Assembly: GCF_000165795.1 (NCBI RefSeq)
Contig: NZ_CM001022.1
Coordinates: 1,583,812-1,647,811 of the forward strand
DNA length: 64,000 nucleotides
Reading direction: 5' to 3'
DNA from: Aminomonas paucivorans DSM 12260
GTDB taxonomy: Bacteria; Synergistota; Synergistia; Synergistales; Synergistaceae
Shown piece by piece: positions 1 to 64,000 of this stretch (within the stretch, counting starts at the first letter, position 1; the number at the start of each line of letters is the position of its first letter). The notes below the pieces were generated by a model. The model did not search any database. It was not told where the DNA came from and saw only the letters and a list, made by a program, of their open reading frames with translations. The position numbers and the translations under genes are program-made.

Positions 1-225
1 GCGCACCAGGGGTTCGCCTCCCGTGAAGCGCACTCGCCGGACCCCCATGGCCACCAAGGCCTCGCAGAGAAACAGGATCTCCTCGTAACGAAGGATCCGG
101 TGGTGCTCCAACGCGGGAATCCCCTCGGGAGGCATGCAGTAGACGCAGCGGTAGTTGCACCGATCGGTGATCGAGATCCTCACGTAATTCAGTTTTCTGG
201 CGAAGCGATCCGTCAAAGACTCCAT
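1..225 (-). CDS. moaA: GTP 3',8-cyclase MoaA (N-terminal part, runs off the window)
   Basis: Radical SAM enzyme that starts molybdopterin synthesis by converting GTP to 3',8-cyclo-GTP. Only the first 75 codons are in the window. They show the MoaA N-terminus: after a DRFARKLNYVRISIT lead comes the 4Fe-4S/SAM cysteine motif CNYRCVYC (CX3CX2C), then a VRFTGGEPLVR segment matching the family's SAM-binding GGEP motif. The ATG at 225 follows GGGAGG at good spacing and overlaps the end of the upstream MoeA-fusion gene by 13 bases, so the two are translationally coupled. With the two moeA genes it forms a molybdenum cofactor block at the tail of the division cluster. Identification is firm; the C-terminus is not visible. 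Confidence 0.93.
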   Translation of the reverse strand, partial: MESLTDRFARKLNYVRISITDRCNYRCVYCMPPEGIPALEHHRILRYEEILFLCEALVAMGVRRVRFTGGEPLVR

Positions 226-2129
226 CGATATCCTCCCAAGGCCTCAATCTGCAGCCTCCACGCCGGATCCTCCAGGCAGGACATTAGGGCTTCTAAGGCT
301 GGATGCCCCTCGAACTCCCTAGGTCCGACAATCTCAAAGGGTTCCACCGCCAAGGAGATGAAATCCAGCCCCAACGCCTCCGCTGCGGCTCGGATGCCCA
401 AAGTCACATCCGCCTGACCGCTTGCCACCCGATTGGCCGCCTCCATGTGGGAGACGCACTGGATATCGTAGCCTTCCAGTCCCGCAGGAGGGATCCCCTC
501 CCGCCCCAGAAGGTGGTCCAGGAGCACCCGAGTCCCCGCCCCAGGTTGACGGTTGGCCAGCCGAATCCCCCGCGCCGCCAAGTCTCGGATGGTCCGAAGA
601 CCCAGAGGGTTCCCCGAAGGCACGATGAGCCCCTGTTCCCGGTAATAGAGGCGTCGACGCCACCACTGTCTCTGGGGGTCGAACTGAGCCAGAAAGGAAT
701 CGTTGTAGATTCCGGTCTGGGGATCCAGAAGATGGCAGGCCGCCAGGTGGGCCTCCCCCCGAGCCAACGCCGCAAGCCCCCCCAGGCTTCCCACGGTGCG
801 GATCGCCACCTGCGCCCCCCGAAGGCGGACACGGCTGGCAAGCCTCTGGAAGGCCGGGTCGTCGGACCCCTGGAACAGGACGGTCCTGTCCAGGTCCATA
901 CGTTTCAGGGTGTAGAAGGATAACGGGCTACCCTTGGGCAGTTCCAGGGTTTCCCGGGGCAGGACCCCCAGGGCATCACACTCTGCCAGGGCGAAGAGGG
1001 AGCTCGCCCCGGTGGAGAGCGGCCAGGCCACGACCTGATCCCGGATCCTGGCACACTTGAGCCGCACCCAATCCTCCATCCCCTGGGCCGAGGAAAGGGG
1101 GACCAGAAGACGACATTCCTGCGGCTCCCCGCATCCCAGGGAGGAGCAAAGCTCTTCCCCCGACGGGACGGACGAGGAGGCGAGGTGTTCCAAAAAAGGA
1201 TGGACCAGCCCCCAGGCCACCACCGCGGTGGACATGGGGAAACCGGGCAGGACGAGGACCGGCTTGCCCTTCCAGGCTCCCCCCATGGCGGGTCGCCCCG
1301 GCTTCATCAAAAGCCAGCGAAAGAGGAGCCCACCCCCTTCCCGAAGGACTGAGGCGGAATGATCCCTTTTGCCCTTGGCCGACCCTGCTCCGAGGAGGAC
1401 CACGTCGTAGCTCTCCGCTCCCTCGTCCAGGGCCTGCCGGATCTGGACGGGGTCGTCCGGCACAAGGGGGTGGACATGAAGGTCCATCCCCCACCCACGG
1501 AACAACCCCCGCAGGAGGAGGGAGTTGCTCTCCACCACGGTTCCCGGCGGAGGAGTCGCTCCGCTTCGGAACCATTCCTCCACGGAGAGGATCTCATCCC
1601 CCGTGGGGATGAAGAGAACCCGGGGTTTCGGGAGGGCGGGGATCTCTCGAACCCCCGCGCAGAGGAGCAGCGCCTGCAGGGCTGGGGTCACGGGATCCCC
1701 GGGGCGGGCCAGAACCTGTCCGGCCAGGACGTCCTCCCCCACGGGGCGGACGTTCTGCCCCCGAGGGGTTGCCCGAACCACCACCAGCCCGTCCGGTCCC
1801 TCGGAGGTATCCTCCACCATCACCACCGCATCGCAGGAAGGAGGGACCGCCCCCCCCGTGTTGACCCAGCAGAACCGGTCCCGCGACAAAAGCACCGGCC
1901 TGGCGGGACTGGCCTGGGCGGTGTCCTCGGAGGCAAGGGCATACCCGTCCACCGCCGCAGCAGGATAGTGGGGCACGTTTCGAGCCCCCACCACCTCCTC
2001 CGCCAACACCTCCCCGGAGGCCTGCTCCAGGGGGACGGGCCGCGCAGGAAGGGGGGCAAAACGGTCCCGAAGGATCTGAAGAGCCTCTTCCCTGGGAAGA
2101 TGCTCCCGACAACTCAGCGCGGAATCCAC
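213..2129 (-). CDS. MoeA-type molybdopterin biosynthesis protein fused to a substrate-binding-protein-like domain
   Basis: Two-part protein of 638 residues. Residues 1 to about 400 are a MoeA-like molybdotransferase with N-terminal, MoCF-binding and C-terminal sections; the PAAAVDGYAL signature is near residue 60, and the usual SGGxSxG..D loop reads GAGSAKGKRDHS. From about residue 410 to the end is a periplasmic-binding-protein-like domain (PBP_like type), with VPSGNPLG and the family-typical ANRQPGAGTRVLLD segment. It has no signal peptide, so it should act in the cytoplasm. Fusions of this kind are known in anaerobes and are thought to handle the oxyanion or cofactor insertion step; the exact role is unproven. 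The ATG at 2129 overlaps the preceding moeA by 16 bases. Confidence 0.88.
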   Translation of the reverse strand: MDSALSCREHLPREEALQILRDRFAPLPARPVPLEQASGEVLAEEVVGARNVPHYPAAAVDGYALASEDTAQASPARPVLLSRDRFCWVNTGGAVPPSCDAVVMVEDTSEGPDGLVVVRATPRGQNVRPVGEDVLAGQVLARPGDPVTPALQALLLCAGVREIPALPKPRVLFIPTGDEILSVEEWFRSGATPPPGTVVESNSLLLRGLFRGWGMDLHVHPLVPDDPVQIRQALDEGAESYDVVLLGAGSAKGKRDHSASVLREGGGLLFRWLLMKPGRPAMGGAWKGKPVLVLPGFPMSTAVVAWGLVHPFLEHLASSSVPSGEELCSSLGCGEPQECRLLVPLSSAQGMEDWVRLKCARIRDQVVAWPLSTGASSLFALAECDALGVLPRETLELPKGSPLSFYTLKRMDLDRTVLFQGSDDPAFQRLASRVRLRGAQVAIRTVGSLGGLAALARGEAHLAACHLLDPQTGIYNDSFLAQFDPQRQWWRRRLYYREQGLIVPSGNPLGLRTIRDLAARGIRLANRQPGAGTRVLLDHLLGREGIPPAGLEGYDIQCVSHMEAANRVASGQADVTLGIRAAAEALGLDFISLAVEPFEIVGPREFEGHPALEALMSCLEDPAWRLQIEALGGYRWSL

Positions 2130-3355
2130 CAGAACTCCACCTCCTCGCCGGATCGGGCCGTCTCGCGCTCCTGGGGGAACCGGAGGAACCCGTCCGCTTC
2201 ACGAAGCGCCGCCACATAGCCCGAAGCGGAGGGAAGCGGGACCACGCCTTGGGGCGTCCATCGCCCCGGGACGAACTCCTCCACCCCCGCGCGGGCGACG
2301 AGATCTCGAAGCAGGGTGACCCTTTCCTTCCTGCAGGTCCAGGTTTCCGGAGATCCCATCCAGGCCCCCAAGAGGGGGAGGAGCACCGTGTAGGCCACGG
2401 TGGCGCAGGCGAGGGGGTGTCCGGGAAAACCCACCACCAACCGGCGGGGGACAAGGGAACCCGCAAGGTGGGTGGGCTTTCCGGGCTGGATGTTGACCCC
2501 CCGGACCATCAGCCCCGGAGCGGGGATCTGCGACAGGATCTCCTCACAGTGATCCCGAACGCTCACCGAAGAGCCCCCGCTCAGAAGGATCAGGTCGCTC
2601 TCCTCGAAGGCCCGCTGGAACCCTGTCGCAAGGGCTTCCGGGTCATCCCGAAGGATGCCCCCGTGGCGCACACGAAACCCCCTTCGGCGGAGGAACCCCG
2701 TCAGAAACCACCCGTTGACGTCCCGAACGCAGCCCTGGGGCACGGGGTCCGTCTCCAGGGGGACCACCTCATCTCCCGTGCTCAGCACCGTGGCAGAGAG
2801 GTCGACCCCGGGCACCACGCCTTTCCCCAGCGCCGCGAAAATCCCCACGTGGCGTTCGTCCAGACGGGAGCCCGCGGTCAGGAGAGAGTCTCCTCTGCGG
2901 TATTCCTCCCCCTGGAAGACCACGTTTTCGCCCCGCTGCAGGGCTTTTCGAGCCTCCACCCACCCGGCGGTGACCGTGGCATCCTCCAGCATCAGCACCC
3001 CATCCGCCCCGGGGGGAAGCATCCCCCCCGTGTGGATGGACAGGACTTCCCCCCGGCGAAGGGGCTCCGAGGCAGGACCTCCCATGGGGACCTCCCCCGC
3101 AAGGCGCAGGAAGGCGGGAGTTCCCGGAGACGCTCCGGCGGTCTCCTCACAGCGGACCGCAAAGCCGTCTCGCAGACTTCGGGAAAAGGGCGGGTGGTCC
3201 TGAGACGCCACAAGGGTCTCCCCCAGGGGGAACCCAGCGGCATCCTCCAGGGCCAAGGGCGTCTCCCGGGGAGGAAGCTCCCAGGGGAACCCAAGCTCTC
3301 GGATGACCTTCGTCAGGACTTCCTCCCGAGGCGCCACTTCCCTAAGGACGTTCAC
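2114..3355 (-). CDS. moeA: Molybdopterin molybdenumtransferase MoeA
   Basis: Stand-alone MoeA of 413 residues, a normal length. The family inserts molybdate (or tungstate) into adenylylated molybdopterin. Visible features are FSRSLRDGFAV (the RDGYA-type signature), PPGADGVLMLEDA, and the MoCF-domain loop SGGSSVSVRDHC followed by a C-terminal beta domain. The gene sits three bases downstream of the SPOR-domain gene and overlaps the MoeA-fusion gene. It is clearly divergent from that neighbour, so the pair is not a recent duplication. Two different MoeA proteins in one operon could mean metal selectivity (Mo versus W), but the sequence alone does not show which. Confidence 0.92.
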   Translation of the reverse strand: MNVLREVAPREEVLTKVIRELGFPWELPPRETPLALEDAAGFPLGETLVASQDHPPFSRSLRDGFAVRCEETAGASPGTPAFLRLAGEVPMGGPASEPLRRGEVLSIHTGGMLPPGADGVLMLEDATVTAGWVEARKALQRGENVVFQGEEYRRGDSLLTAGSRLDERHVGIFAALGKGVVPGVDLSATVLSTGDEVVPLETDPVPQGCVRDVNGWFLTGFLRRRGFRVRHGGILRDDPEALATGFQRAFEESDLILLSGGSSVSVRDHCEEILSQIPAPGLMVRGVNIQPGKPTHLAGSLVPRRLVVGFPGHPLACATVAYTVLLPLLGAWMGSPETWTCRKERVTLLRDLVARAGVEEFVPGRWTPQGVVPLPSASGYVAALREADGFLRFPQERETARSGEEVEFWWIPR

Positions 3356-3358
3356 GGG

Positions 3359-4063
3359 TCATTCCCCCTGGGGCTTGGCACGAGGCGGGACGATCTGGGT
3401 GGGGAATCCCTTGGCCCCCAGGGAAGCCGCCACCGCCTCCGCCGCCTCCCGGCTGTTTCCGCCGGGGACGCGGACGCGGAAGAACGTCCCCTCCCCCACC
3501 TTGGCCTCCTGCATCTGGGGACGGAATCCCTCCTTCTGGAGCCGATCCGTCAGAGCCTGCGCCGCCTCCCGGGAGGAGAACGCTCCCGCCTGAACCCAAA
3601 AGCCCGGCGCACCCGTCCCCGGAGAGGGGGGAACCCGAGAAGGCTGTACCGTGGGGTGAGGTTTCGGAGTCGTCAAAAGCCTAGGGGTAGGGGCCGCCGA
3701 AGGGGTCTTCTTCCGGACCGCCGTGGGAAGGGGCTTTCGGGTCGGTTTGGCCTCCACCTCCGGCTCCGCCTTGGGAACCCTGACCACCCCAGGAGTGACC
3801 ACGGCCTTGCGCTTTGGGGCAGGGGTGGGAGTGAGGGAGACCTCTACGACCTCCGGCTCCGCCGTCGGGGAGGGCTCCTGGGAGACCTGTGCCGGAGGAG
3901 GGGCATCCGGGGACGGTGTCTGGGGTTGGAAGAACAGACGGACTCCCAGCACCAGGATTCCCACCGCCACCAGTGCCGCCAGGGGAAGGGCAAGCTGCCC
4001 GAAAGCGGAGAGAGAATGCTTCTGCTTGTAGGATCGGGACCGGCGTTGGCTCAAGGAAAGCAC
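3359..4063 (-). CDS. Membrane-anchored SPOR-domain protein
   Basis: Bitopic envelope protein of 234 residues. It has a short basic N-terminus (QRRSRSYKQK), one membrane segment at about residues 22-46, a long Pro/Ala/Thr/Lys-rich linker, and a C-terminal SPOR domain from about residue 158 (FWVQAGAFSSREAAQAL, then FFRVRVPGG). SPOR domains bind denuded septal peptidoglycan, and the family includes FtsN and DedD. Its place four genes after ftsA-ftsZ fits a late division protein. The GTG start at 4063 is preceded by GGGAGG and overlaps the radical SAM stop by 13 bases. FtsN-like function is inferred from architecture and neighbours only. Confidence 0.85.
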   Translation of the reverse strand: MLSLSQRRSRSYKQKHSLSAFGQLALPLAALVAVGILVLGVRLFFQPQTPSPDAPPPAQVSQEPSPTAEPEVVEVSLTPTPAPKRKAVVTPGVVRVPKAEPEVEAKPTRKPLPTAVRKKTPSAAPTPRLLTTPKPHPTVQPSRVPPSPGTGAPGFWVQAGAFSSREAAQALTDRLQKEGFRPQMQEAKVGEGTFFRVRVPGGNSREAAEAVAASLGAKGFPTQIVPPRAKPQGE

Positions 4064-5595
4064 CTCCCATGATCTGCGGGGTTCTCACGATGCGGGGAAC
4101 GGAAAAATCCCAGCCTTTCCAGCTCCCTCCGGGCTTGGTCGCGCCGTGGAGGGGTCGGCGCCCTTTCTCCCGCCAAAAAACGGTCCAACGTTTCCTCGCT
4201 GTCCTCGGAGGAGGACCAGCCAAGAGCATACTCCAGCGCGGCCTCCCTGTGGCTTGCAAAGCGGAAGGAGATCCGGCGCCGTCTCCCCCGGGAAAGCAGG
4301 CTCTCCCGGAGAAACGACGTCCGTCTCTCGTAGACCTCCGCAGAGAGGAAGGCTTCCTCCCCCCATGGGGTCCCCGGCTTGGGGACGAAAGGGTTCACCG
4401 AAAGCACCAAGGAGAGGCGTGTCTCCTGAAGCAGGGACTCCGTCAGGGATGCCATCCCGGCCACGTCCTCCTCCTCCTCCCCTGGAAGCCCTAACATGAA
4501 ATAGAGCTTCGCCTGACGCAGCCCTCTCTCAGCGGCCAGCCTTGCCTTCTGCAGGATCAGTTCGTCCGTGAAGGGCTTGCCGCAGCTCCTTCGTAGGGCC
4601 TCCGTACCCGCCTCGGGGGCGAGGGTCAGGGCCGTTCTGCCCCCTCGGTGCAGAGAGTCGACCATGAAGGCATCCAGAGAATCCAGGCGAAGCGAGGCAA
4701 AGGAGACGCTCTTGCGCAACGCCGTCAGCCGCTCCAGGAGGCCCCGGATCTCCGGATAATCCCCCGCCTCGGGAGTGATGAGTCCCACCTGCTCGAAGGA
4801 GGTACCCCGGGCCGCTTTCTCCAAAAGCGAGAGCGCCTCGGGAAACGGAAGACGCCTCAAGGGAGTAAAACAGCGAGGAAGTGTGCAGAAGCGGCAACCC
4901 CTCCGACAGCCCCTCTGAAGCTCCACCAGCAGGGTCTTCCCAAAGGTACACCTTGGGGTCACCCAGGCGCTGGCGGCATTTGGGGGCTCCAGCGCCTGGG
5001 CCTTTCCCGGGCCGGAAGAGGGCCCCCCCCTTCGGCCCCACAGGGGAGGCACCAGCACGTGGGGAAGCTCCGACAAAGCCTCCCACTGATCTTCCCGCCC
5101 CCCCCTCCCCCGCCGAAGACGGGCCACCACATCGGCCAGAGAAACCTCCCCGTCCCCCAACACGATGAAATCGCAAAGGGCATACAGGGACAGGGGATTG
5201 ATGGACGTGAGGCTTCCTCCTACCCCCACCAAAGGAGCCCCCCTGCACTGCCCCCGCTCTTTCCAGGAAAGGGGGATGGAGGCCCCCTGAAGCCAGGCCA
5301 TCAGGGACCAAACGTCGTTCTCGTAGGCGATTCCTGCGGTGATGATCGGAAATCGTTCCAGAAGGGTGTCGCTTTCTACGGATCGGTAGGGCGACTGGGG
5401 GCCGAGGAAGAACCGCTCCACCCCCACTCCCGAGCGGCGCAGCGCCCGGTAGACGTGGTGCATCCCCAGGTTGGCGCTGCCGACCTCGTAAGAGGCGGGG
5501 TAAAACAGAGCCCAAGGCAAGTCCCCCCCCTTGGGGAGCGGCTCCACCCAGGACTCGTCCTCTCTGTAGGTCTTCCAGCTCTTCCAACCCGTCAC
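4051..5595 (-). CDS. Radical SAM protein with B12-binding-like N-terminal region
   Basis: About 514 residues. The N-terminal 180 or so (ALFYPASYEVGSANLG, later FIVLGDGEVSLADVV) resemble the cobalamin-binding-like fold seen before many radical SAM domains. The Fe-S motif is CRRGCRFC (Cys230, Cys234, Cys237, CX3CX2C) with the following LPFPEALSLLEKA helix typical of the B12-radical SAM superfamily. A strict DxHxxG cobalamin motif is not seen, so B12 binding is uncertain. The GTG at 5595 was chosen because GGGGTGGA precedes it and it lies 41 bases past the ftsZ stop; an open frame continues upstream but only inside ftsZ. The substrate is unknown. A tRNA or peptide modification role would be a guess. 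Confidence 0.78.
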   Translation of the reverse strand: MTGWKSWKTYREDESWVEPLPKGGDLPWALFYPASYEVGSANLGMHHVYRALRRSGVGVERFFLGPQSPYRSVESDTLLERFPIITAGIAYENDVWSLMAWLQGASIPLSWKERGQCRGAPLVGVGGSLTSINPLSLYALCDFIVLGDGEVSLADVVARLRRGRGGREDQWEALSELPHVLVPPLWGRRGGPSSGPGKAQALEPPNAASAWVTPRCTFGKTLLVELQRGCRRGCRFCTLPRCFTPLRRLPFPEALSLLEKAARGTSFEQVGLITPEAGDYPEIRGLLERLTALRKSVSFASLRLDSLDAFMVDSLHRGGRTALTLAPEAGTEALRRSCGKPFTDELILQKARLAAERGLRQAKLYFMLGLPGEEEEDVAGMASLTESLLQETRLSLVLSVNPFVPKPGTPWGEEAFLSAEVYERRTSFLRESLLSRGRRRRISFRFASHREAALEYALGWSSSEDSEETLDRFLAGERAPTPPRRDQARRELERLGFFRSPHRENPADHGRCFP

Positions 5596-5636
5596 TCCAC
5601 CCCGAGGGGCGCAGGGAGTCTTGGAGGCTCTCCCCT

Positions 5637-6857
5637 TCAGGAGGGTTTTCTCCTGCGGACGAATGCGGGGACATCCAACTGATTCGTGGGAACGCCGCTG
5701 AGCTTGAAGAGGTCCTCCTCCGTGTTTCCTCCCGCCGTGCGCACCTCCGACTCCTCCAGCTCCAGGCAGACCCTCCCGGGAGTGGCGGCCGGTCTCTCCT
5801 TCGCCGAAGTGCCGGGAGAGGAATACCCGGAGGAGCGAACTGCAGCGGGCCCGGAAGCGGGATGGCGCAGCGCCGCGGGACTCGCCTTGGCAGATTCGGA
5901 GAACCCCGTGGCAATGACGATGATCTGGATGCGATCCTCCATGCCCGGCTCCAGGACGTGCCCCCAAATGAGGGTGGCATCTTCGTCCGCCGCCTCGTTG
6001 ATGACCCGAGCGGCCTCCTGGATCTCGTGGATGCCCACGTTGGCTCCCCCGGTGACGTTGAAGAGGACGCCCTTCGCCCCCGCCATGGGGTTTTCCATAA
6101 GGGGGCTCTGGATGGCGTTTCGGGCCGCGACGGTGGCCCGGTTCTCTCCGTGCCCCTCCCCGATGCCCATGATGGCGGAGCCCGCGTTGCTCATGACGGT
6201 GCGCAGGTCCGCGAAGTCCACGTTCACCAGTCCCGGCCGCAGGATCAGGCTCGTGACCCCTTCCACAGCCTGGCGAAGGACCTCGTCGGCCAGCTTGAAC
6301 GCCTCCGCCAGGGAGGTCTTCTTTTCCGTGAGTTCCAGGAGACGGTCGTTGGGGATCACGATCAGCGCGTCCACCTGTTCTCGGAGACGCTCGATGCCCA
6401 GCTGAGCCTGCTGGATCCTCCGTTTTCCTTCGAAGAGAAACGGACGGGTCACCACGGCCACCACCAGGGCCCCTGTCTCCTTGGCCACGCTGGCGATGAC
6501 CGGTGTGGCTCCGGTACCGGTCCCCCCCCCCATCCCGGCGGTGAGGAACACCATGTCGGCCCCTTCCAGGACCGCTCGGATTTCCTCCCGGGATTCCTGG
6601 GCGGCCTTGAGGCCGATCTCCGGATTGGCCCCCGCCCCCAGTCCTCGAGTCAACTCGCGGCCCAGAACGATCCTCGCATGGGCCTCGGACATCTCCATAT
6701 GCGCCACATCGGTGTTGGCAGAGATGAACTCCACCCCTCCGACTCCGTTTCGGATGATGTGGTTCAAGGCGTTGTTTCCGCCGCCTCCGACTCCCACAAC
6801 CTTGATGACTTCCCGGTAGGGCCGCTCGGGTTTTTCGATCTGAAAGACTTCAGACAT
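5637..6857 (-). CDS. ftsZ: Cell division protein FtsZ
   Basis: Tubulin-like GTPase that polymerises into the cytokinetic Z ring. It is 406 residues long. The GTP-binding tubulin signature GGGTGTG is at residues 110-116, the N-terminal [10 protein letters not shown] loop at 21-30, and the T7-loop region [11 protein letters not shown] follows. After a variable Pro/Ser/Ala linker, the C-terminal peptide [13 protein letters not shown] matches the conserved tail that binds FtsA. The ATG at 6857 has AGGAGG nine bases upstream. It lies 26 bases after ftsA in the dcw operon, the usual order. Confidence 0.98.
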
Positions 6858-6883
6858 GGTGGGATACCTCCTGCGGCCTTAAG

Positions 6884-8227
6884 TTAAAAAAGTTCCCGAA
6901 AGGACTTCTTGAGGGTGTCCAGCATCTGCTCCAGCCCCGAGGGACCAGCGGGCTTCTTCGGCACCTGCTTGGGCCTCTCGTCGCCCCCCCTCAGGGTGGG
7001 CCCCTGTCGCTTGATCTGGTCCAGGGAGGGCTCCATGTACCGGAACGGATTCCGCTCCCGCTCCAGCATGTACCGGATGATCCCCGCCGCGCAGGCATAC
7101 TCGAACCCGTTACGCCCGGGAGGCATCCTGCCCGAATCCAGGGGGAAAGCGGCCCGAGCGGGCATGTCCAGGACCTCGGAGACGAAGCCGTCCAGGTCGT
7201 TGGTCTTTGCCACTCCCCCGGTGAGGACAAGCCCGGCAGGGAGCATCGGCAATCCCGCCTCGGCGACCTCGGACTTCACCAACACCCCGTAAAGCTCCTC
7301 GATGCGGCACTTGACGATGTCCGCCACGTCCCGAACGGGGCAGGAATAATTCCTCCCCCGGATCTCGAAATCGATGGTCTCGTCCTGAGCTTCCGGATCG
7401 CCGAAGAGGGAGATCTCCCGCTTGATCTCCTCGGCCTTGCTCAGGGGGATGCGCAGCACGCAGGCCACATCGTTGGTGAGATGGTCCCCCCCTACGGGGA
7501 TGATGGAAAGCCTTCGGGGACGCCCTTCGGAGAAGACCGCCACCCCCGTGGTGCCCCCTCCCACGTCCACCGCCACGGCCCCCGCCATGGCTTCCTCGGG
7601 AGAAAGAGAACCCAGGGCGGACGCCAGGGGCTTGATGACCAGCCCCGTCACCTCCAGCCCCGCCTTCTCCACGCAGTTCAGCACGTTCTGCAGAGCCGCC
7701 GTGGGGACGATCACGGATTGGAGATCGATCTCTAACCGCATGCCCGTCATCCCGAGGGGATCGTCGATCCCTCCATGGCCGTCCAGGGAGTACTCCACGG
7801 GGATGGTATGAAGGACCGATTGGTTTGCCGGAACAGCCACCTCCGTCTGGGCAGCCTCAATGACCCGCTCCACGTCCAACTGCATCACCGGCCGGGGGGA
7901 ACGTCCCAGAGACACCATGCCCTTGGACCGGACACTCAGCACATCGCTGCCGCTGAAGGCAACCGTGGCCTCGTCCAGTTCCAGGCCCACCATGTTCTGG
8001 GCATCCGCCACCGCCTGCTTGACCGAACGGATAGCCTGATCCAGGTTGACGATCAAGCCCTTTCGAATTCCCTGGGATGGGGAGTGTCCGATGCCGATGA
8101 TCTGGGCCTCTCCCGTGCGGCTTTCCCTTTCAGCGACCACCACCGCTACCTTGCTCGTCCCAAGGTCGAGTCCCACCAGCAGTTCCGGGTCTCTCTGGGC
8201 CGCGGAGGTTGAACCTTTTTTGAACAA
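6884..8227 (-). CDS. ftsA: Cell division protein FtsA
   Basis: Actin-like ATPase that ties FtsZ to the membrane; 447 residues. The N-terminal phosphate-1 motif is LLVGLDLGTSKVAVVVAE. Phosphate-2 is AVAVDVGGGTTGVAVF and the adenosine motif is LVLTGGVAKTNDL. The extreme C-terminus, LEQMLDTLKKSFRELF, is an amphipathic helix as expected for the membrane-targeting sequence. The start is a TTG at 8227 after a run of seven G that may serve as ribosome-binding site. No better in-frame start exists before the conserved domain. It lies 22 bases downstream of ftsQ. Confidence 0.97.
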   Translation of the reverse strand: MFKKGSTSAAQRDPELLVGLDLGTSKVAVVVAERESRTGEAQIIGIGHSPSQGIRKGLIVNLDQAIRSVKQAVADAQNMVGLELDEATVAFSGSDVLSVRSKGMVSLGRSPRPVMQLDVERVIEAAQTEVAVPANQSVLHTIPVEYSLDGHGGIDDPLGMTGMRLEIDLQSVIVPTAALQNVLNCVEKAGLEVTGLVIKPLASALGSLSPEEAMAGAVAVDVGGGTTGVAVFSEGRPRRLSIIPVGGDHLTNDVACVLRIPLSKAEEIKREISLFGDPEAQDETIDFEIRGRNYSCPVRDVADIVKCRIEELYGVLVKSEVAEAGLPMLPAGLVLTGGVAKTNDLDGFVSEVLDMPARAAFPLDSGRMPPGRNGFEYACAAGIIRYMLERERNPFRYMEPSLDQIKRQGPTLRGGDERPKQVPKKPAGPSGLEQMLDTLKKSFRELF

Positions 8228-8249
8228 GAGAAGCCCCCCCGACTGGAAT

Positions 8250-9092
8250 TCAGTTCGTTTTCCCTGTCACGTCTTCGCTCCTGACAATGATTCTATCCTT
8301 ATACGTGGCATCCACCAAGAGGTGCCCTCCTCCAGGAGGAGACTGGCTCCACAGGGTTTCCAGCGCCGCAAGCAGCTGGGGCCACGCATGGTCCTCCGTG
8401 GGAAGGAGGAGACGAACCCGCAGGTCTCCTCGTCGAAAGGAGGCGAGAAGCCGAGTCGTGCCGTCCTCTCGACGCACCGAGAGGGCATCCAAAACCCCCA
8501 GCCAGGACAAACCCTCCAATGCCTGCAACCAGCCTTGGATTTGCGCCACCGAAACGGAGGACGAGGAAACGTCCCCGCGAAGCTCCGCCCCCGAAAGGGG
8601 AGGGGGCATTCCCGCCCCCCAGTATACCAAAGGGCCTTGGGGGATCCGGAGCCCTCGCACCTGCGTATTCTGATGAAGGTTGGCCTTCCAGATGCGCCCG
8701 TCCGCATCCACCAGCCACACCTGATCCTGCCAGTGAAGCCGAAGCTGGGGCTGCAGGGGGGTCACCTGAACCGAGAACTCCCCCCAACCGGAAAGGCGCA
8801 TCCGTGCAGTCACGGGATACCGCTCGCCCAGGGATCGCTCGATGTCCCCGCGATGAAGCAGAAGAAGAGGCCAGAATCTCTGGGCGCTGCCGGGAACGAT
8901 CTCCCAGGCGAGAGCCTCGGGGAGCACCCCGCTGGGCACGGTCCTCAGGGCCAGCAGCCGAAAGGCATGGGTCTTGCCCTCCAGAGCGTAGAACAGCCCG
9001 CAGAGAAGCCCCAAAAGAAGGAGACGACGTTTCCAACGACGAGCCCTTTCCCTCTGCTTCGGATCGGGGAAGACCCTATGGGGTCGGTCCAA
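8250..9092 (-). CDS. ftsQ: FtsQ/DivIB-like division protein
   Basis: Predicted bitopic membrane protein of 280 residues: a basic N-terminus (KQRERARRWKRR), one membrane segment at about residues 23-40, and an extracytoplasmic part with a POTRA-like region (RGDIERSLGERYPV) and the FtsQ beta domain (VWLVDADGRIW). FtsQ/DivIB links early and late division proteins through the FtsL/FtsB complex. Sequence similarity is modest, as usual for this family; identification rests on topology, length and position between murB and ftsA. The TTG start at 9092 has GAGG upstream and overlaps murB by 17 bases. No ddl gene is present at this point of the cluster. Confidence 0.85.
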   Translation of the reverse strand: MDRPHRVFPDPKQRERARRWKRRLLLLGLLCGLFYALEGKTHAFRLLALRTVPSGVLPEALAWEIVPGSAQRFWPLLLLHRGDIERSLGERYPVTARMRLSGWGEFSVQVTPLQPQLRLHWQDQVWLVDADGRIWKANLHQNTQVRGLRIPQGPLVYWGAGMPPPLSGAELRGDVSSSSVSVAQIQGWLQALEGLSWLGVLDALSVRREDGTTRLLASFRRGDLRVRLLLPTEDHAWPQLLAALETLWSQSPPGGGHLLVDATYKDRIIVRSEDVTGKTN

Positions 9093-9993
9093 GAAGCCTC
9101 ACCTCGAACTCCAAGTTGACCCCATGAGCGTTCGCCACTCGCTCCCGGCACTGCAAGGCCAGCTCCAGGATATCGCTGGCGGAGGCGTCTTGAACGTTCT
9201 CAATAAAGTTGGCGTGTCGGGGGGACACGCGCGCCCCTCCTCGCACCAACCCCTTGCAGCCCGCCAAGTCCAAAAGTCGACCTGCGCTGAAGCCCGGGGG
9301 ATTTCGGAACACGCACCCTGCGGTCTTGCACATCCGAGGTTGGTTACGCCGCAGGTCTCCGAAGGCTCGAGCCCGCCGCCTCAGTTCCGCCTCTTCCGTC
9401 GGGGCCAGGAGAAGACCTGCACTCAGGATGAGGGTTTTCTCCTTCTGGAAGGGAGAGGTGCGGTAGGCAAAGGAGAGGTCGCTCCGGGCACACCTCCGCA
9501 CAACCCCGTCCTCCTCCTGGATCTCCAAGAAGCTCACATGGTCCCCGATGGAATCTCCCTGGGCGCCCGCATTCCCCGCGAGGGCCCCTCCAAGGGTCCC
9601 AGGAATGCCCAGAGCAAATTCCAGCCCCGAAAGCCCCCTCCTCAGGGACCAGGAAACCAGCCTCCTCAAAGAAACGCCGCCGGGGACGCGAAACTCCCGG
9701 AGGGGACCCCGCGTACCCAGCAAAGCAGGAGGGGTCGGATCATCACGAAGAAGCAACACCCACCCGGGAAGCCCTTCGTCCGGGACGAGCACGTTGCTCC
9801 CCTCCCCGAGGAGGTGCAGAGGGACACCCTCCTGCTTTGCGGCGACGCAGATGTCCCGAAGGACTGGGAAGGTGCGAGGGCGCAGGACCAAGGGAGCCAC
9901 TCCCCCCACGCCCCAGGTGTTCCAGTGCTTCAAGGACTCCCGGGAAAGGACCGAACACAGTCCTTTTCGGTCAAGCTCCCACAGCCACCGCAT
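9076..9993 (-). CDS. murB: UDP-N-acetylenolpyruvoylglucosamine reductase MurB
   Basis: FAD enzyme that reduces UDP-GlcNAc-enolpyruvate to UDP-MurNAc with NADPH. About 305 residues from the ATG at 9993. FAD-binding motifs are LLGEGSNVLVPDEG and GIPGTLGGALAGNAGA. The C-terminal domain contains AGCKGLVRGGARVSPRHANFI with the conserved catalytic-region pattern. An open frame extends to 10062, but that part lies inside murC and lacks family similarity. The chosen ATG overlaps murC by 23 bases and its ribosome-binding site is weak (GGAAAG), so the exact start is less certain than the identity. Confidence 0.94.
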   Translation of the reverse strand: MRWLWELDRKGLCSVLSRESLKHWNTWGVGGVAPLVLRPRTFPVLRDICVAAKQEGVPLHLLGEGSNVLVPDEGLPGWVLLLRDDPTPPALLGTRGPLREFRVPGGVSLRRLVSWSLRRGLSGLEFALGIPGTLGGALAGNAGAQGDSIGDHVSFLEIQEEDGVVRRCARSDLSFAYRTSPFQKEKTLILSAGLLLAPTEEAELRRRARAFGDLRRNQPRMCKTAGCVFRNPPGFSAGRLLDLAGCKGLVRGGARVSPRHANFIENVQDASASDILELALQCRERVANAHGVNLEFEVRLLGPTP

Positions 9994-11428
9994 GAGCGAG
10001 GGAGCTTTCCCGCTTGAGGGAATCGAGAATCCTCTCCCCAAGGAGACAGACGTTCCCAGCACCCACGGTCAGGACGACGTCCTGATCCCTTCTCTCCCGC
10101 AGGACCACTTCCACCGCCTCCGAAAAGGAACCGCAGAGATCCAGCCTGGTGGGACCCTCTTTCGGGAAGGCCTCTGCGATGAGGTGGGATCCCACGCCGG
10201 GGATGGGGGTTTCGTCTGCTCCATAAACGGGCAAAAGGAGGACCCGGTCCGCGCCGGTCAGCACAGTCGCAAACTCCCGGAACATGGCAGCCGTCCGGGT
10301 AAAGCGATGAGGTTGGAAGAGGACAAGAAGCCTACGATGGGGAAAGGCGCCCCGCAGGGCACGGAGGGTCGCATGGATTTCCCGGGGATGGTGCCCGTAG
10401 TCGTCGTATACCTCCACTCCTTCCGCCGCCCCAACCCTCTGAAGGCGCCGCTTGGCCCCTTTGAAGGTGCTCAAGGCACGGCAAGAAACCTCGAAGGGAA
10501 TCCCGACGATGGAGCAGGCCGCGCAGGCGGCCAGGGCGTTGAGGACGTTGTGCTCCCCCGAAACGCGAAGGGATAAGGTGCCAAGAGGCGTACCCCGGAA
10601 GTGGACCAAGCAGCGGATCCCCCCCCCCGGGAGAGGGGTCACGTCCGTGGCTCCCCAGGTCCAGGAAGTTCCCCAACCGTACGTATAAAGGGTCTCGGAC
10701 GCCAGGCCGTCCTCATGGAGACGCTCCGCCAGTCTCCTCGTCCCGGCGTCTTCGGCGCAGAGAACCAGGGATCCAGCAGGTTTCTTCCCGAGAGCGAAGC
10801 GATGAAACGCATCGCCCACGCTTTCGTAGGTCGGGTAGTGGTCCACGTGATCCCAATCGATGTTGGTGACCACCGCAATCTCCGGGGAGAACAGCTCGAA
10901 GCTGCCGTCGCTCTCGTCCAGCTCCGCTACCATGGTCTCTCCGGAACCCAATTTGGCGTTGCATCCGATGTCGCATAATTCCCCGCCCAACGCCACGGTA
11001 GGGGAAATCCCCGCGTTCTCCGCGATGAGGGCGATCATGGAGGACGTGGTCGTCTTCCCGTGGGTTCCCGCCACTCCAATCCCCCTCCGGCGATTGAACA
11101 GGTCGCTCAGGACCTCGGCCCGTCGCGCCACGGGGATGCCTCGCTCCCGGGCTGCACGGATCTCCGGGTGTTCTTCGGAAATGGCGCTGGTGTAGACCAG
11201 CAGGTCCGGGGAAAACCGCTCCAGATGATCCTGGTGATGTCCCAGAACAAGTTCGATCTTGTGCTGGACCACCTTCTCCGCATAGGAAGTGTGGACCATG
11301 TCGCAACCGCTCACGGCAAAGCCCATATCCTTCAGAAGGAGGGCCAACCCGCTCATACCGGCACCACCGATGCCCATGAGATGAATGTGATGCATGGATT
11401 GTAGCCGGAGCGGAAAAGCCTTATTCAC
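9971..11428 (-). CDS. murC: UDP-N-acetylmuramate--L-alanine ligase MurC
   Basis: ATP-dependent ligase adding L-Ala to UDP-MurNAc, the first amino acid of the stem peptide; about 485 residues. It shows the N-terminal nucleotide-sugar loop HLMGIGGAGMSGLA, P-loop AGTHGKTTTSSM, VAELDESDGSF, and the C-terminal DDYGHHPREI and LFQPHRFTR motifs typical of MurC. The start is GTG 11428, preceded by AAGGAGAGG, and it overlaps the murG stop by four bases (GTGA). A later ATG in the sequence SMHHIHLMGIGG is possible but has no ribosome-binding site. Confidence 0.96.
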   Translation of the reverse strand: MNKAFPLRLQSMHHIHLMGIGGAGMSGLALLLKDMGFAVSGCDMVHTSYAEKVVQHKIELVLGHHQDHLERFSPDLLVYTSAISEEHPEIRAARERGIPVARRAEVLSDLFNRRRGIGVAGTHGKTTTSSMIALIAENAGISPTVALGGELCDIGCNAKLGSGETMVAELDESDGSFELFSPEIAVVTNIDWDHVDHYPTYESVGDAFHRFALGKKPAGSLVLCAEDAGTRRLAERLHEDGLASETLYTYGWGTSWTWGATDVTPLPGGGIRCLVHFRGTPLGTLSLRVSGEHNVLNALAACAACSIVGIPFEVSCRALSTFKGAKRRLQRVGAAEGVEVYDDYGHHPREIHATLRALRGAFPHRRLLVLFQPHRFTRTAAMFREFATVLTGADRVLLLPVYGADETPIPGVGSHLIAEAFPKEGPTRLDLCGSFSEAVEVVLRERRDQDVVLTVGAGNVCLLGERILDSLKRESSLAHAVAVGA

Positions 11429-12513
11429 AAGAGACCTCTCCTTTCGCCTAGAGGGGCGATGAGAACACGCCATAGGTCGGAACTGATTCTTTCTGCCGCA
11501 TTATACATGTCTCGTCCCGATCTGGGGTGTTCCTGCCTGCTCGCCTCCAACCGTTTCAATTGTGTGGCTAATTCTTCCTCCGTGCCTGTCGTTTCATCCC
11601 AAATCTGCCCGACGTTGTCTCGACAAAACTGCAGAGCATTCGCCCTCTGGTGGTCTCCCGTCGCATGTCTCCAGGGGACCACCAGCGCCGGGAGCCCCGC
11701 GAGGCGAACCTCCGTCAGGGTAGAGGCCCCCGCACGAAGGACAGCCAAATCCGCCACGGAATAGAGGAACTCCACATCCCACCGCCTCGGCAGGAGGATT
11801 CGGTTCCCTTGGCGATCCAGGCAACTGCTGGCACCCAAAAAGAGGAAGGTCCAGGAGGCAAAGGCATCTTCCCGCGCCAGATTCTGTACCTGAAGGAACA
11901 GGGGGTGGCTTGCGAGAGACCCGGCCATCACGGCCACGATGGGCGCCGACGGGGCTTCCCCCTCCAAACCCAGGCGTTGCCAGGCTTCCTGCCGGGAGAC
12001 CAGATGGAAGGAACGCACCGGGACCCCCACGGGCGTGAATCGCCCTTCCGCGAAGGGGGCACATCGATCCCACCCCGAGGCCACGGGAACCCCCATGCGG
12101 GAAGCGAGCCTGGCGGTCTTTCCCGCCCAGGCGTTCTGCTCGTGCACCAGAGCGGAAATCCCCCTCATTTTTGCCACCAACAGAGAAGGAAAACAGAGAT
12201 ACCCCCCGAAGAGGACGCAGGCATCGGGGCGCTCCTCCCGGAAGCATTCCGCAGACTGGGAAAGACCCTGAAACTGCTGGCGCCAACGTCGCAGTCGCTG
12301 CCCGCGGGGGGCCCCCAACGGCGACCCCTCCAGGGAGATGATGTGGGGGTCCAACCCGGCGCTTCGGTACATCTCCAGCTCCAGGGAGCGCATCCCCGTG
12401 AGGTAGCCCAGGTGGACCTCCGGATGATGCCTCTTTACCCAATCCCCAAAGGCGATGGCGGGCCAGACGTGCCCCCCCGTTCCCCCGGCCACCAGCAGGA
12501 TGCGACGAATCAT
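11425..12513 (-). CDS. murG: UDP-N-acetylglucosamine--N-acetylmuramyl-(pentapeptide) pyrophosphoryl-undecaprenol GlcNAc transferase MurG
   Basis: Membrane-associated GT28 glycosyltransferase converting lipid I to lipid II; 362 residues. The N-terminal G-loop is VAGGTGGHVWPAI. The conserved HEQNAWAGKTARLASR segment is near residue 125, and the C-terminal donor-site region is RAGASTLTEVRLAGLPALVVP followed by DHQRANA. The ATG at 12513 follows GGAGGAGAGG and overlaps the ftsW stop by four bases (ATGA). The reading frame is open further upstream within ftsW, but that stretch is not coding. Order ftsW-murG-murC is standard. Confidence 0.96.
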   Translation of the reverse strand: MIRRILLVAGGTGGHVWPAIAFGDWVKRHHPEVHLGYLTGMRSLELEMYRSAGLDPHIISLEGSPLGAPRGQRLRRWRQQFQGLSQSAECFREERPDACVLFGGYLCFPSLLVAKMRGISALVHEQNAWAGKTARLASRMGVPVASGWDRCAPFAEGRFTPVGVPVRSFHLVSRQEAWQRLGLEGEAPSAPIVAVMAGSLASHPLFLQVQNLAREDAFASWTFLFLGASSCLDRQGNRILLPRRWDVEFLYSVADLAVLRAGASTLTEVRLAGLPALVVPWRHATGDHQRANALQFCRDNVGQIWDETTGTEEELATQLKRLEASRQEHPRSGRDMYNAAERISSDLWRVLIAPLGERRGLL

Positions 12514-13667
12514 GATGTCCTCTCCTCCACTTCCATCGGTTCTTCCCTGCATAGACGAAGAAGGAGCCCGATTCGAAACCACATGGTGACAAGGGAACTT
12601 CCTCCGTAGCTGAGGAAGGGAAGGGGCATGCCCGTGAGGGGCATCATCTTCGTGACCCCTCCCAGATTGATGAACAGGGGAAGGATCACCGTCAGGGTCA
12701 GTCCCCAAAACAGAGACGCCCGAAGGGGATCCTCGGTTCTCATATAAAGACGATAAAGCCGCAGAGTCCAACAACCATAAAGGGCAAGCACCCCCAGCGT
12801 TCCCAGTAGACCCAGCTCCTCCCCCAGGGCCGCGTAGAGGAAGTCGGTGTACGCGGCGGGAAGATACTGCAGTTTTTGGAAGCCATGCCCCAAACCCGTG
12901 CCGAAACCGCCCCCGTTGTTGAAGGCGATGAGTCCCTGGATCGCCTGAAACCCCGTGTCCAGTGGATCCTTCCAGGGATCCAGAAAGGCAGAGATGCGCC
13001 GGAGGCGGTAGGGCGCAAGGAGGATCAGGGGAATCAGCGCCGCCAACCCTCCAAAGGAGGTCAGGAGCGGAAGCTTCCACCCGTATTTCTCCACGAACAG
13101 CCCCATGCAGACGGAGAACACCAGGATCGTGGTCCCCAGATCGGGTTGCAGAAGCAGAGGGATCGAGGAGAGGGAAAGGAGGATCAAGGTCTTGACGAAA
13201 GCCCGGACGGTGTCCTGCTGGTCCCGGTACAAGATCTTCGTCAGATGAACCGTCAGGGCCAGGAAAAGCAGCTCCCCCGCCTGGATGGAAAGCCCTCCCA
13301 GACGGATCCAACGCCGAGCCCCACCAACGGATGCCCCAACTCCCGGGATCAGGGTTGCAAAGGTTAGTAGGAGAGCACAAAACCACCAGAGCCCGCTGGT
13401 CCGAAGCCAGAAACGGGTGGGGACCAACCATGCGAAAAGGAGACCCAGGATCCCCACCAGGAGCCACCGAAACTGGCGCAATCCCACAGAGAAGGGCGTC
13501 CCCTCGTTGGCGAAGGCCAAGGGGCTGGTGGTGGAGGTGATGACCAACACCCCCAGTCCGGTGAGAAACAGAGGGATCAGCCAGATCAGGGGATCCGGCC
13601 GGACTCCGGACGCCCCTTCCTGGCTCAAGGTTCCTTCCCCGTAGCTGTTCGGCTCAGGAAACACCAA
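12510..13667 (-). CDS. ftsW: Lipid II polymerase FtsW (SEDS family)
   Basis: Polytopic SEDS glycosyltransferase that polymerises septal peptidoglycan with the class B PBP FtsI; up to 385 residues with about ten membrane segments. Hallmarks are GGARRWIRLGGLSIQ and the loop GTGLGHGFQKLQYLPAAYTD followed by ALGEELGLLG; the last membrane segment includes GVTKMMPLTGMPLPFLSYGG, all strongly conserved in FtsW/SpoVE. The start is uncertain: TTG 13667 (or GTG 13664) gives the longest form, while TTG 13628 is preceded by GGGGAAGGA. The gene overlaps murD by up to 14 bases. FtsW rather than RodA is inferred from its place between murD and murG. Confidence 0.94.
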   Translation of the reverse strand: MVFPEPNSYGEGTLSQEGASGVRPDPLIWLIPLFLTGLGVLVITSTTSPLAFANEGTPFSVGLRQFRWLLVGILGLLFAWLVPTRFWLRTSGLWWFCALLLTFATLIPGVGASVGGARRWIRLGGLSIQAGELLFLALTVHLTKILYRDQQDTVRAFVKTLILLSLSSIPLLLQPDLGTTILVFSVCMGLFVEKYGWKLPLLTSFGGLAALIPLILLAPYRLRRISAFLDPWKDPLDTGFQAIQGLIAFNNGGGFGTGLGHGFQKLQYLPAAYTDFLYAALGEELGLLGTLGVLALYGCWTLRLYRLYMRTEDPLRASLFWGLTLTVILPLFINLGGVTKMMPLTGMPLPFLSYGGSSLVTMWFRIGLLLRLCREEPMEVEERTS

Positions 13668-15042
13668 GCTCAGGTCTCTCCTTCAGGGAACAGGCCAGAT
13701 CTCGAAAATGATCGCCCCGCTCCTTGTAGTTTCGGTACTGGTCCCAACTCGTGCAGGCAGGAGAAAGCAGCACCGAGTCTCCGGCCTCCGCCTTGTCGTA
13801 GGCCAACGGGACCGCCTCGTTCAGGCTCCTGACCAAAGACCAGCGATGGTAGCCCGCATCATCCAGAGCCTTCCCGATTCTCTCTCCTTCCTCTCCGAAA
13901 AGAACCGCGAAGCGGGCCCATTCCGTGACGGCTTTGGCAAGGGAACCGTAGCTCTCTCCCTTGCCCTGTCCCCCCAGGAGGATGACCTTCGTGCCCGGGA
14001 GGCTGGTCAGGGCGGTCATCGTGGCCGCCACGTTGGTCCCCTTGGAATCGTCCACGAATCGGACCTTCCCCAGTTCCCGAACCAGCTGGCAACGATGGGG
14101 AGGAGCGACGAAACGGGTCAGGGCCTCCTCCACGTGCTTCGGTGCATCCTTCAGGACCAGAGTTGTCGCCGTCGCCGCCATGGCCGCGTTCTCCAGGTTG
14201 TGGTCCCCCAGCAGGGAAAGAGCGTCGAAGGAGAACAACCGGCGTTTTCCCAAGCCGGGGAAAGAAAGGAGGGCCTCGCGACGGGAACGGATCAAGGTCA
14301 CCCCCCCCTCCTCCCCTTCCCCATCCTCTGTCCAGGAAAGGGGGATGGTCTGGGAAACGGGAGGCAGGAGGGGAAGCTCCGAACGCTGCACGATGGCCAT
14401 GCCGGTCGTGGGATCCAACGCCCGAACCAGGTTGGCCTTGGCATCCACATAGGCCTCGTAGGAGCCGTGCCAATCGATGTGGTCCGGCGCCAGGTTCGTC
14501 ACCACGGCAAGGGAACAACGAAGCCGCCGGGCCCAGTGAAGCTGGAAGCTGCTGAGTTCCGCCACCACCCATTCCGCTTCCTCGCGGACTGCGGAGGCAA
14601 GAGGATTTCCGATATTTCCCGCCACGGAAACCCGGACCCCTTCTTCCCGCAGCAGATGCCCGATCAGAGAGGTGGTGGTGGTCTTCCCGTTGCTCCCCGT
14701 AACCCCGAGGAGCGAACCGCGCAGGAAGGGGGAGACGAAATCCAGTTCCCCCATCACCTCCACCCCTTGACTCAGGGCCTGCTGGATCTGGGGCACCCGA
14801 GGGGCGATCCCGGATCCCAACAGGAAGAGGTCCGTTTCAAAGACACGGGGCGTATGCCCCCCCTCCTCGAAGCCGATGCCCCTGGAACGCAGCCGCTCCC
14901 GGGCTCCCTCTTCCAAAGGCCTCTGTTCGGTCACGAAGACCTCCATGCCCAAATCCTTTGCCAGTTCTGCCAGGGCAAGGCCGCTGACCCCGGCTCCGAA
15001 CACCGTCGCCCGTTTGCCCTCCCATTGCCGGAGGTTCTTCAT
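13654..15042 (-). CDS. murD: UDP-N-acetylmuramoylalanine--D-glutamate ligase MurD
   Basis: ATP-dependent ligase adding D-Glu; about 462 residues. It has an N-terminal Rossmann-like loop VFGAGVSGLALAELAKDLG, P-loop GVTGSNGKTTTTSLI, VVAELSSFQLHW, the NLAPDHIDWHGSYEAYV motif and C-terminal FVDDSKGTN, all characteristic of MurD. The ATG at 15042 has GGGGAGGGG nine bases upstream and overlaps the mraY stop by four bases (ATGA). An upstream open extension lies inside mraY and is not coding. Confidence 0.96.
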   Translation of the reverse strand: MKNLRQWEGKRATVFGAGVSGLALAELAKDLGMEVFVTEQRPLEEGARERLRSRGIGFEEGGHTPRVFETDLFLLGSGIAPRVPQIQQALSQGVEVMGELDFVSPFLRGSLLGVTGSNGKTTTTSLIGHLLREEGVRVSVAGNIGNPLASAVREEAEWVVAELSSFQLHWARRLRCSLAVVTNLAPDHIDWHGSYEAYVDAKANLVRALDPTTGMAIVQRSELPLLPPVSQTIPLSWTEDGEGEEGGVTLIRSRREALLSFPGLGKRRLFSFDALSLLGDHNLENAAMAATATTLVLKDAPKHVEEALTRFVAPPHRCQLVRELGKVRFVDDSKGTNVAATMTALTSLPGTKVILLGGQGKGESYGSLAKAVTEWARFAVLFGEEGERIGKALDDAGYHRWSLVRSLNEAVPLAYDKAEAGDSVLLSPACTSWDQYRNYKERGDHFRDLACSLKERPELGVS

Positions 15043-16010
15043 CCGTTCGCCCCTCCCCAAAAACGTTGGAACAAAACCCAGATCCCGCCCATGCCCAACA
15101 GATGGACCAACCAAAACCGCGTGACGATGCGGGTCTCCGGCCAACCGATCAACTCGAAATGATGGTGCAGGGGACTCATCCGAAAAAGCCGCCTCCCAAA
15201 GCGGTGGATCGCCACCAACTGAAGGGAGACGGACAGGATCTCCACCCCGAACAGAAAGCCCAGCGGAACCACCAGAACCAAGGCGCGGGCGGCCACGCAA
15301 AGGCTCAGCAGAAGCCCCGCCAGGAAATGGGCTCCCCCATCGCCCATGAAGACCCGGGCAGGATGCCCGTTGTGCCAAAGGAAGGCGGCACACAGGGCCC
15401 AACCCCCGACGGCGGCCTCCCGAACCCCTCCCTGCACGAAGGGAAGCAGTGCCGTCAGGGACAGGACCATGGCTCCGGCGGCCAACCCGTCCAACCCGTC
15501 GGTGACGTTGACGGCATTCTGGATTCCCGTGCTTACGAAGAGAAGCAGCGGAAGAGCCAGGGGAAAGGGCACGGTCCATCCGGGCCACAGGTCCACCCCT
15601 GCCCACGAGACGGCGACGCACCAGGGAAGGGAGAACAGAAGCTGCAGCACCAGTTTTTGGAGGCTGCGAAGGCCTTCGCTGGAACGGCGCCACTGCTTGA
15701 GAAAGTCATCCCAGTACCCTACGAACCCCACGCACAGGGGCAGGGACCACAGCACCCAGTCACTGGAAGAAAAGGGCTCGCCCCGGCAGACCCGGACGCC
15801 CGCCAGCATCAGGGGAACCGCCAGAAACACCACCCCCCCCATGGAGGGGGTCTTACCCTTCTCCAGGATGTGCCGTTCCGGGCCGTAGGCCTTCTGGACC
15901 TGGCTCATGCGACGGCGCAGGGAAAAGCGGATCCAGCATTCCTGCAACAGCACCTCCACCCCAAACACCCCGAGGGCCAGCAGGATCAGTCCAACGGCAG
16001 GGGGGGCCAT
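15039..16010 (-). CDS. mraY: Phospho-N-acetylmuramoyl-pentapeptide transferase MraY
   Basis: Integral membrane enzyme moving phospho-MurNAc-pentapeptide onto undecaprenyl phosphate to make lipid I. 323 residues with about ten membrane segments. Conserved segments are KGKTPSMGGVVFLAVP, FVGYWDDFLKQW, NVTDGLDGLAAGAM (the DGLDGLA catalytic motif), FMGDGGAHFLAGLLL and the cytoplasmic loop PLHHHFELIGWPE. The ATG at 16010 shares one base with the murF stop (TGATG), so translation is probably re-initiated from murF. The identity is certain. Confidence 0.97.
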   Translation of the reverse strand: MAPPAVGLILLALGVFGVEVLLQECWIRFSLRRRMSQVQKAYGPERHILEKGKTPSMGGVVFLAVPLMLAGVRVCRGEPFSSSDWVLWSLPLCVGFVGYWDDFLKQWRRSSEGLRSLQKLVLQLLFSLPWCVAVSWAGVDLWPGWTVPFPLALPLLLFVSTGIQNAVNVTDGLDGLAAGAMVLSLTALLPFVQGGVREAAVGGWALCAAFLWHNGHPARVFMGDGGAHFLAGLLLSLCVAARALVLVVPLGFLFGVEILSVSLQLVAIHRFGRRLFRMSPLHHHFELIGWPETRIVTRFWLVHLLGMGGIWVLFQRFWGGANG

Positions 16011-17413
16011 CAGGCTGCGTCCCCCCGGAACAAGGGCAAGAGACGCTCCAGACCGTAGGAACGGGACCCCTTGAGCAGGAGGAGGGCGTGTTTCGGCAGA
16101 ACGGGCCCCCCTTCCTCCAAGAGAACCGCCGTGTCGGGGACCCACCGGACCTGATCGGGAAGGTCGGACCGAAGGGGAGCCCACTCCTCCCCCACCAAGA
16201 CGGCACCATCCACCCCTCGCAGCTTTCCCAGGATCTCCCGGTGCCAGTGCGGGCTGGTCTCCCCCAGTTCCCTCATGCCCCCCAGAATGGCCCAGGACAC
16301 CCCGGCTCCCTGGGAGGACAGGAGATGGAGGTTTTCCAAGGCAACCCCCATGGAGGCGGGGTTGGCGTTGTAGGTCTCGTCGAGAATCCACAATCCCTCC
16401 CGATCCGACAGGACTCTTCCTCGTCCCGGAAGGGGCAGGGAGGTCTCCGCCACCTCCCGGAGTGCCTCCTCCCCGACGCCGCGTCGGAGGGCCACGGACC
16501 AGGCAAAGGCCCAGGCATAGGCATGCTGCCGTCCCCAAAGGCGGGAGGCAAAGCTCCAGCTCCGCCCCGCCTCGCGCAGATGCAGGTCCAGAACGGGACC
16601 CTTTGAGGTCCAACGCGGCTCCGCACGCTCGATCCTCACCTCCCCCCCCGACACCCCAACTCCCAGGGATCGCTCCGCGGAGAAGGAGGCATGAAGGGCG
16701 TCCCGAAGAAGTGCATTATCAAAGTTATAGGTCACTCGTTCCGCCTGACGGGATTCCAAGAGCTCCAACTTCGCCGCCAGAACCCCCTGAACGTCCCCCA
16801 ACCCCTCCAGGTGGGCCGGGCAGACCTCCGTGAGGAACAGCTCCTGAGGGGGGAAGGACGCCACCAGCGCTGAGATCTCCCCCGGGTGGTTCGTCCCGTA
16901 CTCCAAAACCAGGTTACGGGTGTCCGGGGGCATCCCCAGGACCGTGGACGCGCACCCGATCCGGGTGTTGTAACTCTTGGGCGCACCATGGGAAGGCTCC
17001 ACGGAAGCCAGCACCCGCAGGATCAGGTCCCGGGTGGTGGTCTTCCCCACGGATCCGGTGATGCCGTACACCTTCGGGGCAACCCGCTCCCTCCATTGAC
17101 GGGCCAGGGTCACCAGGGCATCCTCCACGGAGTCCACAAACACCCACGCGACATCGGCAGACCCGGGAAGGGAAGCCCTCGCCTCCCTCCCCGGTCCGCG
17201 AAGGGCCAGAACGGCCGAGGCTCCCCCGGCCACCGCGTCCCCCACGAACCGATGCCCATCGGTGCGCTCCCCCGGCAGAGCTGCGAAGACGCAGCCCGGG
17301 GTCACTTCGCGGCTGTCGTAGCAGACGGAGAAGGGGAAGGGACGATCCGGACCCTCTGCCCCTCCCCCGAAGAGGGCGGCTACCTCATGAGTACGGAAGC
17401 GCTCAGCAGTCAT
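16010..17413 (-). CDS. murF: UDP-N-acetylmuramoyl-tripeptide--D-alanyl-D-alanine ligase MurF
   Basis: Adds D-Ala-D-Ala to the UDP-MurNAc tripeptide, the last cytoplasmic step; 467 residues. It shows the N-terminal SVCYDSREVTPGCVFAALPG, P-loop GITGSVGKTTTRDLI, the LVLEYGTNHPGEI segment and the C-terminal LDETYNANPASM, the MurF-specific asparagine-rich motif. The ATG at 17413 overlaps murE by 11 bases. Its D-Ala-D-Ala substrate needs a Ddl ligase, which must be encoded elsewhere since none is in this cluster. Confidence 0.96.
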   Translation of the reverse strand: MTAERFRTHEVAALFGGGAEGPDRPFPFSVCYDSREVTPGCVFAALPGERTDGHRFVGDAVAGGASAVLALRGPGREARASLPGSADVAWVFVDSVEDALVTLARQWRERVAPKVYGITGSVGKTTTRDLILRVLASVEPSHGAPKSYNTRIGCASTVLGMPPDTRNLVLEYGTNHPGEISALVASFPPQELFLTEVCPAHLEGLGDVQGVLAAKLELLESRQAERVTYNFDNALLRDALHASFSAERSLGVGVSGGEVRIERAEPRWTSKGPVLDLHLREAGRSWSFASRLWGRQHAYAWAFAWSVALRRGVGEEALREVAETSLPLPGRGRVLSDREGLWILDETYNANPASMGVALENLHLLSSQGAGVSWAILGGMRELGETSPHWHREILGKLRGVDGAVLVGEEWAPLRSDLPDQVRWVPDTAVLLEEGGPVLPKHALLLLKGSRSYGLERLLPLFRGDAA

Positions 17414-18926
17414 GAGGGTCCTGTTCTCCCCCTACGGAGGGGTGGCCCTGCATCCACTCCAGGACGACGGCGCGGTCCTCGAAGGGGACGAGACGGTCCG
17501 CAAAGATGATGTTCCGCTCGGGCCCCTTCCCGGACACGAGGACCACATCCCCCGGCTGGGCTCCGTCGAGGGCGAACCGGATAGCCTCTCCCCTGTCGAG
17601 ACGCACTTCCCAGGGGGTGGCGGCTCCGGAACCCTGGATCCCCCCCACGATCTGCTCGGCGATGGCCCCGGGGTCCTCGCTGCGGGGGTTGTCCATGGTC
17701 ACCACCACGCGGTCCGCCAAGCGCCCCGCGTGCTCTCCCAAGGCCTTCCTGTGGCTTGTCGTCCTCTCTCCCCCATGGCCGAAAACCGACCAGAGCTGGC
17801 CTCGGCAGACATGCCTCAGGGTGGACAGAACCTTCTCGAGACCGTCGGGGGTGTGGGCATAGTCGATGACGCAGGTGACCCCGCCCGGAAGGGAATAGCG
17901 CTCCAGCCGTCCCGGGACCTGAGGCATGGAAGCAAGCCCTCGCCGGATGGTCTCTCCGTCGATGTCCAGAGTTCGCGCCAGGGCGGCGCAGGCCAGGGCG
18001 TTCTCCACGTTGTAGGTCCCGATGAGGGGAAGGTGCACCTCCGGTAGAACCCGGCCATCCGGCAGGGTCAGGTCCAGACACATCCCCGTCAGATCGAAGC
18101 TCTTCAAAGTCGCTCCCAGATCTCCGGGACGCGGCTCTTCTCGGGTGTACCCCACCAGGTTCTCGGGGTAGGCTTCGAGAAGACGGCGTCCATAGGCATC
18201 GTCCCGGTTGGACGCTCCTTTCCAGGAAGGTTTCATGTATTCCTCGAACAGGAGCTTCTTCGCCTGGAAATAGGCCTCCTCCGTTCCGTGGTAGTCCAGG
18301 TGCTCCGGGGAAAGGTTGGTGAACCCGCCTCGGTCGAAGCGGCAGCCTTCGATGCGTCCCTGTTCCAGCCCATGTGAAGAGGTCTCCATGACACAGGCTC
18401 CGCAGCCGTTGGACACCATCCGGGCCAGAAAGGATTGGATGTCGGTGTTCTCCGGCGTGGTTCGGTCCGCCTCCAGCTCCTTGTCCCCGTCGTGGTAGAC
18501 GATGGTGCCCAGAAGCCCCGTCTTGACTCCGGCGCTCTGAAGGACGGAACGGAGCATGTAGGTCGTGGTGCTCTTCCCGTTGGTTCCGGTGATGCCCACA
18601 TGGGTCAGCCGCTGCGCGGGCTCGCCGTAGAGAACCGCTGCAAGGCGTCCCATGAAACGTCGCACGTCCGGCACCACGACCTGCGGAACGGGAAGATCCA
18701 AGGCCCGTTCGACACAGAGAGCCACGGCGCCGCGGTCGAGGGCGGAGGCTGCAAAACGATGCCCGTCCGCCTTCCCTCCCGAGACGCAAGCGAACAGACT
18801 TCCCGGCGCCACGTTGCCGCTGTGGTGCACCACCCTATCGATCCAAGGGTTGTCCCCCCTCGGGGAAAGGAGCTTGGGAGAGGAAGGATCTTCATGAAGC
18901 CGAGCCAGAAGATCGTTCAGATACAT
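17403..18926 (-). CDS. murE: UDP-N-acetylmuramoyl-L-alanyl-D-glutamate--2,6-diaminopimelate ligase MurE
   Basis: Adds the third stem-peptide residue; 507 residues. It has P-loop GITGTNGKSTTTYML, a TTPENTDIQ loop, METSSHGLEQGRIEG, and the C-terminal motif DNPRSEDP. DNPR is the signature of meso-diaminopimelate-adding MurE (lysine-adding enzymes have a different residue there), so the wall is predicted to be DAP type. The ATG at 18926 is preceded by AGAAGG at seven bases. A GTG six bases upstream is open too but sits on top of that ribosome-binding site. The gene starts 24 bases after ftsI and overlaps murF. Confidence 0.95.
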   Translation of the reverse strand: MYLNDLLARLHEDPSSPKLLSPRGDNPWIDRVVHHSGNVAPGSLFACVSGGKADGHRFAASALDRGAVALCVERALDLPVPQVVVPDVRRFMGRLAAVLYGEPAQRLTHVGITGTNGKSTTTYMLRSVLQSAGVKTGLLGTIVYHDGDKELEADRTTPENTDIQSFLARMVSNGCGACVMETSSHGLEQGRIEGCRFDRGGFTNLSPEHLDYHGTEEAYFQAKKLLFEEYMKPSWKGASNRDDAYGRRLLEAYPENLVGYTREEPRPGDLGATLKSFDLTGMCLDLTLPDGRVLPEVHLPLIGTYNVENALACAALARTLDIDGETIRRGLASMPQVPGRLERYSLPGGVTCVIDYAHTPDGLEKVLSTLRHVCRGQLWSVFGHGGERTTSHRKALGEHAGRLADRVVVTMDNPRSEDPGAIAEQIVGGIQGSGAATPWEVRLDRGEAIRFALDGAQPGDVVLVSGKGPERNIIFADRLVPFEDRAVVLEWMQGHPSVGGEQDPHDC

Positions 18927-18950
18927 GGCCACACCTTCTTCTGCCGTAGA

Positions 18951-20645
18951 TTAGGATGTCTTCCCCAAGGGAAGCTGCACCAGATCCTCCACGATCTGGC
19001 GGAACAGGGGGGCCGCCAGCTCGCCGCCGTAGTACCTGGCCCCTTGGGGCTCCCCCAACACCACCAGGAGCACGTACTGCGGCCTCGAAGCGGGCCAGAA
19101 CCCCACAAAGGAAGCCACATGCCCTCCCTTGGAGTACTCCCCCCCCGAGGCGATCTGGGCGGTCCCGGTCTTGCCCGCCACCTCCGCAAGCGGGGTATTC
19201 GCACCCTTGCCCGTCCCCTCGGAGACGACTCGCCTCATGGCTTTGCGAAGCCACGCGGCGGTGCTTTCGGAAAAGACCGTCGCCCGCTCCCTCCGCTTGC
19301 CCTGGTGGATCGTCTCTCCCTTGCCGTTCCGGACGTCCGAGACGACATAAGGCTTCAGAAGGTGTCCCCCGTTGGCGATGGCGGAGATGGCCGTAGCCAA
19401 CTGAAGGGGCGACACGGCAATCCCCTGGCCGATGGCGATGTTCGCCGGCACCGTCCCCAGCCACTGCTCCGGAGGTTTGAGGAGCCCTTCCTCCTCTCCC
19501 GCCAGGTCCACCCCGGAGCGCTCTCCAAAGCCTAGTGCCCGAAGCAGCCCGTAGGTGCGGAAGGGGGTCAGCCGCATCCCTACCATGGCCATGCCCACGT
19601 TGCAGGAATTGACGAGCACCTGCGCGGGATCCTGCACCCCATGCCCACCCCGCTTCACATCCCGCATCACCTTGTCGGCCACCGCGATGCTGCCGGTACA
19701 GAAGAAACGATCCGAAAGCCCTACCACGCCTTCCTCCAGAGCCAAACCCATGACGAGAGGTTTAAACGTCGATCCGGGCTCGTAAACTCGCCCCAGGACG
19801 TTGTTCCGCAAAGCCTCTTGGTTCTGGAAGTGCCCTCTCTGGTTCAGGTCGAACCCTGGAAAACTGGCCACGGCCAGAAGCGCGCCCGTGTGCGGATCCA
19901 TGCACACCGCCGCGGCCCAGCGGGCGTTCACGTCCTTGGCACCCTGCGCCAGGCGGGACTCCACGACCTGCTGGATGCGAGCATCCAGGGTCAGGCGGAG
20001 GCTACCGACTCCCGCGCGAATCTCCCCCGTGTTGCAGCCGATCATGTCCAGCAGTCGCCCCCGGGCGTCCCGCGCCAAGAGACGCGTCTGGGGGGGGGAG
20101 AAGAGCACGTTGTTCCAAGCCAGCTCCAGTCCCGAAAGCCCGTTGTCGTCGATGTCGCAAAATCCGAGCACGTGGGACGCCAAGCTCCCGTGGGGGTACA
20201 CCCGGGCCTTTTCCCGAAGGGCGAACAGCCCGGGAATCTCCTTTTTTTCCAGAAGCGAGGCCCGGTCCCGAGGAAGCTTGCGGGCCACCCACTGAAAGCG
20301 GCCGGACAGGGGGCGCTTGAAGCGCCGTGCCTCCCCGGGGTCCAGAATCCCCACCAGAGCATCCGCCCCTTGGGGATCCCAGTACTGCGGATCGATAAAC
20401 AGGCTGGTGGCAGGGATGGATAGGGCCAAAGCGATCCCGTTGCGATCCCGGATATCCCCCCGGGAAGTGCTCACCGGAACCTGGGCCCAATACTGCCTTC
20501 GGGCCTGGCTGACCACGCGAGGATCGGGAAACAGATGCACCTTCACGGTCTGGATCGCCAGAATGAAAAAGACGAAAAACACAGAAGCCCAGGCGCTCCG
20601 GCTTTTCCAGCGGGCGTCTGGGCGTTTCGGCCTAATCCTGGGCAT
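18951..20645 (-). CDS. ftsI: Septal class B penicillin-binding protein FtsI (PBP3-type transpeptidase)
   Basis: D,D-transpeptidase that cross-links septal peptidoglycan; 564 residues. It has a basic N-terminus, one membrane segment at about residues 18-35, then the PBP dimerisation domain (VPVSTSRGDIRDRNG). The transpeptidase domain carries the three motifs SxxK (GSTFKP, Ser292-Lys295), SxN (Ser347-Cys-Asn349) and KTG (AGKTGTAQIA). It lacks the C-terminal PASTA repeats found in many sporulation-lineage enzymes. ATG 20645 overlaps the FtsL-like gene by 14 bases. Position between ftsL and murE is the canonical one. Confidence 0.95.
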   Translation of the reverse strand: MPRIRPKRPDARWKSRSAWASVFFVFFILAIQTVKVHLFPDPRVVSQARRQYWAQVPVSTSRGDIRDRNGIALALSIPATSLFIDPQYWDPQGADALVGILDPGEARRFKRPLSGRFQWVARKLPRDRASLLEKKEIPGLFALREKARVYPHGSLASHVLGFCDIDDNGLSGLELAWNNVLFSPPQTRLLARDARGRLLDMIGCNTGEIRAGVGSLRLTLDARIQQVVESRLAQGAKDVNARWAAAVCMDPHTGALLAVASFPGFDLNQRGHFQNQEALRNNVLGRVYEPGSTFKPLVMGLALEEGVVGLSDRFFCTGSIAVADKVMRDVKRGGHGVQDPAQVLVNSCNVGMAMVGMRLTPFRTYGLLRALGFGERSGVDLAGEEEGLLKPPEQWLGTVPANIAIGQGIAVSPLQLATAISAIANGGHLLKPYVVSDVRNGKGETIHQGKRRERATVFSESTAAWLRKAMRRVVSEGTGKGANTPLAEVAGKTGTAQIASGGEYSKGGHVASFVGFWPASRPQYVLLVVLGEPQGARYYGGELAAPLFRQIVEDLVQLPLGKTS

Positions 20646-21042
20646 TGGCCTGATTGACGAACAACCGCAACGATTTTTCCATGAAGGACTCTCTTCGATT
20701 GGGCGATCTGGAACTGCCTGTGGCGAGCCGGGACCTCCCCTCTTTCGGGACGAGGACCACGGAAAGGCGGGTCATCTTCTGAGGAGGCAGCATCCCTAAC
20801 TGAACCCGCGCAACACTATACACCCTCTGCGGGGAGAGTAAAGAAGACAGCTTCCTCTCCAGCTCCGCGTTCCGGTCCAGGGTTTTTTCGATCCTCAGGC
20901 TAACCTCCGAAAGGCGATGCTCCAGGTACAGACTGTAAAGCCGCACCCCCCCCAACCCCAGAGCCGTGCAAAGCAGGGCGACGAACCCCAAGAGGAACGA
21001 GGGGGAAAGGCGCCGGGACATCTCATGCCGAGGGAAGCCCAC
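20632..21042 (-). CDS. ftsL: FtsL-like division protein
   Basis: Small bitopic protein of about 136 residues. After a short cytoplasmic N-terminus, one membrane segment (SFLLGFVALLCTALGLGGV) is followed by a heptad-rich helix (HRLSEVSLRIEKTLDRNAEL, then LERKLSSLLS) and a YSVARVQLGM segment. This is the usual FtsL layout: membrane anchor plus coiled coil that pairs with FtsB/DivIC and FtsQ. Sequence conservation in FtsL is low, so the name rests on topology and the place between rsmH and ftsI. The GTG at 21042 follows a strong AAAGGAGGGG and overlaps rsmH by 20 bases; an ATG at 21021 is the alternative. Confidence 0.8.
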   Translation of the reverse strand: MGFPRHEMSRRLSPSFLLGFVALLCTALGLGGVRLYSLYLEHRLSEVSLRIEKTLDRNAELERKLSSLLSPQRVYSVARVQLGMLPPQKMTRLSVVLVPKEGRSRLATGSSRSPNRRESFMEKSLRLFVNQANAQD

Positions 21043-21994
21043 CGGAACGCCCCTCCTTTCTCCTCGCCGCACGCCGCTCCTCCCTGGTGGGGACGGGGCC
21101 GAACCGAAAGACCCGCAGTTTCGCGCTTCTGGAACGTTTGTTCTCTCGAATCTCCTCCTCCCGAGGCACCAGGGGCTTCTTGGTCACCAAAAGCCCCTTT
21201 CCCTCGGCAGCCCACGTCTTCATGTGTTGCTTGACCAACCGATCCTCCAGGGAGTGGTAGGTGATGAACACCACCGTGGAGGGATCCCCGCAGAACGAGG
21301 GCAGGGATTCCAACGTCTCCCGAAGGGCCTCCATTTCGTCGTTCACGGCGATCCGCAAGGCCTGGAAGATCCGCCGGGCCGGGTGCGTCCCCGCCTTTCT
21401 CTGAGCCGGCGCGGGCAACGTCCGACGGATCAGGGCCACCAGGCTTTCGGTAGTCATGAGAGGGCCGTAGCGTTCCCGATGCATCACGATGGCTCGGGCG
21501 ATGGGCACCGCGAAGGGGTCTTCCCCGTAGCGTCGGAAGAGTCCGATCAGGTCCCCCAGTTCCCAGGAATTCACGATGTCCGCGGCGGTGACGCCCCGAG
21601 AGAGGGTTCCCGAATCCATGCGCATGTCTAGAGGCCCCTCCCCGTGGAAGGAAAAACCTCTTTCCTCCCGATCGATCTGCATGGAGGAAACCCCCAGATC
21701 GAAGAGAAAGGCGCTGCAGACCTTTATTTCGTAGCGGGGAAGCAGGGTGGACAAATCACGGAAATTCCCGGGAATCAGGGTCACCCGATCCCCGTAGGGG
21801 GCCAGGTTCAGACGGGCTTCGTCCAAGGCGGAAGGGTCTTGATCGATCCCCACCAACCGACAGCGGGGGCAATTCGCCAAGATGGCCCGGGCATGGCCGG
21901 CAGCCCCCAGGGTCCCATCCACCACACAGACCTGCTCCTCCCAAGGGCGCAGGGCCTCAAGCACCTCCTGAAGCATGACGGGGACGTGGAGCAT
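21023..21994 (-). CDS. rsmH: 16S rRNA (cytosine1402-N4)-methyltransferase RsmH
   Basis: SAM-dependent methyltransferase (MraW) modifying C1402 in the ribosomal P site; 323 residues. The N-terminus HVPVMLQEVLEAL and the SAM loop VVDGTLGAAGHARAI are typical. Further conserved parts are AFLFDLGVSSMQID, the GFSFHGEGPLDMRMD signature and the C-terminal FITYHSLEDRLVK. ATG 21994 shares one base with the mraZ stop (TGATG). Order mraZ-rsmH-ftsL is universal in dcw clusters. Confidence 0.97.
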   Translation of the reverse strand: MLHVPVMLQEVLEALRPWEEQVCVVDGTLGAAGHARAILANCPRCRLVGIDQDPSALDEARLNLAPYGDRVTLIPGNFRDLSTLLPRYEIKVCSAFLFDLGVSSMQIDREERGFSFHGEGPLDMRMDSGTLSRGVTAADIVNSWELGDLIGLFRRYGEDPFAVPIARAIVMHRERYGPLMTTESLVALIRRTLPAPAQRKAGTHPARRIFQALRIAVNDEMEALRETLESLPSFCGDPSTVVFITYHSLEDRLVKQHMKTWAAEGKGLLVTKKPLVPREEEIRENKRSRSAKLRVFRFGPVPTREERRAARRKEGRSGGLPSA

Positions 21995-22434
21995 CACAGG
22001 CCTTCGACCTCCTCGGCAATGGACGGCAACGCCTCCAGGATCTCTCCGCGATGGATCGTCCAGTTGCTGCTGTCCCAGATCTCCAAGTGGTCTCCCACCC
22101 CGATGACCGCGACTTCCTGCTTGATGTCCCCATGCTGCCGAAGGAACTGGGGCAAGAGAATCCGGCCCATGGAATCGAAGTCCATCTCCGTGGCGGAAGC
22201 CAAAAGGACCCGGAGAAAATCGCGGGTCCTCCCCTTGGACATGGGGAGGTTCTGCAGCTTCTCCAGGAGACGGTGCCAGTTGGGCAGGGAGTAGAGGGCG
22301 ACGCAACGATCGATGCCGATGGTTGCTACCACCTGGTTTCCCAGTTCCTCCCGAAAGCGTGCGGGGAGAACCATGCGACCCTTGCTGTCCATTCGGTGGT
22401 CGAAGGTTCCCACAAGCACGCCCATCCCCCCCAT
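21994..22434 (-). CDS. mraZ: Transcriptional regulator MraZ
   Basis: AbrB-like DNA-binding protein that represses the dcw operon by binding repeats upstream of its own gene. About 146 residues. Two tandem MraZ domains are visible: first GTFDHRMDSKGRMVLPARFRE, then a second copy with EMDFDSMGRILLPQFLRQH, giving the two DxxGR/L-P motifs. The ATG at 22434 has GGAAG nine bases upstream. The next ATG (22425) has only a G-run directly against it. The GTGG operator boxes described at 22431-22464 lie immediately before the start codon, so autoregulation is very likely. Confidence 0.94.
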   Translation of the reverse strand: MGGMGVLVGTFDHRMDSKGRMVLPARFREELGNQVVATIGIDRCVALYSLPNWHRLLEKLQNLPMSKGRTRDFLRVLLASATEMDFDSMGRILLPQFLRQHGDIKQEVAVIGVGDHLEIWDSSNWTIHRGEILEALPSIAEEVEGL

Positions 22435-22464
22435 ACTTTGCCACTTCCTGCCACTTTTTACCAC
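22431..22464 (-). promoter_or_regulatory. MraZ operator: GTGG boxes at 10-base period
   Basis: On the minus strand GTGG occurs at 22464-22461, 22454-22451 and 22444-22441, with a degenerate ATGG at 22434-22431 that includes the start codon. The exact 10-base period and the AAAGTGG/GAAGTGG contexts match the MraZ box described in other bacteria (tandem TGGG/GTGG repeats). No convincing -35/-10 pair was found just upstream, so the dcw promoter remains unplaced. Confidence 0.75.
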
Positions 22465-22592
22465 CCTAGCATGGACAGGACACGCCCCATGGGCCTTTAG
22501 TCCCAATTCTTCCGGGACCAAGGGGAGTCGCTGTCGGGATGGTTTGCACGAAATGGGTTTGCATGACAGATGGGAAGTGTTGGATGGTGGGA

Positions 22593-22925
22593 GCGGGGGA
22601 GCATCCCATAAGCCGGGTTTTGTCGTGCCCAGTCATTTCTCTGGTCCCCTTCTCGCGAAGGGGATCGAGCGATCGTACCCGGGAGTCGGCGGGCCGCCTC
22701 ATCCTCCCCTATTCGATCTTGCTCCGGATGGGGCTTGCCGTAGCCCAACGGTCACCCGTTGGCTGGTGGGCCCTTACCCCACCTTTTCACCCTTACCCGT
22801 AGGCGGTTTGATTTCTGTGGCGCTATCCTTGGGCTTGCGCCCACTGGAATTTCTCCAGCATCCTGCCCTGCGGAGCCCGGACTTTCCTCTGCCGTGGCGA
22901 CAGCGACTGGGAAGGATGCTCCCCC
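22593..22925 (-). ncRNA. rnpB: RNase P RNA, bacterial type A
   Basis: Catalytic RNA of RNase P, which matures tRNA 5' ends. The minus strand shows the hallmark conserved blocks in order: GAGGAAAGTCCGGGCTCC near the 5' end (P4 strand, 22885-22868), then GGGTAAGGGTGAAAAGGTGG in the middle, and ACAAAACCCGGCTTATG at the 3' end. The outer P1 helix closes perfectly: 5' GGGGGAGCATCC (22925-22914) pairs with GGATGCTCCCCC (22606-22595), 12 base pairs. A promoter lies directly upstream. Reading frames through this stretch are not coding. It runs in the same direction as mraZ, whose gene begins about 160 bases further on; 22465-22592 shows no gene. Confidence 0.96.
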
Positions 22926-22931
22926 GGGAAC

Positions 22932-22959
22932 AGTATAGGGAGAGTTTCCCGTCTGTCCA
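22932..22959 (-). promoter_or_regulatory. Promoter of rnpB
   Basis: On the minus strand TGGACA (22959-22954) is followed after 16 bases by TATACT (22937-22932). This is a good sigma-70-type match and places the transcription start about seven bases later, at the 5' strand of the P1 helix of RNase P RNA. Confidence 0.75.
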
Positions 22960-22970
22960 GCGTTGGTCGC

Positions 22971-23000
22971 TTGCTGGGGAGCCCCTTCATTCCGTAGAAT
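22971..23000 (+). promoter_or_regulatory. Candidate promoter of cheR
   Basis: TTGCTG (22971-22976), an 18-base spacer, then TAGAAT (22995-23000). It faces away from the rnpB promoter and lies about 40 bases before the cheR start. The -10 is good; the -35 is only a partial match. Confidence 0.5.
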
Positions 23001-23039
23001 GGCAGGAGCAGACGGTCCAGGATGAAGGGAGAGGATGCC

Positions 23040-23849
23040 GTGTCCATCGAAGAAAAGGCCTACCCCGCACCACCTGAATACGAGGTCTTCAAGAAACGCA
23101 TTCAGGAGCTTACGGGAATTGACCTGAACGCTTACAAGTTTCAAATCCACCGGCGTGTCCACATGCTGATGCAGCGGTGGAACGTGACAAGTTACGACGA
23201 ATACTATAAAGTCATCTCCACCCGGGAGGATAAACTTCGGGAGTTCCTGGACTACCTGACCATCAACGTTTCCGAGTTCTTCCGGAACGCAAACCGCTGG
23301 TGGGAGCTGAAAGACAAGGTTTTCCCCTTGATCTTCAAGGAAACGGGACAGAAGAAGCTCAAGCTCTGGAGCGCCGGATGTGCCACGGGAGAGGAACCCT
23401 ATTCTTTGGGCGTCCTGGCCCTGGAAACGGGCCTGACCAACCCCCAACCCGTTCTGGCCACGGACATCGACCGGGGAGCCCTGGCAAAGGCGCAGGCGGG
23501 GATCTTCCAGAAGCGCCAGCTGGTGAACGCCCCCCCGGAATGGATCTCCAAGTACTTTTCGGAAATCGACGCCAACACCGTCCAGGTCAAAAACGTGGTC
23601 AAGGAAAAGGTCAACTTCCGTCAGCAGAACCTCATCAAGGACCCCTTCGATTCGGGGATGGACGTCATCCTCTGCCGCAACGTGGTGATCTACTTTTCCC
23701 CGGAGACCAAAAGCGCCCTGTACGAGAAATTCTTTAACGCCCTGCGCCCCGGAGGCTATCTGATGACGGGGTCCACGGAGCAGATCTTCGAGTACAAGAA
23801 AATCGGCTTTGAGTCTGCCGGCCCCTTCCTCTACCGCAAACCCCGGTAA
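23040..23849 (+). CDS. cheR: CheR-type protein-glutamate methyltransferase
   Basis: SAM-dependent methyltransferase that methylates glutamates of chemoreceptors for adaptation. About 269 residues. The N-terminal CheR helical domain (VFKKRIQELTGIDLNAYK ... RRVHMLMQRW) is followed by YLTINVSEFFRN and the SAM-binding LWSAGCATGEEPYSL, then ILCRNVVIYFSPE and LRPGGYLMTGSTE, all diagnostic. GTG 23040 is favoured because AAGGGAGAGG lies five to eight bases upstream; an in-frame ATG at 23022 lacks a ribosome-binding site. The gene stands alone between rnpB and the convergent hexapeptide gene, with which its 3' end overlaps by 19 bases. Other chemotaxis genes must be elsewhere. Confidence 0.94.
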   Translation: MSIEEKAYPAPPEYEVFKKRIQELTGIDLNAYKFQIHRRVHMLMQRWNVTSYDEYYKVISTREDKLREFLDYLTINVSEFFRNANRWWELKDKVFPLIFKETGQKKLKLWSAGCATGEEPYSLGVLALETGLTNPQPVLATDIDRGALAKAQAGIFQKRQLVNAPPEWISKYFSEIDANTVQVKNVVKEKVNFRQQNLIKDPFDSGMDVILCRNVVIYFSPETKSALYEKFFNALRPGGYLMTGSTEQIFEYKKIGFESAGPFLYRKPR

Positions 23850-24364
23850 CGAAGCGCCAGCTCCACGTAGGACGAGGCAAGCTCCGCCAGTTTTTCCCTG
23901 TCCGCCTCCCGGGTCTGACGAACCACCCGCCCCGGGAGGCCCATGACGAGGCTCCCTGGTGGGATCACGGCCCCTTCGGGGACCAGGGCACCTGCCGCAA
24001 CGATGGAGCCCTCCCCCACCACGGCTCCGTCCAGCACCGTAGCCCTCATGGCGATCAGGCATCGGTTTTCGACGCGACATCCATGAAGGATCGCCCCATG
24101 CCCCACGGTGACGTCCTCTCCCACCCAGACTTCCAGATCCTCCGTCACGTGGAGGATACAACCGTCCTGGATGTTGCTTCGAGCCCCCAGGACGATGCGG
24201 TTGATGTCCCCTCGCAGTACCGCATGGTGCCACACGCTGGCCTGTTCCCCCAACTCCACCCGCCCTACAAGGGCCGCAGTGGGGGCGACGAAGGCCGAAG
24301 GGGCAATCTTCGGGAAGGTTCCCTCGAAGGGATAAAGCGGAAGGTCCTGGCATCCCAAGGTCAC
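23831..24364 (-). CDS. Gamma-carbonic-anhydrase-like hexapeptide-repeat protein
   Basis: Left-handed beta-helix protein of 177 residues (YrdA/PaaY/gamma-CA family). Isoleucine-patch hexapeptide repeats fill residues 20-140. The expected metal-site residues are visible: RGDINRIVLGARSNIQDG, HVTED, and VGHGAILHGC, giving three histidines like the zinc ligands of Cam. The GTG start at 24364 follows AAAGGGGTGG. It lies just past the terminator of the V-ATPase operon and so is probably a separate unit. Family members include carbonic anhydrases and acyltransferases; activity cannot be decided here. Confidence 0.88.
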   Translation of the reverse strand: MTLGCQDLPLYPFEGTFPKIAPSAFVAPTAALVGRVELGEQASVWHHAVLRGDINRIVLGARSNIQDGCILHVTEDLEVWVGEDVTVGHGAILHGCRVENRCLIAMRATVLDGAVVGEGSIVAAGALVPEGAVIPPGSLVMGLPGRVVRQTREADREKLAELASSYVELALRYRGLR

Positions 24365-24382
24365 GGCATTCCACCCCTTTCC

Positions 24383-24417
24383 AAAAAAGAGGGCGCCCCG
24401 TGCTGCAGGAGCGCCCC
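24383..24417 (-). terminator. Intrinsic terminator of the V/A-ATPase operon
   Basis: On the minus strand GGGCGC (24416-24411) pairs with GCGCCC (24396-24391) and is followed by CTCTTTTTT (T-run 24388-24383). It lies 18 bases after the stop of subunit D, a typical rho-independent site. Confidence 0.85.
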
Positions 24418-24434
24418 GCGTTTCGAGTTTGCCG

Positions 24435-25061
24435 TCAGTGGGACCGGACGATTTCCTTGATCCGCATGAGGCGGCCCAGGTTCGCCCGCTCCATCTCGTC
24501 CAGCTTCATGGAAATCCCTCGGATCGTCTCGATGAACGACGGGATCAGGACGTGTTCCAAGGCGTTGACCCGGCGTCGCGTCCGTTCGATCTCCGTGGCC
24601 ATGAGCCGAAGGGCCTTCTCCGCCGCAGCCAGCTGGATCAGCTTGGGCAACAGCCGAACGAACCGTTCCAAGGCAACGTCCAGGCTGCCGGGGGACGTCA
24701 AAAGCCCGTAGCTCAGGCGGGATTCCTGCGCCTGGAGCTGGTACTCCGGGATGTTGACGCTCATGACGTTCCGACTTGTCCCGCGGACCTCCAGTCGGCC
24801 GCTCGCAAGCAGAAGCGCCTGTTCCAACATGGAGGGCAGCGTCTGGGCCCGGGCAAGGAGAAAGCTCTGGTAGCAGAGCTTCAGCTCCTCCTCCACCGCT
24901 TCCCGGAGGGCCTTCACATCCCGCGCCCGCTGCAGGAATTCCTTGATCAGTGCGTCCTGCTTGTCTTTCAGGAGCTTGTGTCCCCGCTTCGCCACCACGA
25001 GGCGGCGCTTCAGCCGGGACAGCTCCATGCGGTTGGGATTGACGTTCAGGGACTTCGCCAT
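24435..25061 (-). CDS. ntpD: V/A-type ATP synthase subunit D
   Basis: Central-stalk (rotor axle) subunit of 208 residues that turns inside the A3B3 head. The N-terminal helix has the family pattern NPNRMELSRLKRRLVVAKRGHKLLKDK and the C-terminal helix LEHVLIPSFIETIRGISMKLDE, two long coiled-coil arms as in known D subunits. The ATG at 25061 lies 12 bases after the subunit B stop. It is the last gene of the operon, followed by an intrinsic terminator. Identity is certain from sequence and position. Confidence 0.96.
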   Translation of the reverse strand: MAKSLNVNPNRMELSRLKRRLVVAKRGHKLLKDKQDALIKEFLQRARDVKALREAVEEELKLCYQSFLLARAQTLPSMLEQALLLASGRLEVRGTSRNVMSVNIPEYQLQAQESRLSYGLLTSPGSLDVALERFVRLLPKLIQLAAAEKALRLMATEIERTRRRVNALEHVLIPSFIETIRGISMKLDEMERANLGRLMRIKEIVRSH

Positions 25062-25073
25062 GCAGCTCCCTCC

Positions 25074-26489
25074 CTACGCTTCTTCGGCGACGGGTTCCGG
25101 GGAGCGTTCCGCCAACAGAGGCTTCAGGTAGGTCTCGATGTAGGCATCCCGAACCCGCTTCAGCTCCTTCACGGGGATCAGGGCCAGCAGCTCCCAGCCC
25201 AAGGCGAGGGTTTCCTGAATCGTCCGGTTCTCGTACTCTCCCTGCCGGACATATCGATCCTCGAAGGCGTCGGCGAACTTGGCGAAGGCCTTGTCCTCCT
25301 CCGTCAGGGCTCCCTCCCCCAGGATCACCGCCAATTCCTTGGCCTCCTTGCCCCGGGCGTAGGCCGCGAAAAGCTGATTCATCAGGTCCGCATGGTCCTC
25401 CCGGGTCTTCCCCTTCCCGATCCCCTTGTCCTTCAAGCGAGACAGGGAGGGCATGACGTCCACGGGAGGATAGATCCCCTTGCGGTGCAGCCCTCGGCTG
25501 AGGATGATCTGCCCTTCGGTGATGTACCCCGTGAGGTCTGGGATCGGATGGGTCTTGTCGTCCTCCGGCATGGTGAGGATGGGGAACTGGGTGATGGAAC
25601 CGCTCTTTCCCCGAAGACGACCGGCCCGCTCGTACATGGTGGCCAAGTCGGTGTAGAGGTAACCCGGGTATCCCCGACGCCCCGGAACCTCCTTGCGAGC
25701 CGCGGAGATCTCCCGCAGGGCCTCGCAGTAGTTCGTGAGGTCCGTGAGGATGACCAGCACGTGCATGTCCTTCTCGAAGGCCAGATACTCCGCGCAGGTG
25801 AGGGCCAGGCGAGGGGTGGTGATCCGCTCGATGGCCGGGTCGTCCGCCAAATTGACGAACATGACCGTGCGTTCGATGGCCCCGGTTTTACGGAAGTCCT
25901 CCATGAAGAAGGAAGCCTCCTCGAAGGTGATCCCCATGGCCGCGAAGACCACCGCAAAGGCCGCATGCCCACTGATGACCGTCGCCTGCCGGGCGATCTG
26001 GGCGGCCATGCGGTTATGAGGCAATCCGCTTCCGGAGAAGATGGGCAGCTTCTGCCCCCGGACCAGGGGGTTCATCCCGTCGATGGTGGAAATCCCCGTC
26101 TGGATGAACTCCGAGGGGTAGTCCCGGGAGAAGGGGTTCATGGGAAAGCCGTTGATGTCCAGGGCGGTCTCGGGAATGATGGCGGCCCCTCCGTCGATGG
26201 GCTCACCCCGGCCGTTGAAGATGCGCCCCAGCATGTCGCCGCTCACCGGGAGGGTGAGCACCTTCCCGAGGAACCGCACCTGGGTGGTGTCCACATCAAT
26301 CCCCGTGGTCCCTTCGAAGACCTGGACCAGCGCCTTGTCCGCGGTGATCTCCAGGACGCGGCCCCGCCGCTTCTCGCCGCTGGCTAGGGAAATTTCCACC
26401 AGCTCGTCGTAGCGCACGTCCCGGACCTTCTCCACCACCAGAAGGGGTCCTGAAAGATCGCTGATGGTGCGATACTCCTTAGGCAGCAT
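25074..26489 (-). CDS. ntpB: V/A-type ATP synthase subunit B
   Basis: Non-catalytic nucleotide-site subunit of the A3B3 head; 471 residues. It has the beta-barrel start [12 protein letters not shown], the sequence [21 protein letters not shown] in place of a classic P-loop, as expected for B subunits, then GRKGSITQ-like [18 protein letters not shown] and [11 protein letters not shown]. The ATG at 26489 lies inside the 3' end of subunit A (11-base overlap), so the two are coupled and made in equal amounts. It is followed 12 bases later by subunit D. Confidence 0.97.
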
Positions 26490-28275
26490 CCTCGTCGCCT
26501 CCCGTGGTGGCCAGGTTCCCCAGGACCGTCTTGATGGTGTCCTCCAGACCGTCGAGCTGGGCTAGTTCCTTCTCGTCGATGTAGCGCATCCGGGCGATCT
26601 CCTCCCGGATGGGAAGCTCGATGACGTCCTTCAGCAGCGCCCCTCGCCTAAGGGCCTCCATGGCGAGGTGGTGGAAGGAGAGGATGTTGCGCAGCATCCG
26701 AAACTGCTTGTCCATGGAGGCGTAAGTGTCCACCTCGTGGAAGGCGTTCTGGTGCAGGAAGTCCTCCCGAAGGGACTTGGCGGTCTCCAGGATCATCCGC
26801 TCATCCTTGGAAAGGGAGTCGATCCCCACAAGGCGGACGATCTCCTTGAGCCGATCCTCGTCCTCCAGAAGCCCCATGGCCTCGGTGCGGAACCCGCTCC
26901 ACTCCCCGTCGTAGATGTTGTCCCAGTACTCCCCCAGCTTCTCCGCGTAGAGAGAATAGCTGGTAAGCCAGTTGATGGCGGGGAAATGGCGCTGGTAGGC
27001 CAGGCTGGCGTCGAGTCCCCAGAAGACCTTGGTGACCCGAAGGGTGTTCTGGGTCACCGGCTCCGAGAGGTCCCCGCCGGGGGGAGAGACGGCGCCGATG
27101 ATGGAGACCGCCCCCTCGCGCCCGTCCTCTCCCATGCAGATGGCCCGCCCCGCCCGCTCGTAGAAGGAGGCCAGGCGGGTTCCCAGGTAGGCCGGATACC
27201 CCTCCTCGCCGGGCATTTCTTCCAGACGCCCCGAGATCTCCCGCAACGCTTCCGCCCAACGGCTGGTGGAATCCGCCATGAGGGCCACAGAATAGCCCAT
27301 GTCCCGGTAGTATTCCGCGATGGTGATACCCGTGTAGATGGAGGCCTCCCGGGCAGCCACAGGCATGTTGGAGGTGTTGGCGATGAGCACAGTACGCTTC
27401 ATCAAGGGCTGTCCGGAGCGGGGATCCTCCAGTTCCGGGAACTCCAGGAGCACGTCGGTCATCTCGTTGCCCCGTTCCCCGCAGCCGATGTAGACCACGA
27501 TCTCCGCATCCGCCCACTTGGCCAGCTGGTGCTGGATCACCGTCTTGCCGGAGCCGAAGGGACCCGGGACGCAAGCTGTCCCCCCCCGAGCGATGAGGAA
27601 GAAGGTGTCCACCACCCGCTGTCCCGTGGTGAGAGGGGTATCCGGGGAAAGCCGTTTGGCCACGGGGCGGGGAATCCGGACGGGCCAGCGCTGAAGCAGG
27701 GAAACCCGCTTCTCTTCCCCTTCGGGAGTCCGGATGGTCGCCACGGTCTCCTCCACGGTCACGTCTCCCCCCCGGATCTGGGTGAGGGTGCCTCGGACTC
27801 CATGAGGCACCAAGACGCGATGCTCCACCAGCACCGTCTCCTGTACCACCCCGAGGACGTCACCGGGCAGGACCTGGTCCCCCTCCGCCTTGCGAGGCTC
27901 GAAGGACCAGCGCCGCTTGCGGTCCACCGCGGGAACGGCGATTCCCCTAGAAATGTAGGGACTCTGCGCCACATCTTCGATGGCCTTCAGGGGACGCTGG
28001 ACTCCATCGTAAAACTGCTCGATGAGTCCCGGCCCCAGCTCCACGCTGAGGGGTTCTCCCGTGCTCACCACGGGTTCGCCGGGCATCAGCCCGGAGGTTT
28101 CCTCGTAGACCTGAATGGAAGCCGTATCGCCTTTGAGCTCGATGATCTCCCCGACGAGGCCTATGCTGCCCACGCGGACCACATCGTACATACAGGCCCC
28201 GGACATGCCCCCTGCCACCACCAGGGGGCCCGAGATCTTCGCGATGGTTCCTTGAATCGTTCGCATCTCAGCCAC
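26479..28275 (-). CDS. ntpA: V/A-type ATP synthase catalytic subunit A
   Basis: Catalytic ATPase subunit; 598 residues, the usual size. It has the N-terminal barrel [15 protein letters not shown], the A-subunit-specific insertion (about residues 110-190), P-loop [12 protein letters not shown], Walker B region and [26 protein letters not shown]. The GTG at 28275 follows GGAGG at eight bases; ATG 28266 is the alternative. The energising ion is set by the membrane ring and probably is sodium (see subunit K). The protein can work as ATPase or synthase depending on the ion gradient. Confidence 0.97.
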
Positions 28276-28316
28276 TCACATCGCCTCCGTAAGGAATCCG
28301 CAGGGGACGCCTGCCT

Positions 28317-28661
28317 TCACTGGACAGCAAAGATGTCCATGCCCACGGCTTTTTCCACGCATTTGCGGACAGACTCCATGCCGATGCCCGCCGTTCCGGA
28401 CTGATCGGGGATGGGGATGACCGTCATGGACGTCTGTTCGTTGAGTTCATCCACCACATCCCGATGGCGGGCGAAGAGGTCTTCCGTGAGAAAAAGGATG
28501 CCCACCTGTTCTCGGCGGACTCGCAGAAGGGCGGCGCGAACCGTCTCCTCTGTCGCGTCTGCCTCCACCACCACCGTCTCCACTCCAATGGCCTGAAAGG
28601 GCAGCACGCTCTCGTAGTCCCCCAGCGCAGCGACCCGAACGGAGGAGCTATGGGTATCCAT
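28317..28661 (-). CDS. V/A-type ATP synthase subunit F
   Basis: Small central-stalk subunit of 114 residues (NtpG in the Enterococcus naming) that binds subunit D. It has the alternating beta/alpha Rossmann-like pattern of the family: VRVAALGDYESVLPFQAIGV, then VGILFLTEDLFARHRDVV, and a C-terminal helix IGMESVRKCVEKAVGMDI. The ATG at 28661 overlaps subunit C by 14 bases. It lies between subunits C and A, as in other C-F-A-B-D operons. Confidence 0.93.
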   Translation of the reverse strand: MDTHSSSVRVAALGDYESVLPFQAIGVETVVVEADATEETVRAALLRVRREQVGILFLTEDLFARHRDVVDELNEQTSMTVIPIPDQSGTAGIGMESVRKCVEKAVGMDIFAVQ

Positions 28662-29661
28662 GGCGCAACAGCCTCCTCACCTTGTCACGGTCCGAACGGC
28701 TGGCTTTGGAGACCAGGACGATCCGCAGATTCTTGACCTCCATCTCCTTGCCCCAGAGAAAGGCCAACACGTTTTCCGGCGCATCCGCCTGATAGCGGAA
28801 GGAGGCCCAATAGACGCTGGCATGGTCGTCCAGGGCTTTCTCCATCCCGGGGATCACCTCGTCTGGATGAGGCTGTTCCTGAAGGATCCACGCCGCCTGG
28901 GAAAAGGCGGAGAAAGAAAGGAGGCGCGGCCAGGATTCCAACGGCTCCGTCAGGAGGGAAAGCAGCAGGGGGATACGCAGGGTTCCTCCCTCATGCAGGA
29001 AGGGAAGCGTTCGGTTTGCGTCGAAGCCGAAACGGCGCAAGCGGAGGACCACTCGAAGGTTCTCCGCGTCGATCCGCTGACGAGCCCACATCCGAATCCC
29101 CTCATACCCCAGGGAATCCACCAGTTCCGTCAGGGCGACAAAATACTGTCCATCCAGCAGACGGTCAACCTCCAAAAGATCCCGACACTGCTCCCAGCAC
29201 GCCATGCACTGCGGCACCACGCGGCTGAGACCATAGGGGAGAAGCCGGTAGTCCTCCGCATCCACGTTGGCGATGAGATCGTCCAAGGGAATCGACCCCA
29301 GGGACGTGAGGAGATCCCAACGCTTCTTTCCTCCTTGCCGAAGGCTGAAGGCGCTTTTCAGAAGAACCTTCACGTTGTGAAAATCGTACAGGAGCCGTGC
29401 AATTTCCAACACCGCCGGCTCGGGCACAAACCCCTGAACCTCACGGTAGGTCTCCAGGAGAGCCGATTCCAGGGCCTCGTCAAACCGTCCGGTCCGGTTT
29501 CCCGCCAGCGCGGGGCCGTAGACCGTCTCGGACAAGAGCTTGTAGGCCCCCGCTAGGTCCTCCGCGTCCACCATGCGTTGCAACAGGGCGGGATCAAGGA
29601 AGCGGTGTTCCATCGCACGGAGGCGAGCAACGACATATCCATAGGCCTCCCGGGTAGCCAC
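28648..29661 (-). CDS. ntpC: V/A-type ATP synthase subunit C
   Basis: Socket subunit (337 residues) connecting the central stalk D-F to the membrane K ring, homologous to yeast subunit d. It is mostly alpha-helical with the N-terminal YGYVVARLRAMEHRFLD and repeated Leu/Tyr-rich bundles, e.g. YDFHNVKVLLKSAFS and the C-terminal LWGKEMEVKNLRIVLVSKAS, which is the usual closing motif of the family. The ATG at 29661 lies 16 bases past the subunit E stop. Confidence 0.94.
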   Translation of the reverse strand: MATREAYGYVVARLRAMEHRFLDPALLQRMVDAEDLAGAYKLLSETVYGPALAGNRTGRFDEALESALLETYREVQGFVPEPAVLEIARLLYDFHNVKVLLKSAFSLRQGGKKRWDLLTSLGSIPLDDLIANVDAEDYRLLPYGLSRVVPQCMACWEQCRDLLEVDRLLDGQYFVALTELVDSLGYEGIRMWARQRIDAENLRVVLRLRRFGFDANRTLPFLHEGGTLRIPLLLSLLTEPLESWPRLLSFSAFSQAAWILQEQPHPDEVIPGMEKALDDHASVYWASFRYQADAPENVLAFLWGKEMEVKNLRIVLVSKASRSDRDKVRRLLRHGYP

Positions 29662-29677
29662 GGCCCCACCTCCTCGA

Positions 29678-30265
29678 TCAATCGTTGGCGAAGAGTTGCT
29701 TCACCACGTCCGCTTCCCGATCCTCCTGGAAGGTCCGAAGGAGCATCTCCCACGTGCAGTTCGTCTGGACCCGATCCCGAGCCAGGAGAAAACCACCCCG
29801 AATCCGAACATCCCGTTCAGGGCAAAGGGAATGCCGCTTCCCGTGGCGAGCATTGAAGTCCTGCAGCCAAGCCTCGTCCAACACCTTTTCCTGCGGACCT
29901 ACGTGGACCGTTTCGTCTCCCGTCTCGGCAGCCTCCAGCAAGAGGACCTCCGTCAAACGGGCGATGGTATCCCGATCCTGAGAAAGCAGGGACCGAAGGG
30001 CTTCGTCGAAACACCGGGCGATGGCAGCCCGACGGGCGTTCAGTTTTTCCCTGCGCACATCCAGCTTGGCCACCGTCTCCCGCCGACGAAGGATCTCGGG
30101 ACGCTCCTTCTGGAATCGATCATCGAAGGACGCCTCCAGCTCCCGGATCTCCCGCTCCGTCGCCGTCTTCAGCGAGCGGATCTGTTCCTGGGCCTTAGCC
30201 CGATGCTCCTCGGCCTGCTGTTTCGCATCGGCCTCAATCTTCGCGGTGATGTCCGCCAGTGCCAT
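29678..30265 (-). CDS. ntpE: V/A-type ATP synthase subunit E
   Basis: Peripheral-stalk subunit of 195 residues. The N-terminal half is a long charged helix (AKIEADAKQQAEEHRAKAQE) that forms a coiled coil with the G/H-type subunit; the C-terminal globular part binds the A3B3 head. A GGFLLARDRVQTNCTWEMLL segment matches the family pattern GG...D...I.N.T. It lies between K and C. The ATG at 30265 is 15 bases after the proteolipid stop. Confidence 0.93.
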   Translation of the reverse strand: MALADITAKIEADAKQQAEEHRAKAQEQIRSLKTATEREIRELEASFDDRFQKERPEILRRRETVAKLDVRREKLNARRAAIARCFDEALRSLLSQDRDTIARLTEVLLLEAAETGDETVHVGPQEKVLDEAWLQDFNARHGKRHSLCPERDVRIRGGFLLARDRVQTNCTWEMLLRTFQEDREADVVKQLFAND

Positions 30266-30280
30266 GTCCGGGGACCCCGC

Positions 30281-30784
30281 TCATCCGATCTTGATGCTGT
30301 TGAGGAGGATGATGCTCATCAACAGGGCCAGCACCGCGTAGGTCTCCACCATGGCGGGCAGGATGACCGCCTTCCCGATCTCCTCGGGACGCTTGGCGAT
30401 CATGAGGATGGTGGCAGCGGAAGATTTTCCCTGGTAGATGGCGGAATAGTACCCCGCCACCGCGATGGGGAGGCAGGCGAAGAAAATTCCCAGTCCCTGC
30501 CAGACCGAGACGTGGACTCCCGCCCCGCCCAGCAGCCCGGCCTTCTGGATGGCAAAAAACGCGGTGAGGAGCCCGTAGATACCCTGCGTCCCCGGAAGCG
30601 CCAGAAGGATCAGGGCAAGCCCGAACTTCTTGGGGTCCTCCGTCATGATCCCCGCTGCCGCCTCGTTGGCAATCCCGATCCCCATGGCCGATCCGGAGCC
30701 CGCATACCCCGCCGCCAGCGCCGCACCCAACATGGCCAGCACCGGTCCCAACTGATCCGCCATCGTCGCAAGAATCGATTCCAT
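30281..30784 (-). CDS. ntpK: V/A-type ATP synthase proteolipid subunit K (predicted Na+-binding c ring)
   Basis: Membrane rotor subunit of 167 residues with two duplicated helical hairpins, four membrane segments. The first hairpin has GYAGSGSAMGIGIANEAAAG then LALPGTQGIYG; the second has FFACLPIAVAGYYSAIYQGK then LPAMVETYAVLAL. Leu63, Thr66, Gln67, Tyr70, Gln118 and Glu147 line up with the sodium ligands Leu61, Thr64, Gln65, Tyr68, Gln110 and Glu139 of the Enterococcus hirae Na+-ATPase. Only one ion-carrying glutamate exists per four helices. The ring therefore probably carries Na+, linking the enzyme to a sodium gradient; this is inference from residue matching. Confidence 0.95.
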   Translation of the reverse strand: MESILATMADQLGPVLAMLGAALAAGYAGSGSAMGIGIANEAAAGIMTEDPKKFGLALILLALPGTQGIYGLLTAFFAIQKAGLLGGAGVHVSVWQGLGIFFACLPIAVAGYYSAIYQGKSSAATILMIAKRPEEIGKAVILPAMVETYAVLALLMSIILLNSIKIG

Positions 30785-30854
30785 CGTTTCTCATGCCTCC
30801 TTGTCGATATATGTGAGAAACACCGAACCTGAAAACCTCACCGGCACCCCACAG

Positions 30855-32864
30855 TTACGGGAGGGGATCCGCTTTCTCCGCGAGACGCACAAATTGTGTC
30901 TCGCACCGGAACGGAGCAAAGGGACGCCCGTTGGCTTCGTAGAACTTGCTGAAGAACTCCACGTACTGAAGCCGCAGGGAGTGGATGAACGCCCCCAGGA
31001 TGTTCACGGCGATGCTGAAGATGTGCCCCCCCACGAAGATCAGGACGGCCAGAGGGATCCCCACGTAGGGCACTCCCACCACCAGGGTGCAGAGCAGGTT
31101 CACGATCATCCCGATGGCCGCCGAGGAAAGGCCCAGGGCAAGCAGTCGGCTGTAGCTGAGGGTATCGCCCAGATAGGCGGTGACGTTGTAGAGGCTCAGG
31201 ACGCCCGACAGGAGCCGCCCGAAAAGCGTGGGCTTGCCTCTGCCCTGAGTTGCCACCAGGACGAGAGCCCCCGCCGCGGCAACCACCTTGCTGAACCCGG
31301 AAAGAGACGACGGCAGGATCCCGGAACTGGTCCCCCCAAAAAACACAAGCCCCACCAGGAAGAGGATCCACCCGCCCTTGTCCGCGAAGGCCCCCATGTA
31401 GTCCTTCCTGCGAAGTGAATCCGCCATGCCCACCAGGAGTCCGAAGATCAGCTGCAGGAAGCCCAGGGCCAGGGAGATGGCCAGGAAGGTCATGGGATCG
31501 TTCATGGGATCCAGGATCTGCAGCGCATCCTTGGCAGGCTTCAGGAAACGCAGAAAGGGAAAGGCGTCCACGGTGTTGCCCAGCCAGGACCCTGTGAGTG
31601 CCCCCACGAAGACCGTGGAGATGCTCCCCCCCGCCAGGACGAGGAAGAACTTCCGGGCATTCCCCGTGAGCTGGTGCCGCACCAGGAAGTAGAGGAACAG
31701 GGCCGAAAGGACCAGCCCATACCCCGCGTCTCCGAAGCACATCCCGAAGAACAGGAAGAAAAACGGGGCCATGAGGGCCGTGGGATCCACCCCCCCATAG
31801 CTGGGGGTCCCGTACATGTTGGTCAGGGGCTCGTAGGGCGCGGCCCATCGGGGGTTCTCCAGCAACGTGGGAGGGACATCCCCTTCTTCGAGCTCGGTTC
31901 GCCGAAGATCCACTCCCTCCTCGAAGGGACGAAGGGTCCGACGCAGGTCTTCCTCTCGGGAGACGGGCATCCAGAAATCCGCCAACCGAGTGGCTGCCGT
32001 AGCTTCCGTTTCCCCGAGGGATTCGAGCCGTGATCGGAGGATGCTCCAATGGTCGGACAGAAGAAGGGCATCCTGAAAACGATGATCTGCCCCTTCCTTG
32101 GCTCGTTCCAGGAGAGCCGCTTCCTCGGTGCGGATTTCCTCCAGCCGGGCGGAAAGGACCGTCACCTCCTGCTGGGGGGACCCGGAAAGCTCGCGGGGAA
32201 GGTCGATCCGCGCAAAGTCGTGCTCCTCCGCGATCTTCAGAAAAGTCGCTGCCTCGGAGCGGAAGACCAGAACCGCCACGGTGCGGACCGGATCCTTGTC
32301 CTGCGGGGGAGGGGTGAAGAGATCGAATCGATCCTGGAGGTGTCCACGAAGGGCCTGGGTGAAGGCGAACAGGTTCTCCTCCGCCAGTCGCCCCAGATGG
32401 GCCTCCAGGAGCCCCGTGCCCGCGTTGAAGAGTTCCAGCGGGAAGGGAAGGGCGCAAAGGGGTTCCATTTGAGAAAGGAGCGCCCGCAATCGGGCGCCTT
32501 CGGTCCGAAGTTCCGAAAGCCTTCTGTCGAGATCCCGCAGTTCGCCAGACACGGCGGTCAGATCCTTGGAAGTCGCCTGCTTTTCCAGGTCAGCCAAGGA
32601 GAAGGCGGGAGTTTTTCCCAACACCCGATCTATCGCACTCGGTTTGTTCTCCACCAAGGGATCCAGGAAACGGGCCACGAAACGCGCCTCGCCCAGAGAC
32701 TCATCCACCTCGTGAAGCGGGGACCCGGGGCACGCCATCTTCCCCTCCTCCGCGGAAGGGGAGAGAAACTCACACTCGCCAAAACCCTGGAGCGCTCGGA
32801 AGACCGCCTCGGCCACGGAAGCGTGGACCACCAGACGGTATTTTCCCATCTCAGCTAAGGCCAT
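30855..32864 (-). CDS. ntpI: V/A-type ATP synthase subunit I
   Basis: Stator subunit (669 residues), equivalent of eukaryotic subunit a. The N-terminal half (about 1-330) is a soluble, coiled-coil-rich arm that meets the peripheral stalks. The C-terminal half has seven or eight membrane helices forming the ion half-channels next to the K ring (from FFFLFFGMCFGDAGYGLVLS onward). SYSRLLALGLSSAAIGMIVN carries the conserved arginine region. The ATG at 32864 follows GAGGTGA and overlaps the upstream small subunit by 14 bases; ATG 32849 is a shorter alternative. Confidence 0.95.
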   Translation of the reverse strand: MALAEMGKYRLVVHASVAEAVFRALQGFGECEFLSPSAEEGKMACPGSPLHEVDESLGEARFVARFLDPLVENKPSAIDRVLGKTPAFSLADLEKQATSKDLTAVSGELRDLDRRLSELRTEGARLRALLSQMEPLCALPFPLELFNAGTGLLEAHLGRLAEENLFAFTQALRGHLQDRFDLFTPPPQDKDPVRTVAVLVFRSEAATFLKIAEEHDFARIDLPRELSGSPQQEVTVLSARLEEIRTEEAALLERAKEGADHRFQDALLLSDHWSILRSRLESLGETEATAATRLADFWMPVSREEDLRRTLRPFEEGVDLRRTELEEGDVPPTLLENPRWAAPYEPLTNMYGTPSYGGVDPTALMAPFFFLFFGMCFGDAGYGLVLSALFLYFLVRHQLTGNARKFFLVLAGGSISTVFVGALTGSWLGNTVDAFPFLRFLKPAKDALQILDPMNDPMTFLAISLALGFLQLIFGLLVGMADSLRRKDYMGAFADKGGWILFLVGLVFFGGTSSGILPSSLSGFSKVVAAAGALVLVATQGRGKPTLFGRLLSGVLSLYNVTAYLGDTLSYSRLLALGLSSAAIGMIVNLLCTLVVGVPYVGIPLAVLIFVGGHIFSIAVNILGAFIHSLRLQYVEFFSKFYEANGRPFAPFRCETQFVRLAEKADPLP

Positions 32865-33177
32865 GGGTACCCATCACCTCTTTGAGGATCCACGCCGCCG
32901 TGGACGACACTTTGGCCCTGCTCTCCTCAAGGTACTGTTCCGACTCCTTCTTCCCCAACGCGAAAATGCTCTGCGCCGCGGAATCAGCCTCCCGCTCCAC
33001 CTCCTGGATCTTGGAACGATACTCCCTGTGAAGACGCTGACGGGCTTCCTTGATCGACCGTTCTGCCTCTGCCCTCGCATCCGCGAGGCTTTTCGCAGCC
33101 GTCCCCTTTGCCTCGACCACCAAGGCCCGGGCGTGTTCCTCATGCAACCGAATCTCCTGCGCAAGGTTCTCTGCCAC
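32851..33177 (-). CDS. V/A-type ATP synthase peripheral-stalk subunit G/H
   Basis: About 108 residues, almost wholly one charged, alanine-rich helix (VVEAKGTAAKSLADARAEAE ... LHREYRSKIQEVEREAD) and a short hydrophobic end (VSSTAAWILKEVMG). This is the partner of subunit E in the peripheral stalks (NtpF in the Enterococcus naming, AtpH type). It is the first gene of the operon. GTG 33177 has GGAGG eight bases upstream; the GTG at 33186 lies right against that site and is less likely. Confidence 0.88.
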   Translation of the reverse strand: MAENLAQEIRLHEEHARALVVEAKGTAAKSLADARAEAERSIKEARQRLHREYRSKIQEVEREADSAAQSIFALGKKESEQYLEESRAKVSSTAAWILKEVMGTHGLS

Positions 33178-33237
33178 CGATTCCACCTCCCTCCGGCTGC
33201 AAATGAGATGCCTGAAGAAAGAGAAAAATTCCTCGTT

Positions 33238-33267
33238 ATTCTAAGGGCATGAAGGGGGCATCGTCAA
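33238..33267 (-). promoter_or_regulatory. Promoter of the V/A-ATPase operon
   Basis: Minus strand TTGACG (33267-33262), an 18-base spacer, and TAGAAT (33243-33238). The start of transcription should be near 33231, giving a leader of about 55 bases before the first gene. No other promoter of this quality is seen inside the nine-gene operon. Confidence 0.72.
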
Positions 33268-33311
33268 TTGTGGAAACAAGCACGAGTTCGTTAAGACCGG
33301 GGGGCGGTACG

Positions 33312-33339
33312 AAAAACGGCCCGTCTCAGGGACGGGCCG
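33312..33339 (-). terminator. Intrinsic terminator after tRNA-Gly
   Basis: Minus strand CGGCCCGTC, a five-base loop, GACGGGCCG (33339-33317), then TTTTT (33316-33312). A perfect nine-pair stem with a U-run about ten bases past the tRNA end. Confidence 0.92.
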
Positions 33340-33347
33340 GGGATATC

Positions 33348-33423
33348 TGGAGCGGACAACGGGATTCGGACCCGCGACCCTCGGCTTGGGAAGCCGATGC
33401 TCTACCAGCTGAGCTATGTCCGC
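33348..33423 (-). tRNA. tRNA-Gly (anticodon CCC)
   Basis: Cloverleaf on the minus strand: acceptor GCGGACA/TGTCCGC (with a G-T pair), D-arm AGCTCAGCTGGTAGAGCA, anticodon stem TCGGC/GCCGA with loop TTCCCAA (anticodon CCC), and T-arm GCGGGTCCGAATCCCGT. Discriminator T and CCA are encoded. It has its own promoter and terminator, so it is a single-gene unit. Confidence 0.95.
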
Positions 33424-33435
33424 GCCACAGCGGAG

Positions 33436-33464
33436 ATTATAACCAGGGTTCCGGGGTTTCGCAA
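33436..33464 (-). promoter_or_regulatory. Promoter of tRNA-Gly
   Basis: Minus strand TTGCGA (33464-33459), a 17-base spacer, then TATAAT (33441-33436), a perfect -10. The predicted start is a few bases before the tRNA 5' end. Confidence 0.75.
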
Positions 33465-33552
33465 GGGGGCTCCCCTGGATGCCTTCCTGCGACAGGGAAA
33501 GCGGTTTCTCAAAGAGAGCGGAGGTTCCTCATACCCCCCTTTGCCCAGCCCT

Positions 33553-34338
33553 TCAGGCCCTACCCGGGAAGGTGGACGAAGGGGTCACGGATCGGAACCA
33601 CTCGTAGAGGCCCAAGGCTGCGGCAACGCTCCCGTTGAGAGACCCCGATTCTCCCCTCATGGGGATGTGGAGCACCTCATCACACCCCTGCAGGGTGGTG
33701 CGTCCTAAGCCCTTGCCCTCCGACCCCACAACCAAGGCCATACGGGGGGACAAGGGAGTCTCGAAGAGCGATCGCTCCCCCTGGGCTTCCAATCCCACCA
33801 CCCAAAGCCCTGCCTCCTGAAGCAACCGCAGATCCTGTCCCACGTTACCGATTCGCCCCAGGGGGAGCCTCAGGGCCGCCCCCGTGCTGGCCTTCACCAT
33901 GGCCCCCGTGGGAAGCGCCCCCCGGCGCAGGGGCAAAAGGGCAGCCAGCGCGCCCACCGCTTCGGCGCTCCTCACGATCGCCCCGGCGTTGTGTGGATCC
34001 TCCAGGTGGTCCAACACCACCACCAAAACCGGCTCCGGCGCTGGGGGGATGCGAGCAAGCACCTCCCGCAGTTCCAGCAGTTCCACCCCTGCGGTCCTCG
34101 CGGCCACCCCCTGGTGCACCTTACCCGGAAGCATGCGTTCCAACCCCTTGCCATCCAGTTCCTGTAGGGGGATTCCCGCCTCCCGACAACGATCCAGGAT
34201 CCGGCTGCGGAAGGGGTCCCGGGTTCCCTTGGCGAGCCATACTTTCAAGCACCGTCGGGGTTGGGATTCCAGCAGGGCCCAGACGGCATTGCGCCCGTAA
34301 AGCAGATCCTCTTGTTCCTTCTGCGGGGCATCCCCCAC
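33553..34338 (-). CDS. rlmB: TrmH/RlmB-type 23S rRNA 2'-O-ribose methyltransferase
   Basis: SPOUT-class RNA methyltransferase of about 261 residues. The N-terminal substrate-binding part starts LLYGRNAVWALLES. SPOUT motif 1 is LDHLEDPHNAGAIVRSAEA, motif 2 ALVVGSEGKGL, and motif 3 IPMRGESGSLNGSVAAALGL with the catalytic-knot Asn-x-Ser (most relatives have NVS; here NGS). RlmB methylates G2251 of 23S rRNA; a tRNA target of a TrmH relative is also possible. GTG 34338 follows GAGGGAAG; TTG 34353, overlapping the uvrA stop (TTGA), is the alternative. Confidence 0.87.
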   Translation of the reverse strand: MGDAPQKEQEDLLYGRNAVWALLESQPRRCLKVWLAKGTRDPFRSRILDRCREAGIPLQELDGKGLERMLPGKVHQGVAARTAGVELLELREVLARIPPAPEPVLVVVLDHLEDPHNAGAIVRSAEAVGALAALLPLRRGALPTGAMVKASTGAALRLPLGRIGNVGQDLRLLQEAGLWVVGLEAQGERSLFETPLSPRMALVVGSEGKGLGRTTLQGCDEVLHIPMRGESGSLNGSVAAALGLYEWFRSVTPSSTFPGRA

Positions 34339-34349
34339 GGTTTCTTCCC

Positions 34350-37217
34350 TCAACGGTGATCCCGTCCTTTCGGCGATGCGACCCGGCAGCAAGGGGAAAG
34401 GTCCGTCCCGGGCAACAGGGGGGCAAGGAAACGGGCTGTGTGCCCCAAACCATTGGCCACCACCTCTTCCGGGGTCCCTGCCGCCACCAAACGCCCTCCC
34501 CCGACCCCCCCCTCCGGTCCCAGGTCGACCAGATAGTCCGCCGAGGCCAGAACATCCAGGTTGTGTTCGATCATCCACACCGAGTTCCCCTGCTCCACCA
34601 GGCGATGAAGCAGAAGCAGCAGCTTCCTGACGTCGGAATAATGCAGTCCCGTGGTGGGTTCATCCAAGAGGTACAGGGTCTGCCCCCGGAAGCGCTTGCC
34701 CAACTCACTGGCCAGCTTCACCCGCTGGGCCTCCCCGCCGCTTAGGGTGGGAGCAGGTTGCCCGAGTCGGATGTAACCTAGCCCTGCCTCCTGAAGCACC
34801 TTCAGCTTCCCGGCGATACGGGGGAGATCCCGGAAATGCTCCACCGCCTCGTCCACGGAGAGGTCCAGGACATCGGCCACCGAAAGCCCCCGATGCCGCA
34901 CCTCCAGGGTTTCCCGATTGTAGCGTTTTCCCTTGCACACCTCGCACTGCACGAACACGTCGGGCAGGAAGAGCATGGCAACCCGAAGAACCCCGTCCCC
35001 CCCGCAGGCCTCGCAGCGCCCCCCCTTCACGTTGAAGCTGAAGCGTCCGGGGCCGTAGCCCCGCAGCTTCGACTCCGGGAGCTGGGCAAAGAACTCCCGA
35101 ATGGGGGTGAAGACCCCCGTATAGGTGGCGGGGTTGGAGCGGGGTGTTCTCCCAATGGGGCTCTGGTCCACCAGCACCACGTTGCGCACCTGCTCCATCC
35201 CCTCCAGGCCGTCGAAGGCCCCCGGGCGCTCCCGAAATTCCACGTCCAGGGCGCTCCGCAACCCCTTGTAGAGGATTTCGTAAAGGAGGGTGCTCTTTCC
35301 GGAACCCGAAACCCCGCTGATGGCTCCCAGCACGTGAAGGGGAAGCTCCACTTCCAGCTCCTGCAGATTGTTCTCCCGACACCCCTTCAGGCGAAGCCTC
35401 CCCTCGGGAAGACGGCGGTCCCCTCCCGGGGCACGGACGATCCCGTCGACCTCTCCCCGGAGGTACGCCGCCGTGGAGGATCGGGCGGTCTCCAGGGCCT
35501 CCGGCGGTCCCGCAGCGATGATCGAACCCCCATGTTCCCCTGCCCCGGGTCCCAGCTCCACCAGGTAGTCCGCTGCCTGCATGGTTTCCCGATCGTGCTC
35601 CACCACCAGCACCGTGTTCCCCAGGTCCCGGATGGCCTTCAGAGTCGTCAGAAGCCGGTCCGTGTCCCGGGGATGCAGCCCGATGGTGGGTTCGTCCAGC
35701 ACGTAGAGGACCCCGGTCAGTTGGGAACCGATCTGAGTGGCCAGGCGAATCCTCTGGCTCTCTCCCCCGCTCAGGGTGTCCGCCCGGCGATGCAGGGATA
35801 GATACCCCGCCCCGACGTCACACAGGAAGGAAAGGCGTTTGCGGATCTCCTCCAGGGCAAGCCCCACGATGCTTCTCTGTTCCGAGGAAAGCTCCAGTCG
35901 GTCCAGAAGGGGAAGCAGTCGGTCCACCGGCAGCTCCGTGAGCTCCCCGATCCCGTACCCTCCCAACCGCACCGCCAGTGCCTCGGGACGAAGGCGTTTC
36001 CCTCCGCAGGTCTGACAGCGGGTCTCCTCCCGATACATGGAAAGCTCTTCCCGGACCGACTCGGATTCCGTCTGGTTCCAGCGCCTTTCCAACCAGGGGA
36101 TCAGGCCTTCGTACCGTCCCTGATACTCCGTCTCCCCGTCCCGGTCCTTGAACACCAGGGGGATGCGATCCGGAGACCCCTCCAGGACGGCTCGGCGAAC
36201 CTCTTCGGGGAGTTCTCCGAAGGGGGGGAGCAGGTCCCACCCCTTCTGCTCCGCCAGCTTCTCCAGTTTGGTCGACATGTAGTGGTGGTTCTTCCAGGGA
36301 AGGAGCGCTCCCGCCAGGGCGGGAAGCTCCGGGAGCACCGCCCTCTCCGGGGAGAAGTACTCGTGACTCCCCAGCCCCGAACAGTCCGGGCAGGCCCCGT
36401 AGGGGTTGTTGAAGGAAAACAGCCGAGGCTCGATCTCCGGAAGCCCGGTCTGACACTCTGGACACACGTACTTCTCCGTCAACTCCAGAGGGGCAAGACC
36501 CTCGGAGTGGAAGAGGACGAACCCCTCCGAAAGCCTCATGGCGGCCTCCACCGCCTCGGAAAGTCGACTGCGCTGCTCCTCCCGGACCCGGAATCGATCC
36601 ACCAGGGCCTCCACGTGATGCTTCTTGGCCTTGTCCAGAGGAATCTCCTCCTCCAGCCAGAGAAGCGTCCCGTCCACCCTCGCTCGAAGGTATCCCTGCC
36701 GACGGAGGGATTCGAAGAGGTTCCGGTGCTCCCCCTTCTTGCCCCGCACCAGGGGTGCGTAGACCTCCACGGGGAGCTGGTCATAGCGCTGCAGCACCAG
36801 ATCCACCATCTCGTCCACGCTGTGTTTCACCACGGGGCGGCCGCAGGAAGGGCAATGAGGCACTCCGGCCCTCCCAAACAGGAGCCGCAGGTAGTCGTAG
36901 ATCTCCGTGACGGTGCCCACGGTGGACCGGGGGTTGTGGCTTGTGCCCTTCTGTTCGATGGAGATGGCGGGAGACAGCCCCTGGATTTCGTCCACGTCCG
37001 GCTTGTCCTGCATCCCCAGAAACTGCCGCGCGTAGGCGGAGAGGGATTCCACGTAGCGCCTCTGCCCCTCCGCGTAGAGGGTATCGAAGGCCAGGGATGA
37101 CTTGCCCGATCCGGAGGGACCGGTAACCACCACCAACCGGTTCTTAGGAAGGTCGACGTCGACGTTTCTTAGATTGTGCTGCCTTGCGCCTCGTATCCGA
37201 ATGCTCTCCCACGCCAT
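34350..37217 (-). CDS. uvrA: Excinuclease ABC subunit UvrA
   Basis: Damage-recognition ATPase of nucleotide excision repair; 955 residues with two ABC modules. The first P-loop is GPSGSGKSSLAFDT, the second SGVSGSGKSTLLYEIL; both LSGGE signatures are present (DTLSGGESQRIRLA, TLSGGEAQRVKLA). Zinc-binding cysteine pairs are CPSCGRP, CPECQ...CPDCSG and CEACGG...CEVCKG. QFLGMQDKPDVDEIQGLSPA is a family hallmark. The ATG at 37217 follows GGAGG at seven bases and lies 74 bases inside the 3' end of uvrB, in another frame, an unusually long overlap. Confidence 0.98.
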   Translation of the reverse strand: MAWESIRIRGARQHNLRNVDVDLPKNRLVVVTGPSGSGKSSLAFDTLYAEGQRRYVESLSAYARQFLGMQDKPDVDEIQGLSPAISIEQKGTSHNPRSTVGTVTEIYDYLRLLFGRAGVPHCPSCGRPVVKHSVDEMVDLVLQRYDQLPVEVYAPLVRGKKGEHRNLFESLRRQGYLRARVDGTLLWLEEEIPLDKAKKHHVEALVDRFRVREEQRSRLSEAVEAAMRLSEGFVLFHSEGLAPLELTEKYVCPECQTGLPEIEPRLFSFNNPYGACPDCSGLGSHEYFSPERAVLPELPALAGALLPWKNHHYMSTKLEKLAEQKGWDLLPPFGELPEEVRRAVLEGSPDRIPLVFKDRDGETEYQGRYEGLIPWLERRWNQTESESVREELSMYREETRCQTCGGKRLRPEALAVRLGGYGIGELTELPVDRLLPLLDRLELSSEQRSIVGLALEEIRKRLSFLCDVGAGYLSLHRRADTLSGGESQRIRLATQIGSQLTGVLYVLDEPTIGLHPRDTDRLLTTLKAIRDLGNTVLVVEHDRETMQAADYLVELGPGAGEHGGSIIAAGPPEALETARSSTAAYLRGEVDGIVRAPGGDRRLPEGRLRLKGCRENNLQELEVELPLHVLGAISGVSGSGKSTLLYEILYKGLRSALDVEFRERPGAFDGLEGMEQVRNVVLVDQSPIGRTPRSNPATYTGVFTPIREFFAQLPESKLRGYGPGRFSFNVKGGRCEACGGDGVLRVAMLFLPDVFVQCEVCKGKRYNRETLEVRHRGLSVADVLDLSVDEAVEHFRDLPRIAGKLKVLQEAGLGYIRLGQPAPTLSGGEAQRVKLASELGKRFRGQTLYLLDEPTTGLHYSDVRKLLLLLHRLVEQGNSVWMIEHNLDVLASADYLVDLGPEGGVGGGRLVAAGTPEEVVANGLGHTARFLAPLLPGTDLSPCCRVASPKGRDHR

Positions 37218-39162
37218 GGTGTCCCTCCACGTTGGTGATTTGGTCCCTCAAAGCGGCGGCCTCCTCGAAATCCAGGCGTTCCACCGCCGCCCACATCATT
37301 CGCTCCAGCTCCTTGCGATCCACGGAGCCCTTCCGCTGCGGCGTCCGTTCCTCCTGATCCTCCAGAAGTTCCTGGGGCAGGAGGGACTTGATCTCCTTGC
37401 GCACCGTGGTGGGGACAATGCCCCTCTCTCGGTTGAAGGTCTCCTGGACTCGACGTCTGCGCTGCGTCTCCTCCACGGCAAGCCTCATGCTGTCCGTGAC
37501 CCGGTCCCCGTAGAGGATCACCTTGCCCGCCTCGTTGCGCGCCGCCCGGCCGATCATCTGGATCAGGGAGCGATGGGACCGCAGGTACCCCTCCCGATCC
37601 GCCTCCAGGATAGCCACCAGGGAGACCTCCGGCAGGTCCAATCCCTCCCGCAGCAGGTTCACCCCCACGAGGACCCCGAACACGCCCTGACGGAGATCCT
37701 TGAGGAGCGCCGCCCGCTCGAAGGTGTCCAGCTCCGAGTGGATGTAACGGACCTGGATCCCCAGTTCCGCGAAGTACTCCGCCAGGTCCTCGGCGGAACG
37801 CTTCGTCAGGGTGGTGACCAGGGCCCGATCCCCCCGCTCCGCCACCAGACGGAGTTCTTCCAGCAGGTCGTCCACCTGCCCCGTGGCGGGACGCACCTCC
37901 ACCTGCGGCTCCAGGACCCCTGTAGGGCGGACGAGCTGTTCCACCACCCGAGCGCTGGTCTGGATCTCGTAATCCCCGGGAGTGGCGGAAACGAACAGGG
38001 CCTGTCCCATGAAGGACTCGAACTCCTCGAACCGAAGGGGGCGGTTGTCCAGACAGGAGGGAAGACGGAAACCGTGCTCCACCAGGACTTCCTTCCGCGC
38101 CCGGTCCCCGTTGTACATGCCCCGAATCTGGGGGATGGTGATGTGGGATTCGTCCAGGAAGAGCAGGTAATCCTGGGGGAAGAAGTCCATGAGGGTACCC
38201 GGCGTTTCCCCCACCTCCCGGCCGTCCAGAAACCGGGAGTAGTTTTCGATGCCCGAGCAGTATCCCACCTCCTGGAGCATTTCCATGTCGTATCGGGTCC
38301 GGGATTCCAGACGTTGCGCCTCCAGCAGCCGCCCCCGAGACCGCAGGTCCTCCAGGTGGGCCTTCAGCTCCTGTTCGATCTTCTCCATGGCCTGGGCGAT
38401 GGCATCGGGACTGGTGACATAGTGCTGGGCAGGGAAGACCGCTCCCCGGTCCTTCCGGAGAAGGGTTTTGCCGGAGACGGGGTCGATCTCGTCGATGCGG
38501 TCGATCTCGTCGTCCAAGAATGAGACCCGGAGGGCCGTATCGCTGTAGGCGGGATAGATCTCCAGAAGGTCCCCCCGCACCCGGAAGACCCCGGGAGTGA
38601 AGGCCACGTCGTTGCGTTCGTAGTAGTTCGCCAGGAGACGCTCCAGGAAGCGTTTGCGGGGCCAGGTCTCCCCCACCTGAAAGCGGAAGATGGCCTCCTC
38701 GTAGTTCTTCCTCTTGCCCAGGCCGTAGATGCAGGAGACGCTCGCCACCACCAACACGTCCCGTCGCTCCAGGAGGGCCTTGGTGGTGGACAGGCGAAGC
38801 TTCTCGATGCGTTCGTTGATGGAGGCGTCCTTCTCGATGTAGAGGTCCTGGGCGGGCATGTAGGCTTCAGGCTGGTAGTAGTCATAGTAGCTCACGAAGT
38901 ACTGCACGGCGTTTTCCGGGAAGAACCCCTTGAACTCGCTGTAAAGCTGGGCGGCCAGAGTCTTGTTGTGAGCCATCACGAGGGTGGGACGCTGAAGACG
39001 CTGCACCACCTGCGCCATGGTGTAGGTCTTGCCGCTACCCGTGACCCCCAGAAGGGTCTGTCGGCTCAACCCTCCCTCAAAGCCGCGCACCAAGGCCTCG
39101 ATGGCCTCCGGCTGGTCCCCCGCCGGGTCCCAGTCCGCCACCAGGCGAAAGACCCCTTCCAA
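37144..39162 (-). CDS. uvrB: Excinuclease ABC subunit UvrB
   Basis: Helicase-like core of nucleotide excision repair that verifies damage and loads UvrC; about 672 residues. It has Walker A GVTGSGKTYTM, the beta-hairpin region YYDYYQPEAYMPAQDLYIEK, the DESHIT Walker B and the C-terminal UVR motif (LERMMWAAVERLDFEEAAALRD). After that motif a basic tail ending SKKRRRRPS is encoded by sequence shared with the start of uvrA. TTG 39162 is preceded by GAGGAGG at seven bases; GTG 39168 and GTG 39189 are open alternatives. Confidence 0.96.
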   Translation of the reverse strand: MEGVFRLVADWDPAGDQPEAIEALVRGFEGGLSRQTLLGVTGSGKTYTMAQVVQRLQRPTLVMAHNKTLAAQLYSEFKGFFPENAVQYFVSYYDYYQPEAYMPAQDLYIEKDASINERIEKLRLSTTKALLERRDVLVVASVSCIYGLGKRKNYEEAIFRFQVGETWPRKRFLERLLANYYERNDVAFTPGVFRVRGDLLEIYPAYSDTALRVSFLDDEIDRIDEIDPVSGKTLLRKDRGAVFPAQHYVTSPDAIAQAMEKIEQELKAHLEDLRSRGRLLEAQRLESRTRYDMEMLQEVGYCSGIENYSRFLDGREVGETPGTLMDFFPQDYLLFLDESHITIPQIRGMYNGDRARKEVLVEHGFRLPSCLDNRPLRFEEFESFMGQALFVSATPGDYEIQTSARVVEQLVRPTGVLEPQVEVRPATGQVDDLLEELRLVAERGDRALVTTLTKRSAEDLAEYFAELGIQVRYIHSELDTFERAALLKDLRQGVFGVLVGVNLLREGLDLPEVSLVAILEADREGYLRSHRSLIQMIGRAARNEAGKVILYGDRVTDSMRLAVEETQRRRRVQETFNRERGIVPTTVRKEIKSLLPQELLEDQEERTPQRKGSVDRKELERMMWAAVERLDFEEAAALRDQITNVEGHHGVGEHSDTRRKAAQSKKRRRRPS

Positions 39163-39187
39163 GACCACCCCTCCTCGCGGACCACGC

Positions 39188-39221
39188 ACAAGACGCCCGG
39201 GAAACCCTCCGGGCGTCTTGT
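39188..39221. terminator. Strong hairpin between ftsH and uvrB
   Basis: Perfect 13-pair inverted repeat: acaagacgcccgg (39188-39200), 8-base loop, ccgggcgtcttgt (39209-39221). A T-rich tail (TTCTTTTTC) follows only on the plus strand, although both neighbouring genes are on the minus strand. On the minus strand the same tract is an A-run before the stem, followed by GCGTGG, so it would be a poor terminator for ftsH. Confidence 0.7.
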
Positions 39222-39259
39222 TTCTTTTTCACTACGAACGAAACTCAGGACCGGAAAGC

Positions 39260-41179
39260 TCAGGCCGGTTCGGGGTCGACGGCCAGCCCGCGCCTGGGGG
39301 CCGCGGGGGAGGGCTCTTCGGAGGGCGATGCTCCCGTCTCCGGGAGGTCCTCCTTCTCCGGAGACTCGGCGACTACCTCGTCTCCGTTGCCCAGAACCCG
39401 GTCCAGATCTTCTCCCTCCAGGACCTCCTGCTCCAGAAGAAGCTGGGTGATCTCCTCCAGTTTTTCCCGGTGCTCTTCCAGCATGCCCTTCACCCGGGCA
39501 TAGCACTCGTCCACGATCCTTCGGACCTCCTGGTCGATGGCGTAGGCGATTTCTTCGCTGTAGTTCCGATCCTCCACGATGTCCCGCCCCAGGAAGACCT
39601 CGTGCTGCTTCCGGCCCAGGGTGACCGGGCCCAGGCGTTCGCTCATGCCGAACTCCGTCACCATCTGCCGAGCCATCTGGGTGGCCCGTTCCAGGTCGTT
39701 TTGCGCCCCGGTGGTCACATCCCCGAAGACCAGGGATTCCGCCACCCGTCCTCCCAGGAGGACGCAGATTCGCTGCATCATTTCCTCCCGGGAGACCAGG
39801 AACCGATCCTCCTCCGGGAGCTGCAGGGTGTACCCCAAAGCCTTGTGCCCCCGGGGGATGATGGAGATCTTGTGGACCCGGTCGCTTCCCGGGGTCAGCT
39901 TGGCAATCAGCGCATGACCGGACTCATGGTAGGCGATGATCTCCCGTTCCTTCTTGCTGATGACCCGGGACTTTCTCTCCGGACCCGCGATGACCCGGTC
40001 GATGGCCTCCTCAAACTCAGGCATTCCCAGAAGCTCCTTGCCCCTCCTGCCGGCAAGGAGGGCCGCTTCGTTCACCAGGTTCGCCAAATCCGCCCCCACG
40101 AAACCGGGGGTCCTTCGGGCAATGACGTCCAGGTTCACCTGCTCGTCAAGCTTCTTGTCCTTGATGTGGACCTTGAGGATCCCCAACCGACCGTTCACGT
40201 CCGGCCTATCCACAACGATGTGGCGATCGAAGCGTCCGGGGCGAAGAAGCGCCGGGTCCAGGATGTCCGGCCGGTTGGTGGCGGCGATGAGGATGATCCC
40301 GGAACCAGCCTCGAAGCCGTCCATCTCCACCAGCAACTGGTTCAGGGTCTGTTCCCTTTCGTCGTGTCCTCCCCCCAGCCCCGCGCCCCGATGGCGCCCC
40401 ACCGCGTCAATCTCGTCGATGAAGACGATGCAGGGCTGGTAGCGCCGGGCCTGCTCGAAGAGATCCCGCACCCGCGCGGCGCCGACCCCCACGAACATCT
40501 CCACGAAGTCGGAACCGCTGATGCTGAAGAAGGGGACATCCGCCTCCCCGGCCACCGCCCGAGAGAGCAGGGTCTTCCCCGTTCCCGGGGCTCCCAGGAG
40601 GAGAACCCCTCTGGGGACCTTGGCACCCAGCCTGGCAAAACGCCCGGGGTCCTTGAGGAAACCCACCACTTCCTGAAGTTCTTCCTTCGCCTCGTCGCAT
40701 CCCGCCACATCGCCGAAGTTCACCTTCGGCCGATTATCCAAAAACAGCTTCGCCTTGCTCTTGGCGAAGTTCATCACCTTGCTGCCTCCACCCTGCATGT
40801 TGTAGAGGATGAAGATCCAGGCGCCGATGAGAAGCAGCGTGGGGAACAGAGAGGACATCAGGTTGGCCCACCAGGGGGTCTTCTGGGGAGGGACCACTTC
40901 CACCTGTACGCCCTTCTCCACCAGGCGCGGGGCCAACTCCCCCGTGCCCACCGCGTAGGAGCGGAACTCCTTGCCGTCCTTGAGAACTCCGCGGAGCGTG
41001 TTGTCTTCGATGGAAACCCGGTTCACCCGTCCAGCCTCGACGGCCTTGATGAAATCGCTGTACGGCAGCGATTCCGCCTGATTGCTACTGGGGTTCGGGG
41101 TCAGAAACACATTTACCAGGCTCACCACAAGCACGATCGGCACCAGGTAGAGCCCTAGGTTCTTGGCTAACTTGCCCAA
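39260..41179 (-). CDS. ftsH: ATP-dependent zinc metalloprotease FtsH
   Basis: Membrane-anchored AAA+ protease for quality control and regulator turnover; 639 residues. Two membrane segments lie at about residues 8-27 and 108-126 with a small extracytoplasmic domain between. Walker A GAPGTGKT is at 196-203, Walker [12 protein letters not shown] follows, then the second region of homology and the zinc site HESGH near residue 420. The C-terminal tail is Glu/Pro-rich. The start is TTG 41179 with only a distant GAGG. It lies 82 bases past hpt. The tilS-hpt-ftsH order is common in bacteria. Confidence 0.97.
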
Positions 41180-41261
41180 AGCGTCTCAGCGCCTCGCTTT
41201 CTTCGATTGGTTGGTCGCACCAGGCAGCCCCCGAAGACCGACGTCCCGGGGCAGCCATACA

Positions 41262-41798
41262 TCACGAGCGGGAAACCACCGTATGGATCTCGGGAAGGTG
41301 CCGCCATTTCCCCGCCGCGTCCAGGCCATAGCCCACCACATAGGCATCGGGGATCACAAAACCGCGAAAATCGATGGGGACTTCCACGCGCCTCCGCTCG
41401 GGCTTGTCCAGAAGGGCACAAACTCCCAAGCTTGCGGGCTTGCGTTGACGCAGAAGCTGCAAGAGGTAGGCCAAGGTCAAGCCGCTATCCACGATGTCTT
41501 CCACAATGAGGACGTGTTTGCCCCGCACGTCCGAGTCCAGATCCTTGAGGATGCGGACGACCCCGCTGGATTCCGTGGCGGATCCGTAGGAAGAAACGGA
41601 CATGAAATCAAAGGAGACGTCCAGCTCCGGCTCCAGTGCCCTCGCAAGGTCGGACAGAAAAAACACCGCCCCCTTCAGGATGCCCACCACCACCAGCTCC
41701 TGGCCGCGATATCGCTCGTTGATCTCGGCTCCAAGCTGAAGGACCTTCTCTCGGATCTGTTCTTGGGAGATCAGGACGGAAGAAATCTCAAGGGGCAC
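41262..41798 (-). CDS. hpt: Hypoxanthine phosphoribosyltransferase
   Basis: Purine salvage enzyme making IMP or GMP from hypoxanthine or guanine and PRPP; about 178 residues. The PRPP-binding motif is VLIVEDIVDSGLTL, preceded by LVVVGILKGAVFFLSDL and the flexible loop MSVSSYGSATESSG; the purine-binding end is IPDAYVVGYGLD. GTG 41798 has AGGGAGG nine bases upstream; TTG 41807 lies right against that site. The gene overlaps tilS by 11 bases, in the widespread tilS-hpt-ftsH order. Confidence 0.95.
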   Translation of the reverse strand: MPLEISSVLISQEQIREKVLQLGAEINERYRGQELVVVGILKGAVFFLSDLARALEPELDVSFDFMSVSSYGSATESSGVVRILKDLDSDVRGKHVLIVEDIVDSGLTLAYLLQLLRQRKPASLGVCALLDKPERRRVEVPIDFRGFVIPDAYVVGYGLDAAGKWRHLPEIHTVVSRS

Positions 41799-43116
41799 AG
41801 GGGTCAACCTCCCTGGACAGAATTGGCCGAATCGAAACCCTCGCTATCATAGCACACCCACCCGGGCTCCCCCTTTTCGAGGCATCCATCCCCGGATACC
41901 AACACTCCTCTCCGCAGCGGACGCTCGGATAGGCACGTCGGGCCCACCAGGGGATGGAGCTGCTTTCGTCTTCCCCCATGGGCACAAGCGTCAGATCCTC
42001 CCCCGAGCACCCAAGCCACCCGCTGCGTTCGCCCCAGGACAGGAACCCCTGACTCTTCTTCGTTTGGATTCCCACTTCCCAACAGCCCCATCGGCAAACA
42101 ACTCGCACCCCCTCGCCGGGAGGGGGCAGGCGAAGAGATTCCTCCGCTTTGTTCCCTACCACTCGAAAACCGAGCAGTTCGGTGGAGGCGCAGACTTCAA
42201 CCCTTCCCCTCCAGGGAAAACGGAAACGCCCTGGCTGGCCGATCCTTTGAGCCAACTCTTCGCAACGTCGGCACTCCAGCGTCGGCAACCCCAGAATCCG
42301 CCCTTGAAGCCGCAAGGCTTCCATCCGGAGGGGCAGAGGCAGGGAGGAGGCGGACCGACGATCCCAACAGGCCAGCACGGGAAATGCCTCTCTGGCGAGC
42401 CAGCGCAGGCACTGCTCCGCCTCCCCCGCCAACCGTTCCCGCACCTGCCTTGCCTCCGCCGCCAAGGCTTGAGCGCGAAGAGAGAAGGCGGGGTTCAAGT
42501 GGGTCTCAAACCAAGGGATGAGATCGTGGCGCACTCGATTTCGCAAAAACATACGGTCCTGGTTGGACAGATCCTCCACCCAGGAAATTCCCTCCTCCCG
42601 AAGGAAGGAGCGCAGCTCTTCCCTGCGGAAAGTCGCCAGAGGGCGGACCCAGTTTCCTCTCCGTTCCGGCATCCCCGCCAACCCCCAGATTCCCGTCCCC
42701 CGAGCAAGGTGGAGCAACAGCGTCTCCGCTTGATCATCCGCCGTGTGGGCAAGGGCAATGAAAGCAAGGGAAGCGTTCGAAGCCGTCCGCTCCAAAAAAC
42801 CGTAGCGAACGCGGCGCCCCGCCATCTCCAAGGACTCCCCTCGCTCGCGCAGGGCGGGAAGGGAGACCCGCTCCACCACACAGGGGATACCCCATCGGGA
42901 GGCCAGCTCGGATACGAAGAGAGCATCCCGGGAGGATTCCTTCCGGATTCCGTGATCCAGGTGCGCCCATACCTGCCGGCCTCGCCAGTACCGACGCAGC
43001 AAACCCGCAAGGGCCACCGAATCCCCACCCCCGGAGATCGCAATCAGCATTTCGGGCTGTCCCCACCAGCCCTGGCGACAGCCCGCAGCACGCAATCGAG
43101 AGAACAGGCTCCCCAT
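41788..43116 (-). CDS. tilS: tRNA(Ile)-lysidine synthetase TilS
   Basis: ATP-dependent enzyme that changes C34 of the CAU-anticodon isoleucine tRNA to lysidine so it reads AUA. 442 residues. The N-terminal PP-loop is AISGGGDSVALAGLL; HLDHGIRKESSRDA and ALAHTADDQAETLLLHLARGTG are family signatures, with RNRVRHDLIPWFE in the middle. The C-terminal third is less conserved (TilS substrate-binding and C domains). ATG 43116 follows AAGGAG at eight bases. The gene starts 43 bases after the terminator of a tRNA operon. Confidence 0.95.
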   Translation of the reverse strand: MGSLFSRLRAAGCRQGWWGQPEMLIAISGGGDSVALAGLLRRYWRGRQVWAHLDHGIRKESSRDALFVSELASRWGIPCVVERVSLPALRERGESLEMAGRRVRYGFLERTASNASLAFIALAHTADDQAETLLLHLARGTGIWGLAGMPERRGNWVRPLATFRREELRSFLREEGISWVEDLSNQDRMFLRNRVRHDLIPWFETHLNPAFSLRAQALAAEARQVRERLAGEAEQCLRWLAREAFPVLACWDRRSASSLPLPLRMEALRLQGRILGLPTLECRRCEELAQRIGQPGRFRFPWRGRVEVCASTELLGFRVVGNKAEESLRLPPPGEGVRVVCRWGCWEVGIQTKKSQGFLSWGERSGWLGCSGEDLTLVPMGEDESSSIPWWARRAYPSVRCGEECWYPGMDASKRGSPGGCAMIARVSIRPILSREVDPCAP

Positions 43117-43158
43117 CTCCCTCGCTCCTTCCACACCCTGCTGCGAACCACCAAACAC

Positions 43159-43183
43159 GAAAAAGCCCCCCATGCGGGGGGCT
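43159..43183 (-). terminator. Intrinsic terminator of the Leu-fMet-fMet-Met tRNA operon
   Basis: Minus strand AGCCCCCC, loop GCAT, GGGGGGCT, then TTTTC (43164-43160). An eight-pair stem with U-run just past the tRNA-Met gene and before tilS. Confidence 0.9.
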
Positions 43184-43191
43184 ATGACATC

Positions 43192-43268
43192 TGGTGGCGG
43201 TGACTGGAATCGAACCAGTGACACTGCGGGTATGAACCGCATGCTCTAGCCAACTGAGCTACACCGCC
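43192..43268 (-). tRNA. tRNA-Met, elongator (anticodon CAT)
   Basis: Minus-strand cloverleaf: acceptor GGCGGTG/CACCGCC, D-arm TAGCTCAGTTGGCTAGAGCA, anticodon stem TGCGG/CCGCA with loop TTCATAC (CAT), T-arm CTGGTTCGATTCCAG, encoded CCA. G1-C72 pairing excludes the initiator type. The loop ends in C38 rather than the CATAA of typical isoleucine-2 tRNA, so elongator Met is preferred although tilS is next door. Confidence 0.9.
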
Positions 43269-43269
43269 C

Positions 43270-43346
<77 letters not shown>

Positions 43347-43379
43347 ATCAGAATTACAAGCCGAGCCGATGAGGAAAAA

Positions 43380-43456
<77 letters not shown>

Positions 43457-43467
43457 ATGTCACCCCA

Positions 43468-43554
43468 TGGTGCCGAGAGCGGGGATCGAACCCGCACGGA
43501 CTTTCGTCCACAGGATTTTAAGTCCCATGCGTCTACCAATTCCGCCATCCCGGC
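43468..43554 (-). tRNA. tRNA-Leu (anticodon TAA)
   Basis: Minus strand, 87 bases with a long variable arm (TGTGGACGAAAGTCCGT): acceptor GCCGGGA/TCTCGGC, anticodon loop CTTAAAA, T-arm GCGGGTTCGATCCCCGC, discriminator A and CCA encoded. It is first in the four-tRNA operon. Confidence 0.95.
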
Positions 43555-43565
43555 CAGCAGGGAAC

Positions 43566-43593
43566 ATTATAGCACGGCTCCCCTGCCCGTCAA
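43566..43593 (-). promoter_or_regulatory. Promoter of the four-tRNA operon
   Basis: Minus strand TTGACG (43593-43588), 16-base spacer, TATAAT (43571-43566), a near-consensus promoter. The predicted start is just before tRNA-Leu. Confidence 0.82.
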
Positions 43594-43690
43594 CTAAGAC
43601 GCTGGGGCACTTCAGCCCCCTTGCTCCCCCTACGCTGCTTTTGGAAAGAGACGTTTTCGTTGCCTTCGAATCGCTTTTTGTATTTTCCTA

Positions 43691-43719
43691 TTGACAGGGG
43701 GCGGAGCCGATGCTAAGCT
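43691..43719 (+). promoter_or_regulatory. Promoter of the HisC-like gene
   Basis: TTGACA (43691-43696), 17-base spacer ending TGC, then TAAGCT (43714-43719). A perfect -35 with an extended TGn -10, about 60 bases before the gene. Confidence 0.65.
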
Positions 43720-43778
43720 CTGCAATCAAGAAAGCATGGTAGCGCTTTATCGTACTAGATCGATCAGGAGGGATACCC

Positions 43779-44873
43779 TTGAACACACTCGCAGCATCTG
43801 AAACCTTGAGGCTTGATCGCAACGAAGGAAATTTCCTTTTGCCCCCCGCCCCTCGCGAAGAACTGCGCCAACTCGTGGGAAGCCTGGACTATCACCGCAC
43901 CCCCGATCCTCAGTCCCGAGAACTCCGCAGCGCCCTGAGCCGGTTCCTCCAAGTCCCTGCCCAGACCCTGCAGGTCTTCAACCACCAGGGGGAATTTTTC
44001 GCCCGGCTGCGGCTTGCCTTCCCCACTCCCCCCCGCGTCCTGGCTCTGGATTCCGCTTCTCCCAATCTGGAACGTCTTTCCCTTTGGGGATGCGATGTCC
44101 GCAGGGTGACGCTGAAACAGGAAGGGCGCGTCTTCTCTTTCGATGAGGACGCCTTCCTTGACGAGATCGCGCGGTTCTCCCCCGAGGTGATCCTTCTGGA
44201 CACCCCGAACGACCCGACGGGGCTTCGCATCTCCTCCGAGGTTCTGTGCCGATTGGTGGGACTCTGCCCCTCCACTTCCCTCTTTGTGGTGGATGAAAGC
44301 TACGGGGAATTCGCCGAGGCAAGTCTGCTGGCCTCCTTCGCCCCTAAGGGCATCCCGGACAAGCTCGTGGTGTTGCGTTCCTTCTCCTACGCCTGGGGAC
44401 TTTCTGCCCTTCAGGCCTGTTACTCCATCTGGGGCAACCAGGCTCGGGACCTGGTGGAGCGGACACCTGGCCTGGGGGAACCTCTGGACGGTCTGAACCA
44501 GGCATTCCTCTCTCATCTGGTGAACCACTACGAGGAGTGGATGAACAGCCGCGTCTACAGCATCCGCTACTTGCGGGACGAACTGGTCCGGCGAGTTCGA
44601 GAGATTCCCCGCTGGGAAGCCTTCCCCAGCGAAGGCTCCTTCGTTCTCCTTCGCGGCACAGACGTCACGCGTTCCGATCTGGAAGCGACCCTGCAAAACC
44701 AGGGGATACAGGTCTTCTTCCCGGACCGTTTCCCCGAAGATGCCACATGGCTGCGAGTCTCCGTGGGGAAGGAAGAAGAGATCCGTAGGCTCCTGAGCGT
44801 ACTGGCTTCTTGGGAACAAGGGGAACAAGGACTCGAGGACCATGCGGACATCCAAGGAGAAATGACCGCATGA
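43779..44873 (+). CDS. HisC-like fold-type I aminotransferase homologue lacking the PLP lysine
   Basis: 364 residues with the layout of histidinol-phosphate aminotransferase: LDRNEGNFLLPPAP at the N-terminus, LLDTPNDPTGL (HisC: NPNNPTG), FVVDESYGEF with Asp172 and Tyr175 kept, and C-terminal TWLRVSVGKEEEI. The cofactor segment, normally SK.FGLAGLR.GY, reads SFSYAWGLSALQACY: the Schiff-base lysine is Tyr204 (codon TAC at 44388-44390) and the phosphate-binding arginine is Gln212. Covalent PLP catalysis is therefore unlikely. The TTG start follows AGGAGGG. A YerC/TrpR-like regulator gene follows 90 bases later, suggesting a sensing or regulatory role for this pseudoenzyme; that part is inference. 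Confidence 0.85.
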   Translation: MNTLAASETLRLDRNEGNFLLPPAPREELRQLVGSLDYHRTPDPQSRELRSALSRFLQVPAQTLQVFNHQGEFFARLRLAFPTPPRVLALDSASPNLERLSLWGCDVRRVTLKQEGRVFSFDEDAFLDEIARFSPEVILLDTPNDPTGLRISSEVLCRLVGLCPSTSLFVVDESYGEFAEASLLASFAPKGIPDKLVVLRSFSYAWGLSALQACYSIWGNQARDLVERTPGLGEPLDGLNQAFLSHLVNHYEEWMNSRVYSIRYLRDELVRRVREIPRWEAFPSEGSFVLLRGTDVTRSDLEATLQNQGIQVFFPDRFPEDATWLRVSVGKEEEIRRLLSVLASWEQGEQGLEDHADIQGEMTA

Positions 44874-44963
44874 CGCCCCGGCGGCGTTTCTCTCTTGCAT
44901 AACACCGCAGCAGAGGAGTAGTCTTTCCGCGAAGGTTCCTTTTCGAGGAAAGGGGTGAGGCAC

Positions 44964-45257
44964 ATGGCGGGAAAGTGGAAGGACCGATTGAGCGACCAAC
45001 TCTGCCAGGCCATCTTGACCCTCAAGGACGTGGAGGAAGCCTATCGGTTTCTGGAGGACCTCGCCACCATAGGGGAGGTTCGGGCTCTCGCCCAAAGGCT
45101 GGAGGTTTCGCGACTCCTCAGCGAGGGATTCACCTATCCGCAGATCGCGCAGCAAACCGGCGCCAGCACCGCCACCATCAGCAGGGTCAAAAAATTCCTG
45201 GAATACGGAGCTGACGGGTACAAGCTCGTCCTCCCACGACTCAAACCCCAAAAATGA
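44964..45257 (+). CDS. YerC/YecD-family TrpR-like transcriptional regulator
   Basis: 97 residues, the usual size of this TrpR-related family. Helices RLSDQLCQAILTLKDVEEAYRFL, then LATIGEVRALAQRLEVSRLL (LCTI.E..AL.QR pattern) and a helix-turn-helix TYPQIAQQTGASTATISRVKKFL with the TATISR recognition helix. TrpR-type proteins bind DNA as dimers, often with a small-molecule co-repressor. ATG 44964 follows AAAGGGG; GTG 44955 is also open. A weak TTGCAT-18-TAGTCT lies at 44895-44924. Cotranscription with the HisC-like gene is likely. The family has been linked to amino-acid gene regulation, but the target here is unknown. Confidence 0.88.
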   Translation: MAGKWKDRLSDQLCQAILTLKDVEEAYRFLEDLATIGEVRALAQRLEVSRLLSEGFTYPQIAQQTGASTATISRVKKFLEYGADGYKLVLPRLKPQK

Positions 45258-45309
45258 CCCTTCCACCCGGGCAGGGTATTCCCCTATCCCTGCATCTCCC
45301 GGGACGCGA

Positions 45310-45356
45310 GCGGAGACCACCTATCCGACTGGACGTGCCGGGTAGGCGGTCTCCGC
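45310..45356. terminator. Bidirectional hairpin between convergent genes
   Basis: GCGGAGACC (45310-45318) pairs with GGTCTCCGC (45348-45356), and CCTA/TAGG extends the stem after a bulge. No long T-run on either side (CTCTTCGTTCTC on the plus side). It lies between the convergent ends of the YerC-like and DUF362 genes and probably ends both transcripts. Confidence 0.55.
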
Positions 45357-45366
45357 CTCTTCGTTC

Positions 45367-46530
45367 TCAGGAGCGCATCCCCTGGACCCACCGAGCCAGA
45401 GGGTTGGCTGCCGCTTTCATCGCCCCGGTGGGACACATTTCATGACAACAGAGACACTGGACGCAACGGTTGGAGTCGACTACCGGGCCGTCGTCCCAGG
45501 CAAGGGCGTCCACGGGACAGACTTCCTGACAGACGCGACACCGGACGCAGGCAGACCGTTCCAGCTGCGGACGAAGGGCAACCCACCGGTGGGCAAACCC
45601 CCTCAATGGGGTGGGAATGAAACGCACAAGCCCGGAGGCCCGGCGGAACCCCGCTGTGGGCAATTCCTCCCAGTTCGCCCCCCGCAAATCCACCTCATCA
45701 AGGGATCGAGGCCCCAACCCCCTCTCCGCGGCAGTCCGGAGAAGAGGGATGTCGAAGGGGTTCGAGTACCCCATGGAAACCGCCGCTACCAAATCGATGC
45801 TCGGGGCATTAGGCCCTGCAAGAATCCATCCCACCCGCTTCGGGGAACCGTGGGAGGGGCCATTGCCCTCCATGGCCACCACCGCATCCAATACATGGAA
45901 CAGCGGGCGGGCAAGGGTAAAAAGGTCCAGAATCCCGTGGACGAGGTGACTCGTATCCCTGGATTGGTGGGCCCGCTTGCGGGTCTGGGTGTCAGCGATC
46001 CCGAAAAGGTTCTTGAGGCACCCGGTCATTTCCGTTTCCACGTGGGTCTTGAGCTTCGCCACGTTGACCAGATACCGAGATCGGAGGATCCGCGTCGATA
46101 CCCGTGCTCGGGACAAGACCCTCCCGCCGGGGATGGGCACCTCCTCCACCCCCTCATCGGACAGGGTCCCCACGGGGACATCTTCGTCCTCCCCGAGGCG
46201 TTTCATCCCCGTCCGTTCCAGAAGCAATTCTTTCTGGGAGGCGTAGATGTAGCCGGGGTTGTCCCCGATGCGGATCCTCCCCGCCCCCCTCCGACGCAGG
46301 GAGCGCACCACCCCTCGCAGGACCTCCGGATGGGTCGTCACCGCGTCCTCGGGAGGCCGCGGCGCCAGGAGGTTCGCCTTGAGGAGCACCTCTTCGGAAC
46401 AACAGGACTCCGGCCATCCCCCGGAGGCTTGGACGGCCCGCTCCACCGCTTCCTCTACGGCCGAGGGCTCATAGGAAACACACCGGGCAGCCCCGACCCG
46501 AAAGGGGGCATATTCCTGCTTCTCACCCAT
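45367..46530 (-). CDS. DUF362 protein with C-terminal 2[4Fe-4S] ferredoxin domain
   Basis: 387 residues. The DUF362 part covers about residues 10-300: VLLKANLL, GDNPGY, and the signature YLVNVAKLKTHVETEMTGCLKNLFG, then AMEGNGPSHGSPK. The C-terminal ferredoxin domain has CVRCRVCQEVCPVDAL and CVQCLCCHEMCPTGAM, eight cysteines for two clusters. DUF362 proteins are often near redox enzymes, but no reaction is established. ATG 46530 overlaps the nth stop by eight bases; longer open sequence upstream lies inside nth. It is the last gene of the lon-nth-DUF362 unit. Confidence 0.88.
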   Translation of the reverse strand: MGEKQEYAPFRVGAARCVSYEPSAVEEAVERAVQASGGWPESCCSEEVLLKANLLAPRPPEDAVTTHPEVLRGVVRSLRRRGAGRIRIGDNPGYIYASQKELLLERTGMKRLGEDEDVPVGTLSDEGVEEVPIPGGRVLSRARVSTRILRSRYLVNVAKLKTHVETEMTGCLKNLFGIADTQTRKRAHQSRDTSHLVHGILDLFTLARPLFHVLDAVVAMEGNGPSHGSPKRVGWILAGPNAPSIDLVAAVSMGYSNPFDIPLLRTAAERGLGPRSLDEVDLRGANWEELPTAGFRRASGLVRFIPTPLRGFAHRWVALRPQLERSACVRCRVCQEVCPVDALAWDDGPVVDSNRCVQCLCCHEMCPTGAMKAAANPLARWVQGMRS

Positions 46531-47221
46531 GTGCCTCAGGCACTTCCGCCGCAGGGCAAACCCCGACAAGGACACAGGCGGGACAGCGAGGGGAGCGAGC
46601 GCGGCACACCGCCCTTCCATGGGCAATGAGGTTCAGGTGCGCCCCCTGAAAGCGTTCCCGCGCAACCGTCTCCTCCATGACCCGCTGGATTCGATGGGGG
46701 GGCAGGTTCGCGGGGACCCACCCCAAACGCCGGCAAATCCTGGCCACATGGGTGTCCACGGGAAAAGCGGGAAACCCCAGGTCGAACACCATCACACAGG
46801 CCGCCGTCTTGGGGCCCACCCCGGGAAGCGCCTCCAGGTATTCCCTTGCCCTGTCCGGCTTCCAGGACCGCAAAGGCACCAGGGTCGGGGCACCCCAGTC
46901 CTCCCGAAGCCGCTCCAGGATGGCCTGAATGCTCGGCCCCTTGGCGTTGGCAAGCCCCGCAATCCGTATGGCCTCCTGGACTTCCCCGGGATCCGCAAGG
47001 GCTACGGATTCCCAATCGGGGAATCGCCCACGCAGGGTTATATAGGCCCGATCCCGGTTGAGATCGTTGGTGTTCTGAGAGAGCACCGTCAGGATCAGCC
47101 CATCCAAGGGTTCCGGATGCCCCAGATCCGGCAGGGCACCTTCGTTCCCGTAAACCCCTTCCAGAAGGTCCAGGGTTTCCCCCAGGGGGGCGGCACCCCG
47201 AGGCACCCCGGAGGGGTTCAT
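46523..47221 (-). CDS. nth: Endonuclease III, DNA glycosylase/AP lyase
   Basis: HhH-GPD base-excision enzyme for oxidised pyrimidines; 232 residues. The helix-hairpin-helix is EALPGVGPKTAACVMVF with the catalytic lysine, and the catalytic aspartate is in FPVDTHVARI. The C-terminal iron-sulfur site CX6CX2CX5C is complete (CRARSPRCPACVLVGVC). ATG 47221 overlaps the upstream Lon-like stop by four bases (ATGA). It ends eight bases inside the DUF362 gene. Confidence 0.95.
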   Translation of the reverse strand: MNPSGVPRGAAPLGETLDLLEGVYGNEGALPDLGHPEPLDGLILTVLSQNTNDLNRDRAYITLRGRFPDWESVALADPGEVQEAIRIAGLANAKGPSIQAILERLREDWGAPTLVPLRSWKPDRAREYLEALPGVGPKTAACVMVFDLGFPAFPVDTHVARICRRLGWVPANLPPHRIQRVMEETVARERFQGAHLNLIAHGRAVCRARSPRCPACVLVGVCPAAEVPEAHG

Positions 47222-49710
47222 GAGTCTTGCGTCACGGAGGATTCGTCGTCGTCGTCCTCCTCCGCAGAATCCGCTGCGCCCTCGCTCTTCTCGGCCTCTC
47301 CCAGCTTGCCCAGGCTCTTCTTGAGCAGGGCGGACCGTTCCAACCACCCCTTCAGGCACGCCTTCACCTTTCCGTGTACCGAACCCTCCGGGTACAAACC
47401 CTCGGGGCCCAGTTCTCCCGCGGGGCAGCCCGTGAGGATTTCGATGCCCTCGTCGATGGATTCCACCGCCCACAGGTGGAATCGCCCCGCTTCCACCGCC
47501 TCCAGGACTTCATGATGCAACATGAGGTTTTGGACGTTCTGCTTCGGGATCAGGACCCCCTGATTCCCCGTCAGCCCCCGGACAAGACAGTACCGGAAGA
47601 ACCCTTCCACCTTTTCGTTGACTCCCCCGATGGGCTGGATGTTTCCGAACTGGTCCACGGAACCCGTGACGGCGATGTCCTGACGGAGAGGGAGATCCGC
47701 CAGGGCGGAGAGCAGACAGTACAGCTCCGTGGAGGAAGCGCTGTCCCCCTCGATCCCCGAATAGGTCTGTTCGAAGGCGATACGGGCGGAAACGGCGAGG
47801 GGCATGTCCTGGGCGTAGCGGCGCCCCAGATAGCTCTGGAGGATGAGGAGCCCCTTGTTGTGGATGGGTCCTGTCATCTTCACCTCCCGCTCGATGTTCA
47901 CCACCCCCTCCTGTCCCATGAAGACGTTGGCGGTGATGCGCACGGGGTGCCCGAAGGTGTGGTCCACCATGTCCAGAACCGTGAGCCCGTTGATCTGCCC
48001 CACGGCGGCCCCGTCCGTATCGATGCGGATGGTTCCCTCCTCGAAGGCCCGGCGAATCCGCTCCTCCAACAGGTTGGAGCGGAAGCGCTTCTCCTCGATG
48101 GCCTTGCGGACATGCTGCCGCGTCACCACGGAAGCCCTTTCCATGCGAGCCCAGGCCGTGGCCTCCACGAGGACTTCCGCCAGGCGGTTGAACTGGGTGG
48201 ACATGCGGTCCTGATGATCCGCAAGGCGGCTGGACCACTCGATGACTTCCGCCACCCCGTCCCGCTCGAAAGGAAGACCGCCTTCTTTCTTGACGAAGCT
48301 GGCGGCAAAACAAGCCAGGAGCTTTTCCGTCTCCGAATTGCGGGGCATGTCCGCGTCGAAGTCCGCCTTCACCTTGAAGATCTTCTGGAACTCCGGGTCG
48401 TAGATGTTCAAGAGGTAGTAGAGCCAATGGGTACCCACCACCACCACCTTCATGTTGATGGGGATGGGGGCGGGGCGCAGGGAGGACACGGGGACAAAGC
48501 CCAGCTGTTCCCCCAGGTTTTCGATGGCCAGTTCTTCGGTGCGCAGGACCCGCTTCAGGGCGTCCCAGGACATGAACTGCCGGAGAAGCTCCTCCGCCTC
48601 CAGCACCAGAAAACCCCCGTTGGCCCGATGGATGGCCCCGGGAACGATGCGACGGAAATCGGTGTACAGGTAGCCCTGACGGCTTTCGTACTCCACCTTC
48701 CCCACCAGGTTGTAGTAGGTGGGGTTCGTCTCCCGCACCACCGGAGCCCCTTGAGCCGGGTCGTTGGTCACAAACACGTTGATGATGTAGCGGCTAAAAT
48801 CCACCTCGGCGTTGTCGTCCCGGGCGGAGGCGATGAACAGGTTGAAGTTGTCGATGATGTCCTCTCCCAGAACCACGATCCAACGGGCCACCTTCTCCTG
48901 CTCGCCGAACCGCTCCTTCATCTCCCCCAGGAGGGGCTGGATGGCATTGCGGCAGATCTCCCCCTCCAGGGCCTTGATCTTCTCCTTGAGGGTCTTCTCC
49001 AGGTCCCGAATCTGCCGAAGGGTCTCCAGGGTGCGCTGGGAGATTTCCTCGGAGATCTTCTGGAGGCGCTGCTGCTCCGCCTCCTCCAGTTTCTCGAACT
49101 CCTCCTGCTGCATTTCTCTCTGAAGGGTTTCTCCGTCTTCCCCCGTTTCCTTGAGAAGAGGCAGGTTCACAAAGCCCTGCGGGGTGCGCTTGATGGCAAA
49201 GCCCTGCTCTCCCGCCCAGGTTCGGAGTTCTTCCATGAAACGGTTGACCTGCTCCTGGAACTCCTTCACCAGCTGGGCTTTGTTGTCTTCGTATTGACTG
49301 TTGTCGAAGGCCTTGCTCAGGGTCAGTTTGAGATCCTCCACGGCCTCTTCCATGGCCTTGGCCAGGTCCTTCCCCTGACCTGCGGGGAGGTTCAGCGCCA
49401 AGGGTTCCTGGGGGTCGTCGAAGTTGTACACATACACCCAGTCATCCGGGGCGGTCATCTCTCTGGCTCGATTGTTCAGCTCTTCCAAGGTATAGGTGGT
49501 CCTCCCGCTTCCCGGGTTTCCCACCACAAAGAGGTTGTACCCCTTGCTGTTCACGGAGAGCCCAAAGGAGACGGCCTTGACGGCCCGCTCCTGCCCGATC
49601 AATCCCTTGAGGCACCCCAGTTCATCGGTGTTGGAAAAACCCAGCGCTTCCGAATCGGTCCTTCGGCGCAGCGCTTCCACAGGAAGTCGTCGGCTGTCTT
49701 GAAGCGTCAC
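47218..49710 (-). CDS. Lon-like (LonC/YcbZ-type) protease with degenerate AAA+ module
   Basis: About 830 residues. The N-terminal AAA+ part begins LIGQERAVKAVSFGLSV; its P-loop reads GNPGSGRTT (residues 64-72) with arginine in place of lysine, and the Walker B region reads FLVLEAEE. A long coiled-coil section (about 110-250) interrupts the module. The C-terminal Lon protease domain has the Ser-Lys dyad: GDSAS (Ser657) and GGVNEKVEG (Lys700), 43 residues apart as usual. The degenerate ATP site suggests ATP-independent activity as in LonC enzymes. GTG 49710 is preceded by AAGGGAGGA; ATG 49728 is an alternative with a poor site. Confidence 0.88.
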   Translation of the reverse strand: MTLQDSRRLPVEALRRRTDSEALGFSNTDELGCLKGLIGQERAVKAVSFGLSVNSKGYNLFVVGNPGSGRTTYTLEELNNRAREMTAPDDWVYVYNFDDPQEPLALNLPAGQGKDLAKAMEEAVEDLKLTLSKAFDNSQYEDNKAQLVKEFQEQVNRFMEELRTWAGEQGFAIKRTPQGFVNLPLLKETGEDGETLQREMQQEEFEKLEEAEQQRLQKISEEISQRTLETLRQIRDLEKTLKEKIKALEGEICRNAIQPLLGEMKERFGEQEKVARWIVVLGEDIIDNFNLFIASARDDNAEVDFSRYIINVFVTNDPAQGAPVVRETNPTYYNLVGKVEYESRQGYLYTDFRRIVPGAIHRANGGFLVLEAEELLRQFMSWDALKRVLRTEELAIENLGEQLGFVPVSSLRPAPIPINMKVVVVGTHWLYYLLNIYDPEFQKIFKVKADFDADMPRNSETEKLLACFAASFVKKEGGLPFERDGVAEVIEWSSRLADHQDRMSTQFNRLAEVLVEATAWARMERASVVTRQHVRKAIEEKRFRSNLLEERIRRAFEEGTIRIDTDGAAVGQINGLTVLDMVDHTFGHPVRITANVFMGQEGVVNIEREVKMTGPIHNKGLLILQSYLGRRYAQDMPLAVSARIAFEQTYSGIEGDSASSTELYCLLSALADLPLRQDIAVTGSVDQFGNIQPIGGVNEKVEGFFRYCLVRGLTGNQGVLIPKQNVQNLMLHHEVLEAVEAGRFHLWAVESIDEGIEILTGCPAGELGPEGLYPEGSVHGKVKACLKGWLERSALLKKSLGKLGEAEKSEGAADSAEEDDDDESSVTQDS

Positions 49711-49827
49711 GGATGCTCCTCCCTTCATCATGCCCCTTGGGATTCCATGATAGCAGGTCACCGATACGCGAAGGGAGACCGGGGGCCTCCTCAAAAGGAC
49801 GGACAACAACTGGGATCGCAACATAGA

Positions 49828-49857
49828 AGCGGGGCGGACCCGAAGGTCCGCCCCGCT
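49828..49857 (-). terminator. Hairpin terminator of the cold-shock gene
   Basis: Minus strand AGCGGGGCGGACC, loop TTCG, GGTCCGCCCCGCT (49857-49828): a perfect 13-pair stem with a UUCG tetraloop. The tail TCTATGTTG is only weakly T-rich. The stretch 49858-49957 before it holds no gene; 49711-49827 holds only the lon leader. Confidence 0.7.
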
Positions 49858-49957
49858 GTCGCTTCATGCGGAACGTTCAAACGCTACAGTGGAAGAGGAA
49901 CGAATAAGAACGTTCGAGCGTGGATGGCAAACGGAAGAAACGACCGCACCAGAAGGC

Positions 49958-50161
49958 CTAAAGCTTCTCGACGTCGGAAGCCTGGGGGCCCTTGCTGCCT
50001 TGGGTAACCTCGAAGGAAACCCGCTGACCCTCATCCAAGGTCTTGAAACCGTCGCCCTGGATGGCGCTGAAGTGGACAAAAACATCCTTGCCATCTTCAG
50101 TGGTGATGAACCCATACCCCTTCGTGGCGTTGAACCATTTTACCGTTCCGTTGGTCTTCAA
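49958..50161 (-). CDS. CspA-family cold-shock protein
   Basis: Single-strand nucleic-acid chaperone, 67 residues. RNP1 is [10 protein letters not shown] and RNP2 VFVHFSAIQ, on the [12 protein letters not shown] framework. TTG 50161 was chosen because GGGAGG lies seven bases upstream and it gives the standard 67-residue length; a GTG 15 bases further upstream overlaps that site. It has a strong promoter and a leader of about 50 bases with a hairpin, and is transcribed alone. Confidence 0.95.
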
Positions 50162-50189
50162 TACGTTGCCTCCCACAGGAAAAAATGAT

Positions 50190-50208
50190 GTCGATGGCGC
50201 CTATCGAC
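50190..50208 (-). promoter_or_regulatory. Hairpin in the cold-shock mRNA leader
   Basis: Minus strand GTCGAT (50208-50203), seven-base loop AGGCGCC, ATCGAC (50195-50190). It sits at the very 5' end of the predicted transcript, before the ribosome-binding site. It may affect stability or temperature response; function is inferred only. Confidence 0.4.
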
Positions 50209-50215
50209 GTTTCTC

Positions 50216-50244
50216 ACCATAAACCTTTCATTCCGCCCTGTCAA
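50216..50244 (-). promoter_or_regulatory. Promoter of the cold-shock gene
   Basis: Minus strand TTGACA (50244-50239), 17-base spacer, TATGGT (50221-50216). Consensus -35 and a good -10; start of transcription near 50209. Confidence 0.8.
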
Positions 50245-50316
50245 GACCGTTGGGGCAGATTCATGATGTGGCCTTCATATTTTTGTGGAACGCGCAATTT
50301 TCCAACGGAAAGGATG

Positions 50317-50345
50317 TTGACCTATCCTGACGTTCGTGATATGTT
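50317..50345 (+). promoter_or_regulatory. Promoter of clpB
   Basis: TTGACC (50317-50322), 17-base spacer, TATGTT (50340-50345), about 45 bases before the clpB start. It looks like a housekeeping promoter; no CIRCE element (TTAGCACTC inverted repeat) is present. Confidence 0.65.
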
Positions 50346-50393
50346 TTCATCGTCACTTTTGGTCAAAGAACAATCGGCTTAGGAGGTGGTCTC

Positions 50394-53012
50394 ATGGACC
50401 TGCAGCGCTTGACCCAAAAATCTCAGGAAGCCTTGATGGATGCTCAAAACGAAGCCCTGCGAAGGGGACACCAGGGGACGGAACCGGAACACCTTCTCCT
50501 GGCCCTTCTCCTTCCGGAGCAAGGGCTCATCCCTCGACTGCTGGAAAGGGCCGGCGTGTCTGTGCCCGGCCTCCTGCAGGAGACGGAAAAGGACTTGGCC
50601 CGACGTCCTCGCGTTTCCGGAAGCGGTGTGGAGGCGGGGAAGATCTACCTTACCCCGCGGCTCTCCAAACTTCTCGTGGAAGCGGAGGACGAAGCAAAAC
50701 GGATGAAGGACGACTACGTATCCGTGGAGCACCTCTTTCTGCGCCTTTTGGAGGAAGGGGACAGCACGGGGGCGGGACACATCCTTCGCACCTTCCGGGT
50801 GGACCGGGATCGGTTTCTGGCAGCCCTGGCGGAGGTTCGGGGCAACCAGAGAGTTACGGGCTCCACTCCCGAGGAGACCTATGACGCTCTGGAGAAGTAC
50901 GGACAGGATCTGGTGCGCCTGGCCCGGGAAAACCGCTTGGATCCCGTGATCGGACGGGACGAGGAGATTCGAAGGGTGATCCGCATCCTCAGCCGGAAGA
51001 CAAAGAACAACCCCGTGCTCATCGGGGAACCGGGAGTGGGGAAGACGGCCATCGTGGAAGGACTGGCGCAGCGAATCCTGAAGGGGGACGTGCCCGAGGG
51101 CCTGAAGGATCGCACCTTGGTGGCCTTGGACATGGGAGCGCTGCTGGCCGGGGCCAAATACCGGGGAGAGTTCGAGGAACGCCTCAAGGCGGTCCTGGGA
51201 GAGGTGAAACGCAGCGAAGGCCGAGTGTTGTTGTTCATCGACGAACTCCACACCATCGTGGGAACGGGCAAGGCGGAGGGAGCCCTGGACGCGGGCAACA
51301 TGCTCAAGCCCATGCTGGCGCGGGGCGAGCTGCACTGCATCGGGGCCACCACCCTGGAGGAGTACCGCACCCACATCGAGAAGGACGCCGCCCTGGAACG
51401 GCGCTTCCAACCCGTTCTCGTGGAGCCGCCGGATGTGGAGGACACGGTGTCCATCCTTCGAGGACTGAAGGACCGCTTCCAGGTGCACCACGGGGTGCGG
51501 ATTCAGGACAACGCCTTGGTGGCGGCAGCGGTGCTTTCCCAACGGTACATCTCCGACCGCTTCCTCCCCGACAAGGCCATCGATCTGGTGGACGAAGCCT
51601 GCGCCCAGATCCGCACGGAAATCGACAGCATGCCTGCAGAACTGGACGCGGCGCTGCGCCGGGTCATGCAGCTGGAGATCGAGGAGGCGGCCCTGGGGAA
51701 GGAGAGTGACAAGGCCAGCAGGGAGCGGCTCGGCCAGATCCGGCGGGAACTGGCGGACCAGAGGAGCGTGGCCGACGAGCTTCAGGCTCAGTACGAACGG
51801 GAAAAGCAGGCCATCGCCGAAGTGCGGGCACTCCGAAAGGAAATCGAGGAGACCCGGCGACGGATCGAACAGGCCGAACGGGTCTATGACCTGAACCTGG
51901 CCGCCCAGCTGCGACACGGAGAACTCCCGGAGCTGGAGAAGAAGCTGCGGGAAAAGGAGGATCTCCCAGGCCGCTCGGCAGGGGGAAGCCGCCTGCTCCG
52001 GGAGGAGGTAACGGAAGAGGAGATCGCCGGCATCGTGAGCCGTTGGACGGGCATCCCCGTTTCCCGGCTGGAGGAGGGAGAGAGGGAGAAACTGCTGCGC
52101 CTGGAGGAAATCCTCCACCAGCGGGTGGTAGGACAGGACGAGGCGGTTCGCCTGGTGACCGACGCGGTCCTCCGGGCCCGCTCCGGGCTGAAGGATCCCC
52201 GCCGCCCCATCGGGTCCTTCCTGTTCCTCGGCCCCACGGGGGTGGGCAAGACGGAGCTGGCCCGGACCCTGGCGCAGGCCCTCTTCGATTCGGAGGAAAA
52301 CCTGGTGCGCCTGGACATGTCGGAATACATGGAGAAACACTCCGTTTCCCGGCTCTTCGGAGCACCCCCGGGCTACGTGGGTTACGACGAAGGAGGACAG
52401 CTCACCGAGGCGGTTCGGCGGCGTCCCTACTCGGTGCTGCTCTTTGACGAGATCGAGAAGGCGCACCCCGACGTGTTCAACGCCCTCCTGCAAATCCTGG
52501 ACGACGGACGAGCCACGGACAGCCACGGAAGGACCGTGGACTTCAAGAACACCGTGGTCATCCTCACCAGCAACATCGGCGCCCCCTTCCTCTCCTCTGG
52601 GGGGGTGAGCCCGGAGGGAGAGATCCGCCCGGAGGCTCGCGATCGGGTGCTGGGAGCCCTGAAGGAACACTTCCGCCCAGAGTTCCTGAATCGCCTGGAC
52701 GACATCGTCCTCTTCAAACCCCTGCAGGTCGGAGAAATCGTCCGGATCGTCTCTCTCTTGGCGGACCAGCTGCGCAGTCGTTTGGCGGATCGCTCCATTT
52801 GCCTGGAGATCACCCCGCAGGCGCAAGAGCAGATCGCCCGGGACGGATACGATCCGGTCTATGGGGCCAGGCCGCTGAAGAGAACCCTCCAGCGGCTTCT
52901 GGAAACCCCCATCGCCAAGGCGCTTCTCCGGGGCGAACTGAGGGAAGGAGGAACCGTCGTAGTGGAAACCCAGGGAAGGGAGCTTGTCCTTCGGTACGTC
53001 GACCCGGTCTAG
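50394..53012 (+). CDS. clpB: ATP-dependent chaperone ClpB
   Basis: Hexameric AAA+ disaggregase working with DnaK; 872 residues. The N domain is a double Clp repeat ([30 protein letters not shown]). The first AAA module has [13 protein letters not shown] and [14 protein letters not shown]; the coiled-coil middle domain is at about residues 420-540; the second module has [15 protein letters not shown] and [20 protein letters not shown]. No IGF/L tripeptide loop for ClpP binding is seen, and the middle domain is full length, so ClpB rather than ClpA/C. ATG 50394 follows AGGAGG. It is transcribed alone. Confidence 0.96.
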
Positions 53013-53014
53013 TC

Positions 53015-53060
53015 CTTGGGGGAGGCGGAAACCCCCATCGGGGCTTTCGCCTCCCCCAAG
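53015..53060. terminator. Long hairpin between clpB and the convergent dehydrogenase gene
   Basis: CTTGGGGGAGGCG (53015-53027) pairs with CGCCTCCCCCAAG (53048-53060), and a second CCCC/GGGG stem can form in the loop. There is no T-run. It begins three bases after the clpB stop, placed to end both converging transcripts. Confidence 0.6.
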
Positions 53061-53070
53061 CCTCTGGCCT

Positions 53071-53964
53071 TCAGCGAGTGGGCGCGTAAAGCGTCCAGAG
53101 CGCCTGCGTCCCCAGGTTACCCTTCCCCTGATCCGCCAGGATCCCGTAGACCCGAAGGGCCGCATCCACCACGGGGGTCTCCATGCCCAGCCCTTTCGCC
53201 TCTTCCAGGGCAAGGCGAAGATCCTTGATGAAGTGCTTCACGTAAAATCCCGGGGCAAAATCCCCCTGGAGCATCCTCGGGGCCAAGTGGTTCAAGGACC
53301 AGCTGCCTGCGGCGCCCCCCGCCAGGCTCTCGAAGAGCTTCTGGGGGTCCAGCCCCAATCTCAGGGCAAAACCGAAGGCTTCGCACACCCCCAACATGGA
53401 GGCAGCCACCAGGATCTGGTTCACCAGCTTGGCCCTCTGTCCCGATCCGGCTTCGCCGTGCCGCACCACGAGCTTCCCCATGCGCTGCAGGAAGGGGAGA
53501 ACCCGCTCATAGGGTTCCGCGCCTCCCCCTACAAGGATGGAGAGGGTCCCCTCTCGAGCCCCCACGTCTCCCCCCGTGACAGGGGCATCCAGAGCCTCCA
53601 CACCCCGCTCCGCCGCCGCCCGGTGGATCCTCTCCGCCAGGGCGGGGCTAGACGTGGTGCAATCCACCAGGACAGCGCCGGCCCGGGCCGAGGAGAGCAG
53701 CCCGTCCGCCCCCAGGTAGACCTCCTCCACATCCGAGGGAAACCCCAGCATGGTGAATACCACGTCGCACTCCTCCGCCAGCTCCCGCGGGGATGCAGCC
53801 CTCCGTCCTCCTGCGGCCACCAGCTCCGTCAGTCGGGGGTTGTCGCTGCGGTTGTGGAGCACCAGATCCGCTCCGGCCCTCTGCAGATGCCTAGCCATGC
53901 TAGCCCCCATGACCCCGATGCCTGCGAAACCGACCTTACAGCCCTTCAAAGGCGCACCATCCAC
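53071..53964 (-). CDS. NAD(P)-dependent beta-hydroxyacid dehydrogenase (3-hydroxyisobutyrate dehydrogenase family)
   Basis: 297 residues. The Rossmann glycine motif is VGFAGIGVMGASMARHL. The substrate motif VDCTTSSPALA and the next segment DAPVTGGDVGAREGTL (family: DAPVSGG..GA..GTL) are clear, and the catalytic lysine lies in GQRAKLVNQILVAA. Relatives oxidise 3-hydroxyisobutyrate, tartronate semialdehyde or related hydroxy acids, so the substrate cannot be named. GTG 53964 follows AAAGGGG. It is a single gene between clpB and the MFS transporter. Confidence 0.9.
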   Translation of the reverse strand: MDGAPLKGCKVGFAGIGVMGASMARHLQRAGADLVLHNRSDNPRLTELVAAGGRRAASPRELAEECDVVFTMLGFPSDVEEVYLGADGLLSSARAGAVLVDCTTSSPALAERIHRAAAERGVEALDAPVTGGDVGAREGTLSILVGGGAEPYERVLPFLQRMGKLVVRHGEAGSGQRAKLVNQILVAASMLGVCEAFGFALRLGLDPQKLFESLAGGAAGSWSLNHLAPRMLQGDFAPGFYVKHFIKDLRLALEEAKGLGMETPVVDAALRVYGILADQGKGNLGTQALWTLYAPTR

Positions 53965-53990
53965 ACTCCAACACCCCTTTCCTTTCTGCT

Positions 53991-54019
53991 ATTGTTTCCC
54001 TGAATCATCGAAGGGTCAA
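53991..54019 (-). promoter_or_regulatory. Candidate promoter of the beta-hydroxyacid dehydrogenase
   Basis: Minus strand TTGACC (54019-54014), 17-base spacer, AACAAT (53996-53991). Good -35 and fair -10, placed between the MFS stop and the GTG start. Confidence 0.5.
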
Positions 54020-54040
54020 GGATTCTCTTTTCTCACGGCC

Positions 54041-55210
54041 TCATGAACCCGTGGGGACGGGTCTCCCCGGATGGCGCCGAAGGTCCCGCTCCCACAGAAC
54101 CCCCAAACCCAAGCTCAGGAGCAACAGAAACCCGGCAAACCCGCGAAAGCTCCCCTCGGCGCCCAGCCAGTCCACCCCATACCCCATGAGGACGGGCACC
54201 AGGGCAAAGGAACCCCCCATGGCGAACCACACCATGGCGGAGGCATGGGGACGCTCCTCAGGGGTGGCCAGATCGGCGATGAGGGCCATGTGCAGGGGGA
54301 AACCCCATCCCATGGCGACGCCGAACACCCCTCCCCAGAAGGCCATGGCCCCATTGCCGGTGGCCCAGGTACACCCGAAGAGGGCCAAGGCCAGGCCAGC
54401 CATGGCCGGAGCGGCCAGGTGCCGGCGGGGAAGCCGGTCCAGCAGGCGGGCGCCGAAGAGACGGATCCCCGCGGCCACGGAGGCGTTGGCCATGAAGAAG
54501 GCAGAGACCAGCACACCCCGGGACTGGGCCAGGGAGGCAAGCACCACCAGACAGGCATCGCCCAGGGAAAAACAAAAGGATGACAGACAGAGCAGGCGCA
54601 GGGAGGGGTTTCGCAGCACCCCTACCAATGATCCCTCTCTTCCCCTCCCCCGGAGAGACTGTTCCGGGAGCCGCTCCCCCAGGTAGAACACCCCCAGAGC
54701 CGCAGCGAGGGGCACCAGCAGGTAGGCAACGTCGTACCCCCGCTGCAGAAAGAGATCCCCCAGGGGCACCAGGGTCATCAGAGGGAGGATCCCTCCCGCT
54801 GAGATGGCGGAAAAGGCCACCCCCCGGGAAGACTCGGGGATCACCAGCCCCTGATAGGTAGTGAATCCCACCACAAAAAGGGTTTGGGAAACCCCTAAAA
54901 TCACACGAAAAAGCAACAGCCCCGGCGTGTAGGAACCCACAAGGGCAAAGCCCAGGGCCCCCGCGATTCCCAGCAGGCCGCCCCACCGGAAAAGGCGCCG
55001 GAACCCCATCCGGCGCACCAGCCCTCCCCCGAAGGGGCGGGAGAAGGTGGTGGCCATGTAGAAGGCCCCCACGATCCAGCCCACCTGCTGGGAGGAACCC
55101 ACCCCCGCGTGGCTCAGGTATTGGGGAAGAAGGTAGTACACGTTGGACACCCCGAAGAGGGCGAAGTAGCCCAGCCCCAGGGTCGCCACCATCCTCCAGG
55201 TCTCCTTCAT
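54041..55210 (-). CDS. MFS transporter
   Basis: 389 residues, with about twelve predicted membrane segments. The loop 2-3 motif reads FSRPFGGGLVRRMGFRR, a good match to the MFS motif A (G..aDr.GRr). The C-terminal half starts after a central RGRGREGSLVG loop. No substrate-specific feature is recognised. ATG 55210 has GGGGGGAG about eight bases upstream and overlaps the stop of the hydrolase gene by four bases (ATGA), so the two are coupled. The hydrolase may act on a transported compound, but nothing in the sequence names it. Confidence 0.87.
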   Translation of the reverse strand: MKETWRMVATLGLGYFALFGVSNVYYLLPQYLSHAGVGSSQQVGWIVGAFYMATTFSRPFGGGLVRRMGFRRLFRWGGLLGIAGALGFALVGSYTPGLLLFRVILGVSQTLFVVGFTTYQGLVIPESSRGVAFSAISAGGILPLMTLVPLGDLFLQRGYDVAYLLVPLAAALGVFYLGERLPEQSLRGRGREGSLVGVLRNPSLRLLCLSSFCFSLGDACLVVLASLAQSRGVLVSAFFMANASVAAGIRLFGARLLDRLPRRHLAAPAMAGLALALFGCTWATGNGAMAFWGGVFGVAMGWGFPLHMALIADLATPEERPHASAMVWFAMGGSFALVPVLMGYGVDWLGAEGSFRGFAGFLLLLSLGLGVLWERDLRRHPGRPVPTGS

Positions 55211-55908
55211 CGACTCCACTCCCCCCGCTCCAGATCCGAAAGAAAACGATCCACCTCACACCATGCCCTCTTCGCCCAGACACGGCCTTCCGGACTCCTT
55301 CCGGGGCGAAGGAACCCGTGAGGGGCTCCGGGAAAGAGCACCCCTCGCCCGGGGGTCCCCCGCATGCCCCAATCGGCCAGGAAGGATCCCCCGTTCTCCG
55401 GGGGCACCACCGCATCCTTGCCGGCCACAATCGCCAGAAGAGGGACATCCCCCGGAAGCCCTTCCGGGGACGGATCCAGGTACCCGTAGACCGTCAGGGC
55501 TCCCAGGGGACGAAGGCCCGCCCGAAGGCCTTCGAGCACCGCGTGTCCCCCGAAGGAGGAACCGAAGAGCAGGAGGGATTCCTCCCGGTAGCCCGGGAGA
55601 GTGAGCAGATGCTCCCACCAACCTCGGACCCGCGCCCGAAGGGGACCACGAAGCTCCCGAAGAGCCCGGGCCCTCAGTGCCGCCTCTCCCGCAAATCGGG
55701 GGCGGAGGGACACCCCGTAAAGGTCCGCCGCGACTCCGCCCCATCCCCGGGCACGCCATTCCCGAAGGAGCCACAGGCTCTCGGGCCCCAATCCGTCGAA
55801 TTCGTGGAGGATCAAGACCCGCCCTCGCGGCGTCACCTCTTCCGCCGGTTCCCAGCGCACCCCCCCGTAGAGCCGTCCGCCCAACCGCAAGGGCTCCCAT
55901 GCGAGCAT
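55207..55908 (-). CDS. Dienelactone-hydrolase-family alpha/beta hydrolase
   Basis: About 233 residues. LILHEFDGL matches the oxyanion region of the family, the nucleophile elbow is LFGSSFGGHAV (G-x-S-x-G-G, serine instead of the cysteine of classical dienelactone hydrolase), the acid is in AIVAGKDAVVP, and the histidine in PGAPHGF. The catalytic triad is therefore complete. ATG 55908 is preceded by a G-rich GGGGGGTGAAGGG. It is translationally coupled to the MFS gene. The substrate is unknown. Confidence 0.82.
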   Translation of the reverse strand: MLAWEPLRLGGRLYGGVRWEPAEEVTPRGRVLILHEFDGLGPESLWLLREWRARGWGGVAADLYGVSLRPRFAGEAALRARALRELRGPLRARVRGWWEHLLTLPGYREESLLLFGSSFGGHAVLEGLRAGLRPLGALTVYGYLDPSPEGLPGDVPLLAIVAGKDAVVPPENGGSFLADWGMRGTPGRGVLFPGAPHGFLRPGRSPEGRVWAKRAWCEVDRFLSDLERGEWSR

Positions 55909-55976
55909 CCCTTCACCCCCCCTGGACTTTTCACGCAAACAAGAATACCATGGGTCTAAATCTACAATAAAGCGAG

Positions 55977-56462
55977 ATGATTCGGATGGATATTTTGGAT
56001 TTCAAGATTCTCCACCTTCTCCTGGAGGACGGACGGCTCTCCTGGACGGAGTTGGGCAAAAGCGTGGGCCTCACCCCCCCAGGGGTGGCGGACCGGGTGC
56101 GACGGTTGGGCGAAAAAGGCCCCCTTCTGGGATTCTCCGCCCGGGTGGACGAGGAATCCATGGGCTACGCGGTCCTCGCCTTCGTGGGTGTCACCCTGCA
56201 GCGCCCCCAACATCGAAAACCTTTTCTTGAGGCAATAGCCTCCTGGCGGGAGGTACAGGAGTGCCATCACCTGGCGGGAGAAGAGGACTACCTCCTCAAA
56301 GTCCGCACCTTTGACCTCAAAAGCCTCGATCGGCTGATCAGCGACCGGATCAAGGGGCTGCGAGGGGTGTTGCGCACCCGTACCCAGGTGGTCCTCTCCA
56401 CGGAAAAGGAAAGCCCTCTCCTCCCGCTTCGCGAAGAACGATCCGAGGGGGTCGGGCCATGA
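55977..56462 (+). CDS. Lrp/AsnC-family transcriptional regulator
   Basis: 161 residues. N-terminal winged helix-turn-helix (LDFKILHLLLEDGRLSWTEL, then VGLTPPGVADRVRRL) and C-terminal RAM ligand-binding domain (FVGVTLQRPQH ... VQECHHLAGEEDYLLKVRT). Such proteins sense amino acids. The gene overlaps the LysE-type exporter by four bases (ATGA), so it probably controls amino-acid export in response to its substrate. The ATG has no strong ribosome-binding site; ATG 55986 is an alternative. Confidence 0.92.
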   Translation: MIRMDILDFKILHLLLEDGRLSWTELGKSVGLTPPGVADRVRRLGEKGPLLGFSARVDEESMGYAVLAFVGVTLQRPQHRKPFLEAIASWREVQECHHLAGEEDYLLKVRTFDLKSLDRLISDRIKGLRGVLRTRTQVVLSTEKESPLLPLREERSEGVGP

Positions 56463-57070
56463 CGGGGCTTCGGGAGATTCTCCTGGGGTTCGCCATCGCC
56501 GCTGCTCCGGGCCCCATGGGTTTGCTGTGTCTGGATCGTTCCCTTCGAAGGGGGGTCCACTCGGGATTGGCCACGGGACTGGGAACCGCCGCGGCGGACG
56601 GCCTGTACGCCCTGCTGGGTTCCCTGGGGACCGCAGGCCTCACCCGCCAGGCTGCGGCCCTGGGAGATCCCCTTCGCTTGCTGGGAGGCGGGCTGCTGCT
56701 TTACCTGGGGTGGAAGGCCCTGACGTCTTCCTCGACCGCCACCGACTCCCCCAAGGACACCTCCCGAGGTTCCCTTGCGGGGGACGCCCTCTCTTCCTTT
56801 GCCCTCACCGTGGCAAACCCCATCACCATCCTCTCCATGGGAGCCCTCTTCGCCACCACGAAACCCGCAGAGGCCCGGGGGCTGCCCTACGCATTGGCCT
56901 TCGCGGGCTATCTCTTCCTGGGCTCCCTGGCCTGGTGGATCCTCCTGTCCTGCTCGGCCCACGCCTCCCGGAGGGTGCTGCCCTCCGGGGCCCTTCGTTT
57001 TCTTCAAAAGGGAACCGCCGCAGTGCTTCTGGGCCTCGGGGCCTGGGGCTGTCTCTCCGTTCTTCGGTAA
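56459..57070 (+). CDS. LysE/RhtB-family amino-acid exporter
   Basis: 203 residues with about six membrane segments. The family signature AAAPGPMGLLCLDRSLRRGV is at the N-terminus (PGP motif), followed by GLGTAAADGLYALLGSLG and the second-half motif TVANPITILSMGALFA. RhtB/LysE proteins export amino acids such as lysine, threonine or homoserine. Coupling to an Lrp-type regulator supports an amino-acid substrate, useful for a cell living on peptides. The exact amino acid cannot be read from sequence. Confidence 0.9.
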   Translation: MTGLREILLGFAIAAAPGPMGLLCLDRSLRRGVHSGLATGLGTAAADGLYALLGSLGTAGLTRQAAALGDPLRLLGGGLLLYLGWKALTSSSTATDSPKDTSRGSLAGDALSSFALTVANPITILSMGALFATTKPAEARGLPYALAFAGYLFLGSLAWWILLSCSAHASRRVLPSGALRFLQKGTAAVLLGLGAWGCLSVLR

Positions 57071-57081
57071 GGGAGAATGGC

Positions 57082-57114
57082 GAAAGGGGAGACGACTGGG
57101 TCGTCTCCCCTTTC
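57082..57114. terminator. Bidirectional terminator between lysE-type gene and tRNA genes
   Basis: gaaaggggagacgac (57082-57096) and gtcgtctcccctttc (57100-57114) form a perfect 15-pair stem with a three-base loop. Converging transcripts, the exporter from the left and tRNA-Arg from the right, meet here. Confidence 0.8.
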
Positions 57115-57120
57115 AAAAAG

Positions 57121-57197
57121 TGGCGCGCCGGACAGGATTTGAACCCGTAACCTTCGGATCCGTAGTCCGATGCTCTATCCAGTTGAGCTACCGGCGC
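57121..57197 (-). tRNA. tRNA-Arg (anticodon ACG)
   Basis: Minus strand: acceptor GCGCCGG/CCGGCGC, D-arm TAGCTCAACTGGATAGAGCA, anticodon stem TCGGA/TCCGA with loop CTACGGA (ACG, read as ICG after deamination), T-arm ACGGGTTCAAATCCTGT, encoded GCCA end. Confidence 0.95.
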
Positions 57198-57210
57198 GTA
57201 AACCGCTATG

Positions 57211-57305
57211 TGGCGGTGGGACAGGGATTCGAACCCTGGAGGGCGGTTTTAGCCACCCTACTCGCTTAGCAGGCGAGTGCCTTCAGCCGACTCGGCCATC
57301 CCACC
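57211..57305 (-). tRNA. tRNA-Ser (anticodon GCT)
   Basis: Minus strand, 95 bases with a long variable arm (TAGGGTGGCTAAAACCGCCCT): acceptor GGTGGGA/TCCCACC, anticodon stem CTCGC/GCGAG with loop CTGCTAA, T-arm CAGGGTTCGAATCCCTG, encoded GCCA. It is transcribed before tRNA-Arg. Confidence 0.95.
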
Positions 57306-57322
57306 CCGATCACGCGGGACCT

Positions 57323-57351
57323 ATTTTATTTCGGCCCCCGGATCCTGTCAA
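57323..57351 (-). promoter_or_regulatory. Promoter of the tRNA-Ser/tRNA-Arg operon
   Basis: Minus strand TTGACA (57351-57346), 17-base spacer, TAAAAT (57328-57323). Close to consensus, start just before tRNA-Ser. Confidence 0.85.
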
Positions 57352-57419
57352 GAAAAACTCCCGCTCTCACCGGAAATCTCGGCCTTTCCCGCCTTCGACC
57401 CGGGAGAAGGGCGGAAAGA

Positions 57420-58448
57420 TCACTCCCCGCTTACCGGCTTGGCGTCCGCAGACGCGGGTTTCTCCACCTCGAAGAGCTTCGGGTCCAGGACCTTCACTCC
57501 CGCCTTCTTCTTCAGTTCTTCGAAGTAGGCCCCCTGAAGCTCCCGCTTCTTCTGGGCAAGGAGGGTCTGTTCGATGTCCCCGCTCACCTCGGCGAAGGGC
57601 AGGACCCGCTCGGCTTCCTTGGTGCGCTTCACCGCCAGAAGGATGTCGTCGCTGGTGATGCGCACCAGGGGGGTCAGTTTTCCGATCCCCAGGGTGCGGA
57701 TGACCTGAAGGTCCGAGGCCAGCTCCCGATCGGGAATGAAGACGGGCTTGGAGTAGGGGGTGGAGTTTCCGATGTCCCCGGAACAGGCCTTCAACACGTC
57801 GTCCCACTTCTCCCCCGCCAGGAGTTTCTGCCGGGCTTCCTTCGCCACGCTCTCGGAACGGAAGGTGACCACGTTCACCGTGTAGCCCATGGGACGCCGG
57901 AACATCATGTCCTTCATGGCATCGTAGAGTTTCCGGGCATCCACGATGTCCACGGACGCCCCTGCGCTGACCTTCTCCATCAGCTTCTGCTGGGCAATCT
58001 GCTCCCGCAGGCGTGCCTTCACGTCCTTCTCGGAAAGGTTGGAACGCTGGAGATACTGCATGTAGGCTTCCTTCGTGGGGAACTGGTCCTGGATCCGCTT
58101 CAGGGCCGTGGCCACTTCGTCGTCCCCCACGGTGATCTTCTGGTTCTCCACCTCCCGAAGGAGCTGCTCGGAGACCACGATGTTGTCCAGCACCGCCTTG
58201 CGCAGCAGGGGCAGATCTGCAGAGGTGATCTGCTGGTTCCCGAACTGCTCCGCCATCTCCTGCATGCCCTTCTCCAGGGACGAGCGCATGATCTTCTTGC
58301 CCCCGGCCTCGGCGACCGCATAGTCCCTCATCCCGCCGCCTTGCCCTTGCCCGCGGGAGTACATTCCATAGCCAGCGAAGCAGGAGACCACAAATAAAGC
58401 CACCACGGTGATCATGATCCACCGCACGTTTGTCCGGAGGTATTTCAT
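57420..58448 (-). CDS. SurA-like (SurA N-domain) periplasmic folding factor
   Basis: 342 residues. After a basic N-terminus, a hydrophobic segment (WIMITVVALFVVSCFAGYG, about residues 10-28) either anchors the protein or, with VVSC, acts as a lipoprotein signal. The rest is helical SurA-N-like (VAEAGGKKIMRSSLEKGM, KAVLDNIVVSEQLLREVE) with a parvulin-like section (FIPDRELASDLQVIRTLG ... LVRITSDDILLAVKRTKEA). It should help fold exported or outer-membrane proteins, which fits a diderm. ATG 58448 is favoured over GTG 58454. It has its own promoter. Confidence 0.82.
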   Translation of the reverse strand: MKYLRTNVRWIMITVVALFVVSCFAGYGMYSRGQGQGGGMRDYAVAEAGGKKIMRSSLEKGMQEMAEQFGNQQITSADLPLLRKAVLDNIVVSEQLLREVENQKITVGDDEVATALKRIQDQFPTKEAYMQYLQRSNLSEKDVKARLREQIAQQKLMEKVSAGASVDIVDARKLYDAMKDMMFRRPMGYTVNVVTFRSESVAKEARQKLLAGEKWDDVLKACSGDIGNSTPYSKPVFIPDRELASDLQVIRTLGIGKLTPLVRITSDDILLAVKRTKEAERVLPFAEVSGDIEQTLLAQKKRELQGAYFEELKKKAGVKVLDPKLFEVEKPASADAKPVSGE

Positions 58449-58499
58449 TACCACGGCTTCTCTTCCCCCTTAAGGATTTCCTGATGGTCAAACGAAGCT

Positions 58500-58528
58500 A
58501 TGATACGCTCCCTCTCCTGGAGTGTCAA
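58500..58528 (-). promoter_or_regulatory. Promoter of the SurA-like gene
   Basis: Minus strand TTGACA (58528-58523), 17-base spacer, TATCAT (58505-58500). It lies within ten bases of the polA stop, so the SurA-like gene can be expressed separately from polA. Confidence 0.8.
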
Positions 58529-58535
58529 AACCTCC

Positions 58536-61070
58536 CTACAGGTCTGCCAGGGAGCTGCCCGCCTTCGTCACCGTCTCCAGCGGCACGGAGAGGGTGACAG
58601 CCCGTTCCATGACGTCCCTCAGAAGCGACGCCGCCTCCTCCAAGGCTTCCTGCGGAACCTGACAGACCAGGGAGTCGTGGACCTGCAGGACCAGACGAAC
58701 GGGAAGGCCCGAACCCCGCAGGCGCCGTTCCAGGTCCACCATGGCCACCTTGGCGATGTCCGCGGCGGTGCTCTGGATGGGAGAATTCACCGCCACCCGA
58801 TCCAGGGCTCCCCCGCCCCGTCCCTCCACCGTGGAGACCTCCCCAAGGGGCCTCACGCGACCGAATAGGGAGACGGTGTACCCTCGGGCCTTCGCCTCCC
58901 GCACCGTCTCCTCCAGGTACTCCCGAACCCGGGGGAGCACGGAGAAGTACCGGTCGATGATCTGGGCGGCCTCGGGTCGCCCTACCCCCATTCGCTGGGC
59001 CAGTCCGTGGGCGCTCATCCCGTAGAGGAGACCGAAGTTCACCACCTTGGCGAATCGACGCTGTTCGGCAGACACCTCCTCCGCCGCCACGCCGTACACC
59101 CACGATGCGGTTTCCCGATGGATGTCCCGTCCCGCCTCGAAGGCCTGGACCAGCCGGGGCTCCCCGCAAAGGTGCGCCAACACCCGGAGTTCAATCTGGG
59201 AGTAGTCCGCCGACAGGAAACGGTCCTTCGGGGACGTGGGCACGAGGCACCGGCGAAACGCCTCCGCCCATTCCCCGAAAACCGGCAGGTTCTGCACGTT
59301 GGGGTCCCGGCTGGAGAGGCGCCCCGTCCCCGTGGCAGTCTGCTCGAAGGTGGAGTAGATGTGCCCCCCGTCCCGGTGAGCCTGCTTTAAAAAAGGCTGC
59401 ACGAACCCCGTGCGCAGCTTCGCCACCTCCCGGTGCTCCAGGAGGTGGCGAGGGACTCTCGAAAGGGGATCCGGAAGCTTCGCCAACTCCTCCAACACCC
59501 CCACATCGGTGGAAAACCCCGTCTTGGTCTTCTTCAGGGGCGGCAGCCCCAGCCTCTCGAAGAGCAGCGCCGCCATCTGCTTGGGAGACTGGAGGTTCAC
59601 CTCCTCCCCCGCCTCGGCGCGGACCAGAGCCTCCAGTTCTCGGGAGCGCCCCTCCAGGCGGACGTCCAGGGAGGCCAACGCCCCCTCGTCCACCCCGATC
59701 CCGCGGCTCTCCATCCGGGCCAGCACCGGAGCCAGGGGCAGGTCCAGGTCCCGCACCAAAGGAGCCACGGAGGGCCAAAGAGGTTCCTCGCAAAGCGTCT
59801 CCAGGAGGGCGAAGGGATTCTCCGTCCCCGGAGGAAGCCCCCGGCCCGCGCTCTCCCCCCGGTCCGGGTGCAGGGCATAGTGGACCAGCTTCAGGTCCTC
59901 CACCCCCTCCTCCGGCTCCCCCTCCCGACCTTCCAGGGCACACCACTCCTTATAGCCCCAGAAAAGGCACCGCTTGCCCCGAAGCCGTTCCCCCAGGGGG
60001 AAGCCCTCGGGAAGTTCTCCCCGCCAGTTCCGCCCATCCGGAAGAACCAGAGCCACTTCCCCCATCCGGGGATGGACCGGGGAATCCCCTTTCCTTTCCC
60101 ACAGCACCGCCAGGCGGGAGGCCGCCAGGACCTCTTCCAGGGACACGGGGGCGCCTTTCCGGACGACGGAGGCTGCGGGAGCACCGGTCCCCTGGCCGGG
60201 GGAAGTACCCTCCTGCCCCAACCCCAGCCTTTTCAGCAGCTGCTTCAGTCCGAGGCGGCTGCAGAGGGTCCGGGCTCGCTCATCGTCCCTCGGGGCAGGG
60301 ATCAACCCTTCCGCCGGGATTGCCTCCGTGGGCAGGGGGACCACCAGGGCACGGCTTGCGAAGGCCTGCTCCCTTCCCTCCTCCAGCTTGCCCCTCTGCC
60401 CCTTGGGCAGCTCCCCCAGGTGGGCATAGATCCCCTCCAGGCTCCCGTGATGGGACACCAGGGCGCGGGCTCCCTTGTCCCCGATTCCGGCAACTCCGGG
60501 AATGTGGTCCACCGCGTCCCCCGTCAGGGCAAGGTAGTCCGCCATGGCGGAGGGGGCAAATCCGTACTCTTCCCGAAAGAGGGCTTCATCGAAAAGCCGG
60601 AACTCCGAGACCCCCTTTTGGGGACGCATCACCCTTACCCCCGGGGAGAGTACCTGGAGAAGATCCTTGTCGGCAGAGAGGACCAGGGCCTCTCGCCCCT
60701 TCCCCAGGGACAAGGCTGTGGAGGCAATGAGATCGTCCGCCTCTACGCCCTCCCGAACGTGCACCCGGTGCCCCAGGGCCTCCAGCAGCTCCAGCAGCAG
60801 GGGCAACTGGATCTTGAAGCCCTCCGGGGTGGGCCGACGCCCCAACTTGTAGTCCCCATAGATCTTCTTGCGCTCCGTCTCCCCTTTGGGGTCGAAGAAG
60901 AGCCCCCATCCCTGGGGTCGCTGCTCCTCCAAGACCTTCTGGAGCATGTTGAGAAAACCCAGGATCGCATGGACCGGCGTCCCGTCGGGAGCGGAAAGCT
61001 CCGGGAGGGCGTAGAAGGCCCGAAAGGCGAGGCCGTGACCGTCCACCAGAAGAAAGCGGGGTTCATCCAT
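58536..61070 (-). CDS. polA: DNA polymerase I
   Basis: 844 residues. The N-terminal 5'-3' exonuclease is complete (LLVDGHGLAFRAFYA, VEADDLIAS, LVLSADKDLLQVL, GVAGIGDKGA). The middle section (about 300-460) keeps no DED residues, so no proofreading is expected. In the polymerase domain motif A is DYSQIELRVLAH, motif B RRFAKVVNFGLLYGMSA, and motif C QVHDSLV: Asp799 is kept but the usual glutamate is Ser800. ATG 61070 follows GGAGG at seven bases; upstream open sequence is the divergent gltX leader. Confidence 0.96.
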   Translation of the reverse strand: MDEPRFLLVDGHGLAFRAFYALPELSAPDGTPVHAILGFLNMLQKVLEEQRPQGWGLFFDPKGETERKKIYGDYKLGRRPTPEGFKIQLPLLLELLEALGHRVHVREGVEADDLIASTALSLGKGREALVLSADKDLLQVLSPGVRVMRPQKGVSEFRLFDEALFREEYGFAPSAMADYLALTGDAVDHIPGVAGIGDKGARALVSHHGSLEGIYAHLGELPKGQRGKLEEGREQAFASRALVVPLPTEAIPAEGLIPAPRDDERARTLCSRLGLKQLLKRLGLGQEGTSPGQGTGAPAASVVRKGAPVSLEEVLAASRLAVLWERKGDSPVHPRMGEVALVLPDGRNWRGELPEGFPLGERLRGKRCLFWGYKEWCALEGREGEPEEGVEDLKLVHYALHPDRGESAGRGLPPGTENPFALLETLCEEPLWPSVAPLVRDLDLPLAPVLARMESRGIGVDEGALASLDVRLEGRSRELEALVRAEAGEEVNLQSPKQMAALLFERLGLPPLKKTKTGFSTDVGVLEELAKLPDPLSRVPRHLLEHREVAKLRTGFVQPFLKQAHRDGGHIYSTFEQTATGTGRLSSRDPNVQNLPVFGEWAEAFRRCLVPTSPKDRFLSADYSQIELRVLAHLCGEPRLVQAFEAGRDIHRETASWVYGVAAEEVSAEQRRFAKVVNFGLLYGMSAHGLAQRMGVGRPEAAQIIDRYFSVLPRVREYLEETVREAKARGYTVSLFGRVRPLGEVSTVEGRGGGALDRVAVNSPIQSTAADIAKVAMVDLERRLRGSGLPVRLVLQVHDSLVCQVPQEALEEAASLLRDVMERAVTLSVPLETVTKAGSSLADL

Positions 61071-61192
61071 GAAAAGACCTCCGTTCGAGAAGCGCAAGGT
61101 TATAATGATGCGTCGGCCCGGCGACCGAGGAAGGCGGGGGCCACGAGCTTGGTTCAGTATACTCAGGAAACCCTCACAAAGGAGGAAGCGGC

Positions 61193-62536
61193 ATGACACA
61201 GGAGACGGTGCGGGTGCGTTTCGCCCCGAGCCCCACGGGCTCCCTGCATATCGGCGGAGCCCACACGGCCCTTTTCAACTGGCTCTGGGCGCGCCACAAC
61301 GGGGGACGGTTCGTCCTGCGCATCGAGGACACGGATCGGGAACGCTCCACTCAGGCCTTCGAGGAGACCATCCTGGACGGAATGCGCTGGATGGGGTTGG
61401 ACTGGGACGAGGGCCCCGACGTGGGGGGAGCCTTCGGACCCTACCGCCAGTCGGAGCGCCTGGACCTGTACCGGAGCCATGCCGAGGAGCTTTTGAATCA
61501 GGGTGTGGCCTACGAGGAGGACGGGGCGGTGCTCTACCGCATCCCGGCAGGGCTCCGCCTGGGGTTCGAAGACCGGGTGTACGGGCACATCGAAGTGGAC
61601 AGCGCGAAGGCCTCGGTGAACCAGGACGGGTCCATCAAGGACATCGTGATCCTCAAGCGGGACGGCATGCCCACGTACAACTACGCCGTGGTGGTGGACG
61701 ACCACACCATGGGCATCAACTGGGTCATCCGGGGGGAGGACCACGTGATCAACACCCCGAAGCAGCTCCTCCTCTACCGCGCCCTGGGGTGGGAACCCCC
61801 GTCCTTCGCCCATCTGCCCATGATCCTGGGAAAGGACAAGAAGAAGCTCTCCAAGCGCCACGGGGCCACCAGCGTCTTCGAGTACCACGACCTGGGCTAC
61901 CTGCCCGACGGAGTCTTCAACTTTCTGGCTCTCCTGGGATGGTCCCCGGGGGAAGACCAGGAGATCCTCTCCCGGGAGGAGGCGGTGACCCTCTTCGATC
62001 TGGGCCGGGTGACCAAGCGAGCGGCGGTTTTCGACCTGGACAAGCTGAACCACGTGAACCAGGAACACCTGAAGAGAATGGAACCCCACCGGCGCCTCGC
62101 CACCATCCGCCCCTTCTGGACGGAACTGGGGCTGGATCCGGACCGTTTCGAGGATGTCTATCTGGAAAAGGCCCTCACCCTCCTTGCCGGTCGGGGACAG
62201 ACCACCCGCCAGCTGGCGGAGTACACGGACTACCTCCTGAGCTTCGACGCCGTGACGACCCGCTACGAGGGAGGGGATCTGACGGAGGAGACCCGATCGC
62301 GCCTGCGACCTTTCTACGATGCCTGGCTGACAGGTTGCCGCCCCTGGGAGGGAGAGACGATGGAGGCCTTTGCCCGGACCTGGTCCGAGGAGAAAGGGCT
62401 GTCCCTGAAAGAGATCGCCATGCCCCTGCGGTGGGCCCTGACGGGGCGGAAGGTGAGCCCGGGGGTCTTCGAGGTGGCCCAGCTGCTGGGGCCGGAGGAG
62501 TGCCGAAGACGCCTGGAGCACTACGGTCTGGCCTGA
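61193..62536 (+). CDS. gltX: Glutamyl-tRNA synthetase
   Basis: Class I synthetase of 447 residues. The HIGH-type motif is SPTGSLHIGGAHTALFNW and the KMSKS-type motif KKKLSKRHGAT. RIEDTDRERS and YNYAVVVDDHTMGINWVIRGEDH are typical. It is shorter than most (465-490): the section after GVAYEEDGAVLYRI lacks the cysteine-containing zinc knuckle and part of the connecting peptide. The ATG follows AAAGGAGG. It is divergent from polA; TATAAT (61101-61106) and TATACT (61158-61163) in the leader are possible -10 elements without clear -35 partners. Confidence 0.95.
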   Translation: MTQETVRVRFAPSPTGSLHIGGAHTALFNWLWARHNGGRFVLRIEDTDRERSTQAFEETILDGMRWMGLDWDEGPDVGGAFGPYRQSERLDLYRSHAEELLNQGVAYEEDGAVLYRIPAGLRLGFEDRVYGHIEVDSAKASVNQDGSIKDIVILKRDGMPTYNYAVVVDDHTMGINWVIRGEDHVINTPKQLLLYRALGWEPPSFAHLPMILGKDKKKLSKRHGATSVFEYHDLGYLPDGVFNFLALLGWSPGEDQEILSREEAVTLFDLGRVTKRAAVFDLDKLNHVNQEHLKRMEPHRRLATIRPFWTELGLDPDRFEDVYLEKALTLLAGRGQTTRQLAEYTDYLLSFDAVTTRYEGGDLTEETRSRLRPFYDAWLTGCRPWEGETMEAFARTWSEEKGLSLKEIAMPLRWALTGRKVSPGVFEVAQLLGPEECRRRLEHYGLA

Positions 62537-62571
62537 GGCAGAGGGGAAAGCGGGCAAAAGCAGGAAAGCAC

Positions 62572-62609
62572 AAGGGCGAGGCTCCCCCCAGGGGAGCCTC
62601 GCCCTTTTT
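62572..62609 (+). terminator. Intrinsic terminator of gltX
   Basis: AAGGGCGAGGCTCCCC (62572-62587), three-base loop, GGGGAGCCTCGCCCTT (62591-62606) and TTTTT: a 16-pair stem with T-run. It may also end the convergent asparaginase transcript. Confidence 0.93.
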
Positions 62610-62632
62610 CGGCCGCCCCTCTTCCCTTCCCG

Positions 62633-63661
62633 TCAGGAAAAGGTCTTCAGATGCCGGGACAGCACGTCCTCCGGAGCCTCGGGACGCGCCAGCAGGGCGA
62701 AACATCCCAGGGCGTGGACGAACTCCAGGGGGCTGTCCATCTGGCTGAAGACCCGAAACCCCGACCGGCTCAGGGAAGCGATCCCCACGTTCCGGTAGGC
62801 TCCCGGGTTCTTGAAATCCCCTTCCGCCTGGCTGCACGCCAGGATCAGGGGTTTGCGATCCCTTTTCGCGTAGGTCTCCTCCACCTGCCGCAGAAGACGT
62901 TGGGGCACGTTGCCCGCCCCGTAGCCCACCAGCCCCAGCACCTCTTCGTCCCCCCGAAGACAGAGCCCGCACCCGGGAAAGCAGAAGTGCCACCCCATGC
63001 GGGAACAGACCGCACGAGCCGTTTCCGGGGTGTGGGCAAGCAGCGCCCGCAGGTCCTTCCCGGGGTTCCAGGTCTTCTTGGGGTGCTCGAAGGAGGAGGA
63101 AAGCCCCCACTCGGGGTTGAAGTACACGGGGATGCCGTTGGTGGAAACGAAGGCATCGGGGTGGCTGGCCCGGGCCTTGTGGGCTCGAGCCCCGGGAATG
63201 AGCTTCCAGTTGAAGTACAGCCACACCCCGGGAAAGGAGGAGCAGAGGACCTGGGCCGCCCCCCGAAGGTTCACGCTCCCGTCCTCGGGGGTGAAGTCTC
63301 GGGTGAACTGGCTTCCCGTGAGCACCACCGAAACGGGCACCCCCGCGAGGCACAGGGAAAGCCACGCGGAGGTATAGGCCATGGTGTCCGTGCCGTGGAG
63401 GATCAGCACGCCCCCACACCCTTCCTCCAGGGCCTCCGCCACCTCCCGGGTGAGGGCCACCCAATGCCCCGGATCCAGGTCGGAGCTGTCCAATCCCGCC
63501 TCTCCCCAGAGGGAACGGAAGAGGGGGACCACGCCCCTCTCCCGAAAGAAGCTGTCCAGCAGCCCCACCAGGGAGCGGGCCGTAGCTCCGTCGGGCTCCG
63601 CTCCTCCCTCCCGGAAACCGCTGGCGATGGTGCCTCCGGTAAGCAGGACCCGGACGTTCAT
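62633..63661 (-). CDS. L-asparaginase (asparaginase/glutaminase family)
   Basis: 342 residues. The two catalytic threonine motifs are present: VLLTGGTIASG near the N-terminus and LILHGTDTMAYTSAW near residue 85, with the later Lys of the second triad in VVLTGSQ..., as in type I enzymes. LVGYGAGNVP and ILACSQAEG match the C-terminal subunit interface region. No signal peptide, so cytoplasmic. It hydrolyses asparagine to aspartate and ammonia. ATG 63661 overlaps the ferredoxin stop by four bases (ATGA), so it is part of the operon entering from the right. Confidence 0.93.
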   Translation of the reverse strand: MNVRVLLTGGTIASGFREGGAEPDGATARSLVGLLDSFFRERGVVPLFRSLWGEAGLDSSDLDPGHWVALTREVAEALEEGCGGVLILHGTDTMAYTSAWLSLCLAGVPVSVVLTGSQFTRDFTPEDGSVNLRGAAQVLCSSFPGVWLYFNWKLIPGARAHKARASHPDAFVSTNGIPVYFNPEWGLSSSFEHPKKTWNPGKDLRALLAHTPETARAVCSRMGWHFCFPGCGLCLRGDEEVLGLVGYGAGNVPQRLLRQVEETYAKRDRKPLILACSQAEGDFKNPGAYRNVGIASLSRSGFRVFSQMDSPLEFVHALGCFALLARPEAPEDVLSRHLKTFS

Positions 63662-63993
63662 GGCTTCGGCCCGGAATCCACCACCACCTGCTCCCGACGA
63701 TCCGTCCCGGAAACCAGGCACTCTCGGGTCATCCAAAGGCAGGACACGGGACAGATCTCGGTGCACTGCTCGCAGAAGCAGCAACGATCCACGTGGATCC
63801 GGATCTTCTTTTCCTCGGGAACGAACTCAATGGCGTTGGCGGGGCAGACCTTGATGCAGAGACGGCAGCCGATGCACTTTCCCCGGTCGTAGGCAATGCG
63901 CCCTCGATAGCCCTCGGGAGGCTCCACGGGGGGACACAGGGACCGCTTCCCCTCCGCCACATCCCGCAGAAACCCGCACAGGCTCTCGGGCAT
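63658..63993 (-). CDS. 2[4Fe-4S] ferredoxin-type subunit (NuoI/EchF/MbhN-like)
   Basis: 111 residues from the ATG at 63993; the true start could lie beyond the window edge, seven bases away. PPEGYRGRIAYDRGKCIGC is followed by CIGCRLCIKVCP and CCFCEQCTEICP, eight cysteines in two CX2CX2CX3CP motifs. This pattern, with the YRG lead, is seen in the small electron-transfer subunit of group 4 membrane hydrogenases and complex I. It probably belongs to a larger operon to the right; the partner complex is not visible. Confidence 0.85.
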   Translation of the reverse strand: MPESLCGFLRDVAEGKRSLCPPVEPPEGYRGRIAYDRGKCIGCRLCIKVCPANAIEFVPEEKKIRIHVDRCCFCEQCTEICPVSCLWMTRECLVSGTDRREQVVVDSGPKP

Positions 63994-64000
63994 GTGCTTC

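Follow-up and report, generated by a model that had tools for sequence, protein, structure and literature searches.

Cobalamin-dependent (class B) radical SAM enzymes are not known to need the D-x-H-x-x-G motif, and the MiaB/RimO methylthiotransferases possess three cysteines in their N-terminal domain that serve a second cluster. Among described enzymes, the closest in predicted fold to the protein reported here is MgmA (PDB 9ccb), the methyl-coenzyme M reductase glutamine C-methyltransferase; this radical SAM protein methylase depends on B12 and binds its cobalamin in a Rossmann domain (PMC11796369, in its accessible part). The nearest named sequence family is TIGR03960 (rSAM_fuse_unch, B12-binding radical SAM), which is a hypothetical model without a function. 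In the division cluster, ylmD and ylmE lie behind ftsZ in many bacteria (PMC5943314, in its accessible part). Searches of the open-access literature, in which an absence weighs little, returned no paper on TIGR03960, on Radical_SAM_N2/PF19864 or on radical SAM together with "dcw cluster"; likewise, no radical SAM protein appears in the open-access ylmD/ylmE/ftsZ literature, and the gene goes without mention in the open-access literature on Geobacter and Desulfovibrio locus tags (guessed) and on Veillonella essential genes and in the accessible part of PMC8871954.

We analyzed a stretch of 64,000 nucleotides from Aminomonas paucivorans DSM 12260 (the window), in which a radical SAM gene follows ftsZ. 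Its product has the PF19864 domain and the radical SAM core in common with TIGR03960 proteins, and the core and overall fold in common with MiaB/RimO. The fold of MgmA is alike over residues 27-462, but identity to MgmA is 17% over the aligned residues and hosts and context differ. Our best reading, to which we assign a probability of about 0.42, is that the protein is a cobalamin-type radical SAM methylase-fold enzyme from an old, unnamed branch tied to division genes, and that it methylates a macromolecule of translation or of the divisome. Below, group A denotes the Synergistota form, group B the short relatives in other phyla and group T the TIGR03960 proteins.

A radical SAM gene between ftsZ and a SPOR-domain gene

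The initial annotation had described a radical SAM gene located 41 bases after ftsZ and overlapping a SPOR-domain gene, and the reading frame, the gap, the overlap and the Pfam matches of the neighbors all agree with this description (Table 1). The frame is complete from the GTG at 5595 to the stop at 4051, ftsZ ends at 5637, and the overlap with the SPOR gene amounts to 13 bases, provided that the GTG at 4063 is used as the start of the latter. The frame is open for at least 482 aa in the 47 closest matches from 60 genomes searched, with one stop inside the aligned range in five of the 47, and the alignment of 22 relatives contains 66 invariant columns, far beyond chance. Neither a promoter-like site nor a minus-strand terminator-like site was found between ftsZ and the radical SAM gene, which is weakly suggestive of a single transcript for the two genes, because across the whole region the same scan returned not one promoter, and terminator-like sites at no more than the chance level.

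Table 1. Features of the radical SAM locus in the window, with the basis of each assignment.
Feature	Position	Strand	Basis
Radical SAM protein gene (group A), 514 aa	4051..5595	minus	GTG start agrees with the starts of relatives in alignment A1
ftsZ, directly upstream, 41-base gap	5637..6857	minus	TIGR00065, 420.5 bits (cutoff 295.2); Pfam
ftsA, upstream of ftsZ	6884..8227	minus	Position; matches beside ftsZ in relatives
SPOR-domain protein gene	3359..4063	minus	Pfam; overlaps the radical SAM stop
MoeA homologue, next in the same order	2114..3355	minus	Pfam
MoeA homologue fused to a PBP-like domain	213..2129	minus	Pfam
N-terminal Rossmann, B12-domain-like part, ~residues 27-180	5056..5517	minus	Radical_SAM_N2 PF19864 at residues 67-183 (E 6e-18); AlphaFold2 model; fold matches spanning residues 27-462
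Radical SAM core, ~residues 220-460	4216..4938	minus	Radical_SAM PF04055 at residues 225-383 (E 3e-15); model and fold matches
CX3CX2C [4Fe-4S] cluster motif, residues 230-237	4885..4908	minus	Three cysteines invariant in alignments A1 and A4

No Pfam domain beyond PF19864 and PF04055 was matched by the window protein. The class B radical SAM features, i.e. CX3CX2C and the radical SAM core, are present, and the CX3CX2C motif recurs in 76 of 78 group A rows (a count that does not include the window and in which rows L091 and L033 represent the same kind of locus), the two misses being cut by contig ends, and in all 86 group B loci. Moreover, 41 residues are conserved at 90% or more in each of three sets of rows (22 from group A, 22 from group B and 14 from Synergistota group T). 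The protein is very probably an active radical SAM enzyme.

All 60 relatives searched gave matches, which were of two kinds: a close kind in 47 genomes, with 39-53% identity when the own genome is left aside, and a distant kind at ~28-35% identity with open frames of mostly ~600 aa, which is the genuine TIGR03960 protein. Of the 185 Synergistota genomes searched, at least 78 encode the close kind, i.e. group A; 72 of these matches reach E 1e-160 or better, four are divergent copies, and contig ends truncate the other two. The gene was not found in the other 107, some of them incomplete, among the matches listed down to E ~1e-68, so that division in Synergistota appears able to do without the gene. 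With the window counted, ftsZ lies directly upstream on the same strand at 77 of the 78 group A loci, and the remaining locus has only 32 bases of contig upstream. Where enough downstream sequence is available, a SPOR gene follows at 65 of 70 loci and MoeA at 47 of 67. The four divergent copies, which come from families outside the window's order, are also preceded directly by ftsZ, on which basis the linkage looks ancestral to Synergistota; a SPOR gene is near only one of them, and further away. In nine of 13 genomes that we inspected at the ftsZ locus, all taken from the 107 genomes that gave no match, the SPOR gene is right behind ftsZ and leaves no room for the radical SAM gene, an arrangement that fits clean loss, and no SPOR match was found at the ftsZ locus of the other four. 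That the fixed place of the gene among division genes reflects a conserved link, as the initial annotation had suggested, is strongly supported by these loci and by linked relatives in other phyla.

Two paralogues with different neighborhoods

The best NCBIfam model for the window protein is TIGR03960, yet the score of 175.3 bits is far under the cutoff of 462.3 and puts the protein outside this family, whereas the paralogue in the same genome, ~134 kb beyond the window, scores 648 bits. Assignment to a known family with an unrelated function, which the initial annotation had named as counting against its proposal, did not result: the nearest named family has no function attached and its cutoff is missed by far. 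In an 80-row tree, the clade of the window and the divergent copies separated from TIGR03960 with a support of 99, and the Synergistota TIGR03960 proteins grouped with clostridial ones (support 88), and we rejected on this basis that group A arose by a recent duplication of the Synergistota TIGR03960 gene. A 70-row tree recovered T (100) and A (99, SH-aLRT) with B in between. This tree is unrooted; that A joins B in a single clade is our inference, drawn from the synteny and from genomes that pair one copy of A or B with one of T. Judged by sequence, the window gene represents in Synergistota a radical SAM lineage distinct from TIGR03960, and we consider its placement, together with its synteny, in an unnamed branch beside TIGR03960 that is linked to the division cluster as close to certain.

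A scan of named genomes gave at least 80 loci among the 594 stretches listed, of which one, from Synergistes, is of the close kind and 79 are relatives at 26-35% identity; seven group B loci among the scan matches listed are located behind ftsZ, one of them at 2 kb. Group B proteins are shorter, mostly of 530-600 aa, and all 16 non-Synergistota genomes with a B copy that were tested encode exactly one further copy, which is T-like. B immediately precedes T in one Desulfobacterota genome, the arrangement that would follow from a tandem origin.

We sampled seven larger groups named by the record titles of their center genomes (Desulfobacterota, the Nitrospirae group, Negativicutes, Armatimonadota, Chloroflexota, Myxococcota and Omnitrophota), which comprise 59, 8, 50, 48, 51, 39 and 41 genomes (8 in the Nitrospirae group), and took the best 30 loci or fewer of each search. 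The resulting 182 loci were assigned to B (112) or T (70) by the higher-scoring profile (A3 for B, A2 for T), and ftsZ and ylm neighbors were sought in a flank of ~1.5 kb, with the marker genes confirmed by Pfam in one or two examples. Among these best-scoring loci, ftsZ upstream or ylmD/ylmE downstream was found at 69 of 112 B loci versus none of 70 T loci, and in the five groups that gave both kinds at 20 of 52 B loci versus none of 70 T loci, the best loci of the Desulfobacterota and Negativicutes sets including no T loci. One T locus, from Armatimonadota, is followed by ftsZ on the opposite strand.

The linkage differs between phyla in its partner and in its strength. Upstream of B, ftsZ was present in 21/30 Desulfobacterota, 6/8 Nitrospirae-group, 5/16 Armatimonadota and 1/16 Myxococcota loci and in none of the 30 Negativicutes, 10 Chloroflexota and two Omnitrophota loci. 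Downstream of B, ylmD or ylmE was detected in 28/30 Negativicutes, 7/8 Nitrospirae-group, 4/10 Chloroflexota and 3/16 Armatimonadota loci and in none of the Desulfobacterota, Myxococcota and Omnitrophota sets. Both Omnitrophota loci are embedded in a murC-murB-ftsA cluster. The scattering of relatives away from dcw clusters, which the initial annotation had named as one observation that would speak against a conserved link, is thus not seen in Synergistota, but it is seen in part outside this phylum, where 43 of 112 B loci have neither marker within ~1.5 kb and the division link is nearly absent from Myxococcota.

Group T copies have other neighbors. Within 2 kb of T, all 14 Synergistota loci that we read contain a SEDS gene with a ~30-36% match to FtsW; at one of these loci it was identified as PF01098 and adjoins a penicillin-binding transpeptidase, on which basis we refer to it as rodA-like. 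A rodA-like gene is also found upstream of T in 12/16 Omnitrophota and 1/18 Chloroflexota loci. DUF2344 is fused to or downstream of T in 8/8 Nitrospirae-group, 10/14 Armatimonadota, 13/14 Myxococcota, 6/18 Chloroflexota and 1/16 Omnitrophota loci, and RNase G accompanies T in 8/8, 3/14 and 7/14 loci of the first three and in none of the Chloroflexota and Omnitrophota loci. By contrast, group A resides beside ftsZ, and neither DUF2344 nor RNase G was detected next to the B loci. A C-terminal cysteine motif, a pattern defined in this analysis, is present in 14/14 Synergistota T copies, in 53/56 and 20/38 of two further sets of T copies and in 59 of the 86 B loci tested, but in none of 78 A rows; it is therefore absent from A yet not universal elsewhere. 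Group B, which has the same domain plan as the window protein, straddles the TIGR03960 cutoff: two of seven proteins scored pass (463.2 and 470.2 bits) and five fall below (462.0, 446, 427, 344 and 323 bits), and an Omnitrophota protein reaches 237 bits. The TIGR03960 model thus lumps together two old paralogues that differ in their neighborhoods.

The neighbors of group T bear on the substrate. DUF2344 is listed as one half of a pseudouridine synthase domain (PMC7955657, in its accessible part), and this partner hints that RNA may be the substrate for T, a hint that extends only weakly to A and B. The window gene might accordingly encode a housekeeping radical SAM enzyme that modifies tRNA or rRNA and is co-transcribed with ftsZ for growth-matched expression, with no mechanistic tie to division, as would be in keeping with a paralogue that is fused to or adjoins DUF2344 and is often beside RNase G, and with the appearance of MiaB with bound RNA among the top fold matches. 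However, the neighbors in question were not detected beside B, group A has no C-terminal cysteine motif, and linkage to ftsZ or ylm genes in separate phyla appears more specific than co-expression needs. We regard this explanation as the most credible of the alternatives to a methylase-fold enzyme tied to division genes, and nonetheless as doubtful.

Predicted fold and the question of cobalamin

AlphaFold2 modeled the window protein with a pLDDT of 85.9 and a pTM of 0.87 (54 sequences) and one group B protein with a pLDDT of 91.9 and a pTM of 0.91 (22 sequences). When these models were compared to solved structures with VIA-align, MgmA was the best match to both, with Z 25.1 (3.4 Å, 369 residues) for the window protein and Z 23.3 (3.2 Å, 371 residues; next match 18.6) for the group B protein, and we take the predicted fold to be of the cobalamin-type radical SAM methylase type on this basis. 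After MgmA, the window model matched MiaB (Z 20.6), CysS, AprD4 (19.7), TsrM (19.3), RimO (18.9) and OxsB (18.5), and since MiaB and AprD4 come next, the reaction cannot be assigned from the fold alone. In sequence, the closest solved proteins are MgmA, TM_1862/RimO, AprD4 and MiaB, and the family models of MgmA (TIGR04014, NCBIfam; 32.6 bits, cutoff 360) and of MiaB/RimO (TIGR00089; 14.2 bits, cutoff 251) score far under their cutoffs. A methylthiotransferase identity was rejected, as the TIGR00089 score is low and no conserved set of three N-terminal cysteines was found in 22 A and 22 B rows; three cysteine columns exist in the N-terminal domain of the Synergistota T rows, at 100, 86 and 79%.

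The N-terminal domain had been proposed to resemble a cobalamin domain without a clear DxHxxG motif. Both halves of this proposal stand, as the predicted model has an N-terminal Rossmann domain of the B12-binding type, MgmA, TsrM and OxsB match over both domains, and D-x-H-x-x-G is absent from the N-terminal domain when the sequence is read by eye, but the support ends at the fold and does not extend to binding. The B12-binding profile PF02310 did not match the window protein, and two of seven relatives searched match it below the cutoff. We also considered cobalamin riboswitches as a proxy for a dependence of the gene on cobamide and discarded them, because they do not discriminate: they are present in 43 of 47 genomes with the gene and in 10 of 13 without, so that cobamide use does not track the gene. 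We put a cobamide-dependent enzyme at even odds, and methyl transfer to a macromolecule is a tentative assignment somewhat short of that.

The match to AprD4 and the missing PF02310 match would also be expected if the protein were a cobalamin-free radical SAM enzyme of another reaction class with the same fold, e.g. a dehydratase like AprD4. As MgmA is ahead by a clear margin in two models, over MiaB in one and over the next match at 18.6 in the other, we consider such an enzyme unlikely.

Candidate substrates and the tie to division

According to the reading that we prefer, the group A protein would bind a [4Fe-4S] cluster, SAM and probably a cobamide, whose tail would be anchored in the Rossmann domain as it is in MgmA. 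The protein would put a methyl group, or less likely another radical change, on an unreactive carbon of a macromolecule. The enzyme would be made together with FtsZ and the SPOR protein, and we propose that the modification would in this way be kept in proportion to the division machinery. The likeliest class of substrate would be an RNA or a protein belonging to translation or to the divisome. A link to division itself is possible, although we think it unlikely on balance. The explanations that invoke a tRNA/rRNA or a divisome protein as the substrate overlap with the preferred reading in chemistry, and the probabilities attached to the different readings thus do not sum to one.

The strict adjacency to ftsZ in Synergistota could mean that the enzyme acts post-translationally on FtsZ itself or on some other divisome protein, just as MgmA acts on a protein, the more so as this closest fold belongs to a protein glutamine methylase whose wide cleft can accommodate a peptide (described in the accessible part of the MgmA paper). 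We compared 76 FtsZ sequences from Synergistota with the gene to 13 from Synergistota without it, a comparison that phylogeny confounds, and four FtsZ columns passed the cutoffs for gene presence versus absence (169, 277, 301 and 304). Next to group B genes, H277 (7/38), V301 (27/38) and P304 (10/38) are not conserved, and P169 is present in 37/37 but also in 5 of the 13 genomes without the gene. As a residue signature of modification this result is inconclusive to negative, and no consistent FtsZ target residue emerges across phyla. Furthermore, the Omnitrophota gene is kept in a mur-ftsA cluster in which no ftsZ was detected. A modification of FtsZ or another divisome protein is therefore quite improbable. 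Least probable of all is a cytoplasmic cell-wall precursor or small molecule as the substrate, in the same pathway as YlmD/YlmE, for although ylmD is directly downstream in 28/30 Negativicutes and 6/8 Nitrospirae-group loci, the Synergistota loci have SPOR and MoeA there instead and the window protein has no further Pfam domain.

Within the preferred reading of a methylase-fold enzyme tied to division genes, it is a long shot that both the marked component and the mark are undescribed and that the place of the enzyme in the division cluster has been kept since before several phyla parted. The gene combines a definite class of chemistry and a well-predicted fold with a location that recurs, across several phyla, at the division cluster's ftsZ end, and a paralogue of this ftsZ-linked enzyme sits in an elongation (SEDS/PBP) or RNase G context. 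The mixing of the two paralogues in TIGR03960 can mislead annotation. The neighborhoods in Synergistota and in other phyla make a link of the enzyme with division or cell-wall growth testable, and an undescribed modification installed by radical chemistry may operate in division, or in translation serving division.

Diverged FtsA, and Omnitrophota loci with no ftsZ detected

Comparison with the window FtsA revealed strong divergence in L031, L035, L070, L074, L218-L224 (of which L218-L221 carry divergent group A copies, the Synergistota ftsZ-linked radical SAM form) and L242-L245, where FtsA was only 27-42% identical and the adjoining FtsZ was 56-71% identical. At the two Omnitrophota loci inspected (L126 and L380) ftsZ was not detected, and the place expected for it, with ftsA on one side and the radical SAM gene on the other, is taken by a gene that reads from its sequence as a putative pilT.

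Group B, TIGR03960 and its N-terminal cysteines

Upstream of group B (the short relatives in other phyla) in L373, L374 and other Negativicutes loci we noted genes putatively encoding an anaerobic ribonucleotide reductase and its activase; they form two clusters of neighbours, present in 17/30 and 12/30 of the best 30 Negativicutes loci. In L385 a single row holds group B, TIGR03960, DUF2344 and RNase G, an arrangement that matches the expectation for an old tandem duplication. Three relatives from one genus (G037, G046 and G054) retain TIGR03960; the ftsZ-linked gene is absent from these genomes and a cobalamin riboswitch was not detected in them. When the 14 Synergistota TIGR03960 copies (L077-L090) are aligned, their N-terminal domain has cysteine at three columns, conserved in 100, 86 and 79% of rows and missing from groups A and B. 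A second cluster or a metal site could possibly lie here.

MoeA genes behind SPOR

In the window the SPOR gene is followed by MoeA and a MoeA-PBP fusion, and MoeA lies downstream in 47 of the 67 group A loci having room for it. Both genes still trail ftsZ-SPOR in 6/13 of the genomes read that lack the radical SAM gene (L205-L210). The window MoeA copies scored 187 and 181 bits against Glp, the divisome MoeA-like family, whose cutoff is 475 bits. A division role for the window MoeA and MoeA-PBP copies is a candidate worth a test.

Coordinates of features in the window and in fetched loci
Feature	Source	Position	Strand
MoeA and MoeA-PBP fusion	window	213-3355	minus
RNase P RNA (class A)	window	22594-22922	minus
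tRNA gene cluster	window	43195-43554	minus
tRNA gene cluster	window	57124-57305	minus
Putative pilT	L126	5799-6899	
Putative pilT	L380	6893-8002	
Group B to RNase G row	L385	2492-7425
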